A DNA stretch of 64,000 nt, from the NCBI RefSeq assembly GCF_030409755.1, contig NZ_JAUFQE010000002.1:1426001-1490000 (forward strand), in the 5' to 3' direction. Below the pieces are notes generated by a model. The model did no database searches. It worked only from the letters and a program-made list of their open reading frames with translations, and was not told the origin of the DNA. This DNA comes from Vibrio lentus. GTDB lineage: Bacteria; Pseudomonadota; Gammaproteobacteria; Enterobacterales; Vibrionaceae. Position numbers and translations under genes: made by a program. Shown here in pieces: positions 1 through 64,000 of the stretch (positions within the stretch are counted from its first letter, which is position 1; every line of letters starts with the position of its first letter).

Positions 1-86
1 TAGAGACCGTCAATTTCCCTCGGTAATTAAGCGAATGACAAAGTCGCTTGGTAGTTACGATACGACAGAATCGCTTGGTGATCACA
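1..86 (-). mobile_element. End of an IS1202-like insertion sequence, cut by the window edge
   Basis: Bases 1-86 are the exact reverse complement of 34162-34247, the left end of the complete IS1202-like element at 34.2-35.9 kb. The terminal TGTGATCACC lies at the inner edge, so the element body extends off the left side of the window with its transposase reading leftwards. The next 17 bases should be one copy of its target duplication, but the partner copy is not visible. The element sits about 70 bp upstream of the TolC-like gene and may have replaced or altered its promoter. Confidence 0.85.
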
Positions 87-159
87 GTGAGACAATCAAC
101 TCAAGACAAACGATGATCCCCCTGTTAACATTAGAGCTAATACTCTAATTTGGTATTTA

Positions 160-1614
160 ATGCAGATGACCAAACCAAAATTACGATGCCTTGCGATTGC
201 CAGTATTCTTATCGGTACTATCGGCGCGCCAAGCTATGCAGCCCCGCTCTCTTTCCCAGAAGCGTGGCAAATATTACAAGAGAACAATAACTCTCTTGCC
301 GCTCAACAAGCGAATGTTGAGCGTTATCAGCACCTTCAGAACTCAACAAGTAGTCTCAACTTGCCTTCAATCACCTTAGGGGCTAACTACACGCACCTTG
401 ATAGTGACGTGACGATCAATGGTGAACAGTTCACTGACAGCTTAAGTGGTGTACCAAACTTAGGCGCAGTTGGAGGTATTCTTCAGCCTATATTAAGTGG
501 GCTTGGCGGCGTTACCTCAACCATCACTGAACAAGACATCTTCAGCTCTTCCATTCGTGCTATTTGGCCTATCTTTACCGGCGGACGAATTACCGCTGCG
601 CAAACTGCTGCCGAAGGTAAAAGCGAAGAGGCGCAAAGCCAGTTGTTGATGGAAAGACAAGCTCGCTACGAAGACTTAAGTAAATATTACTTCTCGGTGA
701 TCTTAGCAGAAGATGTCGTCAAAACACGTCAAGCCGTTGAAGCAGGATTAACTCAACACCGTGATTTCGCTATCAAGCTTGAACAGCAAGGGCAAATTGC
801 ACGAGTAGAACGCCTGCAGGCGGATGCTTCTTTAGATAAAGCCGTTGTTGAACGCACCAAAGCGCAGAACGACCTTAAGATTGCTCAGTTAGCGCTGACT
901 CAGATCCTTGGCCAGAGCCAAAGTGTCGAACCTTCAGAACAACTCTTTATCAACAAAAACCTGCCTCATATGGACGTCTTTGTTGATCAAACACTCATGA
1001 CCTACCCTGGCCTCAAAATCCTCGATGCAAAAGAGAAACAAGCGAGTAGCTTAATCAAGGCCGAAAAAGGCAAATACTACCCAGAAGTCTATCTATACGG
1101 TGATTACAGCCTGTACGAAGATGACTCGCTAGCCAGTGAAATGAAACCCGATTGGTTGGTCGGTATTGGTGTGAATGTACCGCTACTTGACACATCAGGT
1201 CGTTCCGACAAAGTCGCTGCCGCTCATAGTGCCGTGTCTCAAGTCCAGTTCCTTAAGTCACAAGCCAAGCAAGACTTAACCGTTTTAGTACAAAAGACCT
1301 ATCTTGAAGCGAACCAAGCAATTGAAGAAGTTCAAGGCCTCAACTCAAGTCTGTCTTTAGCTCAAGAGAACCTTTCACTTCGTAAAAAAGCCTTCACTCA
1401 AGGGTTATCTAATTCGTTAGAAGTGGTTGATGCCGAGCTATACCTTGCAAGCATTAAAACACAGCAATCTGCTGCGCGATTCAAATACCTAATTTCTCTT
1501 AATAAGCTGTTAGCACTCACCAGCGAAATGAATGCTTATTCAAGTTACTTAACGTCTTCTATCCCGTCTGACTTCGATTCAAAAGCAGACACCGCTAGCC
1601 AGTCAAAAGGATAA
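160..1614 (+). CDS. TolC-family outer membrane efflux protein
   Basis: The protein has 484 residues, the usual size for the TolC/OEP family. An N-terminal signal peptide ends near the AAPLSF stretch (about residue 27), followed by two repeats of long helices with amphipathic beta segments. Such proteins form the trimeric outer-membrane channel of tripartite exporters. It is first in a tight operon: three bases separate it from a HlyD-like adaptor, followed by two ABC-2 permeases. The start at 160 has a weak ribosome site and an ATG two codons later is equally possible. The substrate cannot be deduced. Confidence 0.85.
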   Translation: MQMTKPKLRCLAIASILIGTIGAPSYAAPLSFPEAWQILQENNNSLAAQQANVERYQHLQNSTSSLNLPSITLGANYTHLDSDVTINGEQFTDSLSGVPNLGAVGGILQPILSGLGGVTSTITEQDIFSSSIRAIWPIFTGGRITAAQTAAEGKSEEAQSQLLMERQARYEDLSKYYFSVILAEDVVKTRQAVEAGLTQHRDFAIKLEQQGQIARVERLQADASLDKAVVERTKAQNDLKIAQLALTQILGQSQSVEPSEQLFINKNLPHMDVFVDQTLMTYPGLKILDAKEKQASSLIKAEKGKYYPEVYLYGDYSLYEDDSLASEMKPDWLVGIGVNVPLLDTSGRSDKVAAAHSAVSQVQFLKSQAKQDLTVLVQKTYLEANQAIEEVQGLNSSLSLAQENLSLRKKAFTQGLSNSLEVVDAELYLASIKTQQSAARFKYLISLNKLLALTSEMNAYSSYLTSSIPSDFDSKADTASQSKG

Positions 1615-1617
1615 TTC

Positions 1618-2592
1618 ATGAAACCTATTAAACCACTTATTCTCTCTCTGGTTGGCATCGGCATTATTGGCTGGGTTGGGTACAGCTTTTACCAAGCGTA
1701 CCAACCACAGCCTGTTAAGCTTCAAGGCCAAATTGACGCGCAGCAATACAGCATATCTTCTAAAGTACCCGGCCGAATAGACGAAGTTTTCGTACGTAAA
1801 GGTGACTCTGTTGAGAAAGGTGAGTTGATCTTCTCCCTACTTAGCCCAGAAATTGACGCTAAATTAGAGCAAGCAAAAGCAGGTCAAAAAGCCGCTGGTG
1901 CTTTAGCAAAACAAGCAGAGAATGGTGCTCGTACTCAGCAAATCCAAGCCGCTAAAGACCAATGGTTGAAAGCAAAAGCGGCAGCTGATCTCATGGACAA
2001 AACTTACCAACGTGTAAACAACCTTTATAACGATGGTGTGGTGGCCGAGCAAAAACGTGACGAAGCGAAAACACAATGGCAAGCGGCGAAATACACTGAG
2101 AGTGCCGCTTTCCAAATGTACCAATTAGCGCGAGAAGGTGCGCGTGACGAAACCAAAGTCGCGGCAGCTCAAAAAGCATTAATGGCGGCTGGCGCCGTGG
2201 CAGAAGTTGAAGCCTACGCAAAAGACACACAGATCCACAGTTGGTTTAGTGGTGAAGTGGCTCAAGTACTATTAAGTAGCGGTGAGTTAGCTCCTCAAGG
2301 TTTCCCTGTTGTGACCGTAATTGACACTAAAGATGCGTGGGCGGTGCTCAACGTGCGTGAAGATATGTTGAAACATTTTGAGAAAGGCAGCCAATTTGAG
2401 GCTTACCTTCCTGCTCTGGATAAGTCGTTAACCTTTCAGGTTACTCATATTGCCGTAATGGGTGATTTCGCGACTTGGCGTTCAACGGATGCAGCACAAG
2501 GCTTCGACTTACGTACCTTTGAAGTAGAAGCTCGCCCCGTTGATACAAGCGAGACTCTGCGCATGGGTATGAGCCTTGTGGTTGAGCTTTAG
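1618..2592 (+). CDS. HlyD-family periplasmic adaptor (membrane fusion protein)
   Basis: The 324-residue protein has one N-terminal membrane helix (about 7-27), then a lipoyl/barrel-sandwich half (QIDAQQYSISSKVPGRID), a helical hairpin rich in Ala, Lys and Gln (about 80-195), and a second half-lipoyl plus beta-barrel region. This is the layout of adaptors that bridge an inner-membrane transporter to TolC. It starts 3 bp after the TolC-like gene and ends 7 bp before the first permease gene, so the four genes probably form one transcript for a single export machine. Confidence 0.88.
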   Translation: MKPIKPLILSLVGIGIIGWVGYSFYQAYQPQPVKLQGQIDAQQYSISSKVPGRIDEVFVRKGDSVEKGELIFSLLSPEIDAKLEQAKAGQKAAGALAKQAENGARTQQIQAAKDQWLKAKAAADLMDKTYQRVNNLYNDGVVAEQKRDEAKTQWQAAKYTESAAFQMYQLAREGARDETKVAAAQKALMAAGAVAEVEAYAKDTQIHSWFSGEVAQVLLSSGELAPQGFPVVTVIDTKDAWAVLNVREDMLKHFEKGSQFEAYLPALDKSLTFQVTHIAVMGDFATWRSTDAAQGFDLRTFEVEARPVDTSETLRMGMSLVVEL

Positions 2593-2599
2593 GTGACAT

Positions 2600-3856
2600 A
2601 TGTCTGCTAACTTTCGATCTACAGCCTCGCAATCTACAGGCGCGCAATCAACTGATCACCGTCGAGTGAAAAATACATTGCTTAGGCAGTGGGCGATTGT
2701 TCGCAAAGACAAATGGTTGCTGTCTTGCCTAACTTGGATTCCTTTGTTGCTTGCCGCCAGTATTTGGCTGATTTTTTCACAAGGGATCGCTCGAGACTTA
2801 CCGGTTGCGGTTGTCGACCTTGAACACAGCCAAATCTCGCAACAGTTCACGCGCCTTGTTGATGCGTCACCTACCCTACAAGTGACTCAGAAATACAGCT
2901 CGGCGAGTGAAGCGGCGAAAGCGATGATTGAACGTGATATCTATGGTTATGTCGTGATACCAAGACATTTTGACCGAGACCTTTTTCTAGGCTTGAACCC
3001 GCAAGTGTCCGTTTTCTACAACAGTCAATTTATCTTGATCGGCAAACTGGTGAACTCGGCTCTGTTGCAAGCTCAAGGAACATTCAACGCGCAACTTGAA
3101 GTGGTTAAACAGCTCTCGCACGGTGATACCACGGTACAATCTGCATTGGGGCAAGCGGTGACAGTACAAAGCCAGATTACGCCACTGTTTAACAAGAACA
3201 CCAGCTATGCTCAGTTCTTGGTGTCTGCGGTTATTCCGGCTCTATGGCAAATCATGATTGTGGTGGGCACGATATTGGTTTTAACGGCGAACGTTAGAGC
3301 TCGTGGCCTTCACGCTTGGTTATCCAACGCCCCGCTAAAGTCACTAACGTCAACATTAACGCCCTACCTTGTCTTGTTTTTGATGTTTGGTATCGCGTTT
3401 AGCTTTTGGTTCTATGTCCTCTTAGACTGGCCGTTTAACGGCAGTTTTGTGGCATTAACCATTGCCCAACTGCTTACCGTCATCAGTTGTATCATCATGG
3501 GGTGTTTGTTTTTCTTCTTAACGCTTGATCCAGCAAGGGCGATGAGTTTCGCTGGCGCCTTTACAGCACCAAGCTTTGCGTTCATGGGCATTACTTTTCC
3601 AGTCACCGACATGAACACGGCGGCGCAAATTTGGAGAAGCTTATTGCCCGTGAGTCACTACATTGAAGTACAAACAGCACAATCCAGTTATGGCGCGAGT
3701 GCGGCACAATCGCTAATCAGTCTCTCCTCTATGTTGTGGTATGCAGTTCCTGCTTTCGTGGTGATGTTGTTAATTAAGAAACACTTGGCGATATCAGCAA
3801 TAGCAACATCGTCAACACAGCCAGAAGCATCAGCAGAACAAGGAGTAAAACAATGA
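2600..3856 (+). CDS. ABC-2 type transporter permease
   Basis: This 418-residue protein has one membrane helix near residues 37-57, a large periplasmic domain (about 60-200), then five hydrophobic helices in the C-terminal half, the layout of YhgE/YhhJ-like ABC-2 permeases that work with HlyD adaptors. No ATPase gene is present in this operon, which is common for this group. Its stop overlaps the start of the next permease by 4 bp (ATGA), indicating translational coupling. The two permeases probably form a heterodimer. Confidence 0.85.
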   Translation: MSANFRSTASQSTGAQSTDHRRVKNTLLRQWAIVRKDKWLLSCLTWIPLLLAASIWLIFSQGIARDLPVAVVDLEHSQISQQFTRLVDASPTLQVTQKYSSASEAAKAMIERDIYGYVVIPRHFDRDLFLGLNPQVSVFYNSQFILIGKLVNSALLQAQGTFNAQLEVVKQLSHGDTTVQSALGQAVTVQSQITPLFNKNTSYAQFLVSAVIPALWQIMIVVGTILVLTANVRARGLHAWLSNAPLKSLTSTLTPYLVLFLMFGIAFSFWFYVLLDWPFNGSFVALTIAQLLTVISCIIMGCLFFFLTLDPARAMSFAGAFTAPSFAFMGITFPVTDMNTAAQIWRSLLPVSHYIEVQTAQSSYGASAAQSLISLSSMLWYAVPAFVVMLLIKKHLAISAIATSSTQPEASAEQGVKQ

Positions 3857-4661
3857 GCTTTACTCAACTGCTAAAACAAGAACTGTTAGCGGTACTGCGC
3901 AACCCTGTTGTACTTCTTACGGTATTTGGCGGTGTGGTCTTCTATTCATTCTTGTATCCGCTGCCTTACGCAAATCAAGTTCCTCAACAGCTTAAAGCTT
4001 CCGTTGTGAACTTGGATAAGAGCCAAAGCAGCTACCAGTTAGAAAGAATGGTAGATGCCACGTCTCAAATTGACTTGGTACGCCGTGACTCCACCATCGC
4101 CGATGCTAAGCAAGCTGTTCTTAATCAAGAGATTGGCGGGTTCATCGTCATCCCAGAGAACTTCTATAAAGACCTGCTCCTAGGTAAGAGCCCGACGCTT
4201 TCTTACGCTGGTGATGCATCTTACTTCTTGGTCTACGGAACCATTGTTGAAGGGCTTGCCAAGGCAGGCGGCACGTTAGCTGCGCAGGTAAAGGTCAGCC
4301 ACTTGTTAGTCGAAGGTGTGCCGTTAGAATCGGCTGCCAAAGGCTACAGCGCGTTTAGCTTGAACCTGAAACCAACCTTCAATAGCCGCATGGGATACAT
4401 CGATTACGTAGTTCCAGCCGTCTTTGTACTGATCCTACAACAAACCTTGGCTATGGCTTCTGGCTTAATTGGGGCAACACAAAACGCTCAATCGACGTTT
4501 GGCTATTGGAGTAAGACCTCTCCAGCAAAACTGATGCTTGCTCGCTGTTGTACCTTAGTTGGCATTTATTACCTGTTGTCGATGTATTACTTCGGCGCAA
4601 GCTTTTCGATGTATGGCATTAACCTGCTTGCCTCCATAACAAACGACTATGGCGTCAATAG

Positions 4662-5618
4662 TTAATTTTTGGCGCTGTTTTCATCCCATAGAACACCATC
4701 TCTGAGCATTGAATTTAAGATCACAACCATCTTGCGCACGCATGCAATAATAGCGACTTTCTTTGGTTTACCAGCGCCTAAAAGTCGCTGATATGTCGCT
4801 TTAAAAACAGGATTACATTGCATGGCTGACATCATTGCCATATATAACACAGTGCGTACTTGCGCTCGACCTCCTTGGATCACGCGCTTACCTTTGTAGC
4901 GCCCACTTTCGCGTGTTATTGGAGCGACACCAATCAGTGATGCCGCTTGTTTATTCGTGATGTAACCAAGTTCAGGTACGTTGCTAATTATTGATGCGGC
5001 GGCAATGTTTCCTATTCCTGGGACGCTTTGCAATATTGTGTTTTTAGCCTGGTATTCAGGACTATCTTCAATGAGTTTAACGAGCTTTTCTTCTAACTTG
5101 GTGATTTGATTTTTTATCGTGGTTAGCATTGGTTTGATAGTCGGATGGAGAGAGGCGGGAAGTATCTGGATTCGGTTCTTTTCCATTGTTTGCATGGATA
5201 ACAACTGGTTTCGGCGAATGACTAAGTCACTCATTAGGCGTATGTTTCTTGGCTTTATGACAGTAAGAGCTGGTTTGATTGCTTCTCCATAGTGAGCGAT
5301 CAACTCTGCATCTAAACGATCATTTTTGGCTCTGCGGCCAATAGCACCAGCGAATCGTTTTATGTGGACAGGGTTTGCTCTGACAATTGGTAATTGAGCC
5401 TCTGCACATGCAAGAACAAAAGGCATTTCTAATCGGCCTGTAGCTTCAATAACGATTCGTTCAGGACTGTGACTTTTAATCGTTTTGAGTGCTTTTTTGA
5501 TGCCTTTATCATTGTTCTCTACTGAGAAAAATAGATCTAGTGGCCTGATGTGGATGTCTAATTGTGTTTTGCCAGTATCAACTCCAACGTTGATGCTTTG
5601 ATTGATTTTGGTATTCAT
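4662..5618 (-). CDS. IS110-family transposase (DEDD recombinase)
   Basis: The 318-residue protein has an N-terminal RuvC-like DEDD domain (GVDTGKTQLDIHI near residue 12, IEATG near 58, NDRLDAELIA near 100) and a C-terminal Transposase_20 domain (QSVPGIGNIAAASII near 193, the serine-containing GRYKGKRVIQGGRAQVR segment near 240). These enzymes excise and integrate the IS as a circle under guidance of an IS-encoded bridge RNA. The gene appears intact and fills most of the element. Confidence 0.93.
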   Translation of the reverse strand: MNTKINQSINVGVDTGKTQLDIHIRPLDLFFSVENNDKGIKKALKTIKSHSPERIVIEATGRLEMPFVLACAEAQLPIVRANPVHIKRFAGAIGRRAKNDRLDAELIAHYGEAIKPALTVIKPRNIRLMSDLVIRRNQLLSMQTMEKNRIQILPASLHPTIKPMLTTIKNQITKLEEKLVKLIEDSPEYQAKNTILQSVPGIGNIAAASIISNVPELGYITNKQAASLIGVAPITRESGRYKGKRVIQGGRAQVRTVLYMAMMSAMQCNPVFKATYQRLLGAGKPKKVAIIACVRKMVVILNSMLRDGVLWDENSAKN

Positions 5619-5639
5619 AATAAGCTAACTCATGCTTGC

Positions 5640-5799
5640 GTAATGCGGGTTCGAGACCCAGTCGACTATTCGAGGTTTATGCTTGAAGTCCTATGTAGCG
5701 TTCATGTTTGTTATCGGTCTCTCGATAGAGGAGCCAGCATTTAAACGAACTGCTACATAGAAAGCTTTAGTTGCAGCTAAAGCCTGGGTCTCACATTAC
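5640..5799 (-). ncRNA. Putative IS110 bridge RNA
   Basis: The noncoding region 5' of the transposase is dense in paired segments: 5640-5645 with 5794-5799, 5653-5661 with 5784-5792, 5691-5699 with 5752-5760 (nine pairs), 5712-5716 with 5723-5727, and 5764-5770 with 5777-5783. Stacked stems around internal loops are what IS110 bridge RNAs look like. One loop (5704-5714 read on the minus strand) is ATAACAAACAT, identical to the reconstructed target in the interrupted permease gene. RNA ends and loop roles (target versus donor) are inferred; no promoter was identified. Confidence 0.65.
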
Positions 5800-6214
5800 C
5801 CGATTGGAGTGCTTATTATCCATACAAACATTTTGACTTTACTGCTGCCCTTCTTATTGGCCAGTTGTTTGATTGGGATTTTTGTCGGTGAGCTGGTTCC
5901 AAGAAGAGAGTTAGTCACGGTTGTGGTGTTAATCAGTTCAATGCCACTCATTTTTTCTTCTGGGTTTATCTGGCCCGTTGAAATGATGCCTGAATGGTTA
6001 GTACTGCTATCACAGCTATTTCCGAGTACACCGGCGATTCAAGGTTTCTTAGCACTTAATCAGATGGGTGCTTCTTGGCAAGAAGTGGCGTCTCAATGGA
6101 CTCTGTTATGGGGGCAAGTCGCTCTATGGGGATCGCTGTTAGCGCTCAAGCTCTTTCATAAATCAAGTAAGAGCATCAGTCGAGTCAGTCCCCACTAGCT
6201 TAGCTAAGAATGTT

Positions 6215-6277
6215 GAACCATCAGATTTATGGTTCTTCAAAAACCATTTAAAAGCTCTGATAAAGGGCTTTTTTATT
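6215..6277 (+). terminator. Two hairpins ending the export operon
   Basis: A 7-bp stem (6215-6221 with 6229-6235) is followed by a second stem (6251-6257 with 6265-6271, one G-U pair) running into a T tract. The second hairpin has the form of an intrinsic terminator for the export operon. Confidence 0.6.
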
Positions 6278-6878
6278 ATCCTCAGATCGGATTACATCTT
6301 CAGTCGTCAATGGTCAAAAACCTCCAAAAACATATCGAACATTCAACTTCGCCTACTTCCTTATAATCTGCCCTCTCTTAGTCATATCCACCAATCCTCA
6401 TCCTCACTTTCGTCCGATGCTCCAAGGTTTAGGTTACTTTGACTGCAAAATCACGACTCAGGTTTTCATGGGAAGCGTTTAAGCAACGGAAAAAGCCTAC
6501 ATAGTGCAATTCACCAGTTGCTATAGCTACGACTGCATATGCCTTTTCCAACCCAAAAAGCATCGACTTATTCCAAAACAATGACAAAACCCGAACAAAT
6601 GTAAATTTATTGTAAAAATTTCTTTGATGGTATTATTTTTATGTATAGGATTATCAGTAGGACGTGGTAAGCCGAATGCCATAGTCTTATTGGTTCACAT
6701 TCCAAAAGGATATCCATACAAAGCAAGATCAGTACTTATATTTGTTTCGTTTTTCGACCTAGATACAGCCGTTTATATTGTCGTCGAATGAACTAAATAA
6801 ACCACTGAAATATAAAAAATCAAATAGAAACAAACACAACAGCAACAAACATAATTTAATAAAAAGACAGGGAAAACC
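6278..6878. other. Gene-free AT-rich stretch upstream of the first symporter
   Basis: No convincing open frame, RNA or repeat was found. The last 150 bases are very AT-rich and end in a good ribosome site (AGGGAAAACC) before the symporter start, so the promoter and a leader of unknown length probably lie here. It lacks the glycine-riboswitch motifs seen upstream of the second symporter. Confidence 0.5.
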
Positions 6879-8420
6879 ATGAAAAACATACGTGAATTAT
6901 TTTTTGGGTTTATATTATTATTTAGTTCCAGTGCATTTGCAGAAGAAGGATCATTTAGTCAAAGTATCAGTAACTTGAGTAAAAGTGTTGATGGATTTTT
7001 CAATGACTACACAGGGTGGTTCGTTGGATTAATTTTTAAAAGTGTTCCGCTTGGTGAAGCGAACTTCCCAATCATTGTTGGTTGGCTCTTGCTCGCCGCG
7101 ATTATCTTTACTGTTTATTTTGGCTTCGTTCAATTTAAACGTGTTGGCATGGCCATAGACATTATCAAAGGTAAGTATACCGACCCTAACTCCAAAGAGG
7201 ATGGCGAGGTTTCTCACTTTCAAGCTCTTACAACGGCTCTTTCTGGAACCGTCGGGCTTGGTAACATTGCCGGCGTTGGTGCGGCACTTGCGATTGGTGG
7301 CCCTGGTGCAACATTCTGGATGATCTTGTGTGGTCTTCTAGGCATGGCTTCTAAATTCTGTGAGTGTACCTTAGGTGTAAAATACCGAACTATCCTACCT
7401 TCAGGCGTTGTTTCGGGTGGTCCAATGTACTACCTAAGCCAAGGTCTTGGTGAAAGAGGATTAGGTGGACTAGGTAAAGCCCTTGCTATTGGTTTTGCCT
7501 TAATGTGTATTTTAGGTGCGTTGGGCGGCGGTAACATGTTCCAAGCTAACCAAGCACATGCCATGCTCACTTATGCATTTGATGTACCGAGTGAATACGG
7601 TGTCATCACAGGGCTTGTACTCGCAACCTTAGTGTTTTCCGTTATCGTTGGCGGTATGCCTTCTATCGCGTCTGTAACAGAAAAAGTTGTTCCATGGATG
7701 GCTGCTCTGTATATCGGTATGGCTCTCATCGTTATCGGTTCTAACCTTGATCAAGTTGGTCCTGCGTTCAGTGCAATCTTTACAGGTGCATTTACCGGTG
7801 AAGGTGTAGTTGGTGGATTCATTGGTGCCTTAATCCAAGGTTTGAAACGTGCGACGTTCTCAAACGAAGCCGGTGTAGGTTCAGCAGCAATCGCTCACTC
7901 TGCCGTAAAAACAAAAGAACCAATCACCGAAGGTCTTGTATCACTATTAGAACCATTCGTTGATACGGTAATCATTTGTACAATGACAGCATTGGTTATT
8001 ACTATCGCTGGCTTAAACGTAGGTCCATATGATGGAACAGGTTTAACGGGTGTAACGCTGACTGCTGCATCGTTTACTGAAACTGCAGAAGTGTTTAAAT
8101 ACACACTCGCTCTCGCGGTAATCATGTTTGCATTTTCTACCATGATTTCTTGGTCGTACTACGGTCTAAAGGCGTGGACTTACCTATTTGGTGAAGGCAA
8201 AACAACGGAACTGATTTTCAAAGTGATGTTTTGTGTGTTTGTTGTTATTGGTGCGACGATTCAGTTTGGCGCGGTAATCGACTTCTCTGATGCGGCTATC
8301 TTTGCGATGTCTATCTTCAACATTCTTGGTCTGTACTTCCTAATGCCTGTTGTGAAGAAAGAACTGCAATCATTTGTTGCTCGCGTTAAATCAGGTGAAA
8401 TCAAGACTTACGACAAGTAG
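6879..8420 (+). CDS. Alanine/glycine:cation symporter, AGCS family (AlsT-like)
   Basis: This 513-residue protein has a signal-like N-terminus (to about residue 21), then about ten membrane helices with AGCS signatures: GTVGLGNIAGVGAALAIGGP near 120, PMYYLSQG near 180, and RATFSNEAGVGSAAIAHSA near 325. The family imports alanine or glycine with sodium or protons. The N-terminal extension before the first core helix is longer than in the second symporter at 12.9 kb. It is monocistronic, with a clear ribosome site upstream and a terminator downstream. Confidence 0.9.
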   Translation: MKNIRELFFGFILLFSSSAFAEEGSFSQSISNLSKSVDGFFNDYTGWFVGLIFKSVPLGEANFPIIVGWLLLAAIIFTVYFGFVQFKRVGMAIDIIKGKYTDPNSKEDGEVSHFQALTTALSGTVGLGNIAGVGAALAIGGPGATFWMILCGLLGMASKFCECTLGVKYRTILPSGVVSGGPMYYLSQGLGERGLGGLGKALAIGFALMCILGALGGGNMFQANQAHAMLTYAFDVPSEYGVITGLVLATLVFSVIVGGMPSIASVTEKVVPWMAALYIGMALIVIGSNLDQVGPAFSAIFTGAFTGEGVVGGFIGALIQGLKRATFSNEAGVGSAAIAHSAVKTKEPITEGLVSLLEPFVDTVIICTMTALVITIAGLNVGPYDGTGLTGVTLTAASFTETAEVFKYTLALAVIMFAFSTMISWSYYGLKAWTYLFGEGKTTELIFKVMFCVFVVIGATIQFGAVIDFSDAAIFAMSIFNILGLYFLMPVVKKELQSFVARVKSGEIKTYDK

Positions 8421-8507
8421 CTTATCGATTGTCGTTAATAACACTGTTCTAAAAATTTTTGTAAGACCCTTTGCTTGAGAAAGCGAGAACAGGACTGCAA
8501 CTTATCC

Positions 8508-8541
8508 AAATCCCTACCTGCTTTGCTTGTGGGGATTTTTT
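8508..8541 (+). terminator. Intrinsic terminator of the symporter gene
   Basis: A stem (AAATCCCTAC pairing with GTGGGGATTT, one mismatch) is followed by a run of Ts, about 90 bases after the symporter stop. Confidence 0.75.
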
Positions 8542-8699
8542 ATGCCTGAATTTTCTTGTTCAAGCAGTTCAGGATCTTGGCTTACTTTTTTACGATCCAC
8601 CGCCTCTTCTACTTCAATCATATCTCGTTGCGCTAATGGCGAGTTACAATCATCAAAACAATAGGCTACAGTGCAGTTCTCACACAGATATTCATTCAT
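8514..8699 (-). CDS. Possible small cysteine-containing protein
   Basis: This 61-residue frame begins MNEYLCENCTVAYCFDDC, with four cysteines in the first 18 residues, and is charged throughout. An AGGG ribosome-site-like sequence lies about 8 bases upstream of the ATG. The cysteines could bind a metal. Its 3' end runs through the symporter terminator hairpin, which argues for caution. No family is recognised; a longer plus-strand frame covers the same bases but looks less protein-like. Confidence 0.35.
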   Translation of the reverse strand: MNEYLCENCTVAYCFDDCNSPLAQRDMIEVEEAVDRKKVSQDPELLEQENSGIKNPHKQSR

Positions 8700-8932
8700 G
8701 GTTTAATCCCTGTCCATTGAGATGGTCTAATCACAGAATGACAACAGACCGCGTGTTCATCCTAGAACACCGCTATTATGCTGTTTCTCAGCCGTATAAA
8801 TATGCGTGCAAAGTCACCCAATATTCAACTGGCCACATATGAAAAGCAGTTTTACGATTCTAATCACAGATAACCTTAGTAACAACGTGCAAACGTAGCC
8901 TAGACATTCAACAACACAATGAACACTTTCAC

Positions 8933-10147
8933 TCACTTTGCATCATTCAAGCCCAACCCTCTGCTGTAAGCCACCCAAAGACAGGGAGTACAAAGCACGA
9001 TACCAACCGCCACATAAACCAAGGTATTGAAATCCAAAGACGCATCAGATTGTCGCTGTACCAGAGCACTACTGAGCAATCCCCCAAAACCCACAGCAAA
9101 ATGTTGCAACGAACTTTGTAAACGAATCAAAAGCATGCGTTTGTTGACGTTAAGAGCGTTAATTAATTCGACGGATAGAACTAAAGTCCGAGTAGAGCTC
9201 ACCACGACAAAGACAACAAAAGCCACAGCAGCGCTGCCCACATTGAGCGAACCAAAGCCCCAAACGATAGAAATGACCATGCCCAATGATAAACACACAA
9301 TGAGGCGAAAAATTGCTTTATCAGTACCCCTAATACGTGCGAAAGCTTGCATCGCTATGAAGGTACAGGTTCCGCTGATGGCATAACAGTATCCTAATAA
9401 CGTTGCTGATATTCCGAGGTTCACCTCAAGCATCACTGGGAACTGCGTAGAGACCAGAAAAGTACCCAGTACAGCGCTGAAAGCCAACACAATTGCAAAA
9501 CGAAGATCCCGACTACATAAATAGTCACCTAACTTAAACTTTTGACTATCAGTGAATTCTGATTCTGCAGACCCCTCTTTTAATTGAATAGATGGTGACA
9601 GAGATACCACAGCGCCAATCAACAACAGTAATCCTGCAATAACTTGAAAACTGAGTTGCCACTCCCCCATTGAAGACAGCATGATAAGCGCCGGTACGCC
9701 CGCACTTAATGCCAATGGAAACGAGCTCAGTAAAACAGCAATGTTTCGCTTTCTATCGTCATCACAAGAGATCAACGTAAGATAGTTCAGGTTTAGAACG
9801 GCTAAAGCCCCACCAAATAGTCCCGAGAGCATTCTATAAACGATCAAGAGATCAAAATCTGAGGCCACTGATGTCAACCACGTCGTTACAGCTAAACCTA
9901 CAACACAGATATAGACTCGTTTAATTTCTCTATTTGGGTCTAGACTGCCTTTTGTAAATAAACATATCACTGCAGCCGCGATAGCATAGGCTGAAACAAG
10001 GTAGCCTGCTTGCGAGGCATCATCTCTTAAGCTCAAGCTTATTGTTGAACTTAACGGGACAATAATAAGAGCATCAAGAGCGACTAGAAAGTGGATTACA
10101 AAACAACATAAAATGGCACGACGTGGTAATAAAGCCTTGAATTTCAT
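8933..10147 (-). CDS. MFS transporter
   Basis: The start at MKFKALLPRR (10147) is preferred because the preceding 16 residues of the open frame are not family-like; this gives about 404 residues and about twelve membrane helices. A loop with positive charges follows helix 2 (FTKGSLDPNREIKR), in the position of the MFS A motif, and a long central loop (KEGSAESEFTDSQKFK) separates the halves. It probably exports a drug-like compound or metabolite. It is divergent from a LysR gene whose start lies about 150 bp away, a usual regulator/target arrangement. Confidence 0.82.
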   Translation of the reverse strand: MKFKALLPRRAILCCFVIHFLVALDALIIVPLSSTISLSLRDDASQAGYLVSAYAIAAAVICLFTKGSLDPNREIKRVYICVVGLAVTTWLTSVASDFDLLIVYRMLSGLFGGALAVLNLNYLTLISCDDDRKRNIAVLLSSFPLALSAGVPALIMLSSMGEWQLSFQVIAGLLLLIGAVVSLSPSIQLKEGSAESEFTDSQKFKLGDYLCSRDLRFAIVLAFSAVLGTFLVSTQFPVMLEVNLGISATLLGYCYAISGTCTFIAMQAFARIRGTDKAIFRLIVCLSLGMVISIVWGFGSLNVGSAAVAFVVFVVVSSTRTLVLSVELINALNVNKRMLLIRLQSSLQHFAVGFGGLLSSALVQRQSDASLDFNTLVYVAVGIVLCTPCLWVAYSRGLGLNDAK

Positions 10148-10299
10148 TAAATACTTAATTAGAAATAACGCTTTAATTCGATTTGTACTTAACAATTTTT
10201 ACTCTACTTTATTGATTGGTAATGGTGTTATTGTACAAAGTGAAACAGGTCAACAAAGTGGCTATTGTTGGTTTCATAATCCAATATTTCGGGATAAAG

Positions 10300-11202
10300 A
10301 TGATTAATCAGATAGAACAACAATGGCTTCGAAGCTTTCACTGTGTCTTTGAGAACAACAGCTTTAAAAAAGCGGCGGAGTTTTTAGATTTACCAACATC
10401 AAACGTTAGCCGCCACATCGCCTTGCTAGAGGAAAAGCTCAATACTCGGCTGTTTGAAAGAACCACTCGTAAGATTGCGCCAACAGAAGCTGGCGAGAAG
10501 CTATATCAATCGACACAATCTTTACTGGGTCAGCTTGATGAAGCGCTAGAGGAAGTAACTCGATATTCACACGGCGTAGAGGGACAACTAAGAATATTGA
10601 TGCCAGACACACCTGCACTCGCACAGGCTGTCATTTCATTCTGTACTGAGCACCCCAAAGTTTCATTGTGTTGTGACACGAGTTTAAGTCCTAAAGACGA
10701 TCTGCTCGATGGTTTTGATCTTATCTTGAGCTTTGGCCGAGGCAAGCTACCAGACAGCAATTGGATAGCCCGAGAAATTAGACGCTGGCCAAGTGCTGTC
10801 GTTGCATCGCCGGAGTTAATTCAAGACTCCAAACGTCCATATCAAATAACAGATTTAGTCCACGTCCCATGTATTAGTAGTTTAACGGCATTGAGTGGAA
10901 CGCCTTGGGTATTTAGAAGCACGGAGGGAGAGCTTATTACGCAAAAAGTTAGTTCTTCATTTCGAGTAAATAGTGGAAGCCTTGCCAAAGCAGGAGCCTT
11001 AGCTGGCCTTGGGTTTTCTATACTGCCAATCGAAGCCTGTGTTGAAGAGATCAAAGCAGGATCTTTAGAGGTCGTAGAACTCGAGCATAAACCTGAAGAT
11101 TTAGTTTTATATGCGTTTTATGCATCGCGAAAACATCTAGCAAAGAAAATATTGATGTTTATTGAACACTTACAAACTAGTCCAGATCCCCTTCAGAAAT
11201 AG
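10300..11202 (+). CDS. LysR-family transcriptional regulator
   Basis: An N-terminal winged helix-turn-helix (MINQIEQQWLRSFHCVFENN, then SFKKAAEFLDLPTSNVSRHI) precedes a LysR substrate-binding domain (about 90-295); total length is 300 residues. The start at 10300 is chosen because it aligns with the family N-terminus and follows a GGGAT ribosome-site-like sequence; upstream in-frame starts would add an unrelated extension. It is divergent from the MFS gene, which it probably controls through the shared intergenic region. Confidence 0.88.
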   Translation: MINQIEQQWLRSFHCVFENNSFKKAAEFLDLPTSNVSRHIALLEEKLNTRLFERTTRKIAPTEAGEKLYQSTQSLLGQLDEALEEVTRYSHGVEGQLRILMPDTPALAQAVISFCTEHPKVSLCCDTSLSPKDDLLDGFDLILSFGRGKLPDSNWIAREIRRWPSAVVASPELIQDSKRPYQITDLVHVPCISSLTALSGTPWVFRSTEGELITQKVSSSFRVNSGSLAKAGALAGLGFSILPIEACVEEIKAGSLEVVELEHKPEDLVLYAFYASRKHLAKKILMFIEHLQTSPDPLQK

Positions 11203-11243
11203 TCTCAACGTATTCGCCATATACTATTGATAGTCGTAACGAA

Positions 11244-11277
11244 AAACGCCCACACCATTTTCATGATGTGGGCGTTT
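11244..11277 (+). terminator. Hairpin terminator between convergent genes
   Basis: Long stem 11244-11256 with 11265-11277 (AACGCCCACA / TGTGGGCGTT core) between the LysR gene and the convergent coiled-coil protein gene. It has A and T tracts on the two sides and may serve both directions. Confidence 0.75.
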
Positions 11278-11342
11278 GAATATTTGCTGTCACACATTCG
11301 CTAGCAAACAGGCTTACTTATGAGTTGGCTAAGCACCTGAAC

Positions 11343-12077
11343 TTATAAACCCATCTCTTCAGTTAGCGTTTTAATTTGCTTGAGATCCATGGTGTGAACT
11401 TCAATCATTTGTCTGATATCACTCAGTCGAGAGTTCGCGTTATCTTGTTTCTCACAAGCGTCAGATTTTGCATCCCATGATGTTCCATCTAAGAAAACAT
11501 CACATGCCTTTTTCAATGAGCCAAGGCTCTGTTCAAGTTCGTCTCTTTCTTTCTGTAACTTCTCAAGCTCTTGAGATATCTGTAATTCTTTTCGGAAGAC
11601 TTCACGTGAACGTTCAAAAAGGGTCGATTGCATATCAGCCTGACGATTCAGCTTTTGGTTGTTTTTCTGAGTTTCTTCTAGCGTTTGTTTCTGCTCATTA
11701 AGCTGCTGCTCTAATGAATAATTCGCTTTTTCTAAAACGGCAGACTGCTTCTCTAAATCTTTCAGTTCTTTTTGATGCTCTTCTGTCTGCTTCACTAAAG
11801 CGGCTTCTACTTTTGCATCGATCTCGGTATCGACTTTTGCCACCTTAGCTTCAACAGACGTCATCAATTCGGTTTTGCTGTCGCGCAGTTCTTGATAACG
11901 AGTTTCGAGTACCTGATAAGTAGACTCCCACTTGGAAGCCGTCACTGTAGAACCGATTAAGCCACCAAGAGCTAAACCTATAACCGCAGCAATGCCGATA
12001 TAAAGCTGACTGCGCTTATCGCGTTCTTCAATAACAACCACTTCATCTTGTTCGCTTTGTCCAGATTGCTGGTTCAC
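11343..12077 (-). CDS. Single-pass membrane protein with a long coiled coil
   Basis: The 244-residue protein has one membrane helix near residues 25-45 (GIAAVIGLALGGLIGSTV), then about 140 residues of heptad-rich, Glu/Gln/Lys-rich sequence, and a C-terminal segment with two cysteines (KKACDVFL and SDACEKQ). The start is GTG, preceded by GGGAG at a suitable distance. The shape suggests an inner-membrane anchored periplasmic or cytoplasmic coiled coil; no family function is recognised. Confidence 0.7.
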   Translation of the reverse strand: MNQQSGQSEQDEVVVIEERDKRSQLYIGIAAVIGLALGGLIGSTVTASKWESTYQVLETRYQELRDSKTELMTSVEAKVAKVDTEIDAKVEAALVKQTEEHQKELKDLEKQSAVLEKANYSLEQQLNEQKQTLEETQKNNQKLNRQADMQSTLFERSREVFRKELQISQELEKLQKERDELEQSLGSLKKACDVFLDGTSWDAKSDACEKQDNANSRLSDIRQMIEVHTMDLKQIKTLTEEMGL

Positions 12078-12165
12078 TAGCGGGTACTCCCAAAAATATG
12101 TTTAACGTTACGCGGTCACTGACACTAATGCCAATACTGATAGTGTAGGCTCAGTTAAACCTATC

Positions 12166-12188
12166 GCTCAAGTCAGAAGCACTTGAGC
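12166..12188 (-). terminator. Hairpin after the 52-residue membrane protein gene
   Basis: Perfect 8-bp stem (GCTCAAGT / ACTTGAGC, 7-base loop) about 40 bases after the stop of the gene at 12227-12385. The T tract is weak, so it may only slow transcription or protect the RNA end. Confidence 0.45.
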
Positions 12189-12226
12189 TTTGCTAACACG
12201 TTCATCCTATCTGTTCACAGACAGAT

Positions 12227-12385
12227 TTAACGAGTTAACTCCGAAATCATCAAGCTGGCAGTATACAAAAGGAAGCTGCTAACGATAACTATCACTACCC
12301 ATTTTTGCAGTTTTTCGTTTGTCCGGTAACGAAACAGCACAAATGCCAAAGCCAATAAAAAAACAATCGCTATTAATCGAGTCAT
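12227..12385 (-). CDS. Small membrane protein, 52 residues
   Basis: The start at 12385 (MTRLIAIVFLLALAF) is chosen because a strong AAGGAGGAG ribosome site lies just upstream; the longer open frame has none. The product is two hydrophobic helices joined by a short basic loop (RYRTNEKLQKW). It is conserved-looking but no function is recognised. Confidence 0.65.
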   Translation of the reverse strand: MTRLIAIVFLLALAFVLFRYRTNEKLQKWVVIVIVSSFLLYTASLMISELTR

Positions 12386-12570
12386 AACTCCTCCTTGTTT
12401 CTCTATTTTATACCATTTAAATAAGCAAGTTACGTCAGAGACTCGTTGTTTGATCATTTAGTTGAACAACATTTGAGCAAACAGATATTTTGTAGCTGAC
12501 ATCACATTTTATATGATCTAGGATACGCCTACAGATTACCTAATTATTTAGGTAATTGTTCCAATGAAGA

Positions 12571-12803
12571 CTGCAGGAGAGTGGTTTTTAACTAAATTTT
12601 AACATTTAGTTAGATTAACCCGCCGAAGAAGCAAATCTTTCAGGCGCTTTATGCTGGAGAAATCCAGAAAAGTGAGGACTGTCGTTGGAGGAACCTCTGG
12701 AGAGAACCGTTAGATCGGTCGCCGAAGGAGCAAGCTTAGTGCCCGTTACTTATCTATAAGTGATTCGCTAAGTGAAACTCTCAGGCAAAAGGACAGAGGA
12801 GTG
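12571..12803 (+). promoter_or_regulatory. Tandem glycine riboswitch
   Basis: Two consecutive aptamers with glycine-riboswitch signatures are visible. The first (about 12571-12685) has GCAGGAGAGTGG, CCGAAGAAGC, CAGGCG and GAGGACTG. The second (about 12690-12803) has CTCTGGAGAGAACC, CCGAAGGAGCAAGC, CTCTCAGGCAAAAGGACAGAG. A short linker separates them, as in the cooperative Vibrio type. It sits upstream of a glycine/alanine symporter gene, a known Vibrio arrangement in which glycine controls expression. Confidence 0.93.
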
Positions 12804-12903
12804 GAAAGCAACAGCCTTAATTAACAAAAGAATTCTATCTAGAAATCCGTATGTATTAAGTAGTGCTATCGATCTCTGTGATCTGCACTGCCTTCCCTCT
12901 TCT

Positions 12904-12927
12904 CCTTAAATTTTTAATTTATTAAGG
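12904..12927 (+). promoter_or_regulatory. Hairpin that can hide the symporter ribosome site
   Basis: CCTTAA at 12904-12909 can pair with TTAAGG at 12922-12927, part of the ribosome site (AAGGGGAAACT) of the symporter gene starting at 12935. This suggests that the riboswitch acts on translation initiation by freeing or masking this site. No clear intrinsic terminator lies between the aptamers and the gene. Confidence 0.5.
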
Positions 12928-12934
12928 GGAAACT

Positions 12935-14305
12935 ATGAACCACCTACAAGCTACACTACAAACCATCAACCAATTCGTTTGGGGACCACCACTGCTTATT
13001 CTGCTAGTGGGAACGGGTATCTACTTTACTTTTAGCTTAGGCTTACTCCAGTTTAGACACCTTCCAACTGCGCTAAAAATGGTGTTCACCAAAGATAAAT
13101 CCGGCACAGGTGACGTATCAAGCTTCGCCGCTTTGTGTACAGCGCTTTCCGCAACGATTGGTACAGGTAATATCGTAGGTGTAGCGACCGCAATCAAGAT
13201 TGGTGGCCCTGGTGCCCTATTCTGGATGTGGCTTGCCGCTGTCTTTGGTATGGCGACCAAATACGCAGAATGTCTACTTGCTGTTAAATACCGTAGAACC
13301 GATAGCAATGGCGAAATGGTTGGCGGCCCAATGTACTACTTGCAATACGGTGTCGGCTCAAGAGTCTTAGCAGTGATGTTCGCTGTGTTCGCCTTGGGTG
13401 TTGCCTGCTTCGGTATTGGTACCTTCCCACAAGTTAACGCTATCTTAGACGCGACTGAAATTTCCTTTGGTGCTTCGCGTGAAATGTCTGCTGTCGTTCT
13501 TACGATATTGGTGGCAGTGGTAACCCTTGGTGGTATTCAATCTATCGCTAAGGTGGCAGGAAAAGTCGTTCCTACCATGGCTATCATGTACATCGTCGCA
13601 TGTTTGAGTGTTCTGGTTTCCAATGCAGACCAACTATTGAATGCCATTACCCTTGTTGTGACCTCTGCGTTTACTAATACAGCAGCAACCGGTGGCTTCT
13701 TTGGTGCGAGCATCATGCTTGCTATCCAATCAGGTATCGCTCGTGGTGTATTCTCGAATGAGTCAGGCCTAGGTAGTGCACCAATGGCGGCGGCGGCAGC
13801 AAAAACGGACTCATGCGTAAAACAAGGGCTGGTCTCTATGACAGGCACCTTCTTCGATACCATCATCATCTGTACCATGACAGGTTTAGCACTTATCTTA
13901 ACGGGCGCTTGGCAGACCGACCTTTCTGGTGCTGCGATGACCACTCATGCATTCGCTGTCGGTTTGAATGCAGACACCCTTGGTCCTATGTTGGTTTCTG
14001 TTGGCTTAATCTTCTTTGCGTTTACCACGATTTTAGGCTGGAACTACTACGGCGAGCGCTGTGTTGTTTTCTTGCTAGGTACTAAAGCGGTTCTGCCTTA
14101 CAAGATCATCTTCATTGCGTTGGTTGCTTCTGGTGCCTTCTTAAAGCTCGACATGATCTGGCTGATGGCTGATATCGTGAACGGCCTGATGGCAATTCCA
14201 AACCTAATCGGCCTGATCTTGCTGCGTCGCGTCGTCATCGAAGAAACAAAGCTATTCTTCAAACCTTTAACTTCTTCAAGTGATTGTGTAGCCGTTAAAG
14301 CGTAA
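12935..14305 (+). CDS. Glycine/alanine:sodium symporter, AGCS family
   Basis: The 456-residue AGCS transporter has about ten helices, with GTGNIVGVATAIKIGGPGALFWMW near 72, PMYYLQYGVGSR near 130, and ARGVFSNESGLGSAPMAAAAAK near 270. It is about 60 residues shorter than the paralogue at 6.9 kb, lacking the signal-like N-terminus. The tandem glycine riboswitch upstream makes glycine a likely substrate, with import adjusted to the glycine level in the cell. A strong ribosome site and a downstream terminator bound a single-gene unit. Confidence 0.92.
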   Translation: MNHLQATLQTINQFVWGPPLLILLVGTGIYFTFSLGLLQFRHLPTALKMVFTKDKSGTGDVSSFAALCTALSATIGTGNIVGVATAIKIGGPGALFWMWLAAVFGMATKYAECLLAVKYRRTDSNGEMVGGPMYYLQYGVGSRVLAVMFAVFALGVACFGIGTFPQVNAILDATEISFGASREMSAVVLTILVAVVTLGGIQSIAKVAGKVVPTMAIMYIVACLSVLVSNADQLLNAITLVVTSAFTNTAATGGFFGASIMLAIQSGIARGVFSNESGLGSAPMAAAAAKTDSCVKQGLVSMTGTFFDTIIICTMTGLALILTGAWQTDLSGAAMTTHAFAVGLNADTLGPMLVSVGLIFFAFTTILGWNYYGERCVVFLLGTKAVLPYKIIFIALVASGAFLKLDMIWLMADIVNGLMAIPNLIGLILLRRVVIEETKLFFKPLTSSSDCVAVKA

Positions 14306-14323
14306 CCTGAATTGATTGAATAC

Positions 14324-14350
14324 AGCCCGCATTAAAATGCGGGCTTTTTT
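14324..14350 (+). terminator. Intrinsic terminator of the riboswitch-controlled symporter
   Basis: Perfect 9-bp stem (AGCCCGCAT / ATGCGGGCT) followed by six Ts, about 20 bases after the stop. Confidence 0.9.
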
Positions 14351-14668
14351 ATATTTATTCAAACGTTAAACTAAAAAAATCATGACTAACACTTATACCC
14401 TTACATATAAAATGATATTAATTAGGCCGCTGTGCGAATTAATATACCTCATAGAAAGCTAATAAAACCAAGTCTTAATTAGATGTTACTTATATTTAAC
14501 AGATTATGTATAAATGGCCATTTTTAGTCATAAACGAATAAACAACGCTTTGTTTCTACCACACAAAAAATCACTAGAATAAAAAATGTGACTTTAATTC
14601 ATATAATAGTCCGTTTATAGTCATCTACATTGTTGAGAGAATTATAATAAAAATAAAACGTTGGCTAT
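14351..14668. other. AT-rich intergenic region upstream of the ToxR/VtrA-like gene
   Basis: No gene or RNA was recognised. It is strongly AT-rich, typical of a silenced (H-NS-type) promoter region in Vibrio, but that is inference. Confidence 0.4.
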
Positions 14669-15475
14669 ATGATCAGATTTGACCCAATTAAAAACCGTAT
14701 TTATAACGACGAACGTTCTATTAAAATAGGATATCGTGAGACTCGTGTTTTAGAGTTATTACTTAAAAACTCACCAGAGATTGTGAATAAGCAAGAGATC
14801 ATTAGTTTCGCATGGGGAAGCGAATTCATTGGTGATACATCACTTGCGAAATGCATCAGTTTACTCCGCCAAGGATTCGTGAAGCTCGGCATCAAAGAGA
14901 CGCCAATCGTGACGGTACCAAAGGTTGGTTACCGTCTTATCGATGATTGCGTCTTTATCGAATCGCAACCACAAAGCGGAACCACGATTCCTCTCACTCC
15001 AGTGAGCGATCAAGTTCCACTCGATAACAGCAGTATTGCGGCCTCTATTGCAAGTAGCCATGAATTTATTCCTAAACCAACTTCGCCTGCTCACCAGAAA
15101 ATCAGGTCACACAGAAATAGACTCTGTTACTTCACAACCGGTTGTTTGCTGTTTGCATCGGCGCTGTTGGCTTTTGCTAAGGTGCACGACAGAAGCCTAG
15201 GCGATATCAACTCAGTCAACCGACTCAATGAGCAGTGGGTTGGTCAGGTTCAAGTATTCCAAGAGTCTGAGATGGCGATGAGCCCTGAACTCGAAGCCAT
15301 TCTCTACAAATACCAATGCGATTGCGTGGCATACATTAGCGAAGAACCTGACTACTCTGAGCTTTCAATACTCAATAAAGAAACACGCCAGTCCGTCAAT
15401 ATCTTTTACACACCCACGCAATTAGATCGTGCGAGTAGCGAGATAGCGTTATTCCTAGAGAGAGGCCAATTATGA
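14669..15475 (+). CDS. ToxR/VtrA-like membrane-anchored winged-helix regulator
   Basis: Residues about 1-92 form an OmpR-type winged helix (ETRVLELLLKNSPEIVNKQEII, LAKCISLLRQGF, IVTVPKVGYRLID). A Ser/Pro-rich linker (about 95-148) leads to one membrane helix (CYFTTGCLLFASALLAFAKV, about 152-171) and a periplasmic domain of about 95 residues with a CDC motif. This is the ToxR/TcpP/VtrA layout: DNA binding in the cytoplasm, sensing in the periplasm. Its stop overlaps the next gene by 4 bp, as vtrA overlaps vtrC. Aerolysin lies downstream and is a plausible target. Which family branch it belongs to needs alignment. Confidence 0.8.
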   Translation: MIRFDPIKNRIYNDERSIKIGYRETRVLELLLKNSPEIVNKQEIISFAWGSEFIGDTSLAKCISLLRQGFVKLGIKETPIVTVPKVGYRLIDDCVFIESQPQSGTTIPLTPVSDQVPLDNSSIAASIASSHEFIPKPTSPAHQKIRSHRNRLCYFTTGCLLFASALLAFAKVHDRSLGDINSVNRLNEQWVGQVQVFQESEMAMSPELEAILYKYQCDCVAYISEEPDYSELSILNKETRQSVNIFYTPTQLDRASSEIALFLERGQL

Positions 15476-15933
15476 TGCCATTTGTTGCTCTATTTTCCGC
15501 GTTAGCTCTATTGGTTGGCATATGGAGTATTCCTAACTCTCCACCGCAAGAAGAGCACCGTTACCAACATAGCGTGGTAGACCTCATACTCGATGGAAAT
15601 GTATTACGTACCGATGGGCTCACCAAAATAAGTAACAACAAGGTTCTGCACCTGATGTCGGTTCAAGATGACAACATGCCCGACCCTATTGTTCTACGGT
15701 TTAGAGGTGAGGCTGGCCCTTCTCAATCACTTTCCTTTGCAATATCTGGCACCATTGATTTAGTCTCAGTACAAAAAATAAATAAAACAATGAATGACAG
15801 CTTATTGTCGCCCTATCTACTCATCAACAATGACCCATTAACGTTGAAGGTTGATGTCTTAAGTTCGAATGATTTATTTGCCATTATTCGAACGTGTAAT
15901 ACGGGGCGAACACAACTGCTGGCTAAACGATAA
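15472..15933 (+). CDS. VtrC/ToxS-like partner of the membrane regulator
   Basis: The 153-residue protein has one N-terminal membrane helix (FVALFSALALLVGIWSI) and a predicted beta-rich periplasmic domain. Size, topology and the ATGA overlap with the regulator gene match VtrC (partner of VtrA, forming a bile-binding barrel in V. parahaemolyticus) and ToxS. Sequence resemblance to either could not be tested, so the assignment rests on architecture and position. It would stabilise or gate the periplasmic domain of the upstream regulator. Confidence 0.6.
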   Translation: MMPFVALFSALALLVGIWSIPNSPPQEEHRYQHSVVDLILDGNVLRTDGLTKISNNKVLHLMSVQDDNMPDPIVLRFRGEAGPSQSLSFAISGTIDLVSVQKINKTMNDSLLSPYLLINNDPLTLKVDVLSSNDLFAIIRTCNTGRTQLLAKR

Positions 15934-16050
15934 TTTATCGTTATTTGGCTACCAACTTAATTTATCGAAGTTTAATTAACACCATCCTGAATATTACACA
16001 TAAAAAACGGATGGTTATTTTTATGGCTATGTCAGTAAGTAACTCTCACG

Positions 16051-16080
16051 TTTAAACATTCGATTAATCGGATGTTTAAA
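16051..16080. repeat. 30-bp near-perfect palindrome
   Basis: Two 15-base arms meet with no spacer and differ from perfect symmetry at one pair; the outer part is TTTAAACAT / ATGTTTAAA. It lies 118 bases after the VtrC-like stop. Without a T tract it fits a dimeric operator at least as well as a terminator. Confidence 0.6.
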
Positions 16081-16214
16081 ACAACTGATTACATTTAAAA
16101 CCTAAGTTAAATTTATATCGTTATTGTTAATTCACATATCAACATAAAGCTGTAGGCGATGTGAATAATATGTCTCCTATTGTACTTACTCATTCACCTC
16201 ACATGTGATTAAAC

Positions 16215-16236
16215 AACGTCAAAATAATTTGACGTT
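16215..16236. repeat. Inverted repeat AACGTCAAA / TTTGACGTT
   Basis: Perfect 9-bp arms with a 4-base spacer, about 250 bp upstream of the aerolysin start. It may be a regulator binding site or an RNA hairpin. Confidence 0.5.
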
Positions 16237-16488
16237 AAAGTCGCGAGAATAACTCCTCATTTTTCTAAAAACGGTTTGAGCCCCATCAAATAATTGACTT
16301 CCATTTGCATACAATTTCACCATAAAAACACTTCTAGTAATACAAGCCATTGAATTAATGAGGCAATTTAATTCAACCCTTTTCAGTATCTATCTATTTA
16401 TCAACATGAAAAAGTGAATTGGTCTTGTTAACTGCACGGCGCACAAAACATTATCAAAATAGAAAAATTACAAACGAGGGAATTGTTA

Positions 16489-17964
16489 ATGATTAATATA
16501 AACAGAAGTCTCTTAGCAACCGCAGTGTTGTCTGTTCTATCTACCGGCGTAAACGCAAAGGTTTACCCAGACCAAATAGTGTTTGACCAACTTGGTGAAG
16601 ATGTATGTCGCTCTGGTTATCGTCCTCTAGACCGCTATGAGGCTGAAGAACAGAAGAGTGCTTTGGTCGCTCGTATGGGCACTTGGCAGATCACAGGGCT
16701 GAAAGGAAACTGGGTGATCATGGGGCCTGGCTATCATGGCGAAATTAAACAATCAAACAGCGGGTCAACGTTCTGCTACCCGAACAATGACCAATCTGAA
16801 ATTCCAAACTACTCTGCTAAAGCCGTCCCAGAAGGCAGCGAGATAGATGTTGAATATGACTTAGTGAACAACCGCAATGATTTTGTACGTCCTCTTAGCT
16901 ATCTAGCGCACAACCTAGGTTATGCATGGGTTGGCGGGAATAATAGTCAGTATGTTGGCGAGGACATGACGATTAAACGCTCAGGTGACTCTTGGGTAAT
17001 ACAAGGCAACAGCAGTGGTTCTTGTGATGGTTATCGCTGTGGGGAAAAAACTAAGATCACCGTCGACAACTTCACCTACACGGTTAACGACAATAATTTT
17101 TGGCACGGCGATGTCGTCGAGTCCGATCGTGAACTGGTTAAGACCGTTTATGCAACGGCAAGAAACAGAAGTAACATCGCGCAACAAGTCGTTGTCGATC
17201 TGAAAGTCGATGAGTCTACAAATTGGTCGAAAACGAATAGCTATGGGTTCTCTGAGAGTGTTCAAACAGAGAATACATTCAAGTGGCCTTTGGTTGGCGA
17301 GACTAAGCTAACGATTAAGTTAGAAGCGAACCAGAGCTTTGCTGAAACCAATGGCAACTCCACTAGCGAGCAAGTAACACTTCAAGCTCGTCCTATGGTT
17401 CCAGCAAATTCAGAGCTTCCGATTCGAGTTGAGTTGTATCGTTCAACCATCTCTTATCCTTACCGATTCAACGCTGACATCAGTTACGATGTTGAATTCA
17501 ACGGCTTCCTACGTTGGGGTGGTAACGCATGGCACACCCATCCAGACAACCGCCCTTACAAAGCTCACACCTTCACTATGGGCCGTAGCAGCAATGAATC
17601 AGCCGATATTCGTTACCAATGGGATCACAGATACATTCCAGGCGAAACGAAATGGTGGGACTGGGGCTGGGCGATCAAAGAAGCCGGTTTATCGAGCATG
17701 CAGTACGCGACTGGAGGAAGCTTACGCCCATTCCACTCTTACGTATCTGGCGATTTTAACGCTGAATCTCAATTTGCAGGCACCATTGAGATTGGACAAG
17801 CAACGCCAATTACCAACAGTGTTCGAAGCAAAAGAAGTGTTGATTCAGTCAACGAAACCACTGAGCGCATTGGCGATATCGAAGTTACCACCAACTTCAA
17901 TGCAGATGAGTTGAGTGACTTAGGTTTCGAAGGCGCTGAGATGAACATTAGCGTTGTTGAATAA
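16489..17964 (+). CDS. Aerolysin-family pore-forming toxin (proaerolysin)
   Basis: The 491-residue protein follows Aeromonas proaerolysin closely along its length: VYPDQ after the signal peptide, MGTWQITGL, NWVIMGPGYHGEIK, SYLAHNLGYAWVGGN, SQYVGEDM, CDGYRCGEKT, NWSKTNSYGFSE, FKWPLVGETKLTI, GFLRWGGNAWHTHPDNRP, IRYQWDHRYIPGE, KWWDWGWAI and AESQFAGTIEIG. The signal peptide ends about residue 23, giving secretion to the periplasm and then type II export. A C-terminal activation loop contains RSKR, a furin-type site (about residue 445). The ATG at 16489 is chosen over a TTG at 16483 because the GAGGG site fits it. Four cysteines match the proaerolysin pattern. Confidence 0.96.
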   Translation: MININRSLLATAVLSVLSTGVNAKVYPDQIVFDQLGEDVCRSGYRPLDRYEAEEQKSALVARMGTWQITGLKGNWVIMGPGYHGEIKQSNSGSTFCYPNNDQSEIPNYSAKAVPEGSEIDVEYDLVNNRNDFVRPLSYLAHNLGYAWVGGNNSQYVGEDMTIKRSGDSWVIQGNSSGSCDGYRCGEKTKITVDNFTYTVNDNNFWHGDVVESDRELVKTVYATARNRSNIAQQVVVDLKVDESTNWSKTNSYGFSESVQTENTFKWPLVGETKLTIKLEANQSFAETNGNSTSEQVTLQARPMVPANSELPIRVELYRSTISYPYRFNADISYDVEFNGFLRWGGNAWHTHPDNRPYKAHTFTMGRSSNESADIRYQWDHRYIPGETKWWDWGWAIKEAGLSSMQYATGGSLRPFHSYVSGDFNAESQFAGTIEIGQATPITNSVRSKRSVDSVNETTERIGDIEVTTNFNADELSDLGFEGAEMNISVVE

Positions 17965-18005
17965 CACAGTGGCTCACATCTAACACTCGGTTTACCAATA
18001 ACAAA

Positions 18006-18031
18006 AAAGCCCACGATACGTCGTGGGCTTT
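18006..18031. terminator. Terminator shared by aerolysin and the LysE-type exporter gene
   Basis: AAAGCCCACGA pairs with TCGTGGGCTTT between two convergent genes, with A and T tracts on either side, so it can work in both directions. Confidence 0.85.
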
Positions 18032-18069
18032 CATCTATTCATCTATTCATCTGCGACAGAAAAGGAAAA

Positions 18070-18705
18070 CTACGCAGGCTCTTCCATCAGAAGCTTAACG
18101 CCAAGCCCCACCAGCACCATGCCCGTCACACCTTCCATCCACTTCATAAAGCTCGCGTTTTTAAGCAAGTTTTTAGCGGAGTTCAGAGCCCCAGCCAAAC
18201 TGCATTGCCACACCATCGCAATCATAAAGTGCACCGACGCCATCACCATGGATTGCAATAAAGGTGAACCTTCTGGGTTTACAAATTGAGGTAAAAAGGC
18301 CAAATAGAAAACCGCCGTTTTCGGGTTCAGCACATTAGATAAGAAGCCCTCGCGTAGAGAGCGCTTGGCACTGTATGCTTGCTTAGCTTGCTCCCCAACC
18401 TGCATCCCGCCGCCATTTTTCATCAAAGCGCGTAAACTGCTTAAGCCAAGCCAAATCAGGTAAACCGCACCCACCATTTTAACGGCTTGAAAGAGTTCAG
18501 CAGATTGAGCAAGAATCGCGGAGATCCCCACAGCAGAGAAAAAGGCATGCACATAAAGGCCGCCACAAATACCAAAGCTGGTCATACAGCCATCAGCTAA
18601 GCCCGAGCGGCTAGTATTGCGAATCACCAATGCCGTGTCTAAACCCGGCGTTAGCGTTAAAATAGTGATGGCAATTAGAAATGCCTCAAAGTTCAAAATA
18701 TCCAT
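18070..18705 (-). CDS. LysE-family amino-acid exporter
   Basis: With the start at MDILNFEAFLIAI (18705) the protein is 211 residues with about six membrane helices. The N-terminal TPGLDTALVIRNTSRSG stretch matches the conserved LysE/RhtB motif, and SNVLNPKTAVFYLAFLPQFV near residue 125 is the second family signature. The family exports amino acids or their derivatives. The upstream 35 residues of the open frame do not fit the family and were left out. It is convergent with aerolysin and probably unrelated to it. Confidence 0.9.
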   Translation of the reverse strand: MDILNFEAFLIAITILTLTPGLDTALVIRNTSRSGLADGCMTSFGICGGLYVHAFFSAVGISAILAQSAELFQAVKMVGAVYLIWLGLSSLRALMKNGGGMQVGEQAKQAYSAKRSLREGFLSNVLNPKTAVFYLAFLPQFVNPEGSPLLQSMVMASVHFMIAMVWQCSLAGALNSAKNLLKNASFMKWMEGVTGMVLVGLGVKLLMEEPA

Positions 18706-19001
18706 ATCATTGTCATTCTTGTTCAGCGATCTATCATCAATACCGTGTATCTGAACAATTCGCAAGCAACAATTGCCATCTGCTATACAAGTCACTGATT
18801 TTGTGCACAATGGAACAGTTTAATTTGTTAAGAAATAGTAAATTCAAGGCATCGTATCGCTTCCTGCTTTTATCGCTAGATCTTCGACTACGAAGTACAG
18901 CGCATTAAAAAGCAAAGCCATAATCAAAGTACATGAGAGATGAACCTTAACCGAAAAGAAATTTAGGGATCATTTAAAGAAACCAAATTAAGAGTAGTCA
19001 A

Positions 19002-20474
19002 ATGAGCGCATTCAAAAAACTAGTCGAACACTCTCAAAAATGTTCACGCTTTCAACACCTAGCCTCGATTTGTGGTTGGGACCAAGCTTCAATGATGCCA
19101 TCTGGTGGCAATCAAGCTCGCAGTGAAGCGATGGCCGAACTCTCTGTTCATATTCACGGGCTAATGACTCAACCACAGCTTGGCGATTGGATTTCAGACG
19201 CTGAAAACGAAGCGCTAAATAACGAACAACAATCGTCTCTGCGTGAAATTAAACGCCAATGGCAACAAGCCAACCTACTCCCAGAAAAGTTGGTTGAAGC
19301 TAAATCTCTAGCAGGCTCAAAGTGTGAACATGCATGGCGCAGTCAACGTGGTAACAACGACTGGGTTGGGTTCGAAAAGAACTGGCGTGAAGTGGTTGAA
19401 CTGTCTCGTGAAGAAGCGCAGATCCGCGCAGACGCAGCGAACCTAACACCTTATGATGCCATGCTTGATATCTATGAACCGGGCACAAGCTCTGCTTCAC
19501 TTGATGTTTTGTTTGCAGACGTTAAGACATGGCTACCAAGCCTGATTGACGAAGTGATCGAAAAGCAATCGAGCGAGCAATTTAACGCGCCATCTGGCAT
19601 CTACTCGACTGAAAAACAGAAAGCACTTGGCTTAGAAGTGATGAAGCTGCTTCAGTTCGATTTTGAACATGGCCGATTAGATGAAAGTGTTCACCCATTT
19701 TGTGGTGGCGTGCCTTCAGACGTGCGTATCACGACTCGCTACGACGAAGCTGAATTCGTTCAATCATTGATGGGGATCGTCCACGAAACTGGGCACGCAC
19801 GCTATGAACAAGGCTTACCAAAACATCTGGCAGGCCAACCCGCTGGTGAAGCGCGCTCGATGGGTATCCATGAATCTCAATCTTTGTTCTTCGAGATGCA
19901 AGTTGGCCGAAGCGACCCATTCATCGGGCACTTAGCAAACTTAGCGGGACAGCAGTTCTCTGGTTCTGAGTTTGAGCAGAAGAACTTCCAGAAGATCTAC
20001 ACTCGAGTGAAGAAAGATTTCATCCGTGTCGATGCTGATGAACTGACCTACCCTGCACACGTTATCTTGCGTTACGAAATTGAACGCGACTTGATCAACG
20101 GCAACATCAAACACACCGATGTTCCAGAATTGTGGAATACTAAAATGCAGTCATACCTTGGTTTAAGCACTCAAGGTAATTTCACTAACGGTTGTATGCA
20201 AGACATCCACTGGACAGACGGCGCATTTGGTTATTTCCCATCGTACACATTGGGTGCGATGTACGCGGCTCAGTTCATGGCTTCAATGAAGAAGACGGTC
20301 GATGTGAACTCAGTAATTGAAAGCGGTGATCTATCCCCTATCTTCACTTGGTTAGAATCAAACATTTGGAGTAAAGGCAGCCTGCTGGCCACCGATGATT
20401 TGGTGAAAGGCGCTACGGGTGAAACCTTGAATGCACAGTACTTCAAAGATCACTTGAGAAGTCGTTACTTATAG
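19002..20474 (+). CDS. M32-family metallocarboxypeptidase (Taq type)
   Basis: The 490-residue, mostly helical protein has the zinc motif HETGH (GIVHETGHARYEQG, near residue 263) and the downstream GIHESQSLFFE segment carrying the third ligand; DVRITTRYDE and the C-terminal DIHWTDGAFGYFPSYTLG are further M32 signatures. It removes C-terminal amino acids with broad specificity and acts in the cytoplasm (no signal peptide). Length matches the family norm of about 500 residues. It is a single-gene unit with a terminator. Confidence 0.95.
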   Translation: MSAFKKLVEHSQKCSRFQHLASICGWDQASMMPSGGNQARSEAMAELSVHIHGLMTQPQLGDWISDAENEALNNEQQSSLREIKRQWQQANLLPEKLVEAKSLAGSKCEHAWRSQRGNNDWVGFEKNWREVVELSREEAQIRADAANLTPYDAMLDIYEPGTSSASLDVLFADVKTWLPSLIDEVIEKQSSEQFNAPSGIYSTEKQKALGLEVMKLLQFDFEHGRLDESVHPFCGGVPSDVRITTRYDEAEFVQSLMGIVHETGHARYEQGLPKHLAGQPAGEARSMGIHESQSLFFEMQVGRSDPFIGHLANLAGQQFSGSEFEQKNFQKIYTRVKKDFIRVDADELTYPAHVILRYEIERDLINGNIKHTDVPELWNTKMQSYLGLSTQGNFTNGCMQDIHWTDGAFGYFPSYTLGAMYAAQFMASMKKTVDVNSVIESGDLSPIFTWLESNIWSKGSLLATDDLVKGATGETLNAQYFKDHLRSRYL

Positions 20475-20484
20475 TCACCTCAAT

Positions 20485-20513
20485 GAGCAGCACTTTCGCT
20501 GCTCTTTTTTTTT
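20485..20513 (+). terminator. Intrinsic terminator of the M32 peptidase gene
   Basis: GAGCAGC pairs with GCTGCTC around a six-base loop, followed by nine Ts. Confidence 0.92.
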
Positions 20514-20966
20514 GCTCGTTATGTGGGAGATGCAAATTTACTCACTTCGTCTCCTCTTGAACCATATACGCCCATTCTTTTGATAGTAAGAGCTCTTGTA
20601 GGCCATAAGACGAAAAGCTAAAGCGTCGAAAAATGGAATTTAAGTTTACACTGACGTACTCAGGACTCATTCCACCAGCGATTGTTAAATAAATACATCG
20701 GCGTATAGTGACCATTTTTAAAATACAACGAGAGGATATTAATACCTGTGTTAATTACGCCGCCTTAAACGTTCCATCCCCCCCTATAGCTCTCACTGCT
20801 AACCGAAGCTTAGTACTAACCTTTAGTATCTTGCTCACTCTTTGCGCTTGTTAATTATCCGCCTATCTTAGGCTGCTTTTTCGCGCCAAAATTTTATCAA
20901 AGAAGCACTCATCCGTACCCCAGATCTATTTCTGGTGCGTTTTGCCGTGCCCAAATTGAGAATTCA
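20514..20966. other. Intergenic stretch upstream of the SulP gene
   Basis: No gene, known RNA or clear repeat was found in these 453 bp. The start region of the SulP gene has only a weak ribosome site. Confidence 0.4.
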
Positions 20967-22454
20967 ATGTACAAAAATATCAAACTTGATTGGATGTCGA
21001 ACATCCGTGGAGACCTACTTGCCGGTCTCGTTGTTGCACTTGCTTTAATCCCTGAAGCCATCGCCTTTTCTATCATCGCTGGCGTTGACCCTAAAGTTGG
21101 CTTGTATGCCTCTTTCAGTATTTCTGTTGTAATTGCTTTCACCGGAGGCCGCTCAGGGATGGTTTCCGCCGCCACTGGAGCCATGGCATTATTAATGGTC
21201 ACCTTAGTCAAAGAACATGGCCTGGAATACTTATTGGCTGTGACCGTGCTGACTGGTGTTCTGCAAATATTGGCAGGATATTTGAAGCTTGGTAGCCTCA
21301 TGCGGTTTGTCTCGCGTTCTGTCGTAACTGGCTTTGTAAATGCCCTCGCTATCTTAATTTTCCTTGCTCAACTGCCCGAACTCACCAACGTAACTTGGCA
21401 TGTGTATGCGATGACCGCTGGCGGCCTAGGGATCATTTACCTGTTCCCTTACCTTCCTGTTATTGGCAAATTAATCCCTTCTCCTTTGGTGTGTATCATC
21501 ATCCTTACTGCGATCGTAATGTGGTTCGATATTGATATTCGTACCGTAGGCGACATGGGGAACTTACCCGACACTCTGCCTATCTTCCTATGGCCAGATG
21601 TACCTCTCAACTTAGAAACCTTGTCGATCATTTTCCCCTATGCCGTTGGACTTTCTGTAGTAGGTTTATTGGAATCGATGATGACAGCGACGATTGTTGA
21701 CGACCTTACCGATACCAGCAGTGATAAGAACCGAGAGTGTAAAGGACAAGGCATTGCTAACATCTTTACTGGCTTCTTAGGCGGTATGGCAGGGTGTGCG
21801 ATGATCGGTCAATCGATGATCAATATTAAATCGGGGGGTCGCGGCCGATTGTCGACACTATCGGCCGGTGTATTCTTGCTGATTATGGTCGTTTTTCTTG
21901 GCCCATGGCTAAAGCAGATCCCGATGGCAGCATTAGTTGCTGTGATGATCATGGTCGCGATCGGAACGTTCTCTTGGAGCTCTATTCGCGATCTAAAGAA
22001 GCACCCTTTATCGACTAACATTGTGATGCTTGCTACGGTCATTATTGTTGTGGCTACTCACAACTTAGCCGTTGGCGTGCTTGTGGGCGTGCTGCTTGCC
22101 TCACTGTTCTTCGCTAACAAGATCAGTCGAATGATGGTCATCAAAAATGACAGCACGGAACAAAACAGCCGCAGATATACCGTTATCGGACAGGTCTTTT
22201 TCGTTTCATCCGATAAGTTTATTGAGTCGTTTGATTTTAAAGAAGTGATTGAATCTGTGACGATAGATTTATCGGCGGCACACTTTTGGGACGTCACCTC
22301 CGTTTCGGCATTAGACAAAGTGGTCGTTAAGTTTCGCCGCGAAGGGACACATGTGGACTTGATAGGAATGAACCAAGCCACACGTACCATTGTCGACAAA
22401 TTTGGCGTGCACGATAAACCCGAAGAAGTTGAAAAGTTATTAGCCGGACATTAA
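20967..22454 (+). CDS. SulP-family anion transporter with STAS domain
   Basis: The 495-residue protein opens with [24 protein letters not shown], the SulP signature, and has about ten to eleven membrane helices to residue about 385, then a cytoplasmic STAS domain ([15 protein letters not shown] to the C-terminus) with [15 protein letters not shown]. SulP proteins move sulfate, bicarbonate or related anions with sodium or protons. Nine bases downstream a universal stress protein begins, an operon pairing seen in marine gammaproteobacteria. Substrate unknown; bicarbonate or sulfate are both possible. Confidence 0.92.
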
Positions 22455-22463
22455 GGAAAACAC

Positions 22464-23297
22464 ATGAAAAATATAATCGCTTGTATTGATGGCGCTAACT
22501 CAACAACGTCAACCTGTGAAGCCAGTGCTTGGGTTGCGAACAAAGTAGAAGCTCCATTAGTTCTATTCCACGCTTTGGATCATTCTACTCAGCCCGTGGT
22601 GAGTGAGTTCTCTGGCCAAATAGGTTTAGGGAGCCAAGAAGAGTTGCTTGAAGAACTAGCTGAGCTGGATGAAGCACGCAGTAAAATCATGCTAAAACAC
22701 GGTAATACGTTACTGGAAGAGGCTCAAAAATGGGCATTAAACCAAGGCGTGAAAGACGTGAGTAAATTGCAGCGTCACGGCAGTTTATTAGAAGGACTCT
22801 TGGATCTTGAAGAAGAGTTACGAGTGTTGGTTATCGGCAGATCAGGAGATTCTCACTCGGTCGGCTCGCAACTTGAAACCGTCATTCGCTCGATTAAAGC
22901 TCATATACTCGTTGTGTGTGAAGGCTTTAAGCTTCCAGACTCATACCTGATTGCATTTGATGGCAGTGCCATTAGCGAGAAGCTGATCGACAAGGCAATT
23001 CAAACCCCTTTGCTAAAAGGATTAGATTGCCACTTGGTGATGATTGATGATGGCGGAACTAAAGACGCCGCGTTCGAGAAGGCAAGAGTCCAACTCGAAG
23101 AATCAGGGATCAGAGTAACCGCAGCCTCACTAACAGGTGCAGTCGATAAAGCACTTATCGATTACCAACAACAGCATGAGATTGGCATGATGGTGATGGG
23201 TGCTTATGGGCATTCTCAACTGAGACAGTTTTTTGTAGGAAGTAATACCACCAAAGTTCTGTCGAACAGTTCCGTTCCGTTACTGTTAATTCGATAG
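22464..23297 (+). CDS. Tandem-domain universal stress protein
   Basis: The 277-residue protein has two UspA folds (about 1-150 and 151-277). The second ends in MGAYGHSQLRQFFVGSNTTKVLSNSSVPLLLIR, the G-x2-G-x9-GS/T nucleotide-binding pattern; the first has the weaker VIGRSGDSHSVGSQLETVIR. It is cytoplasmic. It starts 9 bp after the SulP gene with a good ribosome site, so it probably shares its mRNA and may tune or sense the transporter's state. Confidence 0.92.
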   Translation: MKNIIACIDGANSTTSTCEASAWVANKVEAPLVLFHALDHSTQPVVSEFSGQIGLGSQEELLEELAELDEARSKIMLKHGNTLLEEAQKWALNQGVKDVSKLQRHGSLLEGLLDLEEELRVLVIGRSGDSHSVGSQLETVIRSIKAHILVVCEGFKLPDSYLIAFDGSAISEKLIDKAIQTPLLKGLDCHLVMIDDGGTKDAAFEKARVQLEESGIRVTAASLTGAVDKALIDYQQQHEIGMMVMGAYGHSQLRQFFVGSNTTKVLSNSSVPLLLIR

Positions 23298-23360
23298 GTT
23301 TTCGTCGGATCCCAATTCATTGGTGAAATCCCGATTGATCCTTATCTAATGCAATAAAAA

Positions 23361-23400
23361 ATGGCTAAACATCGTGATTTAATCACGCATGTTTAGTCAT
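23361..23400. terminator. Long hairpin between convergent genes
   Basis: Arms 23361-23379 and 23381-23400 pair over almost their whole length (ATGGCTAAACAT / ATGTTTAGTCAT outside, CGTGATT / AATCACG inside), following the Usp stop. Probable terminator for the Usp operon and perhaps for the convergent lipoprotein gene. Confidence 0.65.
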
Positions 23401-23452
23401 TTAAACAATCCGTCGTATTCCACTAGCCATTTTTTCCGGCTTAGTTAGCGAC

Positions 23453-23532
23453 CCATTCTATAAGTCATCGACCCTATAAATTACCTAACCTAAAAGCTAT
23501 CCAGCCTATAAATCACCCAACTTATAAGTCAC
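23453..23532. repeat. Five degenerate 16-bp tandem repeats at a gene end
   Basis: Units at 23453, 23469, 23485, 23501 and 23517 share the pattern CC-x-x-C-C/T-TATAA-A/G-T-C/T-AC. The last unit and part of the fourth encode the C-terminus of the lipoprotein gene, whose stop (23506-23508) falls inside the fourth unit; the other units lie beyond the stop. Confidence 0.65.
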
Positions 23533-23856
23533 CAAACCATCATTGTTAACAGTGAAAGTCCAAACATGGTCGCCTTCAACAAAACGATACTGATTGTCTG
23601 AGTCAGTCGGCTTCACTTGTTGCAAGAAAACCTGAAGGCCTGACTCCTCAATCAAAAAACCACCATGCGAGGTGTTATTGTCGAGGTTATTAACCACCTC
23701 AATATCAATCGTCGATTCAGGCAAAATATCAGGCAACCACCCTCTTTCGAACAAGTTATCCTGTTGCGCTTCTGCGTATGTCGCGTATTGATTTGTAACA
23801 GCATCAGAACAGCCAGCTAATAGAACCAAGGCTGATAGTAGGGATATAGCTTTCAT
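23506..23856 (-). CDS. Small lipoprotein of unknown function
   Basis: The 116-residue protein starts with a type II signal peptide (MKAISLLSALVLLAGCSD, lipobox LAGC). The mature part is acidic and beta-rich, ending VTYKLGDL. No family is recognised. Its 3' end consists of a 16-bp repeat that continues past the stop, so slippage could change the C-terminus in relatives. Confidence 0.7.
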   Translation of the reverse strand: MKAISLLSALVLLAGCSDAVTNQYATYAEAQQDNLFERGWLPDILPESTIDIEVVNNLDNNTSHGGFLIEESGLQVFLQQVKPTDSDNQYRFVEGDHVWTFTVNNDGLVTYKLGDL

Positions 23857-23995
23857 TTTATGACCAAATACTTATAAATTTCAGACTGGATCACAACACA
23901 AATTGGCGACTCCAGAACTACTTCGAATACATCATTTTAAAACGGCCAATCACCGTCGTACTTCCTAGACACCAGTATAAACTTGTTAGTAAGCA

Positions 23996-24238
23996 TCAAT
24001 GCCAAGATCTAGTACCACACTTTTCACACTTAAATTCTTCTTCGTGATCAAAGTGGAATGAACCGGTATGAGAATCACCTTTAAACAACAACGTCGTTAA
24101 ATACTCGAATAAGATATGAAAGCTAGATTGCTTAACCTCTAATGCAGAATCTTCAGATCTTTGGATAGGAACATGCGGAGTCAAACATTGACACTTTTCG
24201 CAATTGTGCGGGTGCTTAATATATTTATTATCAAACAT
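23996..24238 (-). CDS. Small zinc-ribbon-like protein
   Basis: The 80-residue protein has two CxxC pairs, CEKCQC near residue 13 and CEKCG near residue 71, the pattern of a zinc ribbon whose two knuckles are split by a helical/hydrophobic middle. It has no signal peptide. Function unknown. Confidence 0.6.
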   Translation of the reverse strand: MFDNKYIKHPHNCEKCQCLTPHVPIQRSEDSALEVKQSSFHILFEYLTTLLFKGDSHTGSFHFDHEEEFKCEKCGTRSWH

Positions 24239-24403
24239 TTATATAAACCAAGTGAAGATATAAAACTAACTGCACAATATCAGTTTATCAATCAAATCTC
24301 TAACATCATATTCAAGGCGCCATTTGGTTAAATGGCATCAGCAATTCGAAAGAAGCATCAAAAATAGAACACCTTAGAATTCTGCATAACGCATGTTGAT
24401 GCG

Positions 24404-24874
24404 TTAGGTTGATGGCTGGAAAGTCATCACCAACTCATTTCCATCGGTGGTCTTAGTTTCAAAACCAAAGTCTTGATAAACCTTAATAGCGGCGACATTG
24501 CTGGCAAAGACAGTCAGTCTCAACTCTTTTTCAGAGCGTGACTCTAAAATTGTATTAGCTTTAGCCAACATCTTGGACCCAATGGCTTGCCCTCTGAATT
24601 TTACAGAGACATACATCTGAATAATTTCTAAAGCGTTCCCACCAACTGGTGTTAAACCGCATAAGCCAACCAAACCCTCACCGACATAAGCACCAATCAT
24701 GACACTTTCTTGATTGCCGCTTTCAATAAGCCCCTCAAAATACAGAGTCGGCAATTGCGATTGAGCTTCGTAACCTGAACCAAAGCATTCAGGGTGTAAC
24801 TTCAAGCTTTCCAGCCTTACAGCACGGTACTTTAGGCTATCTTTACTTGCTACGATTTTACAATCAACGTCCAT
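24404..24874 (-). CDS. GNAT-family N-acetyltransferase
   Basis: From the ATG at 24874 (MDVDCKIVASKD, preceded by GGAGAG) the protein has 156 residues. It carries IIQMYVSVKFRGQAIGSKMLAKANTIL near residue 90, the acetyl-CoA-binding R/Q-x-x-G-x-G/A motif, and VFASNVAAIKVYQDFGFE near residue 125. The longer frame upstream overlaps the YnfA gene and is not GNAT-like. Substrate unknown. The stop codon lies in an 18-base hairpin (24388-24405), which may act as a short terminator. Confidence 0.85.
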   Translation of the reverse strand: MDVDCKIVASKDSLKYRAVRLESLKLHPECFGSGYEAQSQLPTLYFEGLIESGNQESVMIGAYVGEGLVGLCGLTPVGGNALEIIQMYVSVKFRGQAIGSKMLAKANTILESRSEKELRLTVFASNVAAIKVYQDFGFETKTTDGNELVMTFQPST

Positions 24875-24957
24875 ATTCTCTCCGAGATAGTGATGAATTT
24901 TACGTATTTCAAGCGAAGCAATACTTGCAACATTTAGGAGTGGTTTAGCATGTTTTT

Positions 24958-25290
24958 TTAGCCATGCTTGGGGGCAAACATGATGATCGCCATGCCAAAG
25001 AGTGCTATTGATCCACCAACCAAGTCCCACATCGTCGGCTTTTCGCCATCAACAAGCCACAACCATACCAGTGCAACTGAAATGTACACACCGCCATACG
25101 CGGCATAAACACGGCCTGTTGCTGTCGGATGAAGCGTTAATAACCAAGCAAACGCTGCTAGGCTTAGCGCTGCAGGGATTAAAAGTAATATGCTCTTGTC
25201 TTGCCTAAGCCACAGATAAGGTAAGTAGCAACCTACTATCTCTGCTATTGCCGTTAAAACGAAAAGACCCACGGTTTTAAATTCAAACAT
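24958..25290 (-). CDS. UPF0060 membrane protein, YnfA-like
   Basis: The 110-residue protein has four membrane helices, beginning [20 protein letters not shown] and including [23 protein letters not shown], the YnfA signature. The family belongs with small multidrug-resistance-like transporters. It lies 84 bp upstream of the GNAT gene on the same strand, so the two may be cotranscribed. Confidence 0.92.
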
Positions 25291-25482
25291 AAAAACCTCG
25301 AAATGGTGAAAGACGATACCTCGCTAAAATGCTCCTAAAGTGAGGCATTCAGCCAAAGCCGTTATTCCTTTTATGTTACAAGCAATCGACATCAACCGTT
25401 AGAGGAAAACTCAAAGATAAATACCGAGCATAATGAATCAACTTAGACGCACTATATTTTTTTAGATACCGTATATTGCTGT

Positions 25483-25929
25483 TTAGAACCACCGCCTTAC
25501 TTTTCGGCAATAGTCCTCGTAGTCTCGACCAAATTTATCGCGCATCATTTGTTCTTCAAATTTTATGTACCATCGGTCAGTCACAAGGACAAAGATCGCC
25601 GTAAGCAAAAAAGAGGAATTCGCGGCACCGGTCAGTATTGCAAAACCCAACAATGAAATAACAAACCCCAAATACATTGGGTTTCGAGTGTACTTATAGA
25701 CCCCTTCTGTTACCAATAGGGTTGGCTCATCAAACGTCATGATGTTTGTGTTTCGTTTTTTGAATAGTCGCTTGCCAGACATCGCCAGTAAAAGCCCAAC
25801 ACCAATGACAACCAGTCCAGCTAGGTTATACGGATAAAGCATGTGATGAGGAGAGCCAAGCCACCAGCATATTAAGCTCATACTAATGACGAAAATCAGG
25901 AAGAGAATGGGAGGTAATAGTTTTTTCAT
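25483..25929 (-). CDS. Isoprenylcysteine carboxyl methyltransferase-like membrane protein
   Basis: The 148-residue protein has four hydrophobic helices and the C-terminal YKYTRNPMYLGFVISLLG motif with the later EEQMMRDKFGRDYEDYCRKVRRW tail. These are the SAM-binding signatures of the ICMT/PEMT-like integral membrane methyltransferases. The bacterial substrate is usually unknown. It lies 60 bp downstream of a Crp/Fnr-type gene on the same strand and may be controlled by it. Confidence 0.85.
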   Translation of the reverse strand: MKKLLPPILFLIFVISMSLICWWLGSPHHMLYPYNLAGLVVIGVGLLLAMSGKRLFKKRNTNIMTFDEPTLLVTEGVYKYTRNPMYLGFVISLLGFAILTGAANSSFLLTAIFVLVTDRWYIKFEEQMMRDKFGRDYEDYCRKVRRWF

Positions 25930-25989
25930 TTCGATACTCCGTTAAAAGAGTCATCAAGCATATAAAAACCGAATTGCCTTCACCTTAAC

Positions 25990-26580
25990 CTATGTTAAGC
26001 CCAGCTCCCGACGAATTCTCGATAGAGTCACGTCAGTAACCCCTATATACATAGCCACATGGCGAAGCGGTATTTTCTTACTTTCGTCACCAAATTCAGT
26101 TAAGAATTCTTGGTAGCGTTCTTTGGCACTAAACAGGAGAAAGCCTGCTTCCCTTCTCTCTTTCTTGAGCACAAGACGTTCGAATAATTTACGCAGGAAC
26201 TCGCCCCAATTACGGTGACTTCTCGATAGCTCAACCAAACTTTCATAACGTATTGAAGCCACAGTACATTCCGTCAGTGCTTGTGCAAAAAAGGGGCTGG
26301 GACTCGATTCGATCAATGAGCCCATACTAGTGAACGCGCCACCTACTCTCACTAGAGATTTGTTACGCTCATTTCCCTGTTCATCGATATAAAAATACCG
26401 GCCGATCCCATCGAGAACAAAGTGAACATCTGATACCAAATCACCACTATGAAATATGTACTCTTTCGGTTGGTATGTCTGAGTCGTGAAATATTGAACA
26501 GCCAATTCCACATCGTTTTCACTCAATGGAGCTATTGCTGAAAAAGTATCGTGTAATCGTATTTTGTGGGAATTATCCAT
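25990..26580 (-). CDS. Crp/Fnr-family transcriptional regulator
   Basis: The 196-residue protein has an N-terminal cyclic-nucleotide-binding-like beta roll (about 15-125; HSGDLVSDVHFVLDGIGRYFYIDE) and a C-terminal helix-turn-helix (RHVAMYIGVTDVTLSRIRRE). The phosphate-binding Arg-Ala-Ser cassette of CRP is absent, so cAMP is an unlikely ligand; it resembles ligand-orphan Crp-like proteins found in Bacteroidetes and Vibrio. The probable target is the neighbouring methyltransferase gene. Confidence 0.85.
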   Translation of the reverse strand: MDNSHKIRLHDTFSAIAPLSENDVELAVQYFTTQTYQPKEYIFHSGDLVSDVHFVLDGIGRYFYIDEQGNERNKSLVRVGGAFTSMGSLIESSPSPFFAQALTECTVASIRYESLVELSRSHRNWGEFLRKLFERLVLKKERREAGFLLFSAKERYQEFLTEFGDESKKIPLRHVAMYIGVTDVTLSRIRRELGLT

Positions 26581-26681
26581 AGTTCCTACTCAACCTAATT
26601 CGTTGACAGCACAACTATGCGATGCCTGATGCCATTGTCATAACCTCTCCCTCGGTTTGCGCGTATTACTGTGTATATCGC

Positions 26682-27164
26682 TTACCACTTTCTATCTAAG
26701 TCTTTGCTATAAAGTAAAATAGCTCGCTGATACTCTTTAATGGCATCGCTATTTGTTGTCGACACCAAAAGATCGAGCAATATAGACATCGCTTCCTTAT
26801 GACGCCCTACATTGTACAAACACATAGCATAAAAAGGCTGAACTTCTATTGAATCAGGATACTCACTCAGAGTCTGCTCGAAATAACTTAAAGCCTCTAG
26901 ATATTGACCCAAACTTCGATAAGTAGAAGCCAAACCAAATAAAGCATCAAAGCGTTCTGTCGCTGACAACTCGCCAGACAAAGACAAGAGGTAATGATCG
27001 ATAGCTTCTAGCTCTTTACCTTCGTTGTCATATGACCACGCAATCTGTAAATGAGCTTTCGCCGCATAATGACTGCTGGTTAGCAACGTCTCTAACAAAG
27101 AGCGAGATTCGTGATACTTAGCTTCTTGACGTAATTCAATGGCTTCTTTGATGACCTGTTCCAT
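26682..27164 (-). CDS. Tetratricopeptide-repeat protein
   Basis: The 160-residue protein has about four TPR helical pairs, clearest at AKAHLQIAWSYDNEGKELEA, FGLASTYRSLGQYLEALSY and YAMCLYNVGRHKEAMSILL. There is no signal peptide, so it is a cytoplasmic scaffold or partner protein. Neither its partner nor a conserved gene link is visible. Confidence 0.78.
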   Translation of the reverse strand: MEQVIKEAIELRQEAKYHESRSLLETLLTSSHYAAKAHLQIAWSYDNEGKELEAIDHYLLSLSGELSATERFDALFGLASTYRSLGQYLEALSYFEQTLSEYPDSIEVQPFYAMCLYNVGRHKEAMSILLDLLVSTTNSDAIKEYQRAILLYSKDLDRKW

Positions 27165-27328
27165 AATTCCCTCGAAACTTATAACGATTATCGACTAGTG
27201 GTTAACCTTAACGATTAATCCTAACAAATATTGAGAATCAACCATCAAAATTTACCGCCCTACTGCTGATTAGTACATATAACCTAACCAATCGACGGGA
27301 ATAGGATGGCTCTTAACTAAAATGAAGC

Positions 27329-27748
27329 TTATGAAGAGAACGTCATTAGGTGGTAACTGTCTAGCCCATCATCATAAGTTGAAGCAATCACAAAACCATT
27401 TGAATGGTAGAAATCAGTAGCGTTTTCATTAGCAACCAAGCATTTTAAGCTCAATGTAGAGTAATGTTGTTTACTGAGATTCAATAGTCTTGCACCCGCT
27501 CCATTACGTAATTTATGAGGGCTAACAAAAAGATGGTGGATAAAAGCGTCAGGTTCCCAGATCGAGATAAAACCTAATACTTCGCTCCCTTCAACAGCCA
27601 CCCAAATTTGTTCGCCGTCCGTATCTCGTTCAAAATCTGACAGTTCAAATACGGTGGTATCTTGCCACGTAAACGTCGTGGTTCGAGAATCTAAATATAG
27701 CTGCCTTAATGCAGGTAAATAGTCACGATGATACTGTTCTATTTCCAT
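27329..27748 (-). CDS. GNAT-family N-acetyltransferase
   Basis: The 139-residue protein has the GNAT core: VLGFISIWEPDAFIHHLFVSPHKLRNGAGARLLN (about 71-105; the A-motif R-N-G-A-G-A) and NENATDFYHSNGFV near the C-terminus. It is one of four acetyltransferase genes in the accessory region and is not closely similar to the others. Substrate unknown. Confidence 0.87.
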   Translation of the reverse strand: MEIEQYHRDYLPALRQLYLDSRTTTFTWQDTTVFELSDFERDTDGEQIWVAVEGSEVLGFISIWEPDAFIHHLFVSPHKLRNGAGARLLNLSKQHYSTLSLKCLVANENATDFYHSNGFVIASTYDDGLDSYHLMTFSS

Positions 27749-27810
27749 TATTCGCCTTTATACCGGATGTCCAATTAAGCCACTTTTAGCGCGACCCAGA
27801 CCCAACGGTA

Positions 27811-28812
27811 TCAATCGCCCTTCAGCATGTCGAAGAAAAGCTGTCTGGATTCTGGTATATTGTCTCTGTGTGTTTCATAACTTACGTGCGCTTCTGAATC
27901 CACCGATGGTTCTAATTTAATGCTCCAAAGTGCTCTCAATTGGTTCGGTACAATCGAATACCGTACATCGATAATGCGCATTTCATCCATTGGGTCTTGT
28001 GCCACATAGCCATTTGAGAACCAGCGGAAACGTTCAATGTCTTTTGCCTGTTGAGAATCAGGATCGAGCCATGAGAAATCTCTGCTAACGTTGAGTTTAG
28101 CGATTGATTCGCCAGGGTATGTCTTAACAGAGGTACCGACCCGCACAGCATCTACGTAGTATCGATTCTCTGTTTCGTACACCACTTTCCAAACCAAGAT
28201 ATTCGCAAAGCTCGGCTTAGCCTCTAACCGGATAGGCGTATGTTGTCGCTCTTGCGCTAGTTGCCATCCTACAGCCTCTGCTCTATCCCTTTGAATCATC
28301 CCAAGCGTTGGATAAATCAAAGCCCAAAGAAACGCGACACGAGCCAACCAAGGGACTCGTTTCCATGTTGCAAACACAAGCAAGATTAAAATAGGCAGTG
28401 TATAGACAGGGTCGATAATCGAAATGGTGTTCCAAGCATAGCGTTCGTTGGTGAGAGGCCAAAACAACTGAGTGCCGTAAGTAGTGCATGAATCCAACAA
28501 AGCATGAGTGCCATAACCCAACGCGCAATACAGCCAACTTTGTTTAAAAGAGAGGCCACGCCTTTTGGCGATCAATGGATGTAAAACCAACGCGCAAATC
28601 AAGCTGCCAATGGGAATAAACAAAAGTGAATGAGTAAATTGTCGATGGAACTCCAAAGCCAACAAAGGATCACTCTGCGATCGAATAAGCGCATCTAAAT
28701 CTGGCGCTAATCCAGAGAGTAGACCCAAAACTCCAGCAACCACCAAGTGCTGCTTTTTGCTCACCGATTGTGACAACGAAGCGCCTAGCACGCCCTGCGT
28801 TAACGGATCCAT
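27811..28812 (-). CDS. YdjM/DUF457-family membrane metal-dependent hydrolase
   Basis: The 333-residue protein begins MDPLTQGVLGASLSQ and carries the family's His/Asp motifs (GLAPDLDALIRS, HRQFTHSLLFIPIG, YGTHALLDSCTTYGTQLFWPL) among four or five membrane helices (to about residue 165), with a soluble C-terminal half. The family is called membrane-bound metal-dependent hydrolase and is linked in other bacteria to LexA-regulated or envelope functions. Substrate unknown. Confidence 0.9.
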   Translation of the reverse strand: MDPLTQGVLGASLSQSVSKKQHLVVAGVLGLLSGLAPDLDALIRSQSDPLLALEFHRQFTHSLLFIPIGSLICALVLHPLIAKRRGLSFKQSWLYCALGYGTHALLDSCTTYGTQLFWPLTNERYAWNTISIIDPVYTLPILILLVFATWKRVPWLARVAFLWALIYPTLGMIQRDRAEAVGWQLAQERQHTPIRLEAKPSFANILVWKVVYETENRYYVDAVRVGTSVKTYPGESIAKLNVSRDFSWLDPDSQQAKDIERFRWFSNGYVAQDPMDEMRIIDVRYSIVPNQLRALWSIKLEPSVDSEAHVSYETHRDNIPESRQLFFDMLKGD

Positions 28813-29057
28813 ACGTCACTCATTTTTAGCATTCCATTGAATCTAACAAGTACATTTAGCTATAGCAGTGAATCGAGCCAAACAACAAGATTTCATCAAC
28901 AGACTCATAGACATAATCGTATAAATGTAGACTTGCAAACAAAAAGAAGCATCAGATGAGAAGCTATGAGCAGTAGTCACTCTTGTCCTATTACCTTTCT
29001 TAACTTTCTTAACTTTCTCGTTTAGGGTCTTAGCTTGGACGTAAATGCTCTCCAGAT

Positions 29058-29516
29058 TTACCTGCAAACCCTCAAAAAGTTCGACCATTTGTCTTTCACG
29101 TCGGACGTCAAATCCAAGGTAAATTCATAACCTAAATGATTCTCACGAGTAATCTCAAAGCCTAGATGCTTGTGAAACTTTACTGACAATTCATTAATGC
29201 GTAACACGTTACTGACCAGAACATTTGCTTGATTGTTCTTGAGTGTCTCGGCAATTGAACGGAACAACGCAAGAAAAGCGGCCTTGCTTCGGTAACTAGG
29301 ATGAACAACAAACATCGGCACAAACCATCGCCCATCACCCAAGTTACGCAGCGTTGTGTATCCTATTAATTGGTCTTTCCTGCGATATTCGAAAAGTAAC
29401 CCTTGCTCAATGGATTCAGCCCGTGACGCTAAGTAAACTTCTCTCTCGATTGGAAACCCAGCCTCTTTCGAGATTACCTCCAGAGTCAGCATGTCTAGTT
29501 TTAAATACTCTTCCAT
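29058..29516 (-). CDS. GNAT-family N-acetyltransferase
   Basis: From the ATG at 29516 (MEEYLKLDML, with AAAGGGAG upstream) the protein has 152 residues. RWFVPMFVVHPSYRSKAAFLALFRSI fits the beta4/A-motif region, and INELSVKFHKHLGFEITREN is the usual C-terminal GNAT motif, so the assignment is fair though the A motif is divergent. Substrate unknown. Confidence 0.75.
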   Translation of the reverse strand: MEEYLKLDMLTLEVISKEAGFPIEREVYLASRAESIEQGLLFEYRRKDQLIGYTTLRNLGDGRWFVPMFVVHPSYRSKAAFLALFRSIAETLKNNQANVLVSNVLRINELSVKFHKHLGFEITRENHLGYEFTLDLTSDVKDKWSNFLRVCR

Positions 29517-29649
29517 AACTCCCTTTACCAACGAATGCTTGAATGAATGGCTATCAGTAGTAAGTTGCTACTTAATCGTTCGCCACTAACACTGAAACCC
29601 AACCCTAAAGCGCCATGCGTTATGAATCAACCTAAATTGCCTATTTAGA

Positions 29650-30012
29650 CTAAAACTCGTCGCTCGTATCTCGCTCATCGTAGTTAGGGAAGTCGATTTT
29701 CAGAAAGCCATTTTCATCGAGAGTAAATGACACTCTCCCGCGTTCTATTCCCGATTCATTCATGTCAGAACATCCACGAAAGACCTCCCAATCAAACGAA
29801 TAATTAAGCTGATACTGAATACCTTCTACGTAACGCACACTTTCTATCTTTATACCGTTCGCGTTGTGAGCCATATGATCTATGTGAGAAAGGTCAGGGA
29901 TTAACTTGCGTTCAAAGTCACTCTTTTTTTCAGTGAGGAAAACGGCCAATTCAGAGCATAACTCTGAACCGCGAACTAAAGATTTAGACGAACTAGAAAA
30001 GATCACGTTCAA
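29650..30012 (-). CDS. Hypothetical cytoplasmic protein, 120 residues
   Basis: The protein has no signal peptide or membrane helix. It contains alternating charged beta-like segments (QYQLNYSFDWEVFRGCSDM, GRVSFTLDENGFLKIDFPNY) and resembles small immunity-type or SUKH-like proteins in general character only; no family assignment is made. The start has an AGTTACTCCC-free, weak upstream region, so the exact N-terminus is uncertain. Confidence 0.55.
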   Translation of the reverse strand: MNVIFSSSSKSLVRGSELCSELAVFLTEKKSDFERKLIPDLSHIDHMAHNANGIKIESVRYVEGIQYQLNYSFDWEVFRGCSDMNESGIERGRVSFTLDENGFLKIDFPNYDERDTSDEF

Positions 30013-30227
30013 TTACTCCCGAGACCAATGTTGAATTTGAGTATTCACGCCTCATTAAAGCGAGAAACGATTAACATAAAACATTTTATTTCAATAAGTT
30101 AAAAACAAAACCTTAAACCTAGGTTTCGTATAACAAATATGTAGCTTGATAATTCTACATGTTTGAAGCCAACAACAGGTAAGTTTTGACTCATGTCTGG
30201 AAAATTGTGAGTTGGGCGTTTCAAACA

Positions 30228-31127
30228 TTAACGATACATCATAGAGGGGCGATATCCGCAACCTAGAACCAACTCCCCGATAGTTGTCATACGATTAACC
30301 GAAAGTGTAATGGTTAAAGCTGACACTATTAGCCCAAATATCGATATGCAGAGTCTCTTTGTTACAGTCTCATTGTACTTATACCAACCAATCAAAATTG
30401 AAAACACAGTCGAGAATCGCCTTAGCGAAGATACAAAAGCAACGTTTCCTATCGAAGCAGCTTGATAAAATGTCAGTAAAGTTAGTAGGTGAGCCAGAGC
30501 GGGGACAATTAAAGAAGAAAAGTCACTTAAACTTATAGTCGATGCCCGTATTCTAAGCAGAAAAGGCAAATAATATAAGAACATGACTAAGCATATGTGC
30601 GCCGTCCAATTAACAGCTCCAATCTGACCAGAACCATCTTTATGAATGATTGAACTAAGTGACCAAAGCAGAACGACACATATCATGCTGTTTACCGCTT
30701 TGTCTTTTATTATGCTTATTAGGTTTAAACCCTCACCATAAAATATAAAAAAGATCGCAGAAATTATTCCTATGAATCCAAACAAGGAAGGGACTTCATT
30801 GTAAAAAACAAAGTTTAAAACTAGCTGAAATACAGGAACAAAGCATAAAAGAGGAATGACTTTGGCTAAGGAACCATTGCGCAAAGCTAAGAGATAAAAT
30901 GTCATAGCAGCAGCATCAAGCGTGGCAGCCGAGAACATCATTATCACTAGATCAACGTCGTAGTTCACCTTTTCGAGAATGAATATGCAGGATAGACAAA
31001 TAGGACAAAGAATGAGCAACATTACCGCTGTAGATTGTATTGCTGATAATCTAGATGTCGACTGTTTTAATGAGACATCCTTCATGTTTAAAAAAGCAGC
31101 GGATAAAAGAGAAAATAAAACCCACAA
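30228..31127 (-). CDS. EamA/DMT-family transporter
   Basis: The 299-residue protein has ten predicted membrane helices in two halves, the drug/metabolite transporter layout; LALRNGSLAKVIPLLCFVPVFQ and AASIGNVAFVSSLRRFSTVFSILIGW are the typical ends of each EamA repeat. Its gene lies 61 bp downstream of a Crp-like regulator on the same strand, so the regulator may control this exporter. Substrate unknown. Confidence 0.85.
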   Translation of the reverse strand: MWVLFSLLSAAFLNMKDVSLKQSTSRLSAIQSTAVMLLILCPICLSCIFILEKVNYDVDLVIMMFSAATLDAAAMTFYLLALRNGSLAKVIPLLCFVPVFQLVLNFVFYNEVPSLFGFIGIISAIFFIFYGEGLNLISIIKDKAVNSMICVVLLWSLSSIIHKDGSGQIGAVNWTAHICLVMFLYYLPFLLRIRASTISLSDFSSLIVPALAHLLTLLTFYQAASIGNVAFVSSLRRFSTVFSILIGWYKYNETVTKRLCISIFGLIVSALTITLSVNRMTTIGELVLGCGYRPSMMYR

Positions 31128-31188
31128 AATAGAGTTCTCTAAGTAAAGAATAGTGGTTCTATGTTCTATTGAAATTCAATGGTGTTAA

Positions 31189-31749
31189 TTAACAATTGTT
31201 AATGCGGTTTTTTATTCTTGATAAACTAACAGGGCTTATCCCCATGTAATTAGCGATATCAACGCTTGTTAAGTGTTTGACCCAATGCGGAAAATCATTA
31301 ACTAGATGCTTATATCTTTCTTCGTGTGTATTGAGCAGAAAAAAGCTTTCCTTTTTTTCTTTATAAAGCAGTTGCTGCTCTAGGAGCTGAATTTTTATGT
31401 TAACCCATTCTTGAGAATTAAGCATACTCATAGGGACTTTAATGAATTCTACTTTAGTTAATGATTCAATTTGATAGCTAGACTCTCGATTCTCTATCCA
31501 ACTCGAAAAAAGTATGCAAAGGCTTTGTGGAAAATAAAACTCCTTACATCGCTCTACTCCTGAATCGGAATAATGGCAGGCCTTCAAGATACCAGAGACC
31601 AAATAGAATGCATGGGTCTGCTCTTCGCCTTGACGTAGTAATACACAAGATTCATCGACTAATGAAGTTGAAAACGTAGAAAAATAACGTTCAGGATGAG
31701 CAATACCTAGCCCTTCAAAAAATGAGCATACGGATTCTATATTTTTCAT
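31189..31749 (-). CDS. Crp/Fnr-like transcriptional regulator
   Basis: The 186-residue protein has an N-terminal beta roll (CVLLRQGEEQTHAFYLVSGILKACHYSDSGVERCKEFYFP) and a C-terminal helix-turn-helix (SVDIANYMGISPVSLSRIKNRI). The SPVSLSRI recognition helix resembles VTLSRIRR of the regulator at 26 kb, so the two are paralogues in type. The cAMP-binding residues are absent. It is probably cotranscribed with, and controls, the EamA transporter. Confidence 0.83.
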   Translation of the reverse strand: MKNIESVCSFFEGLGIAHPERYFSTFSTSLVDESCVLLRQGEEQTHAFYLVSGILKACHYSDSGVERCKEFYFPQSLCILFSSWIENRESSYQIESLTKVEFIKVPMSMLNSQEWVNIKIQLLEQQLLYKEKKESFFLLNTHEERYKHLVNDFPHWVKHLTSVDIANYMGISPVSLSRIKNRINNC

Positions 31750-32429
31750 ATTACCTACAATATTCCCTTGAATGGTAGGCTTTGCATTACCCTACACGTA
31801 AGCCCTTTCATACAGAAACGAAAGTTAACCACAATAATGTCTAACTTGTATAGGGGCAGTTTCGAGTTAGCAAGTGCCACGAGTAAAGTTCAACCTGAGA
31901 AGATTTTGGACAATTCTGAGTCAGTGACTTTGCTAGATTAGTCATTCACGGATAACTTCTGGTATCCCAAAGTTAAGAACGGCGCCTCTATGCGAGATGC
32001 CGGGCGTGAAAGCTTTTGGACATTTTCGAGCACGGTTAGTTTTGTCGCTTTTTAAATTACGCACTAATAACGACTAACTATGTGTACTGGCCATTTCACT
32101 CGTCAAGCTTTGGCCCGTTGCGCGTTATTACGATTGCTCTCCACAGTACAGTTTTACTAGTACGAATAATTCGCGATTGGGTTAATAGGAGGTCTTTCCT
32201 ATATATATCTAGCGCCCGAACAAAATTAATAAAACATGTTGATGCTGGTCTGCTTTTATGTCTAAATTCAAGGAGATAGGTTTAGGTCAGAACCGGGAAA
32301 GTGGGATAACCCAGTTCGAGACTGTAAAGGTTTGGCAGGTCAACAGAGTTTTGTGGTGGGATTGGTACTCAGAAAGATATCAAACCAATGCCACCTAAAA
32401 GGATATTTGAATAAATAGCGAATACTTAA
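31750..32429. other. Gene-poor 680-bp stretch
   Basis: No gene could be supported. A 65-codon plus-strand frame (32082-32279, MYWPFHSSSFGPL to ARTKLIKHV) has the flavour of short frames often found between Vibrio integron cassettes, but no attC site flanks it. The motif TTTTGGACA followed by C/G-rich sequence occurs twice (31912 and 32014). The stretch may be a decayed cassette or mobile-element remnant. Confidence 0.35.
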
Positions 32430-32954
32430 ATGCTAACGAAAATTAAGTTACTTACATACTACTTCAATTTTAGTAGGTTAAAAATTGAGAGAGATTTTCC
32501 TCAGGAGAATTCATATACAAAGGCCCTTAGTGCACTATACTGGTTAGTTAGTTACATATTAGCTGCTTTGTTTTTCGCTCTATTACTCAATGTTGTTGAC
32601 TATGATGTCATTGTTGATGCATGGCCATATGACTTTGGCCGAGAGCATGGAAAAAACTTTATTGCTCCAAGTGCTGTATTTTTTCTGATGGTTTGGTACC
32701 TGATAAGGCGAGCTTTTATAGCATCCTTCTTAAACGAAAAAGCAATAGTGGAGATAAAGCAATTCTATCGGTCAGAGAGCATTGAGCAGAAAGAACATGA
32801 CTATCTAATTAATATTGATACTTTTCTATTCTTTGCCACCACGACATCCATCGTTTTTCAAGTATGGCCCGCTTTTATGGTCTGCTTTGCATTATTTTCC
32901 GCTCAGGAAGTATGGATACGGAAGCGTTTCTCACCAAGTAAAAGCCAGAACTAA
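32430..32954 (+). CDS. Hypothetical membrane protein, 174 residues
   Basis: Four hydrophobic stretches are visible (about 32-54, 80-97, 127-150 partly, 135-155), with charged termini. The ribosome site is weak. The protein switches strand relative to the genes before it. No family is recognised. Confidence 0.55.
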   Translation: MLTKIKLLTYYFNFSRLKIERDFPQENSYTKALSALYWLVSYILAALFFALLLNVVDYDVIVDAWPYDFGREHGKNFIAPSAVFFLMVWYLIRRAFIASFLNEKAIVEIKQFYRSESIEQKEHDYLINIDTFLFFATTTSIVFQVWPAFMVCFALFSAQEVWIRKRFSPSKSQN

Positions 32955-33432
32955 CATTACAGCCTAATCAGCGACGCTAAAAATACGCATAAAAACGCAT
33001 TGATTAATGTCTGCCGAGAAACTCACTTTTTGCAAGAATTTGGGAGTAAGTGAGCATTGATTCTTCGAAGTCAGTCATGAGGAAAAGCACGGTGACTTCA
33101 GTGGCGCGTCTGCCACTAAGTAAATGCGTTAACAAACTTCGGGGCACAAACGTGCCAGCGACGATCATGCTGACACGCCTCTGGACAAACCCTTCTTAGG
33201 GCAGTCACTTAAATTAGGCAAATGCTGATAATTTCTGGGAATGGAAAGTCACTTTATGAAATGTCTAATTTTGCAGGTGCAGCTCAGATCACGCAGAGAA
33301 GTTTCGGGGCAGATAATTTTCACTTTATTGGCTGTTTATTCAATTTAGAATATATCCTTGGATTTGTTGAGTGGTTATTGTTTTTTAGTCTAAATATAAA
33401 TTACAATGCTATTTTTATATATTAATATACTA
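32955..33432. other. Gene-poor stretch between two hypotheticals
   Basis: No gene could be supported. A GCGTTAACAAAC sequence (about 33126) resembles the 5' end of a Vibrio attC, but no matching 3' half follows, so an attC is not called. Confidence 0.35.
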
Positions 33433-33885
33433 ATGATGAAAACAAAATTATCCCTAATATTTTTACCTTTTTGCTTAGTTGGCTGTGTAAATATGCAAGA
33501 GTTAGACTTGGTTAATCAAGGTGAATATTTAGTGCTTGAGAGAGATCTAACAAGAATTAGGACTCACGCCGTTTTGGGTATTCAAGACTTATTTCCAACA
33601 TCTTGGGTTGAGGGTGTCTCCTCCGGAGTATATGTTTCAGAGGGGCAAGATTCTCAAGGTATGTTTTATCAAAGTGTAAATTCCTGCATCGGTTTAGAAA
33701 ACAAGAGAAAAATGGTCGGATACATGCATGGGTGGGACTGTGGCATTTGGGTTCCCTACAATAAAAATGAAGTCGTTAAATCCTACATCCATAATGATAG
33801 CCACACTTTTGGGGCACCTTCCTATTTGGATTGGTACGCGGAATTTACATATGACCAATTTGAATCAACTTTGAAAAAACAATAA
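33433..33885 (+). CDS. Hypothetical lipoprotein
   Basis: From the ATG at 33433 (or the adjacent ATG at 33436) the protein has about 150 residues and a lipoprotein signal peptide (KLSLIFLPFCLVGCVN, lipobox LVGC). The mature part has two further cysteines (NSCIGLENK, WDCGIW) and many aromatic residues. No family is recognised. It lies 260 bp upstream of the IS1202-like element. Confidence 0.6.
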   Translation: MMKTKLSLIFLPFCLVGCVNMQELDLVNQGEYLVLERDLTRIRTHAVLGIQDLFPTSWVEGVSSGVYVSEGQDSQGMFYQSVNSCIGLENKRKMVGYMHGWDCGIWVPYNKNEVVKSYIHNDSHTFGAPSYLDWYAEFTYDQFESTLKKQ

Positions 33886-34161
33886 GAAATAGAGGCAAAG
33901 GGGAGCAATTTTATCTCAAACTTGCACAAAGATGTTTGTTGATTCCCTTACTTTAGTTGTTAACTTTTTCTAAACGAGTCTCTTTGAAATGGTTGAACGT
34001 CTCATACACTCAACGACCCACCTGAAAGATGACTCCAAGAAAAAAGTTTTTCTTAATGAAAAAAGTTCAAATAGAGGAAGACGCACGCCCCTAAAATTTT
34101 TAGAGCATTTGATCTAACAAGTTTTGGGGCAGAAATGCGTTAGCTAGGATTTCACAAACCC

Positions 34162-35904
34162 TGTGATCACCAAGCGATTCTGTCGTATCGTAACTACCAA
34201 GCGACTTTGTCATTCGCTTAATTACCGAGGGAAATTGACGGTCTCTATTTTTACGTAATCCTTTGACTAGTGCTACGAATTAGTCAGGGGTGTATAGGAT
34301 GATCGTTATGGATACTCAATCTCAGCTTACCGTGGATATCATCGCGAAAGTTGCTCTCGGTAAAATATCAATTACTAATGCCTCTAAGCTCCTCAATAAG
34401 TCTCGCAGAACCATTGAACGTTATCTCAGGCGATATCGCTCTGATGGTATCCGATTTGTGGTTCATGGCAACACAGGAAGGACACCCGCTAATAAAATAC
34501 CCATTACCTTAAAGCAGCAAGTTCAAGCTCTTATAAAGGCCAAGTATTACGACTTTAACATGCTTCATCTCGCCGACATGTTAGAGGTATTTGAAGGCAT
34601 CAAAGTAAAGCGGGAGACGCTTCGTACCTGGGCACATGAAATCCATCATGTAAAACGAGCCAAACATCGACGTTCTAAGGTAAGAAGACGACGTGAGCGT
34701 ATGGAGGCCGAAGGCTTAATGCTGCAAATGGACGGCAGTCCACACCTTTGGTTCGGTGATAAAAAATCTTGTCTTATCGCCATGATTGATGATGCAACCA
34801 GTGAGGTTCATGCGGAGTTTTTCCCTTCAGAAACCACCGAAGGATGCCTCAAAGTAATGAAAACTTATATCGAGAAAAAAGGGCTTTTTAAGACTCTTTA
34901 TGTCGATAGAGCTGGCATCTTCGGTGGACCAAAACGTTGCCACTTCTCCCAGATGCAACGAGCCTGTGAAGAGCTGGGTATAGAAATTATTTTTGCCAAT
35001 TCGCCTCAAGGCAAGGGTCGCATCGAACGTGCCTTTGATACGTTCCAAGATCGTCTAGTCCCTGAGTTAAGGTTGGCTGGGGTTACTGATATGATCAGTG
35101 CAAATAACTACCTACAAAACACCTTCATCCCTGAGTATTGGGCAACGACCCTCACAGTTAACGCCAAATTAATGCGCTCTGAGCATACACCCGTTCCGAA
35201 GTACCTGAACATTGACGCGATATGTATTCAAAAAGAATATCGAAAAATCCGTCGAGATCATACCTTCAGTTACGCCAACGCAATGTATCAAATCACCTCC
35301 CCGTTACGGCACTCTATCGTGAGTCAACAAGTCGAATTACGTAAGCAACTTGATGGGGGTTTTACGGCTTATTTTGCCGACCGAGAGTTATCGATTAAAG
35401 AGCTTACTGAGCCTAGCTCTAGGAAAGAATACGGAGAAGAAGTTCAGAAAAAGCTCGATGTCATAGAGCTTGCCAATAAGTTAGGCAATGTGAGAGAAGC
35501 GGCTCGACAAAGCGGTTGTTCTGTCAAAAGCATTCACAACAACCGTCAATTACTTGAAGCCCATGGCCCACTTGCTTTGAAACGTCTGTATGGTCAATCA
35601 CACAACAATAATCGCATCGATGAAAAGACTCGAAATATCGTCATCTCATTAACACTAAAATCGCCTCACCTAACCTCTATTAGGATAAGTGGTGAGATGA
35701 GGAAGCGCTTTAACATCTCGATTAGTCACTCAACAGTAAGGAACATCTGGCTTGAAGAAAAGCTGAATACAAGAGAGTTACGGGAGGCACGTGCCGAGGA
35801 ATCAATTATCGAATAGAAACTAATCTGCAATAGTGGACTACTATGAATAAAGCAACGACAGAATCCTTCGGTATTTAGACCGTCAACCTCCCTCGGTAAT
35901 CACA
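34162..35904 (+). mobile_element. IS1202-like (formerly ISNCY) insertion sequence with 17-bp target duplication
   Basis: The 1743-bp element starts TGTGATCACC and ends (reverse complement) TGTGATTACC. A second inner pair, ATTACCGAGGGA-AA/GG-TTGACGGTCT, lies near both ends. It is flanked by the identical 17-bp TAGGATTTCACAAACCC at 34145-34161 and 35905-35921. TGT ends and a long duplication fit the IS1202-type family, whose ISAba32-like branch makes duplications of this length. The exact end of a second copy occupies bases 1-86 of the window, so the element is multicopy and probably active recently. Confidence 0.88.
34290..35816 (+). CDS. IS1202/ISNCY-type DDE transposase
   Basis: The roughly 500-residue protein has an N-terminal helix-turn-helix (KISITNASKLLNKSRRTIERYLRRY), an rve-type catalytic core with D in QMDGSPHLWFG, D in LYVDRAGIF and E in KGRIERAFDTFQDRLVPEL, and a C-terminal helical extension. 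Starts at 34290, 34299 and 34308 are all possible. The frame is intact. Confidence 0.88.
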   Translation: MYRMIVMDTQSQLTVDIIAKVALGKISITNASKLLNKSRRTIERYLRRYRSDGIRFVVHGNTGRTPANKIPITLKQQVQALIKAKYYDFNMLHLADMLEVFEGIKVKRETLRTWAHEIHHVKRAKHRRSKVRRRRERMEAEGLMLQMDGSPHLWFGDKKSCLIAMIDDATSEVHAEFFPSETTEGCLKVMKTYIEKKGLFKTLYVDRAGIFGGPKRCHFSQMQRACEELGIEIIFANSPQGKGRIERAFDTFQDRLVPELRLAGVTDMISANNYLQNTFIPEYWATTLTVNAKLMRSEHTPVPKYLNIDAICIQKEYRKIRRDHTFSYANAMYQITSPLRHSIVSQQVELRKQLDGGFTAYFADRELSIKELTEPSSRKEYGEEVQKKLDVIELANKLGNVREAARQSGCSVKSIHNNRQLLEAHGPLALKRLYGQSHNNNRIDEKTRNIVISLTLKSPHLTSIRISGEMRKRFNISISHSTVRNIWLEEKLNTRELREARAEESIIE

Positions 35905-36024
35905 TAGGATTTCACAAACCCGAAGACAAAGAGAAACAACTTAACGGGTATTACATTAAGATCTAGGCAGCACTGCCGCCTAGTTTAAACCATCACATCA
36001 TCAGCCAGCGCTGCTAAACAAATA

Positions 36025-36306
36025 CTAAAGAACAGTGACGCCTTCAATCTCGATCACTGAGTTAGCGTTCGCTCTCTCGATTATTTTTAATAAGGTTGTT
36101 TGAATGAGCTCATTGTCTCTGATTTCAGTTTCACATGAGAAGCGCTCTTCTTGGACACTATCGCCCTCACCTAGCGTGAATTGAACAGCCACTTCAGTTG
36201 CGCACTCTTTAGTCGCTCCGTAGTACGCTAGAGTAATTTTAGGATAACCGTTAAAGCCTTTTTTGACCTGTTTAGCGATACGTTTTTTAGCTTTATCCAA
36301 GTTCAT
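36025..36306 (-). CDS. Hypothetical protein, 93 residues
   Basis: A small, soluble, highly charged protein with a basic N-terminus (MNLDKAKKRIAKQVKKGF) and acidic C-terminal half. It has a good ribosome site (CAGGAAGTAAT). No family is recognised. A GC-rich inverted repeat about 45 bases after the stop may terminate it. Confidence 0.6.
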   Translation of the reverse strand: MNLDKAKKRIAKQVKKGFNGYPKITLAYYGATKECATEVAVQFTLGEGDSVQEERFSCETEIRDNELIQTTLLKIIERANANSVIEIEGVTVL

Positions 36307-36543
36307 ATTACTTCCTGTTTAATAGTGTTCCTAAGACCAATATAACGCCCAATTCATTAGTAAACCAACACAAATCTGAACCTCACGTAAAACACCTTTG
36401 CAGTAAAACCATTAAGGACTAAAAATGCCAAGCAATGGGAATCATTTTTCAGTGCTTAGCTATAATCTGACTCTAGGTTGAACACCTTTTCTAACCACAT
36501 CGAACTGATGTACTGCCCGTTTTTCTTTGCGTACTCTTTGTAA

Positions 36544-37389
36544 CTACACCTCAATACATTTACCTGTAGGCATCGCCTCCAGACGGTCTCCAAGTACTTC
36601 TTTCAACAAACCATAAGCCTTCTGGCCAGTACAGTGCCCTGTGTAAAGTTTATCAATCGGATATTCTGATAGTGCAATGCCGAGATCTTTAATGCCTTGC
36701 TTGGTTCCGCCAATACTATTGAATAGTGGTAACCCAACGAGATGAAAGCCCCCAACAACCGCCTTAATCTTCTCTCCTGGGAAAAGATCCATCGCAGTAT
36801 CAACCATGTTGAGAACGCCACTGTGCGCACAACCGGTGAAGATAACTAAACCATCACACTCTTTGATTACCAATAATAACTCGTGATCGAACGAATCTTG
36901 CTCCCATCCACTTTGAGATTTTGTATAAAGGTATTGGTTTCCCTTTGGCTTCTCATGCTTAGAGTTGATATCTGTGACGGCAAAAACATTTGGGGCAATT
37001 TCAGTCGTTTTATTGATGAAGACTAACCGATCATTATTATTTTTTAGGAGCTCTGCATTGATACCAACATCACTTCTAAATCCATAAGATCGAAAGTAAT
37101 AATTCTTTTCTTCGCAGTTTTTTAAATACACTTTCGCTTTAGAATTATGTTCAACAAAGTCGGTAGTGCCATTGCAATGATCATGGTGTCTGTGTGATAT
37201 AACGGCTAAATCGACATCTTCAATATCAACATCCAATAGAGCAGCATTTTGGCAAAACGTAATGCCACTTCCCATATCGAATAATATCTTTGAGCACTCA
37301 GTTTCAATATGCAGTGATAGCCCTCGCTCAACGGCTAAATCTTGCCTTTCATCTAATCGGGTATTATCTACCAATGTCGTTATTTTCAT
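36544..37389 (-). CDS. Metallo-beta-lactamase-fold hydrolase (COG1237 type)
   Basis: The 281-residue protein carries SHRHHDHCNG near residue 67, the metal motif H-x-H-x-D-H, followed by FTGCAHSGVLN near 188 and LYTGHCTGQKAYG near 256, the further metal ligands typical of the group annotated as aminobenzene phosphate synthase-like. No signal peptide, so cytoplasmic. The IS10-like element starts 39 bp upstream of the start codon, separating the gene from its native promoter; expression may now depend on the IS. Confidence 0.85.
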   Translation of the reverse strand: MKITTLVDNTRLDERQDLAVERGLSLHIETECSKILFDMGSGITFCQNAALLDVDIEDVDLAVISHRHHDHCNGTTDFVEHNSKAKVYLKNCEEKNYYFRSYGFRSDVGINAELLKNNNDRLVFINKTTEIAPNVFAVTDINSKHEKPKGNQYLYTKSQSGWEQDSFDHELLLVIKECDGLVIFTGCAHSGVLNMVDTAMDLFPGEKIKAVVGGFHLVGLPLFNSIGGTKQGIKDLGIALSEYPIDKLYTGHCTGQKAYGLLKEVLGDRLEAMPTGKCIEV

Positions 37390-37427
37390 GGCTTCCTTCA
37401 GGCTCTTTCTAACGCTTACGCCTAGAG

Positions 37428-38749
37428 CTTGCGAATCCCCTCATAATCAGGCTTAAAAACAATGAGGTAGACGTGCATCGCCGTCTTTGATCTAATGAAT
37501 ATCGCTGAACACACATTTCGAACAAGTGGGTTAATAATGCGCGACATTCAGATTCTACAACAAACCATACAAAACCAATGCCCCTCCATTCACAAAAAAC
37601 GCGTTAGTTCTCTGATACTTGCTACAAAAAGTGTACTTGACGGCTCAGACTTAACGCTGACTAAACTAGGTCGCAAACTAGAAACTAATACCACGGTAAA
37701 ACATGCGATCAAACGCGTTGATAGACTGCTTGGAAATCGCCAACTACATCGTGAAAAAGACCTTATTTATAAATGGCATGCCTACTTAATAACGGGCGCT
37801 AACCCATGCCCTGTGATCCTTGTGGATTGGTCTGATGTTCGTGAACAACTTCGTTATATGACGTTAAGAGCATCCGTTGCACTTGATGGTCGAGCCGTCA
37901 CAATCTTTGAACAAGTTTTTGAGTATGGCCAATACAATTCACCGAAAAGTCACCAAACATTCCTCGATAAATTGCAGAGTATTTTGCCGAATAAAATCAG
38001 TCCGATCATCGTTTCTGATGCGGGTTTTAGAAATACTTGGTTCCGCCAAGTTCAGGAGAAAGGTTGGTTTTGGTTAGGTCGTGTCCGAGGTGAAGTATCA
38101 ATCAAACAACCTCAAAAACCTTGGGTCTCAAATAAAACCTTTTATCCAAACGCTGTCCATAAACCCAAATATCTTGGCAACTGCTTATTAGCAAAGAGAT
38201 CACCGATATCTTGTGAAGCCTATGTTTATAAGGGATTAGAAAAAGGCCGAAAAGCCCAGCGCCATAGTAGAACCAGCCAAAAACACTCCGCTACACATCT
38301 CTATCAACGCAGTGCAAAGGAGCCGTGGCTACTCGCGACTAATGTCCCTCGACATATCTTAAATGAAGTACAAATTACCAATCTGTACGCCAAGCGTATG
38401 CAGATAGAAGAAGCCTTCCGCGATCTAAAGAGTACCGCCTATGGGATCGCACTTCGTCACAACAGAACTCGCTGTACTAAGCGATTAGATATCCTGCTTC
38501 TTATTGCGTTGCTCGCTGAAATCTTGATGTGGTGGAATGGCCTAATTGCAGTACAAGCCAAATGGCATTTTGACTTCCAAGCCAACAGCATTAAACACCG
38601 CCGAGTTCTATCCATACCTCGTCTAGGGAGAGAGGTACGAAATCATCGGCGATATCAAATTAATGAATCCCAATATCAATGGGGAATGTTCGAATATCAA
38701 AGGCTCACACACAACGCAGGACTAGGGAAATTATGAGGGGATCCGTCAG
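37428..38749 (+). mobile_element. IS10-like IS4-family insertion sequence with 9-bp target duplication
   Basis: The 1322-bp element has imperfect 20-bp inverted ends (CTTGCGAATCCCCTCATAAT left; CTGACGGATCCCCTCATAAT right, reverse complement), close in form to IS10 ends, and identical flanks CGCCTAGAG at 37419-37427 and 38750-38758. Size and 9-bp duplication match IS10. Confidence 0.92.
37495..38736 (+). CDS. IS10-like IS4-family transposase
   Basis: The 413-residue enzyme contains ILVDWSDV (first D), IVSDAGFRNTW (second D) and YAKRMQIEEAFRDLKS, the IS4-family Y-x2-R-x3-E-x6-K signature in the form seen in IS10. The frame is intact. Confidence 0.93.
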   Translation: MNIAEHTFRTSGLIMRDIQILQQTIQNQCPSIHKKRVSSLILATKSVLDGSDLTLTKLGRKLETNTTVKHAIKRVDRLLGNRQLHREKDLIYKWHAYLITGANPCPVILVDWSDVREQLRYMTLRASVALDGRAVTIFEQVFEYGQYNSPKSHQTFLDKLQSILPNKISPIIVSDAGFRNTWFRQVQEKGWFWLGRVRGEVSIKQPQKPWVSNKTFYPNAVHKPKYLGNCLLAKRSPISCEAYVYKGLEKGRKAQRHSRTSQKHSATHLYQRSAKEPWLLATNVPRHILNEVQITNLYAKRMQIEEAFRDLKSTAYGIALRHNRTRCTKRLDILLLIALLAEILMWWNGLIAVQAKWHFDFQANSIKHRRVLSIPRLGREVRNHRRYQINESQYQWGMFEYQRLTHNAGLGKL

Positions 38750-38876
38750 CGCCTAGAGAATAATATCGGCTCCCTTATCGAGGGTCTACTGCGCCCCTGT
38801 GGTACTGAGATCAGAGATGGGGAATAGCGGTATTTCGAATTATCAGAACTCAATAACTAACACTTAATTGACTTAT

Positions 38877-39302
38877 TTACAGCTGCCTATTTTCAACGGC
38901 GATAGAAAGGAGGTGTGCCTGTATAACAGATATCGTGAACACGATTAACGGCACGACTATTGAAAATAACGAGACGAAAATTATAAAGCCAGACATAAAC
39001 AATTTCTCAATGTAACCAGTGCTATGAGCCCAACCCGCAACATGGCCATCTGCAAATAAACCGAATGCACCATAGTAATAGAATGCATAAATCACAGCAG
39101 ACTTGTGCCATGAACCTCGTTGGAGATCATCTATTGTATAAATTGATGCGAAGCCAGCTAAAACAACGCCCAACCATAAGAACACAAAGTCGGTCGGGTA
39201 AACTGACGCTGTGGCTAGATACTCTCCTCGAGAACTTAGCCATACAATGACAAACCCTATAGTCAGCGTAATTAACGCATTTCTAATGATTAACCATCTC
39301 AT
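38877..39302 (-). CDS. Hypothetical membrane protein, 141 residues
   Basis: Four membrane helices (about 6-23, 36-54, 67-83, 100-127). A strong AGGAGG ribosome site precedes the ATG. It follows the GFA-like gene on the same strand after about 170 bp. Function unknown. Confidence 0.68.
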   Translation of the reverse strand: MRWLIIRNALITLTIGFVIVWLSSRGEYLATASVYPTDFVFLWLGVVLAGFASIYTIDDLQRGSWHKSAVIYAFYYYGAFGLFADGHVAGWAHSTGYIEKLFMSGFIIFVSLFSIVVPLIVFTISVIQAHLLSIAVENRQL

Positions 39303-39475
39303 ACTTTCCTCCTAGGTTCAGTATGGATAGGTGCCAATATAGGATTGTGTGAAAACCCGATCTTTTCGAGCTACCTCAATAAAATTGGGGAGAGAAGTCA
39401 ACATGCGTTAAGCATTGGGTAGCACCAAGCACGTAGCCCATCATCACTGTGCGATTCAAAGACTCGAAAGCTCGA

Positions 39476-39883
39476 CTAGCTTGTTCGCCCTTCCGAATAC
39501 GCAAGTAAATCTGGCTGTAATTCACACCAGTTCGCTTTGTAGTTTGTATAAATTTGAGCATCGATTTTGACTGGAATATCCACGTCGAATGTCGATATCG
39601 CTAGTTCGATGTTTTCTAAAGGTTCACCTTGTACTCTGAAGCCTAGACTTGAACCACAGTTGGAGCAGAATGTTCGTGTTGCGCCGTTTGATGCCACAAA
39701 TTCTTTGAGTAAATCAATTCCTGAAAGCCAGTTTAAGCCTTGTACACCAACTAACGTCCCGAAAGCGGCGCCATGAAATTTTCGGCACATTGAACAATGG
39801 CAGTTGGCTGCTTTTTCGCTGAACCCTTCAACAGAAAAACGAACACTGCCACACAAACACGAACCTTTAAAACCTGTACTCAT
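39476..39883 (-). CDS. GFA-family zinc protein (glutathione-dependent formaldehyde-activating type)
   Basis: The 135-residue protein shows the GFA cysteine set: CLCGSVRF near residue 10, CHCSMCRKFHGAAFG near 29, and FCSNCGSSLGFR near 73. Members bind zinc; true formaldehyde activation is shown for few, and most are of unknown function. A strong ribosome site (GGAAGGAGACTC) precedes the start. Confidence 0.92.
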   Translation of the reverse strand: MSTGFKGSCLCGSVRFSVEGFSEKAANCHCSMCRKFHGAAFGTLVGVQGLNWLSGIDLLKEFVASNGATRTFCSNCGSSLGFRVQGEPLENIELAISTFDVDIPVKIDAQIYTNYKANWCELQPDLLAYSEGRTS

Positions 39884-39937
39884 CCTGAGTCTCCTTCCCT
39901 TTCATACAGTGTGTAACCCACTGGCTTTTGCGAGCTT

Positions 39938-40090
39938 CTAACCATTTAACGTATTATGCCAATATTGCACCGTTTTATCAGACACAGAACCGGTTTCATT
40001 CGCTGCTGCGATCAAGAAATCACATAAGTTGGTTGCAACCTCTTCATTGCCTAGCAAGAACAAACTACGAATGGCTCGTGTTAGTCGTAT
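39938..40090 (-). pseudogene. Orphan C-terminal gene fragment
   Basis: An open stretch of 50 codons without a start reads RAIRSLFLLGNEEVATNLCD and ends VSDKTVQYWHNTLNG, protein-like in composition. It lies between the MBL gene (stop 40109) and the GFA gene. It looks like the remains of a gene whose 5' part was lost. Family not recognised. Confidence 0.35.
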
Positions 40091-40108
40091 CTATACTTAA
40101 GCGAGCGT

Positions 40109-40972
40109 CTACTGTGAACTTTCCGATTTATTCCGCTGTTGTGCATCACTGAGTTTTTCATTCGCTAAGGCTTCTTGCTGGTCTAAAAAGCTAAAGAAGT
40201 TACTTTCGCTAATGAACGGATTGTTCGAACCATCGGCATTTCGTTTCTCACGATTAGCGAATAGATGATTCTTATGGGGATGATTAGACAAATTCACGCT
40301 CACCACAGGTGGCTGCAAAGCGATCTCTCTCACTCTGTCCATGCTCTCGAAGAACTGCTTCGCTAACTTTGGATCTCGTGCATTAATACTGTGACCGCCA
40401 ACTACAAATGCGCGATGTGATGTGCCGTTGTCTTTCACCATAAGATCTATTGAATAATCCCCTTCTGTGTGGCCGGGCGTAAGGTAGAACTTAAACTCGT
40501 CCGCAGCGACAATAAGACTACTACTATCTTGCACAAAGAAGTCTACCTTGGGCGGTAAAAACGTATTCTTACCACTGCTTTTGTTCGCTTGAGCTACGGC
40601 TAACTCATAACCCTTTTGTGTCATCACGACCTTTGAACCATATTCAGACTGGAGAAATTGCGCTCCACCAGCATGATCAGAATGGCCGTGAGTCACCAAA
40701 ATATGAGTAATGGCCTTATCTTGTAACCCAAGCTTTTTTAGATTGATGGGTATCCACATCGAATAAGGGAAATCGAGTGTATCAATCAGAACTAATCCCT
40801 TTGCAGTCTCTACCGCATAAGACGACACCCATCTATCACCAACGTAATAAACGTTATCGAACATTTGGAACGGTTCAACATAGCCGTTTTTAATCGACAT
40901 TTCCGGAACGTTTTCAGATGCCATCGCACTGGTCGAAACCAATAACAACAAAGCCAAAACCAATTTTTTCAT
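40109..40972 (-). CDS. Exported metallo-beta-lactamase-fold enzyme, subclass B3-like
   Basis: The 287-residue protein has a signal peptide (MKKLVLALLLLVSTSAMA), ILVTHGHSDHAGGAQFL near residue 94 (H-x-H-x-D-H), LTPGHTEGDYSID near 164 and NLSNHPHKNHLF near 226. The metal-ligand order and periplasmic location resemble subclass B3 beta-lactamases and related bile- or quorum-type hydrolases; resistance activity cannot be claimed. The ribosome site CTAGGAAG is good. A gene-duplicate fragment begins immediately upstream. Confidence 0.82.
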   Translation of the reverse strand: MKKLVLALLLLVSTSAMASENVPEMSIKNGYVEPFQMFDNVYYVGDRWVSSYAVETAKGLVLIDTLDFPYSMWIPINLKKLGLQDKAITHILVTHGHSDHAGGAQFLQSEYGSKVVMTQKGYELAVAQANKSSGKNTFLPPKVDFFVQDSSSLIVAADEFKFYLTPGHTEGDYSIDLMVKDNGTSHRAFVVGGHSINARDPKLAKQFFESMDRVREIALQPPVVSVNLSNHPHKNHLFANREKRNADGSNNPFISESNFFSFLDQQEALANEKLSDAQQRNKSESSQ

Positions 40973-41027
40973 TTTACTTCCTAGACTGATAACGACGCAT
41001 AAGTTAGCTGTAACGTCCTAATTAAAT

Positions 41028-41318
41028 TCACTGTTCTAACAGACGACACTGATACTCTGTGACACATTTTAGCTCTGTAGTATGCCCAGGCAATCGTTCC
41101 TGAAAAAAACACAATGCATCCGCTAGGGTTATCTGGTGTTGATTCGACGTATACCCAAAAACCAATCGGTGGACATTGTCATAGAGTCCATCTGAATTAT
41201 CTGAGCTTTGACACTGCGCTAAGATAGCTTGATCAATCTCATCGTCGGGGTATTCCAAAGGGCTATTGGCCTGTTGATAGAGATTAGAAATCATCGACTC
41301 ATATTGCTGTCGATGCAA
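41028..41318 (-). pseudogene. Truncated C-terminal duplicate of the gene at 46387-47277
   Basis: Residues from QQYESMISNLYQQANSPLE onward match the last 93 residues of the 296-residue protein at 46.4-47.3 kb at most positions (DDEIDQAILAQCQSSDNSD shared exactly). Homology extends past the stop to about 40986, including the degenerate downstream hairpin. Upstream it breaks into an IS remnant at 41320, so the apparent start MHR is a junction product. Confidence 0.8.
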
Positions 41319-41319
41319 G

Positions 41320-41425
41320 CACTCATGAAATTATTGCAGCCGAGCTAAGTTTGTCGACGGTTACAGATGGAGAAGTACTCCGAACTTACTGAAACAAGCA
41401 CGCCGAAGTATCCTTGAGGTACTGG
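41320..41425 (+). mobile_element. Remnant of an IS903-like (IS5-family) transposase gene
   Basis: About 106 bases match 45741-45847 of the intact IS at 45.2-46.2 kb with scattered changes and at least one indel (HEIIAAELS, TVTDGEVL still readable). It forms the breakpoint of the truncated duplicate, suggesting IS-mediated deletion or recombination here. Confidence 0.8.
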
Positions 41426-41580
41426 AGGCAGGAACGGCACTAATGTGGTGTATAAAGATATGCATTAACTTCAATTTTGGTTGGCGTTGGCGTAGCGTAT
41501 GAGTTTTAGACTTAAGCCAGCAACCAGTGTGTTAATACTGAGTACTAAAACCTGAACTACTAAAAGAGATAGGTAATACA

Positions 41581-41639
41581 TGCACCGAAAGATTACATCT
41601 TTCAAAGACTAAATCCTTCAGAAAGCGTCCTTCGGTGCA
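41581..41639 (-). terminator. Branched inverted repeat downstream of the response-regulator gene
   Basis: Outer arms TGCACCGAA / TTCGGTGCA (41581-41589 and 41631-41639) enclose a second pair (GAAAG / CTTTC). It starts about 40 bases after the operon stop. It may be a structured RNA end or terminator; there is no strong T tract. Confidence 0.4.
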
Positions 41640-41680
41640 TATAATTTCAAGCGACTGACAAAAGTGACTAACATAAGTGA

Positions 41681-42160
41681 CTAGCGTAAGCGTCTCAACA
41701 CAACCTGCTGGTCGAGCTCATTCTGATAGTCCGTGTAATCAAGCCCTTGATCAAATATGTACTCAGTGACAAGAGTGCGAATGCATTCAACTAATGTGCT
41801 TGATTGCCAAGGCTTTTCAAAGTAACGGTCGATGCCTGCTGCATTAATCGCATTGATGGTATCAGTATGAGTGGCCTGCCCCGTAAGAAGGATTTTCTTT
41901 GTATTCGGAAAGCGGCTGTCATGGAACACGTCAGTGAGTAACTCCACACCCGTCTTCCCTGGCATCACATGATCAGACACGATGACGGTAATGTGTTCGC
42001 CTTCTGCGTCAAGTTCATCAATGAGATCAAGCACTTCTTGCGCTGATTCACAATCTTCAATATTCAGCCAACTCGCCAGCGGCTCTAAATCTTGTACCAC
42101 TGCGCTCAGTACTTCTCTCTGGTCATCGACACAGATTAAATTAAGCTTCTCCATGTTCAC
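41681..42160 (-). CDS. Single-domain response regulator
   Basis: The 159-residue protein has a receiver domain: LICVDDQREVLS (acidic pair near residue 11), VIVSDHVMPGKTG (phosphoacceptor D near 61), ILLTGQAT (near 91) and FEKPW (K near 115). No output domain follows, only a short helical tail. Its start overlaps the histidine kinase gene by 20 bp, so the two are translationally linked. It probably relays phosphate or acts by protein contact, linked to dicarboxylate transport. Confidence 0.88.
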   Translation of the reverse strand: MNMEKLNLICVDDQREVLSAVVQDLEPLASWLNIEDCESAQEVLDLIDELDAEGEHITVIVSDHVMPGKTGVELLTDVFHDSRFPNTKKILLTGQATHTDTINAINAAGIDRYFEKPWQSSTLVECIRTLVTEYIFDQGLDYTDYQNELDQQVVLRRLR

Positions 42161-43496
42161 CCTCTATTGGTAACTTGATTCTAAATACAGTTTTAGAAGC
42201 ATCACTTTTCACAATAATACTTCCGCCATAACCCGCCACAATCCGCTTAACGATTGATAAACCCAAGCCCAATCCAAACGATAAACCACCTTTTTTAGTG
42301 GTGAAGTTAGGCTGAAATATCTTTCTACGAGTCACCTCGTCTATCTCTGGGCCGTTATTCGTGATCGTAACTAATATTCTTTTCTTACTTAATCTGGTTT
42401 GAATTTCTATTGCAGCATCGTCTGAATTCGACATTGCATCACAAGCATTCTTTACAATGTTGACCCAAATCTGAACGAGCTCTGTTTTCGAGCCTTTAAA
42501 AGTCGGTAAATCTGCAGGGCTCAATCGCACAGATACTCTACGTAACTCACTTTGTAACAACGATAAGGCATGGTTAATGGAGTCATTAATATCAACCGCT
42601 TCTTCGGTGTCAATATCAACTCGGCCAAGTTGTTTAACCGATTTTACGATGCCGACAGTGTGTCTAGATGCCAAACGTAAATCATGTAAATCACAGCCCA
42701 TCTGCCAAAAACGAATCGCTTCTTCTGGGTTTTTCAGCCAATGTTTTGAAATAACGTCTGTTGCAGATAAAGCGTCAATTGGAATCGCCTTTGCAAGAGA
42801 GCGTGCAATGTTTTTGTCTAAACCATATTTTCTTTCAAATTGTCGCCCACGTGTTCGCGCTTCTGACGACGACGTTTTCTGACCATGCATTAACCCAAAA
42901 TCGAAAAATTGACTGGCTTCTGGATGCACTTCTTCAAGTAGATCCATGATGACCGTTTCAAGTCGGCCAGATTTACTATTGACTACACCAATAGCGTTGT
43001 TAAGCTCATGGGCAATCCCTGCTGCCAATTGACCCAAGGTCGTCATTTGCTCAGCAGTATGTAACTTCTCTAGCGCTTTTTGTTTCGCTATCGCTTCTTG
43101 TGTTGCACGGCGTTGACGACGCGACAGCTCATTGACAATCACAGGTGTGAACTGTGCGGTAAGAGGACCAAATTTACGTTCATCTTCTGCAGGCGTGTCT
43201 TTATCGATCCACGCTAACTCAACATCGGTTTTAGCAACAACCGTTGAAGATGCTGTCCAATTACCTGAAAAGAAGCTATGAACACCTATAAAAGCCCCAC
43301 TACCCGCGCTAAATACTCGCACTTGCGGTGTGTTCGCTTCGGAATAAAACCCTTCCAGTTCTCCACTAAACACATAATATAAACGAGTGTTTAACGCTGA
43401 TTGCTCAATAATGGTGTTACCGGCACGGCACGTCACCCGACGTTCTGTCTGATTAAAATAACGATCGATAAGTGCTTCTAGTTTTTGTTGATACAC
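42141..43496 (-). CDS. Soluble histidine kinase with N-terminal cyclic-nucleotide-binding-like domain
   Basis: The 451-residue protein has a Crp-type beta roll (about 10-115; AGNTIIEQSALNTRLYYVFSGELEGFYSE), a dimerisation/phosphoacceptor region (MTTLGQLAAGIAHELNNAIG, H near 165), a long insert (about 190-275), and an HATPase domain (NIVKNACDAMSN, TITNNGPEID, GLGLGLSIVKRIVAGYGG). It has no membrane segment, so it senses a cytoplasmic signal. It lies 6 bp after the DASS transporter gene and overlaps the response regulator gene. Confidence 0.9.
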   Translation of the reverse strand: MYQQKLEALIDRYFNQTERRVTCRAGNTIIEQSALNTRLYYVFSGELEGFYSEANTPQVRVFSAGSGAFIGVHSFFSGNWTASSTVVAKTDVELAWIDKDTPAEDERKFGPLTAQFTPVIVNELSRRQRRATQEAIAKQKALEKLHTAEQMTTLGQLAAGIAHELNNAIGVVNSKSGRLETVIMDLLEEVHPEASQFFDFGLMHGQKTSSSEARTRGRQFERKYGLDKNIARSLAKAIPIDALSATDVISKHWLKNPEEAIRFWQMGCDLHDLRLASRHTVGIVKSVKQLGRVDIDTEEAVDINDSINHALSLLQSELRRVSVRLSPADLPTFKGSKTELVQIWVNIVKNACDAMSNSDDAAIEIQTRLSKKRILVTITNNGPEIDEVTRRKIFQPNFTTKKGGLSFGLGLGLSIVKRIVAGYGGSIIVKSDASKTVFRIKLPIEGEHGEA

Positions 43497-43502
43497 GTAT
43501 CG

Positions 43503-44921
43503 TTATCCTATGTGACCAATTGAATGTAGCACCCACACCATAACAAAACTCAGTAGCACACCAACCACACCCAAAATAATACCGATTCTGGCCATTTGAT
43601 TACTTTGCACATGACCAGTAGCATGAGCCAACGCATTCGGTGGCGTACTGATTGGCAGCGACATACCCAATGAAGCGGCAAAAGTCACAACCAGAATTAA
43701 CGTTAACTCACCGCCTAGTGGCGTGAGTGAAGCCATAGACGAACCTAATGCAGCCATAATTGGCATCAACAAGTTAGCCGTTGCGGTATGAGACATAAAG
43801 TTTGCCATTACCAAACACAAGAACGCCGCTCCGAACAACACCACATATGGTGAGTAAGCATCAAACGGAATGCTGTGTACTACGAGCCTTGCTAAGCCAG
43901 TTTTATCGAGAGCTAAACCAAGCGCAATACCACCTGATACAAGCCACAATACGTCCCAAGAAATTTTCTTCAGGTCTTCTTTATTGATGATCCCTGTGAG
44001 TGAGAACACAGCGACAGGAATAAGAGCGACAGTATAAGAGTTCATGCCATGGCTTGAGCCCATTAACCAAAGAATGATGGTCAGCGCAAAAGTGACGTAT
44101 ACCGCAATGGCTTTGGGCGTTTTAAGGAATTTACCTTTGATGCTTAGCTCGATTTTCTTTTGGTCAGCTTTGTACATAAAGCCGATTAAAAACCACGCTA
44201 ACGCCATCATAATAACGACAAACGGCACACCAAATGCCATCCATTCACCGAACGTAATGAGGTTATCGCCAACTAAATATTTAAGTGCGATAGCGTTCGG
44301 CGGGGTACCGATCGGGGTACCAATGCCACCGATGTTAGCGGCAACAGGGATACAAAGCGCAAACGCTATACGACCGGGGTCTTTGGGGCCAAACACAGCC
44401 AGTACCGGCGTTAAAATAGAGAGCATCATTGCCGTTGTTGCTGTGTTAGACATAAACATCGAAAAGATACCAGTGATCAGCATTAAGCCGAGCATCACAA
44501 ACTTTGGGTCTTGTCCAAATGGCTTCAATAATACACGGGCTAAGTTTACGTCTAATCGATACTTAGTGGCGGCCATCGCTAAGAAAAAACCGCCCAAAAA
44601 CAGCATGATGATTGGACTGGCGAATGTCGCCATGATATCGCTGTATTTTAACAACTCACCAAAATGTTCCTGCCCATGATCAAACCTTAAAAAGATCAGC
44701 CCTTTATCCGACAACATCAATAATTGCAGAACGATAATAACAACAGACGTCGCGTAAATCGGGATAGGCTCGAACACCCAGCACAATGCCGCTAATAAAA
44801 AGATCGCGATAACGCGTTGTTGAATAATCGTAAGGCCTTCAAATGGAAACGCTGATAGCGGCATTACGAGGATAATGAAAGGAATTAAAATAGGGATAAT
44901 GTATTTAATATAGGGGCGCAT
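43503..44921 (-). CDS. DASS-family (SLC13) sodium:dicarboxylate/sulfate symporter
   Basis: The 472-residue protein has about twelve membrane helices and both SNT-type motifs: FMSNTATTAMMLSILTPV near residue 150 and MSHTATANLLMPIMAALG near 385, plus NIGGIGTPIGTPPNAIALKYL and the paired MSLPISTPPNALAHATG. It would import C4-dicarboxylates or related anions with sodium. It is first in a three-gene operon with a histidine kinase and response regulator, suggesting that its flux is sensed or controlled by that pair. Confidence 0.92.
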   Translation of the reverse strand: MRPYIKYIIPILIPFIILVMPLSAFPFEGLTIIQQRVIAIFLLAALCWVFEPIPIYATSVVIIVLQLLMLSDKGLIFLRFDHGQEHFGELLKYSDIMATFASPIIMLFLGGFFLAMAATKYRLDVNLARVLLKPFGQDPKFVMLGLMLITGIFSMFMSNTATTAMMLSILTPVLAVFGPKDPGRIAFALCIPVAANIGGIGTPIGTPPNAIALKYLVGDNLITFGEWMAFGVPFVVIMMALAWFLIGFMYKADQKKIELSIKGKFLKTPKAIAVYVTFALTIILWLMGSSHGMNSYTVALIPVAVFSLTGIINKEDLKKISWDVLWLVSGGIALGLALDKTGLARLVVHSIPFDAYSPYVVLFGAAFLCLVMANFMSHTATANLLMPIMAALGSSMASLTPLGGELTLILVVTFAASLGMSLPISTPPNALAHATGHVQSNQMARIGIILGVVGVLLSFVMVWVLHSIGHIG

Positions 44922-45196
44922 AGCACAAAAACTCTTCCTGAGATAACAACTACTTAGAAATTAGATTTAAAGTTCTAATTTAGATCCGACAACGAATTAT
45001 CGACCTCTTATCACTATCTCACTATCGGCTAGATCAATGATTGCGTAATCGCGATCTCCCCTTTTTCGTTTCTGTGCGCTACCTCTACGTTTGTGTGTCA
45101 TTTACTGTTGCAATTAAATTCCGAGAAACAAAAGGCAAACGTTCGCCTTTGCGTGGGAGAACCGTAATATGTGAGCCATATTTGACACCTGACTGG

Positions 45197-46238
45197 GGCT
45201 TTGTTGCGTAATTCATTGGAACTAAACCTAAAACCTACGATCTGATCAGCTACATTAACTCCCTCTCGTAGCCCTATGCCTAAACCTCGTTACAAAACAA
45301 CCAACTGGAAGCAATACAACCAATCACTCATTAACCGCGGTTCTTTGACCTTTTGGATTGATGAAGAAGCGATAAGTGGCTGGACGCAAAGCAAACAGAA
45401 TAAGCGCGGGAGGCCTCGTCGGTTCAGTGATTTAGCTATCACGACAGCCCTCATGGTGAAACGAGTTTTTTCTATGCCATTAAGAGCGCTGCAAGGTTTT
45501 ATCAACTCGATATTTAGGTTAGCCCATGTACCGTTAAGTTGTCCGCATTACACCTGCATCAGTCGTAGAGCCAAGCAAGTTGAGGTCTCACTTAAGACAA
45601 AAACGAGAGGTGCGATACAACATCTAGCTATTGATGCGACTGGCCTTAAGGTTTATGGCGAAGGTGAATGGAAAGTCAAAAAACACGGGACAGATGGCAA
45701 ACGTAGAGTCTGGCGAAAACTTCATATTGCCGTGGATACAAACACTCATGAAATTATTGCAGCCGAGCTAAGTCTATCGACAGTTACAGATGGAGAAGTA
45801 CTCCCGAATTTACTGAAACAAACTCGCCGAAGTATCCACGAGGTGTCTGGTGATGGCGCTTATGATACGAGAGCATGTCACGATGCAATTAAGATTAAGC
45901 GAGCCGTTGCGCTTATTCCTCCAAGAGAAGGGGCTGCCTTCTGGGAGCGGGGTCATCCCCGAAATCTCGCAGTAGGTTGCCAGAAGTTATATGGCTCAAA
46001 TAAGTATTGGAAAGAGCGGTATGGTTACCACAAACGCTCCCTCTCAGAAACAGCGATGTATCGAGTTAAACAGTTACTTGGTGGTCGTTTAAGTTTAAGA
46101 AATTACAATGCACAAGTGGGAGAAACTTACGCGTTGAACAAGCTCACTGGGTTAGGTATGCCTGAAACTTGCCGTATTGACTAAGAAACGCACGAAATGG
46201 GGCTGCTCTATCTCTAAATTGAATTACGCAACAAAGCC
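45197..46238 (+). mobile_element. IS903-like IS5-family insertion sequence with 9-bp target duplication
   Basis: The 1042-bp element has inverted ends GGCTTTGTTGCGTAATTCA (left) matching the reverse complement of the right end, close to IS903 ends, and identical flanks CCTGACTGG at 45188-45196 and 46239-46247. It lies about 280 bp upstream of the DASS operon, in opposite orientation. Confidence 0.93.
45276..46184 (+). CDS. IS5-family (IS903 group) transposase
   Basis: The 302-residue DDE transposase has LAIDATGLKVYGEGEW (first D), EVSGDGAYDTRAC (second D) and YHKRSLSETAMYRVKQLLGG (E with the Y-x2-R-like signature). The frame is intact and fills the IS. Confidence 0.94.
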   Translation: MPKPRYKTTNWKQYNQSLINRGSLTFWIDEEAISGWTQSKQNKRGRPRRFSDLAITTALMVKRVFSMPLRALQGFINSIFRLAHVPLSCPHYTCISRRAKQVEVSLKTKTRGAIQHLAIDATGLKVYGEGEWKVKKHGTDGKRRVWRKLHIAVDTNTHEIIAAELSLSTVTDGEVLPNLLKQTRRSIHEVSGDGAYDTRACHDAIKIKRAVALIPPREGAAFWERGHPRNLAVGCQKLYGSNKYWKERYGYHKRSLSETAMYRVKQLLGGRLSLRNYNAQVGETYALNKLTGLGMPETCRID

Positions 46239-46350
46239 CCTGACTGGCTTTAAGAAGTAAAGAGCATAGCTGCATTATCGAGTAACTCTTTTTTTCAATT
46301 TGAGATCTGATTAGCGTGTAAGTTGTACTTCTGCGCTAACTACACTGATA

Positions 46351-46375
46351 ACGTTGCATAAGTTAAATGCAACGT
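46351..46375 (-). terminator. Hairpin after the hypothetical gene at 46387
   Basis: Perfect 9-bp arms ACGTTGCAT / ATGCAACGT with a 7-base loop, 12 bases after the stop. The matching place beside the truncated duplicate (about 40990-41016) is degenerate. It is too short for an attC. Confidence 0.5.
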
Positions 46376-46386
46376 CCTAATTAAAC

Positions 46387-47277
46387 TCACTTTTCTAACA
46401 GACGACACTGATACTCGGCAATGCGCTTTAGCTCCGATATATGTTCAGGGAATTGTTCGTGAAGAAAACACAATGCATCCGCTAGCGTTATCTGGTGTAG
46501 ATTCGACGTATACCCAAAAACCAATCGGTGGACATTGTCATAGAGCTCATCTGAATTATCCGAGCTTTGACACTGCGCCAAGATAGCTTGATCAATCTCA
46601 TCGTCAGGATCTTCCAAAGGGCTATTGGCCTGTCGATAAAGATTAGAAAGCATTGCGTCATATTGCTCTTTCGACAGCTCTTCCTTGCAACGCATTATCC
46701 ACGTAAGCGTAATTAGGTTATGTCCGAAGAAACCAAACTGTTTAAAGCATGCTTGTAATACGCAATTAAGCTCTACGACTTCGCTTGTGTCAGTGTTTCG
46801 GTCGCCACCAGAACGGGTCGATGTGACAAATTCAGTGAAGCGGTTAAGGAATGCTGGAACTTGAGACGGCTCTAACTCACGGTAAACACGATTCAGCGCC
46901 AATAAGATAGTCACATTGTGGGAAAGGTATTCGCTGGTTTGAGAAGCCTGCGAAACGTAATACGAGAAGATATCTTGAAAGCCCTTATTCTCATACCACT
47001 GCATTAAAGCAGCATACGCCGCTGGGTATACCCCGTTTTCCAATATCCTGTGAATACGAAAATCTGAGAACTTGGGCGCTTGTAGCGTTGCAGAGTACTC
47101 ACCTAAAACTTCAACCTCAGTTTGGTCTATCAACTCACTCGTTTTAAGCCACACATTGCCTGATTTAGCGAAATAACCATTTAGATAATTCGCAGCCAAA
47201 TAAGCTTTTAATGAATGAGGTTGGTGGATGCTGGCACTACTATAAAGTGCCTTTTCCAATAATTGGTCGCTTGTCAT
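46387..47277 (-). CDS. Hypothetical helical protein, 296 residues
   Basis: The soluble, mostly helical protein has no signal peptide or membrane helix (AYAALMQWYENKGFQDIFSY, TEYLSHNVTILLALNRVYREL). A GGAGG ribosome site precedes the ATG, 38 bp after the stop of a GNAT gene on the same strand, so they form a likely two-gene operon. A truncated duplicate of its 3' third is at 41028-41318. No family is recognised. Confidence 0.7.
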   Translation of the reverse strand: MTSDQLLEKALYSSASIHQPHSLKAYLAANYLNGYFAKSGNVWLKTSELIDQTEVEVLGEYSATLQAPKFSDFRIHRILENGVYPAAYAALMQWYENKGFQDIFSYYVSQASQTSEYLSHNVTILLALNRVYRELEPSQVPAFLNRFTEFVTSTRSGGDRNTDTSEVVELNCVLQACFKQFGFFGHNLITLTWIMRCKEELSKEQYDAMLSNLYRQANSPLEDPDDEIDQAILAQCQSSDNSDELYDNVHRLVFGYTSNLHQITLADALCFLHEQFPEHISELKRIAEYQCRLLEK

Positions 47278-47315
47278 GTTTCCTCCGTGAAACTAAGGCC
47301 GTATAGATTTGGTTG

Positions 47316-47765
47316 TTATATGACTAGCGTCTTTGAGAGGCAAATCGAACGGTCTAGACCGACATATTTACCATAAGCACTGGATTCTGAGTAACCGTGA
47401 CGACAATAAAAGGTCACCGCTTTTGAGTTAACTCTGCGTGTCGATAAAACAGCTTTTCGATACCCTTTTTCAATCGCAAAACATTCGAGTTGTTTCAACA
47501 AATAAGAGCCCGCACCAGCTTTGTTAGAATACATCCGCTTAAATTCACAAACTTCACTTTCGTGATATCTAAACACCCCACAGGCCACCGCAGTATCATT
47601 CAGATACACAACGATACATCCATCTTTTGATGGGTCAAAAGCGTCAGATACAAATGAGCTTTCACCTGTGTCATTAGTAATCTGGCGAAGTGACAAATTC
47701 AGCTCAGCGATTAATGACTGAAAATCTCTATGATTTAGTTCTACTTTCTTATATTCGAATTCCAT
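47316..47765 (-). CDS. GNAT-family N-acetyltransferase
   Basis: From the ATG at 47765 (MEFEYKKVELNHRDF) the protein has 149 residues; a TTG at 47789 is an alternative. It has CEFKRMYSNKAGAGSYLLKQLECFAIEKGY near residues 76-105 (A motif with K-A-G-A-G) and NSKAVTFYCRHGYSES near 120, typical of YitH/PanZ-sized acetyltransferases. It is probably cotranscribed with the downstream hypothetical gene. Confidence 0.87.
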   Translation of the reverse strand: MEFEYKKVELNHRDFQSLIAELNLSLRQITNDTGESSFVSDAFDPSKDGCIVVYLNDTAVACGVFRYHESEVCEFKRMYSNKAGAGSYLLKQLECFAIEKGYRKAVLSTRRVNSKAVTFYCRHGYSESSAYGKYVGLDRSICLSKTLVI

Positions 47766-47807
47766 ACCTGCCACATAATGCCAACTCAATCAGCATGATC
47801 AAAAATA

Positions 47808-48102
47808 GGAAATATTGTCGTCTCTCCAATCACACGCGAAAGTGGACGCTATAAAGGTAAGCGCGTGATCCAAGGCGGTCGAGCGCAAGTACGAACCGTT
47901 TTATACATGGCGATGATGTCAGCTATGCAATGTAACCCCATATTCATAGCGACTTATGCTCGACTTTTAGCAGTTGAAAAACCTAAAAAAGTCGTAATAA
48001 TCGCGTGTGGACGAAGGTGGTTGTAATCCTTAACTATATGCTCAGATATGGTGCCATGTGGGATGAAAATACAGCCAAAAACCAGTCATTGACGCCATAG
48101 TC
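47808..48102 (+). mobile_element. Decayed 3' end of an IS110-family element beside an integron cassette
   Basis: About 295 bases match the last quarter of the IS110 transposase at 4.7-5 kb and its 3' end (RESGRYKGKRVIQGGRAQVR readable, then a frameshift near ACGRRW). The terminal CATAACAAACGACTATGGCG (reverse complement of 48084-48103) is shared with the intact copy at 4635. The 5' part and bridge-RNA region are missing. It adjoins the stop of the cassette gene at 48115, where that cassette's attC should begin. Confidence 0.85.
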
Positions 48103-48114
48103 GTTTGTTATGTT

Positions 48115-49854
48115 TTACTTGTTGGTCTTTAACCAACCCTCTAACTCAGAAAAAGACATACACTCAAATAAGTCATTAATATCTAGTTTTTTTCGATAGT
48201 CATAACCTACATAAAGTACATTTGGGGTAATAACAATACCATACACATTGTCATATTTTGAGAAATCGAAATTGTCGCCAACTTTAGTACCATTTAATAC
48301 TTCAATTTTCTTTCTCCAATCTAATATGTATTTCTCTAGAGAACTAGTTGTGTTTCTAATCGAAATATAGTCACCGCGATCATACTCTTCTGTAAATAAC
48401 ATGCTTTTGCAAGACACCGCGATTAAATCACCATTAACTATAAATATTGAGTCCAAGTCAGTTATAAACTTACCATTTAATCGTAACTGTTTACCGACGA
48501 TCCCCCTAATGCAAAAAGGTGGCCTATAATTAGTTAAATCAATCATTTCCTGAACTTGATCCTCAAAGAAATCACCTCTTAAATTTGCAATCTTCCCTTG
48601 AGACTTAGTATATTGTAAATATTTATTTAACAATTCAAATGAACTTGCCAAATCAAACCCAAGCATTGTTCCAGCATCAAATATCAGGCTAGAATTCGCA
48701 GGGTAAATTCCCTCATCGAGTGGTGAACTATATTTAGCTACCAGTTCTTCGGCATCTAATTCAAAAGTTACGCCCAAGTCACTCTTTTGATTCTTTTTAC
48801 ACCGGTGAACAAACGAAGAAATACTCCTTAATATAAAGTCCTTATCAATTAAAATGTAACCTTTCATCGCTATATTTGGTAAGTAAACCCAACCCTGAGC
48901 AATTATTAACGATACATACTCCAAGACACAGATTAATTCCAACAACTCAACTTTCCAAGGGAAGTCAATTTCACGTGTTTTAAACTCGCTATATACCGTT
49001 TCCAAATTGAAAGGCCCGATATTATAGTAAGACATAGTAAAGCGAGTATTATTTAACTTATTCGTATATTTTGGTATATACTCCATCTTGGGCTTAGAAT
49101 TATCGTTCGCAATAATTACGAATTTTCCAACTTTATTTATGTGCTTCTGCTTTAAAGAAAAACCACTTTTTGTTGGCATATATCTATCTGACGCAACCTT
49201 TGACTCCAAGATGCCTCTTAGATCATATAATGCTACTGATTTATTTATATAATCATCCTCTATGGTTTCTGGTATCAGATACCTTCCTTTATATCTGAAT
49301 GAGCAACCTTTCGACGAAAAACGAATGACCACATACATTTCGCATAGAATCTTAGATAAGGCTATTAGATAACAATAATCTTTAATAAACTCGTCATTTA
49401 TATCAATAGAAACAGATTTTAACTCGCTTTCCTCCATACCCTTATACATTTCTTGTATATCGGGGGCTGTTTCACTAAACGAAATAGCTGATTCCATCAT
49501 TTTGACACCAAATAACCATGTCGTATCCAACTTCCCTTTAAATACATCCTTAGGCAATACGGTAGAAATAAACTTCCAATAATATTTTGACCTCTTATTA
49601 ACAAGGATTTTAATCTCATTTTCAATTTCTAAAACAACCTCATTTATATGGATATTCATCTCATAAGGCTCTATAATTCCGTCATTATTTAATACACGGT
49701 CAAAATTGAAAAACTTCATTGCAATTAAGTCATAGTTTTCTTCAACTTCATTTTCAACAACTACATTTGAGTCAACATATCCAAACCTACGTTTAGACTG
49801 TTTGTTAAGCTTTTTAAAATGCTTATCTAAGTTTTTTTTAGTTATTTTATTCAC
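48115..49854 (-). CDS. Cassette protein with C-terminal PD-(D/E)XK-like nuclease fold
   Basis: The 579-residue, AT-rich gene starts with GTG. The first 400 residues match nothing I recognise. The C-terminal region reads LRGDFFEDQVQEMID (E431), then FITDLDSIFIVNGDLIAVSC (D466, D468) and K483. This is the E...D...x-x-K pattern of restriction-type nucleases, except that the usual Glu/Gln two before Lys is Ser481. It lies in an integron cassette (start after an attC, stop at the first bases of a second, broken attC). A role in phage defence is inferred from fold and context only. Confidence 0.7.
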   Translation of the reverse strand: MNKITKKNLDKHFKKLNKQSKRRFGYVDSNVVVENEVEENYDLIAMKFFNFDRVLNNDGIIEPYEMNIHINEVVLEIENEIKILVNKRSKYYWKFISTVLPKDVFKGKLDTTWLFGVKMMESAISFSETAPDIQEMYKGMEESELKSVSIDINDEFIKDYCYLIALSKILCEMYVVIRFSSKGCSFRYKGRYLIPETIEDDYINKSVALYDLRGILESKVASDRYMPTKSGFSLKQKHINKVGKFVIIANDNSKPKMEYIPKYTNKLNNTRFTMSYYNIGPFNLETVYSEFKTREIDFPWKVELLELICVLEYVSLIIAQGWVYLPNIAMKGYILIDKDFILRSISSFVHRCKKNQKSDLGVTFELDAEELVAKYSSPLDEGIYPANSSLIFDAGTMLGFDLASSFELLNKYLQYTKSQGKIANLRGDFFEDQVQEMIDLTNYRPPFCIRGIVGKQLRLNGKFITDLDSIFIVNGDLIAVSCKSMLFTEEYDRGDYISIRNTTSSLEKYILDWRKKIEVLNGTKVGDNFDFSKYDNVYGIVITPNVLYVGYDYRKKLDINDLFECMSFSELEGWLKTNK

Positions 49855-49893
49855 TAAGCAACCCTAAATTTCATAGAAATATGATGTAAAACG

Positions 49894-50016
49894 TAACGGC
49901 CTGCTAAGGGGTGAGCAACACAATACCGATGTTGCCGAAAACCACCTTAATCACTAAATTCAACGCATAGTGAAAATGCCACGCGTTGCGAATCCCTCTT
50001 GAGTAGTTTGTTATGC
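49894..50016 (-). other. VCR-type integron attC site, 123 bp
   Basis: Read on the minus strand it begins GCATAACAAACTACTCAAGA, continues through GCAACGCGTGGCATTTTCAC, TTTAGTGATTAAGGTGGTTT and TCGGTATTGTGTTGCTCACC, and ends CCCCTTAGCAGGCCGTTACG. Order, length and these segments match V. cholerae repeats. The likely cut (G^TT) is between 49897 and 49896. It contains the stop codon of the HEPN gene and immediately precedes the next cassette. Confidence 0.92.
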
Positions 50017-50664
50017 CATTGCTTCGATATTACTTTTCATTTCGTTCAAAACAGAGGACTTTTTAAGCTCACCCAGTTCTTTAGGGATAATTTTTGAGGA
50101 TTTCAATTCAAAACCAAAATCCAATGATGTACTGGTATTTAAACAATAATTCAGACACTTAATTGAGTAAGTTGCTATTTCACATTTTCTAATATAGTTT
50201 TCAAAATCTATTTCAGTAAATTCAGATTTTACTAGTTCAATACCTTTCTCACTTACTTTCTTGCGCCACGAAGATACAGTTTTAATATCATTCCAACCGA
50301 GTAGTTGTGGTGACCAAGAACCATGTACCAAAGTATTACGAATGCTTATGATTTTCTTAATGTCTTTTTGAAGTTGATTTAATAGAACAGATGGATCAAT
50401 AGGAGTCCGTTCTATCTTTAATTGCGCGCCATTTAGATTAGCGATACTTGAATCTAATTCGGTGGATATAAATGCAGAATACTTTGATAGCAATGGAGTT
50501 GCAGTACTCTCACCAATAATTATATTCCTGAATGGATCGTTCTCTATCCCCTTTAACCCTCTTCTTTCCAAAGAACTATCAATACCTTCTTTCAATTCAT
50601 CACAAAGTTCTTCAAAGAGCCATGCACCAATACCAAAATACACAAAAAACTTACCTTTATTCAT
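50011..50664 (-). CDS. HEPN-motif cassette protein
   Basis: The 217-residue helical protein contains IRNTLVHGSW with R109 and H114, the R-x4-H signature of HEPN domains, whose members are often RNases in toxin-antitoxin and antiphage systems. No signal peptide. The cassette runs from about 50695 (TTATGCC after a G^TT junction) to the attC, and the stop codon lies in the first bases of that attC, as usual for cassettes. No antitoxin-like gene (for example MNT) is present in the same cassette. Confidence 0.75.
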   Translation of the reverse strand: MNKGKFFVYFGIGAWLFEELCDELKEGIDSSLERRGLKGIENDPFRNIIIGESTATPLLSKYSAFISTELDSSIANLNGAQLKIERTPIDPSVLLNQLQKDIKKIISIRNTLVHGSWSPQLLGWNDIKTVSSWRKKVSEKGIELVKSEFTEIDFENYIRKCEIATYSIKCLNYCLNTSTSLDFGFELKSSKIIPKELGELKKSSVLNEMKSNIEAMA

Positions 50665-51291
50665 TTGAAATATCCATATTTATCATTTGGCATAACAGCT
50701 ACTAGACAGAGAAATTCTGTACTTAAATGCAGAATTTTTCTATCTAGTTTCTTATGTAGCCTATCTTAAACGACTGCATCCTTTCATAACAATAACTTAT
50801 CTTTCTTAGTTTGCGATTGAACAACAAAATGTAGAAATTTTCTGTCTAACGAAACCAAATGAAGAAAACTTGATAACTGTTCTGATTGATATTGTTAAAA
50901 CAAGTTTACTATTGACAATAAAGACAATATACCCACTTCAAAAAACGCTCTTATTTACTCATTTGTAATTAAGGTAAAAACAGGAAAATATCGAAGTTAA
51001 CTTATATATTTTCATTCTATAAATTAAAACAAAGTAGATTTTAATAACTCCCGTCCTATCATACATTTACGATAAATAACAAATTTGCATTTTATAAAAA
51101 CAATTTGATCAATAAGAATTTTTGTAAACTTTGAATTACATACTCTAAAAATAAATCTCCTTGATAAACTTGTCATAAATCCAAATGCTCTTCCAATCTT
51201 GATTCGCAACACATGGCATTAGCGTGTTGCATATAGACTTCCTATAAAGCCGTTGGGAAGAAGGAGTTTATATTAAAATCAGGAACGAAAA
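50665..51291. other. AT-rich stretch upstream of the cassettes with an 18-bp-arm inverted repeat
   Basis: No gene, integrase or attI was found. Arms 50702-50719 and 50730-50747 pair at 16 of 18 positions around a 10-base spacer, a few bases from the cassette's G^TT junction (50696/50695). One arm recurs in part near 50832-50849 (AGAAATTTTCTGTCTA). The protease promoter lies toward 51.2 kb. Confidence 0.55.
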
Positions 51292-51720
51292 ATGAACCAA
51301 CAACGTCAACTAAGCTGGAAAATAGCAGCTATTCTAGGTACATCTTTTGGCTTCAATGCACACGCTGCAGAAATGGTCAGAGTCGATAATGATGCATTAC
51401 TACAACAAAGCCTCGTCGCTCAGTCGAAGAGTGTTGCTCCACTTGAATTAGGTTTTTCTGAAGTTAAACGGGTGGTACTGCCCAATGGAAAAACGAAAGT
51501 CCGCTACCAACAAACTCACTTAGGTTTACCCGTCTTTGATACCTCCGTTGTCACCACCCTTTCCAAAAACCAACCCACTCAGGTGTTCGGTTCAATGGCA
51601 CAAGGGATCAGTGGAGACCTATCCAGCATCGCACCAAAACTGAATCAGGAACAAGCGATAGAAGCCGCACTCTCTGCTCACCGCACGTTTACCGTCGGCA
51701 AAAAGTCGATTGAAAAAAAA

Positions 51721-52341
51721 TATCCGCCTTCTTAGAAGGCGGTTTTGCTTTATAACCCCCTAGAAGGGGGCGTCCACGCTATCAGTTCTTCAATAACTGC
51801 AGTTGTTGTTCATACTCTATGTCCTGTTTATCTTGGTGTCGGACATATCGTCGAATGACTTCTTCATTCACACCGACCGTATCTACAAAATACCCTCTAG
51901 CCCAAAAGTGATTTCCCCATAGTTTCTTACGTATATGTGGAAATTTATTGAAAAGTCTAATTGCTGTCCGGCCCTTTAAAACTCCTAACAAACTCGAGAT
52001 CGACAACTTGGGAGGAATAATGACAACAAGATGAACATGATCTGGTTGAACATTTAACTCTAAAACCTCGCAGTCTTTCATATTGCACAAAATATAAATT
52101 GAACGATAAAGCTCCTTTCCAACCTTATCTTTCAAAATCTTATATCTATACTTTGGAGTCCAAACTATATGGTATTTGCAACGCCAATAGACATGTGATG
52201 AACTTCTGTAATCGCCCATGTGGTTGTTTCCTCTTACTTGTGGTGAATAAGAGGTTACTTCTAACATGGGCACTTCTTCAGGCTATAGCCTAGAGGAACA
52301 ATCACCACCGCCCTAGGCGGTGGTTTTGAGGAGCCAATAAA
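51721..52341 (-). mobile_element. IS200-type element (IS200/IS605 family), about 620 bp
   Basis: It encodes a TnpA only. Each end has subterminal hairpins: CCGCCTTCTTAGAAGGCGG at 51724-51742 and ACCCCCTAGAAGGGGG just inside on one side; ACCACCGCCCTAGGCGGTGG near 52305-52324 on the other. No inverted terminal repeats or duplication, as expected for Y1-transposase elements. Size matches V. cholerae IS1004. Ends are approximate. Confidence 0.85.
51782..52219 (-). CDS. IS200-type Y1 HUH transposase TnpA
   Basis: From MGDYRSSSHVYWRCKYHIVW (52219) the protein has 145 residues. VQPDHVHLVVIIPP holds the HUH motif and EEVIRRYVRHQ the probable catalytic Tyr. The upstream 18 codons are not family-like. 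Intact. Confidence 0.93.
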   Translation of the reverse strand: MGDYRSSSHVYWRCKYHIVWTPKYRYKILKDKVGKELYRSIYILCNMKDCEVLELNVQPDHVHLVVIIPPKLSISSLLGVLKGRTAIRLFNKFPHIRKKLWGNHFWARGYFVDTVGVNEEVIRRYVRHQDKQDIEYEQQLQLLKN

Positions 52342-53770
52342 AACGCGAAACTGATGGTGAGATTGGATGAGAACCAAGTCGCCCAAGTTGTGTACCTGGT
52401 CGATTTCTTTATCGCGTCCTCTATGCCAGAGCGCCCTTTCTACTTTATTGATGCCACGACTGGCGATGTCCTTCAAAAATGGAATGGGCTAAACCACGCT
52501 AAAGCATTAGGTACTGGCCCCGGTGGCAACCTCAAAACCACTCGATATGAATATGGCAGTGACTTCCCTAGCTTTCCCATCGACAAAACAGGCACGACGT
52601 GTAAGTTAGAAAATGATTCAGTTAAGACGGTCAACTTAAATCATGGAACCTCTGGCAGCGCTGCCTACAGCTACAACTGTGCCGACGGAGCCAACTACAC
52701 CGATCATAAATACATCAACGGGGCATACTCGCCGCTTAACGATGCGCACTACTTCGGTAATGTCGTGTTTGATATGTACAAAGAGTGGATGAATACGTCA
52801 CCTTTAACTTTCCAGCTGACAATGCGAGTTCATTACAGCACCGATTATGAAAATGCTTTCTGGAATGGTACATCCATGACTTTTGGAGATGGCAAAAATA
52901 CCTTTTACCCATTGGTCGATATCAACGTGAGTGCTCACGAAGTCAGCCACGGGTTCACAGAGCAAAACTCCGGTCTTGTGTACCGAAATATGTCGGGTGG
53001 TATGAATGAAGCCTTCTCAGACATTGCGGGCGAAGCGGCTGAATACTACTTGCGTGGCAATGTGGATTGGGTGGTCGGTAGCGATATCTTCAAGTCTGAA
53101 GGTGGCTTGCGTTACTTTGATCAACCTTCAAAAGATGGTCGCTCGATTGATCATGCCTCTCAATACTACGATGGTTTGAACGTTCACTTATCTAGCGGTG
53201 TTTATAACCGCGCCTTTTACCTTTTAGCGAACAAATCGGGTTGGAATGTACGTAAGGGCTTTGAAATATTCACAGTCGCAAACCAACTGTATTGGACGGC
53301 AAACAGTACTTTTGATGCCGGTGCTTGTGGCGTAGCGAAAGCCGCAGCAGACATGGGCTATGTGGTTGCCGATGTTGCAGATGCTTTTAATACCGTCGGC
53401 GTTAATGCAAGTTGCGGTGTCACGCCTCCAACTGGCAATGTATTAACGAAAGGCACACCGATTGCGAACCTAAGCGGGAATCAATCTTCAGAGAGCTTCT
53501 ACACGTTCACTGTTGATTCTGCATCAAGCGTGACGGTTTCAATGTCTGGCGGTTCAGGCGATGCCGACCTTTACGTGAAATCAGGCAGCAAGCCAACGAC
53601 ATCGAGTTACGATTGTCGCCCTTATCGTGCTGGAAACAACGAACAGTGCAGTGTGAGCGCGCAACCGGGCGTGACTTATCATGTTTTATTGCGCGGATAC
53701 TCGAACTACTCAGGCCTAACATTGCGTTTAGATTGAGTTAGCGCGAGTCTCTATCGGTAATACAAACTAA

Positions 53771-53797
53771 AACGCCTACTCACATGAGTAGGCGTTT
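53771..53797. terminator. Terminator between the protease gene and the LysR gene
   Basis: AACGCCTACTC pairs with GAGTAGGCGTT (4-base loop), followed by six Ts; it lies between convergent genes and can serve both. Confidence 0.92.
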
Positions 53798-53798
53798 T

Positions 53799-54704
53799 TT
53801 ATATTTCAGAGCTCAAGCTTAAAACTTCGCTGGTAAAGAGTTCCCTTAACCATAAATTCACGATGTCGTCGTTGCGGTTGCTGTGCCAATACACGCTCAA
53901 TGATGGGGTTTTGTATTCAAATGGCAGGTCTAACATCTTGATTTTGCTTTTATCAAAGTAAGCATTAGCGATGGACTTAGGAAAAGTCGCGATCCAATCA
54001 CTGTTATAAATCGTGTCCGAGAAATCGGCGATGGAGTTAAGCTTTCTCGCCACTTTACGCTCTGAAAAGATAGGGCTGTGGAACTCGGTTAATTGATGCA
54101 CTCTATAGTTATCATGAGTTAGCATCACGTGCTTTTCAGACAGATATCTTTCTAAAGTGAGCTGTTCTTCTATCTGCGCGTGGTTTTGGCTACACACCGC
54201 ACACAACTCATCACTCCAAATTTCTTGGCTCTGCAATGTTGGATGAGCGTTGGTGAGATCAACAACCAAGTCGATTTTTTTCTCTCGAATATCTGTGACC
54301 ATATCTTCTTTGATATTGACCACTTCGATAACGCAATTAGGCGCCTCTTTTTGAATTTTATCCAAGATCTTGGGTAAGATAGCGCTGCTTGAAATACTCA
54401 TCGCTGCGATTCTAAACGTGTAACTGCACTCTTGCGGATCAAAGTCGTGAGTTTCAGGTAAGGAATGCGAAACGAGCTTATATGCTTGCTTAAATATAGG
54501 GTACAGATCGTTAGCGACCGGTGTCGGCTCAAGTGTGTATGATTTTCTAACGAAGAGTAAGTCTCGATACTCATCTCGAAGCTGCTTAAGATGCGCACTG
54601 AGGCTAGGTTGAGATATGTTGAGCCTTTCTGCTGCGTACGTTAGGTTTCCCTCTTCATATATAGCGATAAAGTAATATATGAGGTTCAGGTTAAATCGTT
54701 TCAT
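53799..54704 (-). CDS. LysR-family transcriptional regulator
   Basis: The 301-residue protein has a winged helix-turn-helix (NLIYYFIAIYEEGNLTYAAE, RLNISQPSLSAHLKQLRDEY) and a LysR effector domain. It resembles LeuO/NodD-like members in its YEEGNLTYAAERL helix. The gene converges on the protease gene; a regulatory link is possible but unproven. Its stop abuts the terminator stem. Confidence 0.9.
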   Translation of the reverse strand: MKRFNLNLIYYFIAIYEEGNLTYAAERLNISQPSLSAHLKQLRDEYRDLLFVRKSYTLEPTPVANDLYPIFKQAYKLVSHSLPETHDFDPQECSYTFRIAAMSISSSAILPKILDKIQKEAPNCVIEVVNIKEDMVTDIREKKIDLVVDLTNAHPTLQSQEIWSDELCAVCSQNHAQIEEQLTLERYLSEKHVMLTHDNYRVHQLTEFHSPIFSERKVARKLNSIADFSDTIYNSDWIATFPKSIANAYFDKSKIKMLDLPFEYKTPSLSVYWHSNRNDDIVNLWLRELFTSEVLSLSSEI

Positions 54705-55016
54705 TCGAGCTCTTCAGGCAATCATTAAATTTAATAAACGATCAAAAATAATACCGTTTAAATGACTCCATATTATCGTTTTTTAATTCTATATTTTGGT
54801 TAGGGTTATGACAGAGCATTGTTAAAACACCAATTGAAAATAACATGAACTAGTACAGTAGGATATGGATAATTGAATTACAAAAATAGATAACATCATG
54901 TTTTTAATATAGATATAGCTTTTCCTGATATCTAGTATAGGCGTGGCTTTATATTAGAAACAGCTTGAGTTTTCCATAATTACCGGTTCCTAAACATACA
55001 CTTATAGAAATAGAGA
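54705..55016. other. AT-rich intergenic region between divergent genes
   Basis: No gene or strong repeat was found in these 312 bp. It should contain the promoters of the LysR gene and the lipoprotein gene. Confidence 0.4.
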
Positions 55017-55559
55017 ATGATGAACCGATTTGTAAAACCGATAATAATCTCAGCAAGCCTAGTAACTTTATTTGGCTGCGTAGGTAGCAACGCAGTAACG
55101 GGTAAACTAATGGAGTTTAACGTTAAAGCCGTTGATAACCGTTACGCTCGTGGTGGCTTAAACATGCTGCTTGCTCCTGCTTACGGTATTACCGTTGCTG
55201 CCGATTACATCGTGTTTAACTCGCTGGAATTTTGGACGGGTAAAAACCCAATCAATAAAAAACCACACATCTTTGATAGCAAGGTTGATACCTACATTGA
55301 TGTTAACGACCAACTTGATGACAGCCTAACAGAAGCGCCAATCGACCCGCTGGCAAAGCATGTGATTGACCACAGTGAAATGAAAGTAATCAACCAAGAT
55401 GAAATCATAATCGAGTTAACTTACAACGACGGTACTCGCGCGACACTGACAGGCCAACGCTTCGGTGATGAAGTGCACTACTCTCTCGATAACCAAGTGA
55501 TAGCTAAGACAAGCTTAGAAGAGATGCAAATGTACATGGCAGCCGCTGAGCAATCTTAA
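55017..55559 (+). CDS. DUF3332-like lipoprotein
   Basis: The 180-residue protein has a lipoprotein signal peptide (VKPIIISASLVTLFGCVGSN, lipobox LFGC), then the family-typical LMEFNVKAVDNRYARGGLNM and LLAPAYGITVAADYIVFNSL with a hydrophobic helix, EFWTGKNPI, and a C-terminal acidic domain. Function unknown; it is envelope-located. An adjacent ATG at 55020 is an alternative start. Confidence 0.8.
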   Translation: MMNRFVKPIIISASLVTLFGCVGSNAVTGKLMEFNVKAVDNRYARGGLNMLLAPAYGITVAADYIVFNSLEFWTGKNPINKKPHIFDSKVDTYIDVNDQLDDSLTEAPIDPLAKHVIDHSEMKVINQDEIIIELTYNDGTRATLTGQRFGDEVHYSLDNQVIAKTSLEEMQMYMAAAEQS

Positions 55560-55621
55560 GCAACGTAGAATTAACTGATACACCTCCATCCAGTCAGTTA
55601 ATCAGTTAGTCAGTACCTATA

Positions 55622-55659
55622 AAAAAGAGAGGTTAGCTTAATCGCTAACCTCTCTTTTT
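55622..55659 (+). terminator. Intrinsic terminator of the DUF3332-like gene
   Basis: GAGAGGTTAGC pairs with GCTAACCTCTC (6-base loop) and is followed by five Ts. Confidence 0.93.
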
Positions 55660-55677
55660 GTGTTTATAGTTTTTGCT

Positions 55678-55726
55678 TTATGGCTTATGGCTTATGGCTT
55701 ATGGCTTATGGCTTATGGCTTATGGC
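55678..55726. repeat. Seven tandem TTATGGC repeats (continued at 56970-56992)
   Basis: Seven perfect heptamers end exactly at the IS3 element; after the IS the tract continues with GGC, two more TTATGGC units and a partial one. The original tract had about nine units. Heptamer repeats are prone to copy-number change. It lies outside genes. Confidence 0.92.
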
Positions 55727-55756
55727 TGATCTGCTCCAGTCAGACTGGACACTTAG

Positions 55757-56608
55757 CTAAGCGACATTTTGCTTTTCAAAGTTCATTGGGCTTAGATACC
55801 CAAGTGCACTGTGCCTTCTCGTTCGATTATAATCAACTTCTATGTACTCGAAGATCGTTTGGCGCATCTGCTCTCTCGTCATGATCGGCTCATATTGGAT
55901 TGCTTCAACTTTCATTGAGTGGAAGAAGCTCTCAACACATGCGTTGTCCCAACAGTTCCCTTTTCTACTCATACTTTGTTTTAAATTATAAGTACTTATG
56001 AGGTCTCGATAGTCTTTCGAACAGTACTGACTACCTCGATCGCTATGAGTTATAACCTGCTCAGGAAACCCTCGACGGAATAAAGCCATTGATAAGGCAT
56101 CACAGACCAGTGAGGCCGTCATTCTCGTATCCATAGACCAACCAATAACTTGCCTTGAATAAAGGTCAATAATGACAGCTAAGTACAGCCAGCCTTCGCT
56201 TGTGGCAACATAGGTGATGTCTCCTGCCCATTTTTGATTCGGAGCCGTTGCGTTAAAATCTTGAGCGAGCAAGTTCGGAGCAACGGGCATTTTATGCTTA
56301 CTGTCTGTTGTACACTTAAACTTGCGTGCTGCTTTCGCTACTAAATCCTGACGTTTCATACTGGCGGCAATGGTCTTAACATTATGGTTATCACCGCTCT
56401 CTGCCAGCTCTTTCTGAATACGTCTTGAGCCATCTCGCTCTTTGCTAACGTCAAAAGCTTCTTTTACTTTGGTATCAAGCTTTTGGCGCTCTGTCTCACG
56501 TTGAATCGCCTTGTGGCGATTCTCAACCCAATAATAAAACCCACTTCGAGAAACTCTGAACACCTTAGCCATACGGGAAATACTGAAACTCAGCAGGTGT
56601 TCGAGCAT
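55757..56608 (-). CDS. IS3-family transposase OrfB
   Basis: The 283-residue DDE domain carries WAGDITYVATSEGWLYLAV (first D), VITHSDRGSQYCSKDY (second D) and CVESFFHSMKVE (E). It is probably made as an OrfAB fusion by frameshift at an A-rich site near the end of orfA, the usual IS3 mechanism; an exact slip site was not settled. Confidence 0.92.
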   Translation of the reverse strand: MLEHLLSFSISRMAKVFRVSRSGFYYWVENRHKAIQRETERQKLDTKVKEAFDVSKERDGSRRIQKELAESGDNHNVKTIAASMKRQDLVAKAARKFKCTTDSKHKMPVAPNLLAQDFNATAPNQKWAGDITYVATSEGWLYLAVIIDLYSRQVIGWSMDTRMTASLVCDALSMALFRRGFPEQVITHSDRGSQYCSKDYRDLISTYNLKQSMSRKGNCWDNACVESFFHSMKVEAIQYEPIMTREQMRQTIFEYIEVDYNRTRRHSALGYLSPMNFEKQNVA

Positions 56609-56622
56609 AAATTCATAGCAAT

Positions 56623-56907
56623 TTACTTTAGATTTTTCGCGAAGTAGGTGGCGGCCTTTTTTACGATTTCTAGCTCTTCTGCTTGCTCTGCCAACTGCCT
56701 CTTTAGCTTAGCGACTTCAACGGCCAATTCTTGTTCTCGTTGGCTAATACTCGAATTCTTCTTTGTGGCTTTTCGCCAACCGTAGATCTGAGATTCATGT
56801 AACGAGAGCTGTCTTGCGGCTGCAGCGACTCCCACTTTCTCTGCCAGCTTCAGGGTTTCTGCTTTAAATTCAGGAGAATGGATAATACGTTTCTTCTTAA
56901 TTGTCAT
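56623..56907 (-). CDS. IS3-family OrfA (helix-turn-helix protein)
   Basis: The 94-residue protein has a helix-turn-helix (SPEFKAETLKLAEKVGVAAA, ARQLSLHESQIYGWRKATKK) and a leucine-zipper-like tail (EVAKLKRQLAEQAEELEIVK). It binds IS ends and joins OrfB as the active transposase. Confidence 0.92.
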   Translation of the reverse strand: MTIKKKRIIHSPEFKAETLKLAEKVGVAAAARQLSLHESQIYGWRKATKKNSSISQREQELAVEVAKLKRQLAEQAEELEIVKKAATYFAKNLK

Positions 56908-57005
56908 GGTTCACCTCATTAGTGATTGTACTCACTTAACTCAGTGTCCAAAACTGCTGGTGCGGATCAGGCTTATGGCTTATGGCTTATGGAGAATAGC
57001 CACGA

Positions 57006-58475
57006 CTAATAAGCAAAGTAAGGAGAAAAACGTTTCACATTCAGCTGACGAGTCATGTTACTTAGTTGCTCTTCTCGGATGTCTTGGAATTCATCGAGTC
57101 GCTGGTAAATAGTGAAATATCGATTAATGTTTGCGACGTATTTTACTGGTTCTTGGCTAATGTTTTTTCTCGCAATAACCTCAACATGGTTAAACCACTT
57201 ATTTGGATTAAAACCCTGCTTGGCTGCCAATACTCTCATTCGTCTTATTTTAGCTGGGCCTGCGTTATAAGCGGCTAAGCTGAAATGAATCTTATCGATA
57301 TCGGATAACTCTGGAAGATCAAAATATCGATCGTAAATGAAACGTAGATACTTACTGCCAGCGTGAATATTGCTTTCTAAATCGTAGACGTCATCAATGT
57401 CGACGTACCAATCACGCGCTGTTTTAGGCATCACCTGCATAATACCGACTGCACCACGATGTGATATTTTTGTGTTATCTAGACCGGACTCTTGGAAAGC
57501 CATCGCTAACAAGATGAGCCAATTGATTTCATACTTCTCACCGTACGCGACAAACAGTTCTTCGAGCTTCTCTCGCTCTTCATTTTGCAGAGCGTTCGAT
57601 GCTCTATTCATCCACGTAATACTTTCCAGATAGCGATTATCAATAACATTACCAAGCAACGTACCCTGCTTTGAGTCTTGTAAATACTGATCGATTTGAG
57701 CTTTCAACTGTGGGTTATTTTTACGTATAGCCCAAGCAATATCCGCATTGTGCCTAAAGGCGAGATCCCTATGAATTCGGATATCTTGTTCTAGGTTTCC
57801 CCACAACTCCAACTTATGACTATCGACAATCGTTGCGGTGATTTTTCCACGCTTAATCAAACCCAACAGTTCCAGATCTTGGATATTGTTGTTTAACAAA
57901 TGGATGTAGATCGGCACCATACCGTTCTGTTCTAGCTGCTTATTCACGGTATGCACACTGCTGATATAGCTGGAGTTCTGTTTTAGCCAAACTTCCTTAC
58001 CTTGCAGCTGAGTAATGTCGGTAATCAACGGAGTAGACTGGTTCGTCACCAACAGTTCATCAATGTCGCTACGGATGGGGATACTGAAATCGACCAATTG
58101 CTCTCGCTCTTTTGTGACGGTTAAGTTCGCCACCGCAATATCGCCTCGGCCTTGATTTAACGCACTCAGCAGTTCACTTCGTTCAACCGGAATAACCTGA
58201 ACACGCAGCAAAGGATCACGAACCTTCAACGACTGTTGAAAATAGTGAATTTGTTCCGCGAGAATCCCTTTCGGCTTGCCATTTTCAATATGATAAAAGC
58301 CAACATCACCAGAGACTAATACACGAACAACGCCTTTTTTCTGCAGCACATCGAAGTCACCGATATAGGATTTATGGGCGTTGTCAGGCACTTCGAAACC
58401 AAAAGCTGATTTGGAAATAATAGAAATAAAAACCAACACCTTCGATAAGCGTGAGGCGCCATTAAAATTCGTCAT
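57006..58475 (-). CDS. mltF: MltF-like membrane-bound lytic murein transglycosylase
   Basis: With the start at MTNFNGASRL (58475) the protein has 489 residues: a signal sequence (about 8-27), a type 3 solute-binding-like domain (about 40-270; RVLVSGDVGFYHIENGKPKG, GDIAVANLTVTKEREQLVDF), and an SLT domain (LLAMAFQESGLDNTKISHRG with catalytic E, GAVGIMQVMPKTARDW, AYNAGPAKIRRM). It cleaves peptidoglycan glycan strands. The 13 residues before this Met in the open frame lack signal character. Its stop lies just beyond the heptamer tract. Confidence 0.9.
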   Translation of the reverse strand: MTNFNGASRLSKVLVFISIISKSAFGFEVPDNAHKSYIGDFDVLQKKGVVRVLVSGDVGFYHIENGKPKGILAEQIHYFQQSLKVRDPLLRVQVIPVERSELLSALNQGRGDIAVANLTVTKEREQLVDFSIPIRSDIDELLVTNQSTPLITDITQLQGKEVWLKQNSSYISSVHTVNKQLEQNGMVPIYIHLLNNNIQDLELLGLIKRGKITATIVDSHKLELWGNLEQDIRIHRDLAFRHNADIAWAIRKNNPQLKAQIDQYLQDSKQGTLLGNVIDNRYLESITWMNRASNALQNEEREKLEELFVAYGEKYEINWLILLAMAFQESGLDNTKISHRGAVGIMQVMPKTARDWYVDIDDVYDLESNIHAGSKYLRFIYDRYFDLPELSDIDKIHFSLAAYNAGPAKIRRMRVLAAKQGFNPNKWFNHVEVIARKNISQEPVKYVANINRYFTIYQRLDEFQDIREEQLSNMTRQLNVKRFSPYFAY

Positions 58476-58913
58476 ATTTAGTATTCCTAATGCGGTAGAA
58501 GCCCAAAACCTCAATTGTATTGTATGGGAGGTCTTTCACTTGAAGCAGTTCAACGTAAAGGAACTTGCTTAACGTTGGTCGAGTGCGGAGATTATTGCTG
58601 TTAAGAGTAACGTGGTGTGCGCAGTGGATCGTTTAAGTTGTGTTATTGATTAAGGGAGACGAATTATACCTAAAACCACCCGCTCCGAAATATCGAGCTC
58701 GCTATAGCCGATATAGGTGATTCCTATAACTGTTACTGGCGTACAACACCCTCATTATCTCGAAGACAACGACCCTCTAATGATCCTCCATACGAACCAT
58801 TAAGAACGACGTGTTATAAATAAACCCTATATCTTGTATAGGCTACAGCGCATTAACGAAAGCCAACCACCCTTGCATAATACGGCCGAAATTTTCTTCC
58901 CATTGGAATAACC
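58476..58913. other. Intergenic region between divergent MltF and hexosaminidase genes
   Basis: No gene was found. A small inverted repeat CCTATATCTTGTATAGG lies about 85 bp upstream of the hexosaminidase start and could be a regulator site. Confidence 0.4.
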
Positions 58914-61574
58914 ATGTTAAAAAAATCACTGCTTGCCATTTGCTGTTTCGCCGCTCTATCAGGGTGTGGTTCGCCTTCTCAAAACACCACACAAACTAAA
59001 GTCGACATGCTCGCCGACAATCTAGACATGTCGTTTGAAATCGTTACAAACTACGGCAACGAAAATGGTATTGCTTGTGCAGAGCTCAAAGCGGATTACG
59101 CATCTTGCAACTTGGTCAACATCGTTCTGACCAATGATGGGTCTCAAGTAAACATCGAAGATTGGTCGATCTATTTCCATAGTATTCGCCCAGTCTTAGA
59201 GAACCGTAACAAAGAATTTAAGGTCACACACATAACCGGAGATCTGCATAAGATCGAACCGAGTGATCACTTCACTGGCTTCCAAAAGAACAAGACCCAC
59301 ACAATTCCGATCATATCCGAAGCCTGGCAAGTCTCTTACACCGACTTTATGCCGCGCGCCTTTGTGTTTGCTAAAGGCGCAGAAGCAAAAAACATCGCAT
59401 CTACAGATACGGAAGATCTCACTATGTTCGTTAAAGGTTTGGACCAGTCTCAAGTTCGATTCTCTGTCGACGACAACAACCCAAGATCAACCGCAGAAAG
59501 CCGCTATGAGAATAATCAAGACATGATATTTCGAGAAGCGACGGGCGAGATTCTACCAACACCGAAACACGTAGAGTTCACTGGCAGCTATTTACCCATT
59601 ATCCAAGGTCTCAACCTAGATTCACTGCCGGTATCAGATTCAACTAAGCAAGCCGTGATTAACCAAGCTGACATGATGGGGATTACCAATCTGGAAAGTG
59701 GCATTAACATCAATGTTCAATATCAAAATGCCGAACTGATTAAGGATAAAGAGAGCTACCAGCTAGAGATCAACTCAGACAGCATTAACATTGTTGCTAT
59801 CGACGAGATTGGCGTGTTCTATGCGATGCAGTCGCTCCTCAATGTCTACGATCCTTTGTCTCGTTACACCATTCCAACCATGAAGGTGGTCGATGCACCA
59901 AGGTTTGAATATCGAGGTTTCATGGTGGATGTCGGCCGTAACTTCCACTCTAAAGACACGATATTCAAAACCATCGAACAAATGGCTGCCTTTAAGATGA
60001 ACAAACTGCACCTACACATGGGTGAAGATGAAGGTTGGAGATTAGAAATTCCGGGGCTACCTGAACTGACGGAGGTTGGCAGCCAACGTTGTTTCAATGA
60101 AGATGAGCAGCAATGTTTGATGCCGCAGCTCGGTTCGGGGGCTAACAACGATAACTTTGGCTCGGGGTATTTTACTCGCCAAGATTACATCGACATTTTG
60201 CTGTATGCCAAAGCACACAAAATCGAAGTGATTCCTGAATTTGATATGCCAGCGCACGCGAGGGCCGCCGTAATGTCGATGGAAGCTCGCTACCAAAAAT
60301 ACATGAATTTAGGTGACGTTGAAAAAGCGGAGCAGTATCGCCTACTCGATCCACAGGACGAATCCAACGTGACCACCGTTCAGTTCTATAATCGTCAAAG
60401 CTTTATCAACCCGTGTCTTGAGTCTTCAACACAGTTCGTAAACAAAGTCATCACTGAAGTTAAGAGCATGCACGAAGAAGCCGGTATGCCGTTAACCCTT
60501 TGGCATTTCGGAGGAGACGAAGCCAAGAACATCAAGCTTGGCCATGGTTTTCAAGACATAAACGATGCACCTCAAGTGGGCAAAGGACAAATTGATCTGT
60601 CCAAAGAACACAAACCTTATGAGAAATCGCCTCAGTGCTTAGCCAAGATCGAATCTGGTGAAATAGAAAACCAAGACGCACTGCTGAGCTACTTTGCCAT
60701 CGAGGTTTCAAAGCTATTAAAAGAGCAGAACGTATCGACCTTCCAAGCGTGGCAAGACGGGCTAAAGTACGTTGAGAATTCAGACGCTCTTGCCACCGAC
60801 AACACACGTGTCAACTTATGGGATACGGTTTTCTGGGGAGCAAGCGACGCGTCGAGCCAACTCGTGAACGATGGTTATCAAGTCGTGTTGTCTAACCCTG
60901 ATCATATCTATCTAGACATGCCTTACGAGGTTGATGAACATGAACGCGGCTACTACTGGGCAACACGAGCCTCTGACACTCGCAAGATGTTTTCATACAC
61001 CCCAGAGAATCTGCCGCAAAATGCAGAACTCGCGAAGGATAGAAATGGAGATTCTTATACCGCTAAAGGAACACTCACGCCGAACCAACCTGTTTACGGC
61101 CTCTCAGCAGCTCTGTGGTCTGAAACCATCAGAACTGACGCTCAGTATGAATACATGGCCTTCCCTCGCCTAATGGCAGTCGCTGAACGAGCGTGGAACA
61201 AGGCGGAATGGGAATTAGAGTATCAAGCCGATGTCGAGTACTCATCTACCACAGAGCGTACTAACAAGAACATCTTGACCGACGATTGGAGCCGATTTGC
61301 CAGTATTCTTGGCCAACGTGAATTGGCAAAAACGGAAATGAGAGACATCACATACCGCTTGCCCGTTCCGGGAGGGAAGATCCTCCAAGGTAAACTGCAT
61401 ATGAACTCTCAGTTTCCGGGCTTATCTTTAGAATATTCAACCGACAACGGTCAATCTTGGCACGTCTACCTCAATGCAAGTAAGCCTTCAGTAGAGTCCA
61501 GCGTTTTGGTTCGTAGTGTTTCTCACCTAGGGCACCGAACCAGCAGAACCATTCAAGTTCCATATAGCCAATAA
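58914..61574 (+). CDS. GH20 beta-N-acetylhexosaminidase (chitobiase-like) lipoprotein
   Basis: The 886-residue protein has a lipoprotein signal (LLAICCFAALSGCGS, lipobox LSGC), a carbohydrate-binding CHB_HEX domain (about 35-170), a GH20b domain (about 200-325), the catalytic barrel (about 330-775) with LWHFGGDEAKN holding the catalytic Asp-Glu pair, and a C-terminal Ig-like CHB_HEX_C domain. It hydrolyses chitobiose and chitooligosaccharides at the outer membrane in chitin use. The length matches Vibrio chitobiases. It stands alone, with a terminator downstream. Confidence 0.94.
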   Translation: MLKKSLLAICCFAALSGCGSPSQNTTQTKVDMLADNLDMSFEIVTNYGNENGIACAELKADYASCNLVNIVLTNDGSQVNIEDWSIYFHSIRPVLENRNKEFKVTHITGDLHKIEPSDHFTGFQKNKTHTIPIISEAWQVSYTDFMPRAFVFAKGAEAKNIASTDTEDLTMFVKGLDQSQVRFSVDDNNPRSTAESRYENNQDMIFREATGEILPTPKHVEFTGSYLPIIQGLNLDSLPVSDSTKQAVINQADMMGITNLESGININVQYQNAELIKDKESYQLEINSDSINIVAIDEIGVFYAMQSLLNVYDPLSRYTIPTMKVVDAPRFEYRGFMVDVGRNFHSKDTIFKTIEQMAAFKMNKLHLHMGEDEGWRLEIPGLPELTEVGSQRCFNEDEQQCLMPQLGSGANNDNFGSGYFTRQDYIDILLYAKAHKIEVIPEFDMPAHARAAVMSMEARYQKYMNLGDVEKAEQYRLLDPQDESNVTTVQFYNRQSFINPCLESSTQFVNKVITEVKSMHEEAGMPLTLWHFGGDEAKNIKLGHGFQDINDAPQVGKGQIDLSKEHKPYEKSPQCLAKIESGEIENQDALLSYFAIEVSKLLKEQNVSTFQAWQDGLKYVENSDALATDNTRVNLWDTVFWGASDASSQLVNDGYQVVLSNPDHIYLDMPYEVDEHERGYYWATRASDTRKMFSYTPENLPQNAELAKDRNGDSYTAKGTLTPNQPVYGLSAALWSETIRTDAQYEYMAFPRLMAVAERAWNKAEWELEYQADVEYSSTTERTNKNILTDDWSRFASILGQRELAKTEMRDITYRLPVPGGKILQGKLHMNSQFPGLSLEYSTDNGQSWHVYLNASKPSVESSVLVRSVSHLGHRTSRTIQVPYSQ

Positions 61575-61643
61575 ACGAATACAGTTGAATAGCCATTAAA
61601 CCCGCAGTTTGAAATTCTAAGTTTCAACAACCGCGAATCGATC

Positions 61644-61675
61644 AAGCCTGCCCATCATGAGCAGGCTTTCTTTTT
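61644..61675 (+). terminator. Intrinsic terminator of the hexosaminidase gene
   Basis: AAGCCTGC pairs with GCAGGCTT around a loop that itself contains CAT/ATG, followed by T-rich sequence. Confidence 0.85.
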
Positions 61676-61954
61676 ACCTACAGATACGATGCTGTGGAGT
61701 AAACACCGAATTTACTCATAAGAAATACAAAGGAGTTAATTATATTGCAGAACCTCTTATTGATTGGTTTATAAATTTACATATATCAAGCCAGTGCCAA
61801 CTTAATATTTTATAAATTCTTTAAATTGAGATCCTGTGCTGTACAACGAGATAAAAATAACTGACTAAGTTTTGAACACATTCATGTTGCTGATAGGTTT
61901 TATCCTGTAGGGCAAATGCTCTATTAATGAAAAAAACTAAAATAAGGATTATTT

Positions 61955-63166
61955 ATGAGACCATCTTTTTCTATCAGTATGGTACTTGCAACGACAGTGG
62001 TTGGCTTTCAGTCCTATGCAAACAACATCGACACAACAAACTCACGCTCTCTTTCGGAGAACGCCTCAGCGCAAAAGCAATCTCTGGCGTTGCAAATCAG
62101 TGCCCGCTACTCCGATCTTGAGCTTTCTTTAAAAGACCAGATAACAGAAAAGCAACTGTCTACACCGATAGACAAGCTTAACTCAGCCAAGCCCTACTCC
62201 GCGTTTTCAAGCAAGATGCAGAAAGCCGATCTTAGCTACCGTAAGATGAAAGGGGTCAACGACTTCAGTGACTCTTTGCTAGAGATTCGCATGGCCGATG
62301 AAGCAATGATTGAAGCTTGGAAAAACGGTGAGAGCCCGCTGTTTGCCTTCGAACCATCAGGCGATGATTCAAATTGGCAATACATTGAAGCCTATGATGT
62401 ATATGGGCAGGTTCACGAACTAGACGTGTACCAAACGCCAGACGTTCCTGTATTTGTCATTGATAGTAACGGTGCAGAAGAACTCAAAGCAGGCTTAATG
62501 GCAATGCAGAGCGAGATGCAGAAACTAGGCACCACCACGCAAATCAATAGCGATAGTAAAACTGACGCCAATACCCCCAAAATTCAGAAACAAACATTCT
62601 TAGGCAAAGCGACTCGCTCAATGACGATGTCTGAACCTGAAGAATTGAACACCACCCAATTATCTAAGATTCGTTTGGCTATCGATAGAGAACCGTGGAT
62701 CTCTGGCAAAGCTGAAATCTACGCTATTGTCACTGGGGTTGATTCAAGCCGTATAGAGCCACAGATCGACCTCGTTGAGATGCCTTATCTGGATTACGAC
62801 AAACAAACTTATTACCCAAATCAAACCGTCATTTTCTGGCCTCGTTACCGCTGGGGCGCTGCCGATATGATCTTGATGGAGCACGACGATGGTACTGACT
62901 ATAAAGCGTTAGCAAAACTATTGGTTCAAGCCGCTGAAGAGATACTGAAGATGATTCCTGATCCAGAAGTTCAGGGGTATGCGATTATCCCTCAGATCAC
63001 AGGCAAGATTATCGACGTAATTCCCGATGGCGTATTAGTGAATGATGATGACTTCGTGGACGTGTATTACACCTTAATGCAAAACACCCCTTATGTTGAT
63101 CGTCCGGGTGCTGGCGGTAATGCGGTTGCTTCGTTCACCCCTGTTACGATTTCACCGACAGAGTAA
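61955..63166 (+). CDS. Exported protein, possibly DUF3103 family
   Basis: The 403-residue protein has a signal peptide (SFSISMVLATTVVGFQSYA) and no membrane helix afterwards. The C-terminal half has IRLAIDREPWISGKAEIYAI, QIDLVEMPYLDYDKQTYYPN and VIFWPRYRWGAADMILMEHD, which recall the Vibrio DUF3103 family, from memory only. Secretion or periplasmic location is expected. A ribosome site (AAGGATT) precedes the ATG. Function unknown. Confidence 0.7.
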   Translation: MRPSFSISMVLATTVVGFQSYANNIDTTNSRSLSENASAQKQSLALQISARYSDLELSLKDQITEKQLSTPIDKLNSAKPYSAFSSKMQKADLSYRKMKGVNDFSDSLLEIRMADEAMIEAWKNGESPLFAFEPSGDDSNWQYIEAYDVYGQVHELDVYQTPDVPVFVIDSNGAEELKAGLMAMQSEMQKLGTTTQINSDSKTDANTPKIQKQTFLGKATRSMTMSEPEELNTTQLSKIRLAIDREPWISGKAEIYAIVTGVDSSRIEPQIDLVEMPYLDYDKQTYYPNQTVIFWPRYRWGAADMILMEHDDGTDYKALAKLLVQAAEEILKMIPDPEVQGYAIIPQITGKIIDVIPDGVLVNDDDFVDVYYTLMQNTPYVDRPGAGGNAVASFTPVTISPTE

Positions 63167-63181
63167 ACCGTTTCTTATTTA

Positions 63182-63209
63182 GTTAGGGCTTAGTCACATA
63201 AGCCCTAAC
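63182..63209. terminator. Hairpin between convergent genes
   Basis: Perfect 11-bp stem GTTAGGGCTTA / TAAGCCCTAAC with a 6-base loop, 16 bases after the exported-protein stop. Confidence 0.75.
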
Positions 63210-63259
63210 TCTTCATTATCGAAGGTGAGTAAAACATAAGAGACATACTGAGAAGCTGA

Positions 63260-63577
63260 TTACAGGGAGTAATCGAACACGATGATGTCATCTAACAAAG
63301 GACGAAATACATCTTTCAGCGCATCATGCTCTGGGTGCGGAAGGTAGTTCTGACGCCCCGCTTCATCTGCGAACGTCATTAAAACGGAATGGGTATAACC
63401 TTGGTTCTTGTTTTCTGGGCTGTCATTCAAGCCCCACTCTACCGAGTCAACACCTTCTACCTTACTGGGCATCGCTTCAAACAGTCCTTTCAGTTTCTCT
63501 ATTTCAGAAGCTTCAGCCTCTACTTTAAACTTAATCAGCAAAATATGACGAATCATTCCCGTTTCTTTTCGATTCAT
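63260..63577 (-). CDS. Dabb-family (stress-responsive A/B barrel) protein
   Basis: With the start at MNRKETGMIRHILLIKFKVE (63577, preceded by AAAAGGAC) the protein has 105 residues; a second Met seven residues in is also possible. RHILLIKFK, GVDSVEWGLN, THSVLMTFADEAGRQNYL and HPEHDALKDVFRP are typical of Dabb ferredoxin-like dimers. Function in bacteria is mostly unknown. The 35 residues upstream in the open frame are not family-like. Confidence 0.88.
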   Translation of the reverse strand: MNRKETGMIRHILLIKFKVEAEASEIEKLKGLFEAMPSKVEGVDSVEWGLNDSPENKNQGYTHSVLMTFADEAGRQNYLPHPEHDALKDVFRPLLDDIIVFDYSL

Positions 63578-63733
63578 TTCTAGTCCTTTTCGAGTCTTCG
63601 TTTGCTTGTGTGTCACACAAGCCCACATCGAGTCGCGAGCTAAAGTTAATAGAAACACAAAATGCCACACGTTACACACCATGCCAAGGCTAGATCACTA
63701 GAGTTTATAAAATATTCCAAATCCCAAAACGAA

Positions 63734-63761
63734 AAATGCTGCACCCAAGGGCGCAGCATTT
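63734..63761. terminator. Terminator before the last, partial gene's end
   Basis: AAATGCTGC pairs with GCAGCATTT, with further C/G pairing inside; A and T tracts on both sides. It lies about 30 bases past the stop of the partial gene at 63792. Confidence 0.85.
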
Positions 63762-63791
63762 CTCATGACAATGGTAAGCACATCTTTAACG

Positions 63792-64000
63792 TTAATCACG
63801 ACGACCTGTAAGCTGGATCGTTTGGTCTTGATCTACGTTCTTTTGGAATTGGATTCCGCCGTTAGACGCTTCATTTCTTCCTTCCAGTGTTAAGTCAGAT
63901 TCAACACGCTCAGCCTTTACTTGATTACCTTCGCTTCTTGTCATGTCGATAGTACCGGTATACGTACCATCGGCAGCAAATGCAGTATTCATTGAAAGCG
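63792..64000 (-). CDS. Partial exported protein, cut by the window edge
   Basis: The reading frame runs to the last base of the window and continues leftwards in protein terms: LSMNTAFAADGTYTGTIDMT shows the end of a signal peptide (AFA-A), so the true start lies beyond 64000. The visible mature part (about 60 residues) is beta-rich and ends TIQLTGRRD. Family not recognised. Confidence 0.65.
   Translation of the reverse strand, partial: LSMNTAFAADGTYTGTIDMTRSEGNQVKAERVESDLTLEGRNEASNGGIQFQKNVDQDQTIQLTGRRD

Follow-up and report, generated by a model that had tools for sequence, protein, structure and literature searches.

Insertion sequences of the IS1111-attC group (ISKpn4, ISPst6, ISPa25) are reportedly treated in Tetu and Holmes 2008 and in Post and Hall 2009. 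Guide-RNA-directed insertion at attC sites has been published for IS1111 members, with the guide termed seekRNA, in the available portion of PMC11187229. That bridge RNAs exist and vary in step with their targets and donors has also been published (Durrant 2024, PMC11208160; Hiraizumi 2024, PMC11208158; available portions of both). ISEc21, a member of the IS110 group, resembles the element described here in its upstream noncoding region, in the position of the bottom-strand match 5' of the top-strand match and in the natural redirection seen in a relative, but it uses another target, and attC is not named for it in the portion of PMC11187229 available. Furthermore, a survey of Shewanella integrons reports IS110 elements in arrays and, in its accessible part, no IS interrupting attC sites (PMC9229058). 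The titles and abstracts that our searches of openly available papers listed yielded no attC-targeting IS110-group element, which is no proof of novelty.

The window analysed here is a stretch of 64,000 nt of Vibrio lentus DNA. Sequence comparison makes it highly likely that it carries an IS110-group element with an IS621-type bridge RNA in its left end, that the guides of its clade mostly spell attC-like ends, and that the copy found in a permease gene lies off-attC. In the available portions of PMC11208160 and PMC11208158, IS621 shares with this element a DEDD-plus-serine transposase, a left-end noncoding RNA (predicted here), target and donor loops with split guides (the right donor guide here being a candidate), an xT core, a joined-end promoter (putative here), the right donor TGTAT and short ATA/TAT repeats around the donor core; it differs in its target and in the length of the right target guide, ~8 nt here versus 4 in IS621. 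The probable bridge RNA itself is canonical for IS110, and we did not find an attC specialisation described for this group. The element and its protein-coding and terminal features are:

4642..5826, minus strand: IS110-group element, 1185 bp including one copy of the TT core, delimited by three identical copies and their flanks, with the core placed by analogy with IS621
4662..5618, minus strand: transposase, 318 aa, intact (PF01548 and PF02371; alignment to IS621 and ISCro4)
4653..4658, minus strand: TTGACG in the right end, −35-like by sequence; in a circle with joined ends it would stand 17 bp from GATAAT
5815..5820, minus strand: GATAAT in the left end, −10-like by sequence
4642..4643, minus strand: putative core TT, right end (sequence; analogy with IS621)
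5827..5828, minus strand: putative core TT, left end (sequence)

A sequence-only reading of this locus had delimited the element as 4639-5823; its length of 1185 bp stands, and its position is better given as 4642-5826 with the core TT, by analogy with IS621. The transposase is intact, as had been proposed: it has both domains of the IS110 group (PF01548, PF02371), i.e. a DEDD RuvC-like domain and a C-terminal domain with a catalytic serine, and its D14, E58, D100, D103 and S238 align with the residues that we take to be the full DEDD and serine set of IS621 (alignment E 2.2e-30). As is typical of the IS110 group, the noncoding left end is long (~205 nt upstream of the transposase) and the right end short (20 nt downstream). 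The same group has a junction promoter, for which the candidate here, by sequence only, is TTGACG-17-GATAAT; 94 of 98 copies keep the spacing of 17. Among named relatives of the transposase, the best comes from V. tapetis (99% identical), relatives at E ≤ 1e-60 occur in 61 of 227 same-genus genomes, and the only solved relatives found by transposase sequence are IS621 and ISCro4. The element's own genome holds three copies identical over 1185 bp as well as two partial remnants. A related element (~80% identical) survives in the window, at 47814-48108, as a decayed 3' end; its right end, too, adjoins TTGTTATG, the same right target.

The copy in the window interrupts a permease gene:

3853..4638, plus strand: ABC-2 permease gene, upstream part (PF12698, profile positions 4-236)
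5824..6198, plus strand: ABC-2 permease gene, downstream part of the same gene (PF12698, profile positions 243-346)
5829..5835, minus strand: left target CAAAATG in the permease (sequence; the left guide fits at 6 of 9)
4634..4641, minus strand: right target TGTTATGG in the permease (sequence, flank comparison)

Removal of the element had been taken to restore the target ATAACAAACAT, with comparison to an uninterrupted allele suggested as a check and an uninterrupted allele without this 11-mer named as contrary evidence. Among the best 30 of 200 matching genomes, we read the permease site in 29 same-genus loci other than that of the window. The nearest allele among these (L164), with flanks 99% and 94% identical, has no IS and carries exactly ATAACAAACAT; the matching frame in its genome is listed as 393 aa. 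Since the nearest uninterrupted allele has the exact 11-mer, the reconstruction is right. One further allele (L181) has 10 of the 11 bases, and ATAACAAACAT is absent from the other 27 of the 29 alleles read, all of them more diverged.

The two target guides lie in the noncoding left end:

5736..5745, minus strand: left target guide UUUAAAUGCU (co-varies with the left target over 103 copies)
5707..5714, minus strand: right target guide AUAACAAA, complement of TTTGTTAT, inside the 11-mer at 5704-5714 (flank and relative comparisons)

The sequence-only reading had located the same 11-mer, ATAACAAACAT, on the minus strand at 5714-5704 and had taken it as the target guide. Its location in an internal loop is confirmed, and its guide role holds for about eight bases, AUAACAAA at 5714-5707, and not for the last three, CAU, which fit the permease target but do not fully fit those of the other two identical copies. 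Of 5000 random 21-mers from the window, 5 had an exact match of at least 11 to one or the other strand of the 205-nt region, so that the 11-mer match alone is suggestive and not decisive. With the core placed by analogy, the element-sense target of the permease copy is TCAAAATG-TT-TGTTATGG, and those of the other two identical copies are CTTAAATAG-TT-TGTTATGT and CTTAAATGC-TT-TGTTAGGC. All three share TT-TGTTA, and AUAACAAA is the complement of this stretch plus one base. The left guide UUUAAAUGCU equals the left target at 6, 7 and 9 of 9 positions in the three copies; at random window sites at least 6 positions match in 3.1% of cases and at least 7 in 0.46%. At the permease site the right guide fits at 8 of 8 positions and the left guide at 6 of 9. 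Because the shared TT-TGTTA fits AUAACAAA and UUUAAAUGCU fits the left targets, the 11-mer is too long for the guide on its side of the loop, while the guide on the opposite side had been missed: the loop does match its target, not as a single contiguous 11-mer but with a guide split over both sides of the loop. The left target guide (5745-5736) and the left donor guide AUAGUCG (5669-5663) are both additions to the earlier picture. Identical loops at unrelated targets, which would have spoken against a guide, are not what this genome holds, where the identical copies sit at related targets; among relatives such a case is partly presented by L147 and L148, which share a left guide matching L147 at 6 of 9 positions and L148 at only 2 of 9.

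For comparison, 80 of 170 relatives were kept; of 50 plasmid records, 6 were retrieved and 5 used. A left end could not be recognised in 11 of the 144 loci that included upstream sequence, and the other 133 reduced to 111 distinct copies. Guide parsing failed in 4 of the 111; 103 of the remaining 107 entered the left-guide test, and the right end was readable in 98 of the 107. When two registers are allowed, equally for real and for shuffled pairs, the left guide matches its own left target at 6.73 of 9 positions as compared to 5.27 for shuffled pairs (103 copies; no value as high in 10000 shuffles). If each of the 44 distinct guides is given a single count, the values are 6.48 and 4.46, again with no equal in 10000 shuffles. 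An earlier scoring that used one register and a T-run shift, since replaced, had given 5.40 of 9 versus 4.45 (0 of 10000 shuffles as high). The effect persists in the 28 copies (21 distinct guides) that are unlike the common guides, with a left match of 6.64 versus 3.95 (0 of 10000 shuffles), and for 17 of these 28 at most five other targets fit equally well. Well-matched examples are L041 (guide AUAUCCUUAU, target CTATCCTTA), L074 (9 of 9), L084, L078 and L105, and the match is 4 of 9 or less in five of the 103 copies (L018, L042, L145, L148 and L090). Two registers of left guide against left target are seen here, a difference from IS621: among 58 well-matched copies, 37 have one extra base and 21 do not.

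On the right side, TTGTTA is common to guide and target in 94 of 98 copies; guide and target have changed together in two of the remaining four (L037 and L047) and do not fit in the other two (L057 and L054). The target loop accordingly has two sides that match the left and the right target, as in IS110 bridge RNAs. Unusual left guides matching unusual left targets (CTATCCTTA; TTAATTTTT) occur in L041 and L037, from Shewanella, and in L061, L062 and L065, from Alteromonas gracilis, and such unusual pairs suggest that these lineages were naturally redirected from the common attC-like end to other targets. L135 and L041 have one extra T before GTTA at the right junction, consistent with slippage in the core T run. 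The locus is of practical interest in that sequence alone reveals the guide, the site it chose and the same site naturally empty, with many relatives serving as natural variants of both guides, i.e. as a ready series for testing the mismatch and register tolerance of bridge RNAs.

The donor side has its own sequences and guides:

5663..5669, minus strand: left donor guide AUAGUCG, with the same bases as the left donor (7 of 7 in 96 of 98 copies)
5635..5644, minus strand: proposed right donor guide AUUACGCAAG, discontiguous complement of TGTAT plus the core (analogy with IS621; the right side of the donor is nearly constant)
4644..4650, minus strand: left donor ATAGTCG, right end of the element (sequence, copy comparison)
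5822..5826, minus strand: right donor TGTAT, left end of the element (sequence)

Left donors fall into five classes, and the same seven bases are present in the RNA in 96 of 98 copies, where they form the left guide of the proposed donor loop, as expected of an IS110 bridge RNA. On a transposase tree of 94 rows, class changes number at least 11 for the donor and 9 for the guide. C at donor position 4 arose four times independently and the guide followed in all four cases; the sign test (p 0.125) is not significant because there are too few independent pairs. At donor position 7 an average of 2.7 of 4 supported pairs have the guide changing in the same direction, and none in the opposite one. 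Opposite the first core base, the right guide has a base that agrees with the donor core base in 95 of 98 copies, and the next right-guide base, at the 'handshake' position described for IS621 in the available portion of PMC11208158, fits the donor in 71 of 97. In L032 and L132, donor guide and left donor belong to different classes, and these elements are perhaps recombinant.

Could the transposase protein alone, or the folded shape of an attC site, pick the target, with the loop matches reflecting shared ancestry or chance? Since most targets of the clade are alike, some agreement is expected without any guide, and shuffled pairs indeed already match at 5.27 of 9 positions; the 11-base match, for its part, has a chance probability of about 1 in 1000. 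Against protein-only choice, a guide and its own target exceed every shuffle, also within the 28 unusual guides, donor and guide bases co-change in five classes, and the right guide and the target changed together in L037 and L047. Choice by attC shape is further opposed by the permease, L041 and L037 targets, which are without attC features in the second-arm and consensus tests. We consider target choice without a guide RNA very unlikely.

The folded region and its stems are:

5619..5814, minus strand: proposed bridge RNA region, predicted transcript (fold; compensatory changes on 42 RNAs)
5764..5783, minus strand: 5' hairpin GCUUUAG-loop-CUAAAGC (changes on both sides in 4 of 7 pairs)
5691..5760, minus strand: target-binding stem and internal loop (outer stem with both-sided changes in 7 of 12 pairs)
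5622..5684, minus strand: proposed donor-binding stem-loop (closing stem 100% paired and nearly invariant; apical pair 140-146 with 8 compensated sequences)

The nested stems that had been noticed in the 5' noncoding region are borne out: the region folds strongly (−68 kcal/mol, z −5.4, none of 200 shuffles as low), and the 11-mer sits in an internal loop. Covariance folding of related IS110 copies, suggested as a check, was performed on an alignment of 42 of 89 distinct RNAs. Changes on both sides are seen in 12 of 36 RNA pairs, and none of 500 shuffles has as many. In the named structure, 97.9% of cells are paired (42 distinct RNAs) as compared to 31-45% in slid controls; the named structure was drawn from these very sequences, which biases the comparison in its favour. 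Covariation strongly supports the 5' hairpin and the target stem, but only weakly the donor stem, the pairs of which are nearly invariant.

In the minimum-energy fold, GAGACCCAG pairs with CUGGGUCUC (5792-5784 with 5661-5653), and this pairing is retained in the consensus fold. It competes with the local donor hairpin, and there are some double changes in each alternative. The local hairpin is preferred: compensated sequences number 8 and unpaired ones 2 at its pair 140-146, versus 6 and 6 at the long-range pair 6-140; both may form. A search of Rfam over 4500-6000 gave no match at E up to 1. The position of the region just upstream of the start codon, together with the double changes that partly keep the GAGACCCAG/CUGGGUCUC alternative, could be accommodated by a mere leader or transcription-control element of the transposase gene, but such a leader has no reason to track target and donor sequences, which the guides do follow, and we regard this explanation as extremely improbable. 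Very probably, then, what lies in the noncoding left end is a bridge RNA of the IS621 type; an IS110 bridge RNA with a loop that matches its site, as the sequence-only reading had put it, is the interpretation that the co-variation of targets, donors and stems supports.

Comparison of copies thus supports guide-target and guide-donor co-variation and stems kept by compensatory changes, and the remaining steps we infer from IS621. By homology, the element would leave as a circle, the joined ends of which would create the promoter from which the bridge RNA is transcribed. In the target loop, the left guide would pair with the bottom strand and the right guide with the top strand of the target; a second RNA loop would read the circle junction, and the transposase would recombine target and circle junction at a TT or CT core.

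With respect to targets, 74 of 102 copies have a gene (frame of at least 70 codons running toward the junction) with its stop no more than 60 nt from the right junction, as compared to a background of 5.6%, and in 29 of those 74 the stop is the TAA inside the target TAACA. Near the left junction, a gene stop is found in 2 of 97 copies. L002 and L003 have such a neighbouring gene on the right; the permease copy has none. Left flanks resemble a Vibrio attC-like consensus, itself taken from the same flanks, above the 99.9% level of random window stretches in 50 of 107 copies. A gapped search for the upstream inverted arm found one at ≤ 5 of 100 shuffles in 37 of 95 copies, with ~5 expected by chance, mostly 80-120 nt away; it found no significant second attC arm in the other 58 of the 95, including L001, L002 and L003, and an ungapped search found the arm in 3 of 95. 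The attC box is present in its strict form GTTRRRY in 21 of 95 targets and as GTTANNY in 77 of 95.

In attC nomenclature the end concerned is R''. We read these sequences as pointing to a clade that inserts at the R'' end of attC-like sites, tail to tail with the cassette gene. The guides would mostly spell the end of integron attC-like sites beside the stop codon of the cassette gene, and because they spell the end next to this codon, most copies would lie tail to tail with a gene whose stop is intact. The window's copy would have landed off-attC, in the permease, away from the usual target of this clade. We lean slightly towards a fuller version, in which a hitherto undescribed IS110 clade, spread over Vibrionaceae and further marine gammaproteobacteria, came to direct its bridge RNA to the attC R'' (stop-codon) end separately from, and convergently with, IS1111-attC elements; it would park beside intact stops in cassette arrays, tolerate a one-base slip between target guides, include lineages re-guided to non-attC targets and spill into chromosomal genes, the permease among them.

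Might the element instead simply belong to the known IS1111-attC group (ISKpn4, ISPst6, ISPa25)? Guided by RNA, that group inserts at one end of integron attC sites (available portion of PMC11187229), and insertion at such an end is also seen in many relatives here, though not in the permease copy. In that group, however, the noncoding region follows the transposase and the two guides stand in the opposite order (same portion of PMC11187229), whereas here the noncoding region lies upstream, only 20 nt follow the transposase stop in place of a downstream RNA region, the bottom-strand guide is 5' of the top-strand guide, which is the IS110 order in that source, and the only solved relatives that sequence comparison found are IS621 and ISCro4. 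The chance of such membership is exceedingly slim. If the attC reading of the present clade is true, integron recombination sites are exploited by RNA-guided elements of two branches and not just one, and this would bear on the interruption and reshaping of cassette arrays.

The element's own genome shows no sign of a large attC array (at ≤ 3 mismatches the attC-like end has 29 matches, versus 14 in the reversed control), and a search for integron integrase gave 13 matches, none over the cut-off and two of them adjoining fragments; all 14 control genomes matched too. These two adjoining fragments, at C1:1154531-1154904, resemble the two ends of an integron integrase and lie ~4 kb from a 50-nt right-end remnant of the element at C1:1150195-1150244, as if the genome had a decayed integron. 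Finally, the left flank of L003 (element sense, 28-1117) holds a different transposase, by eye of the IS110/IS1111 type, ~380 nt from the L003 copy and at an attC-like site.
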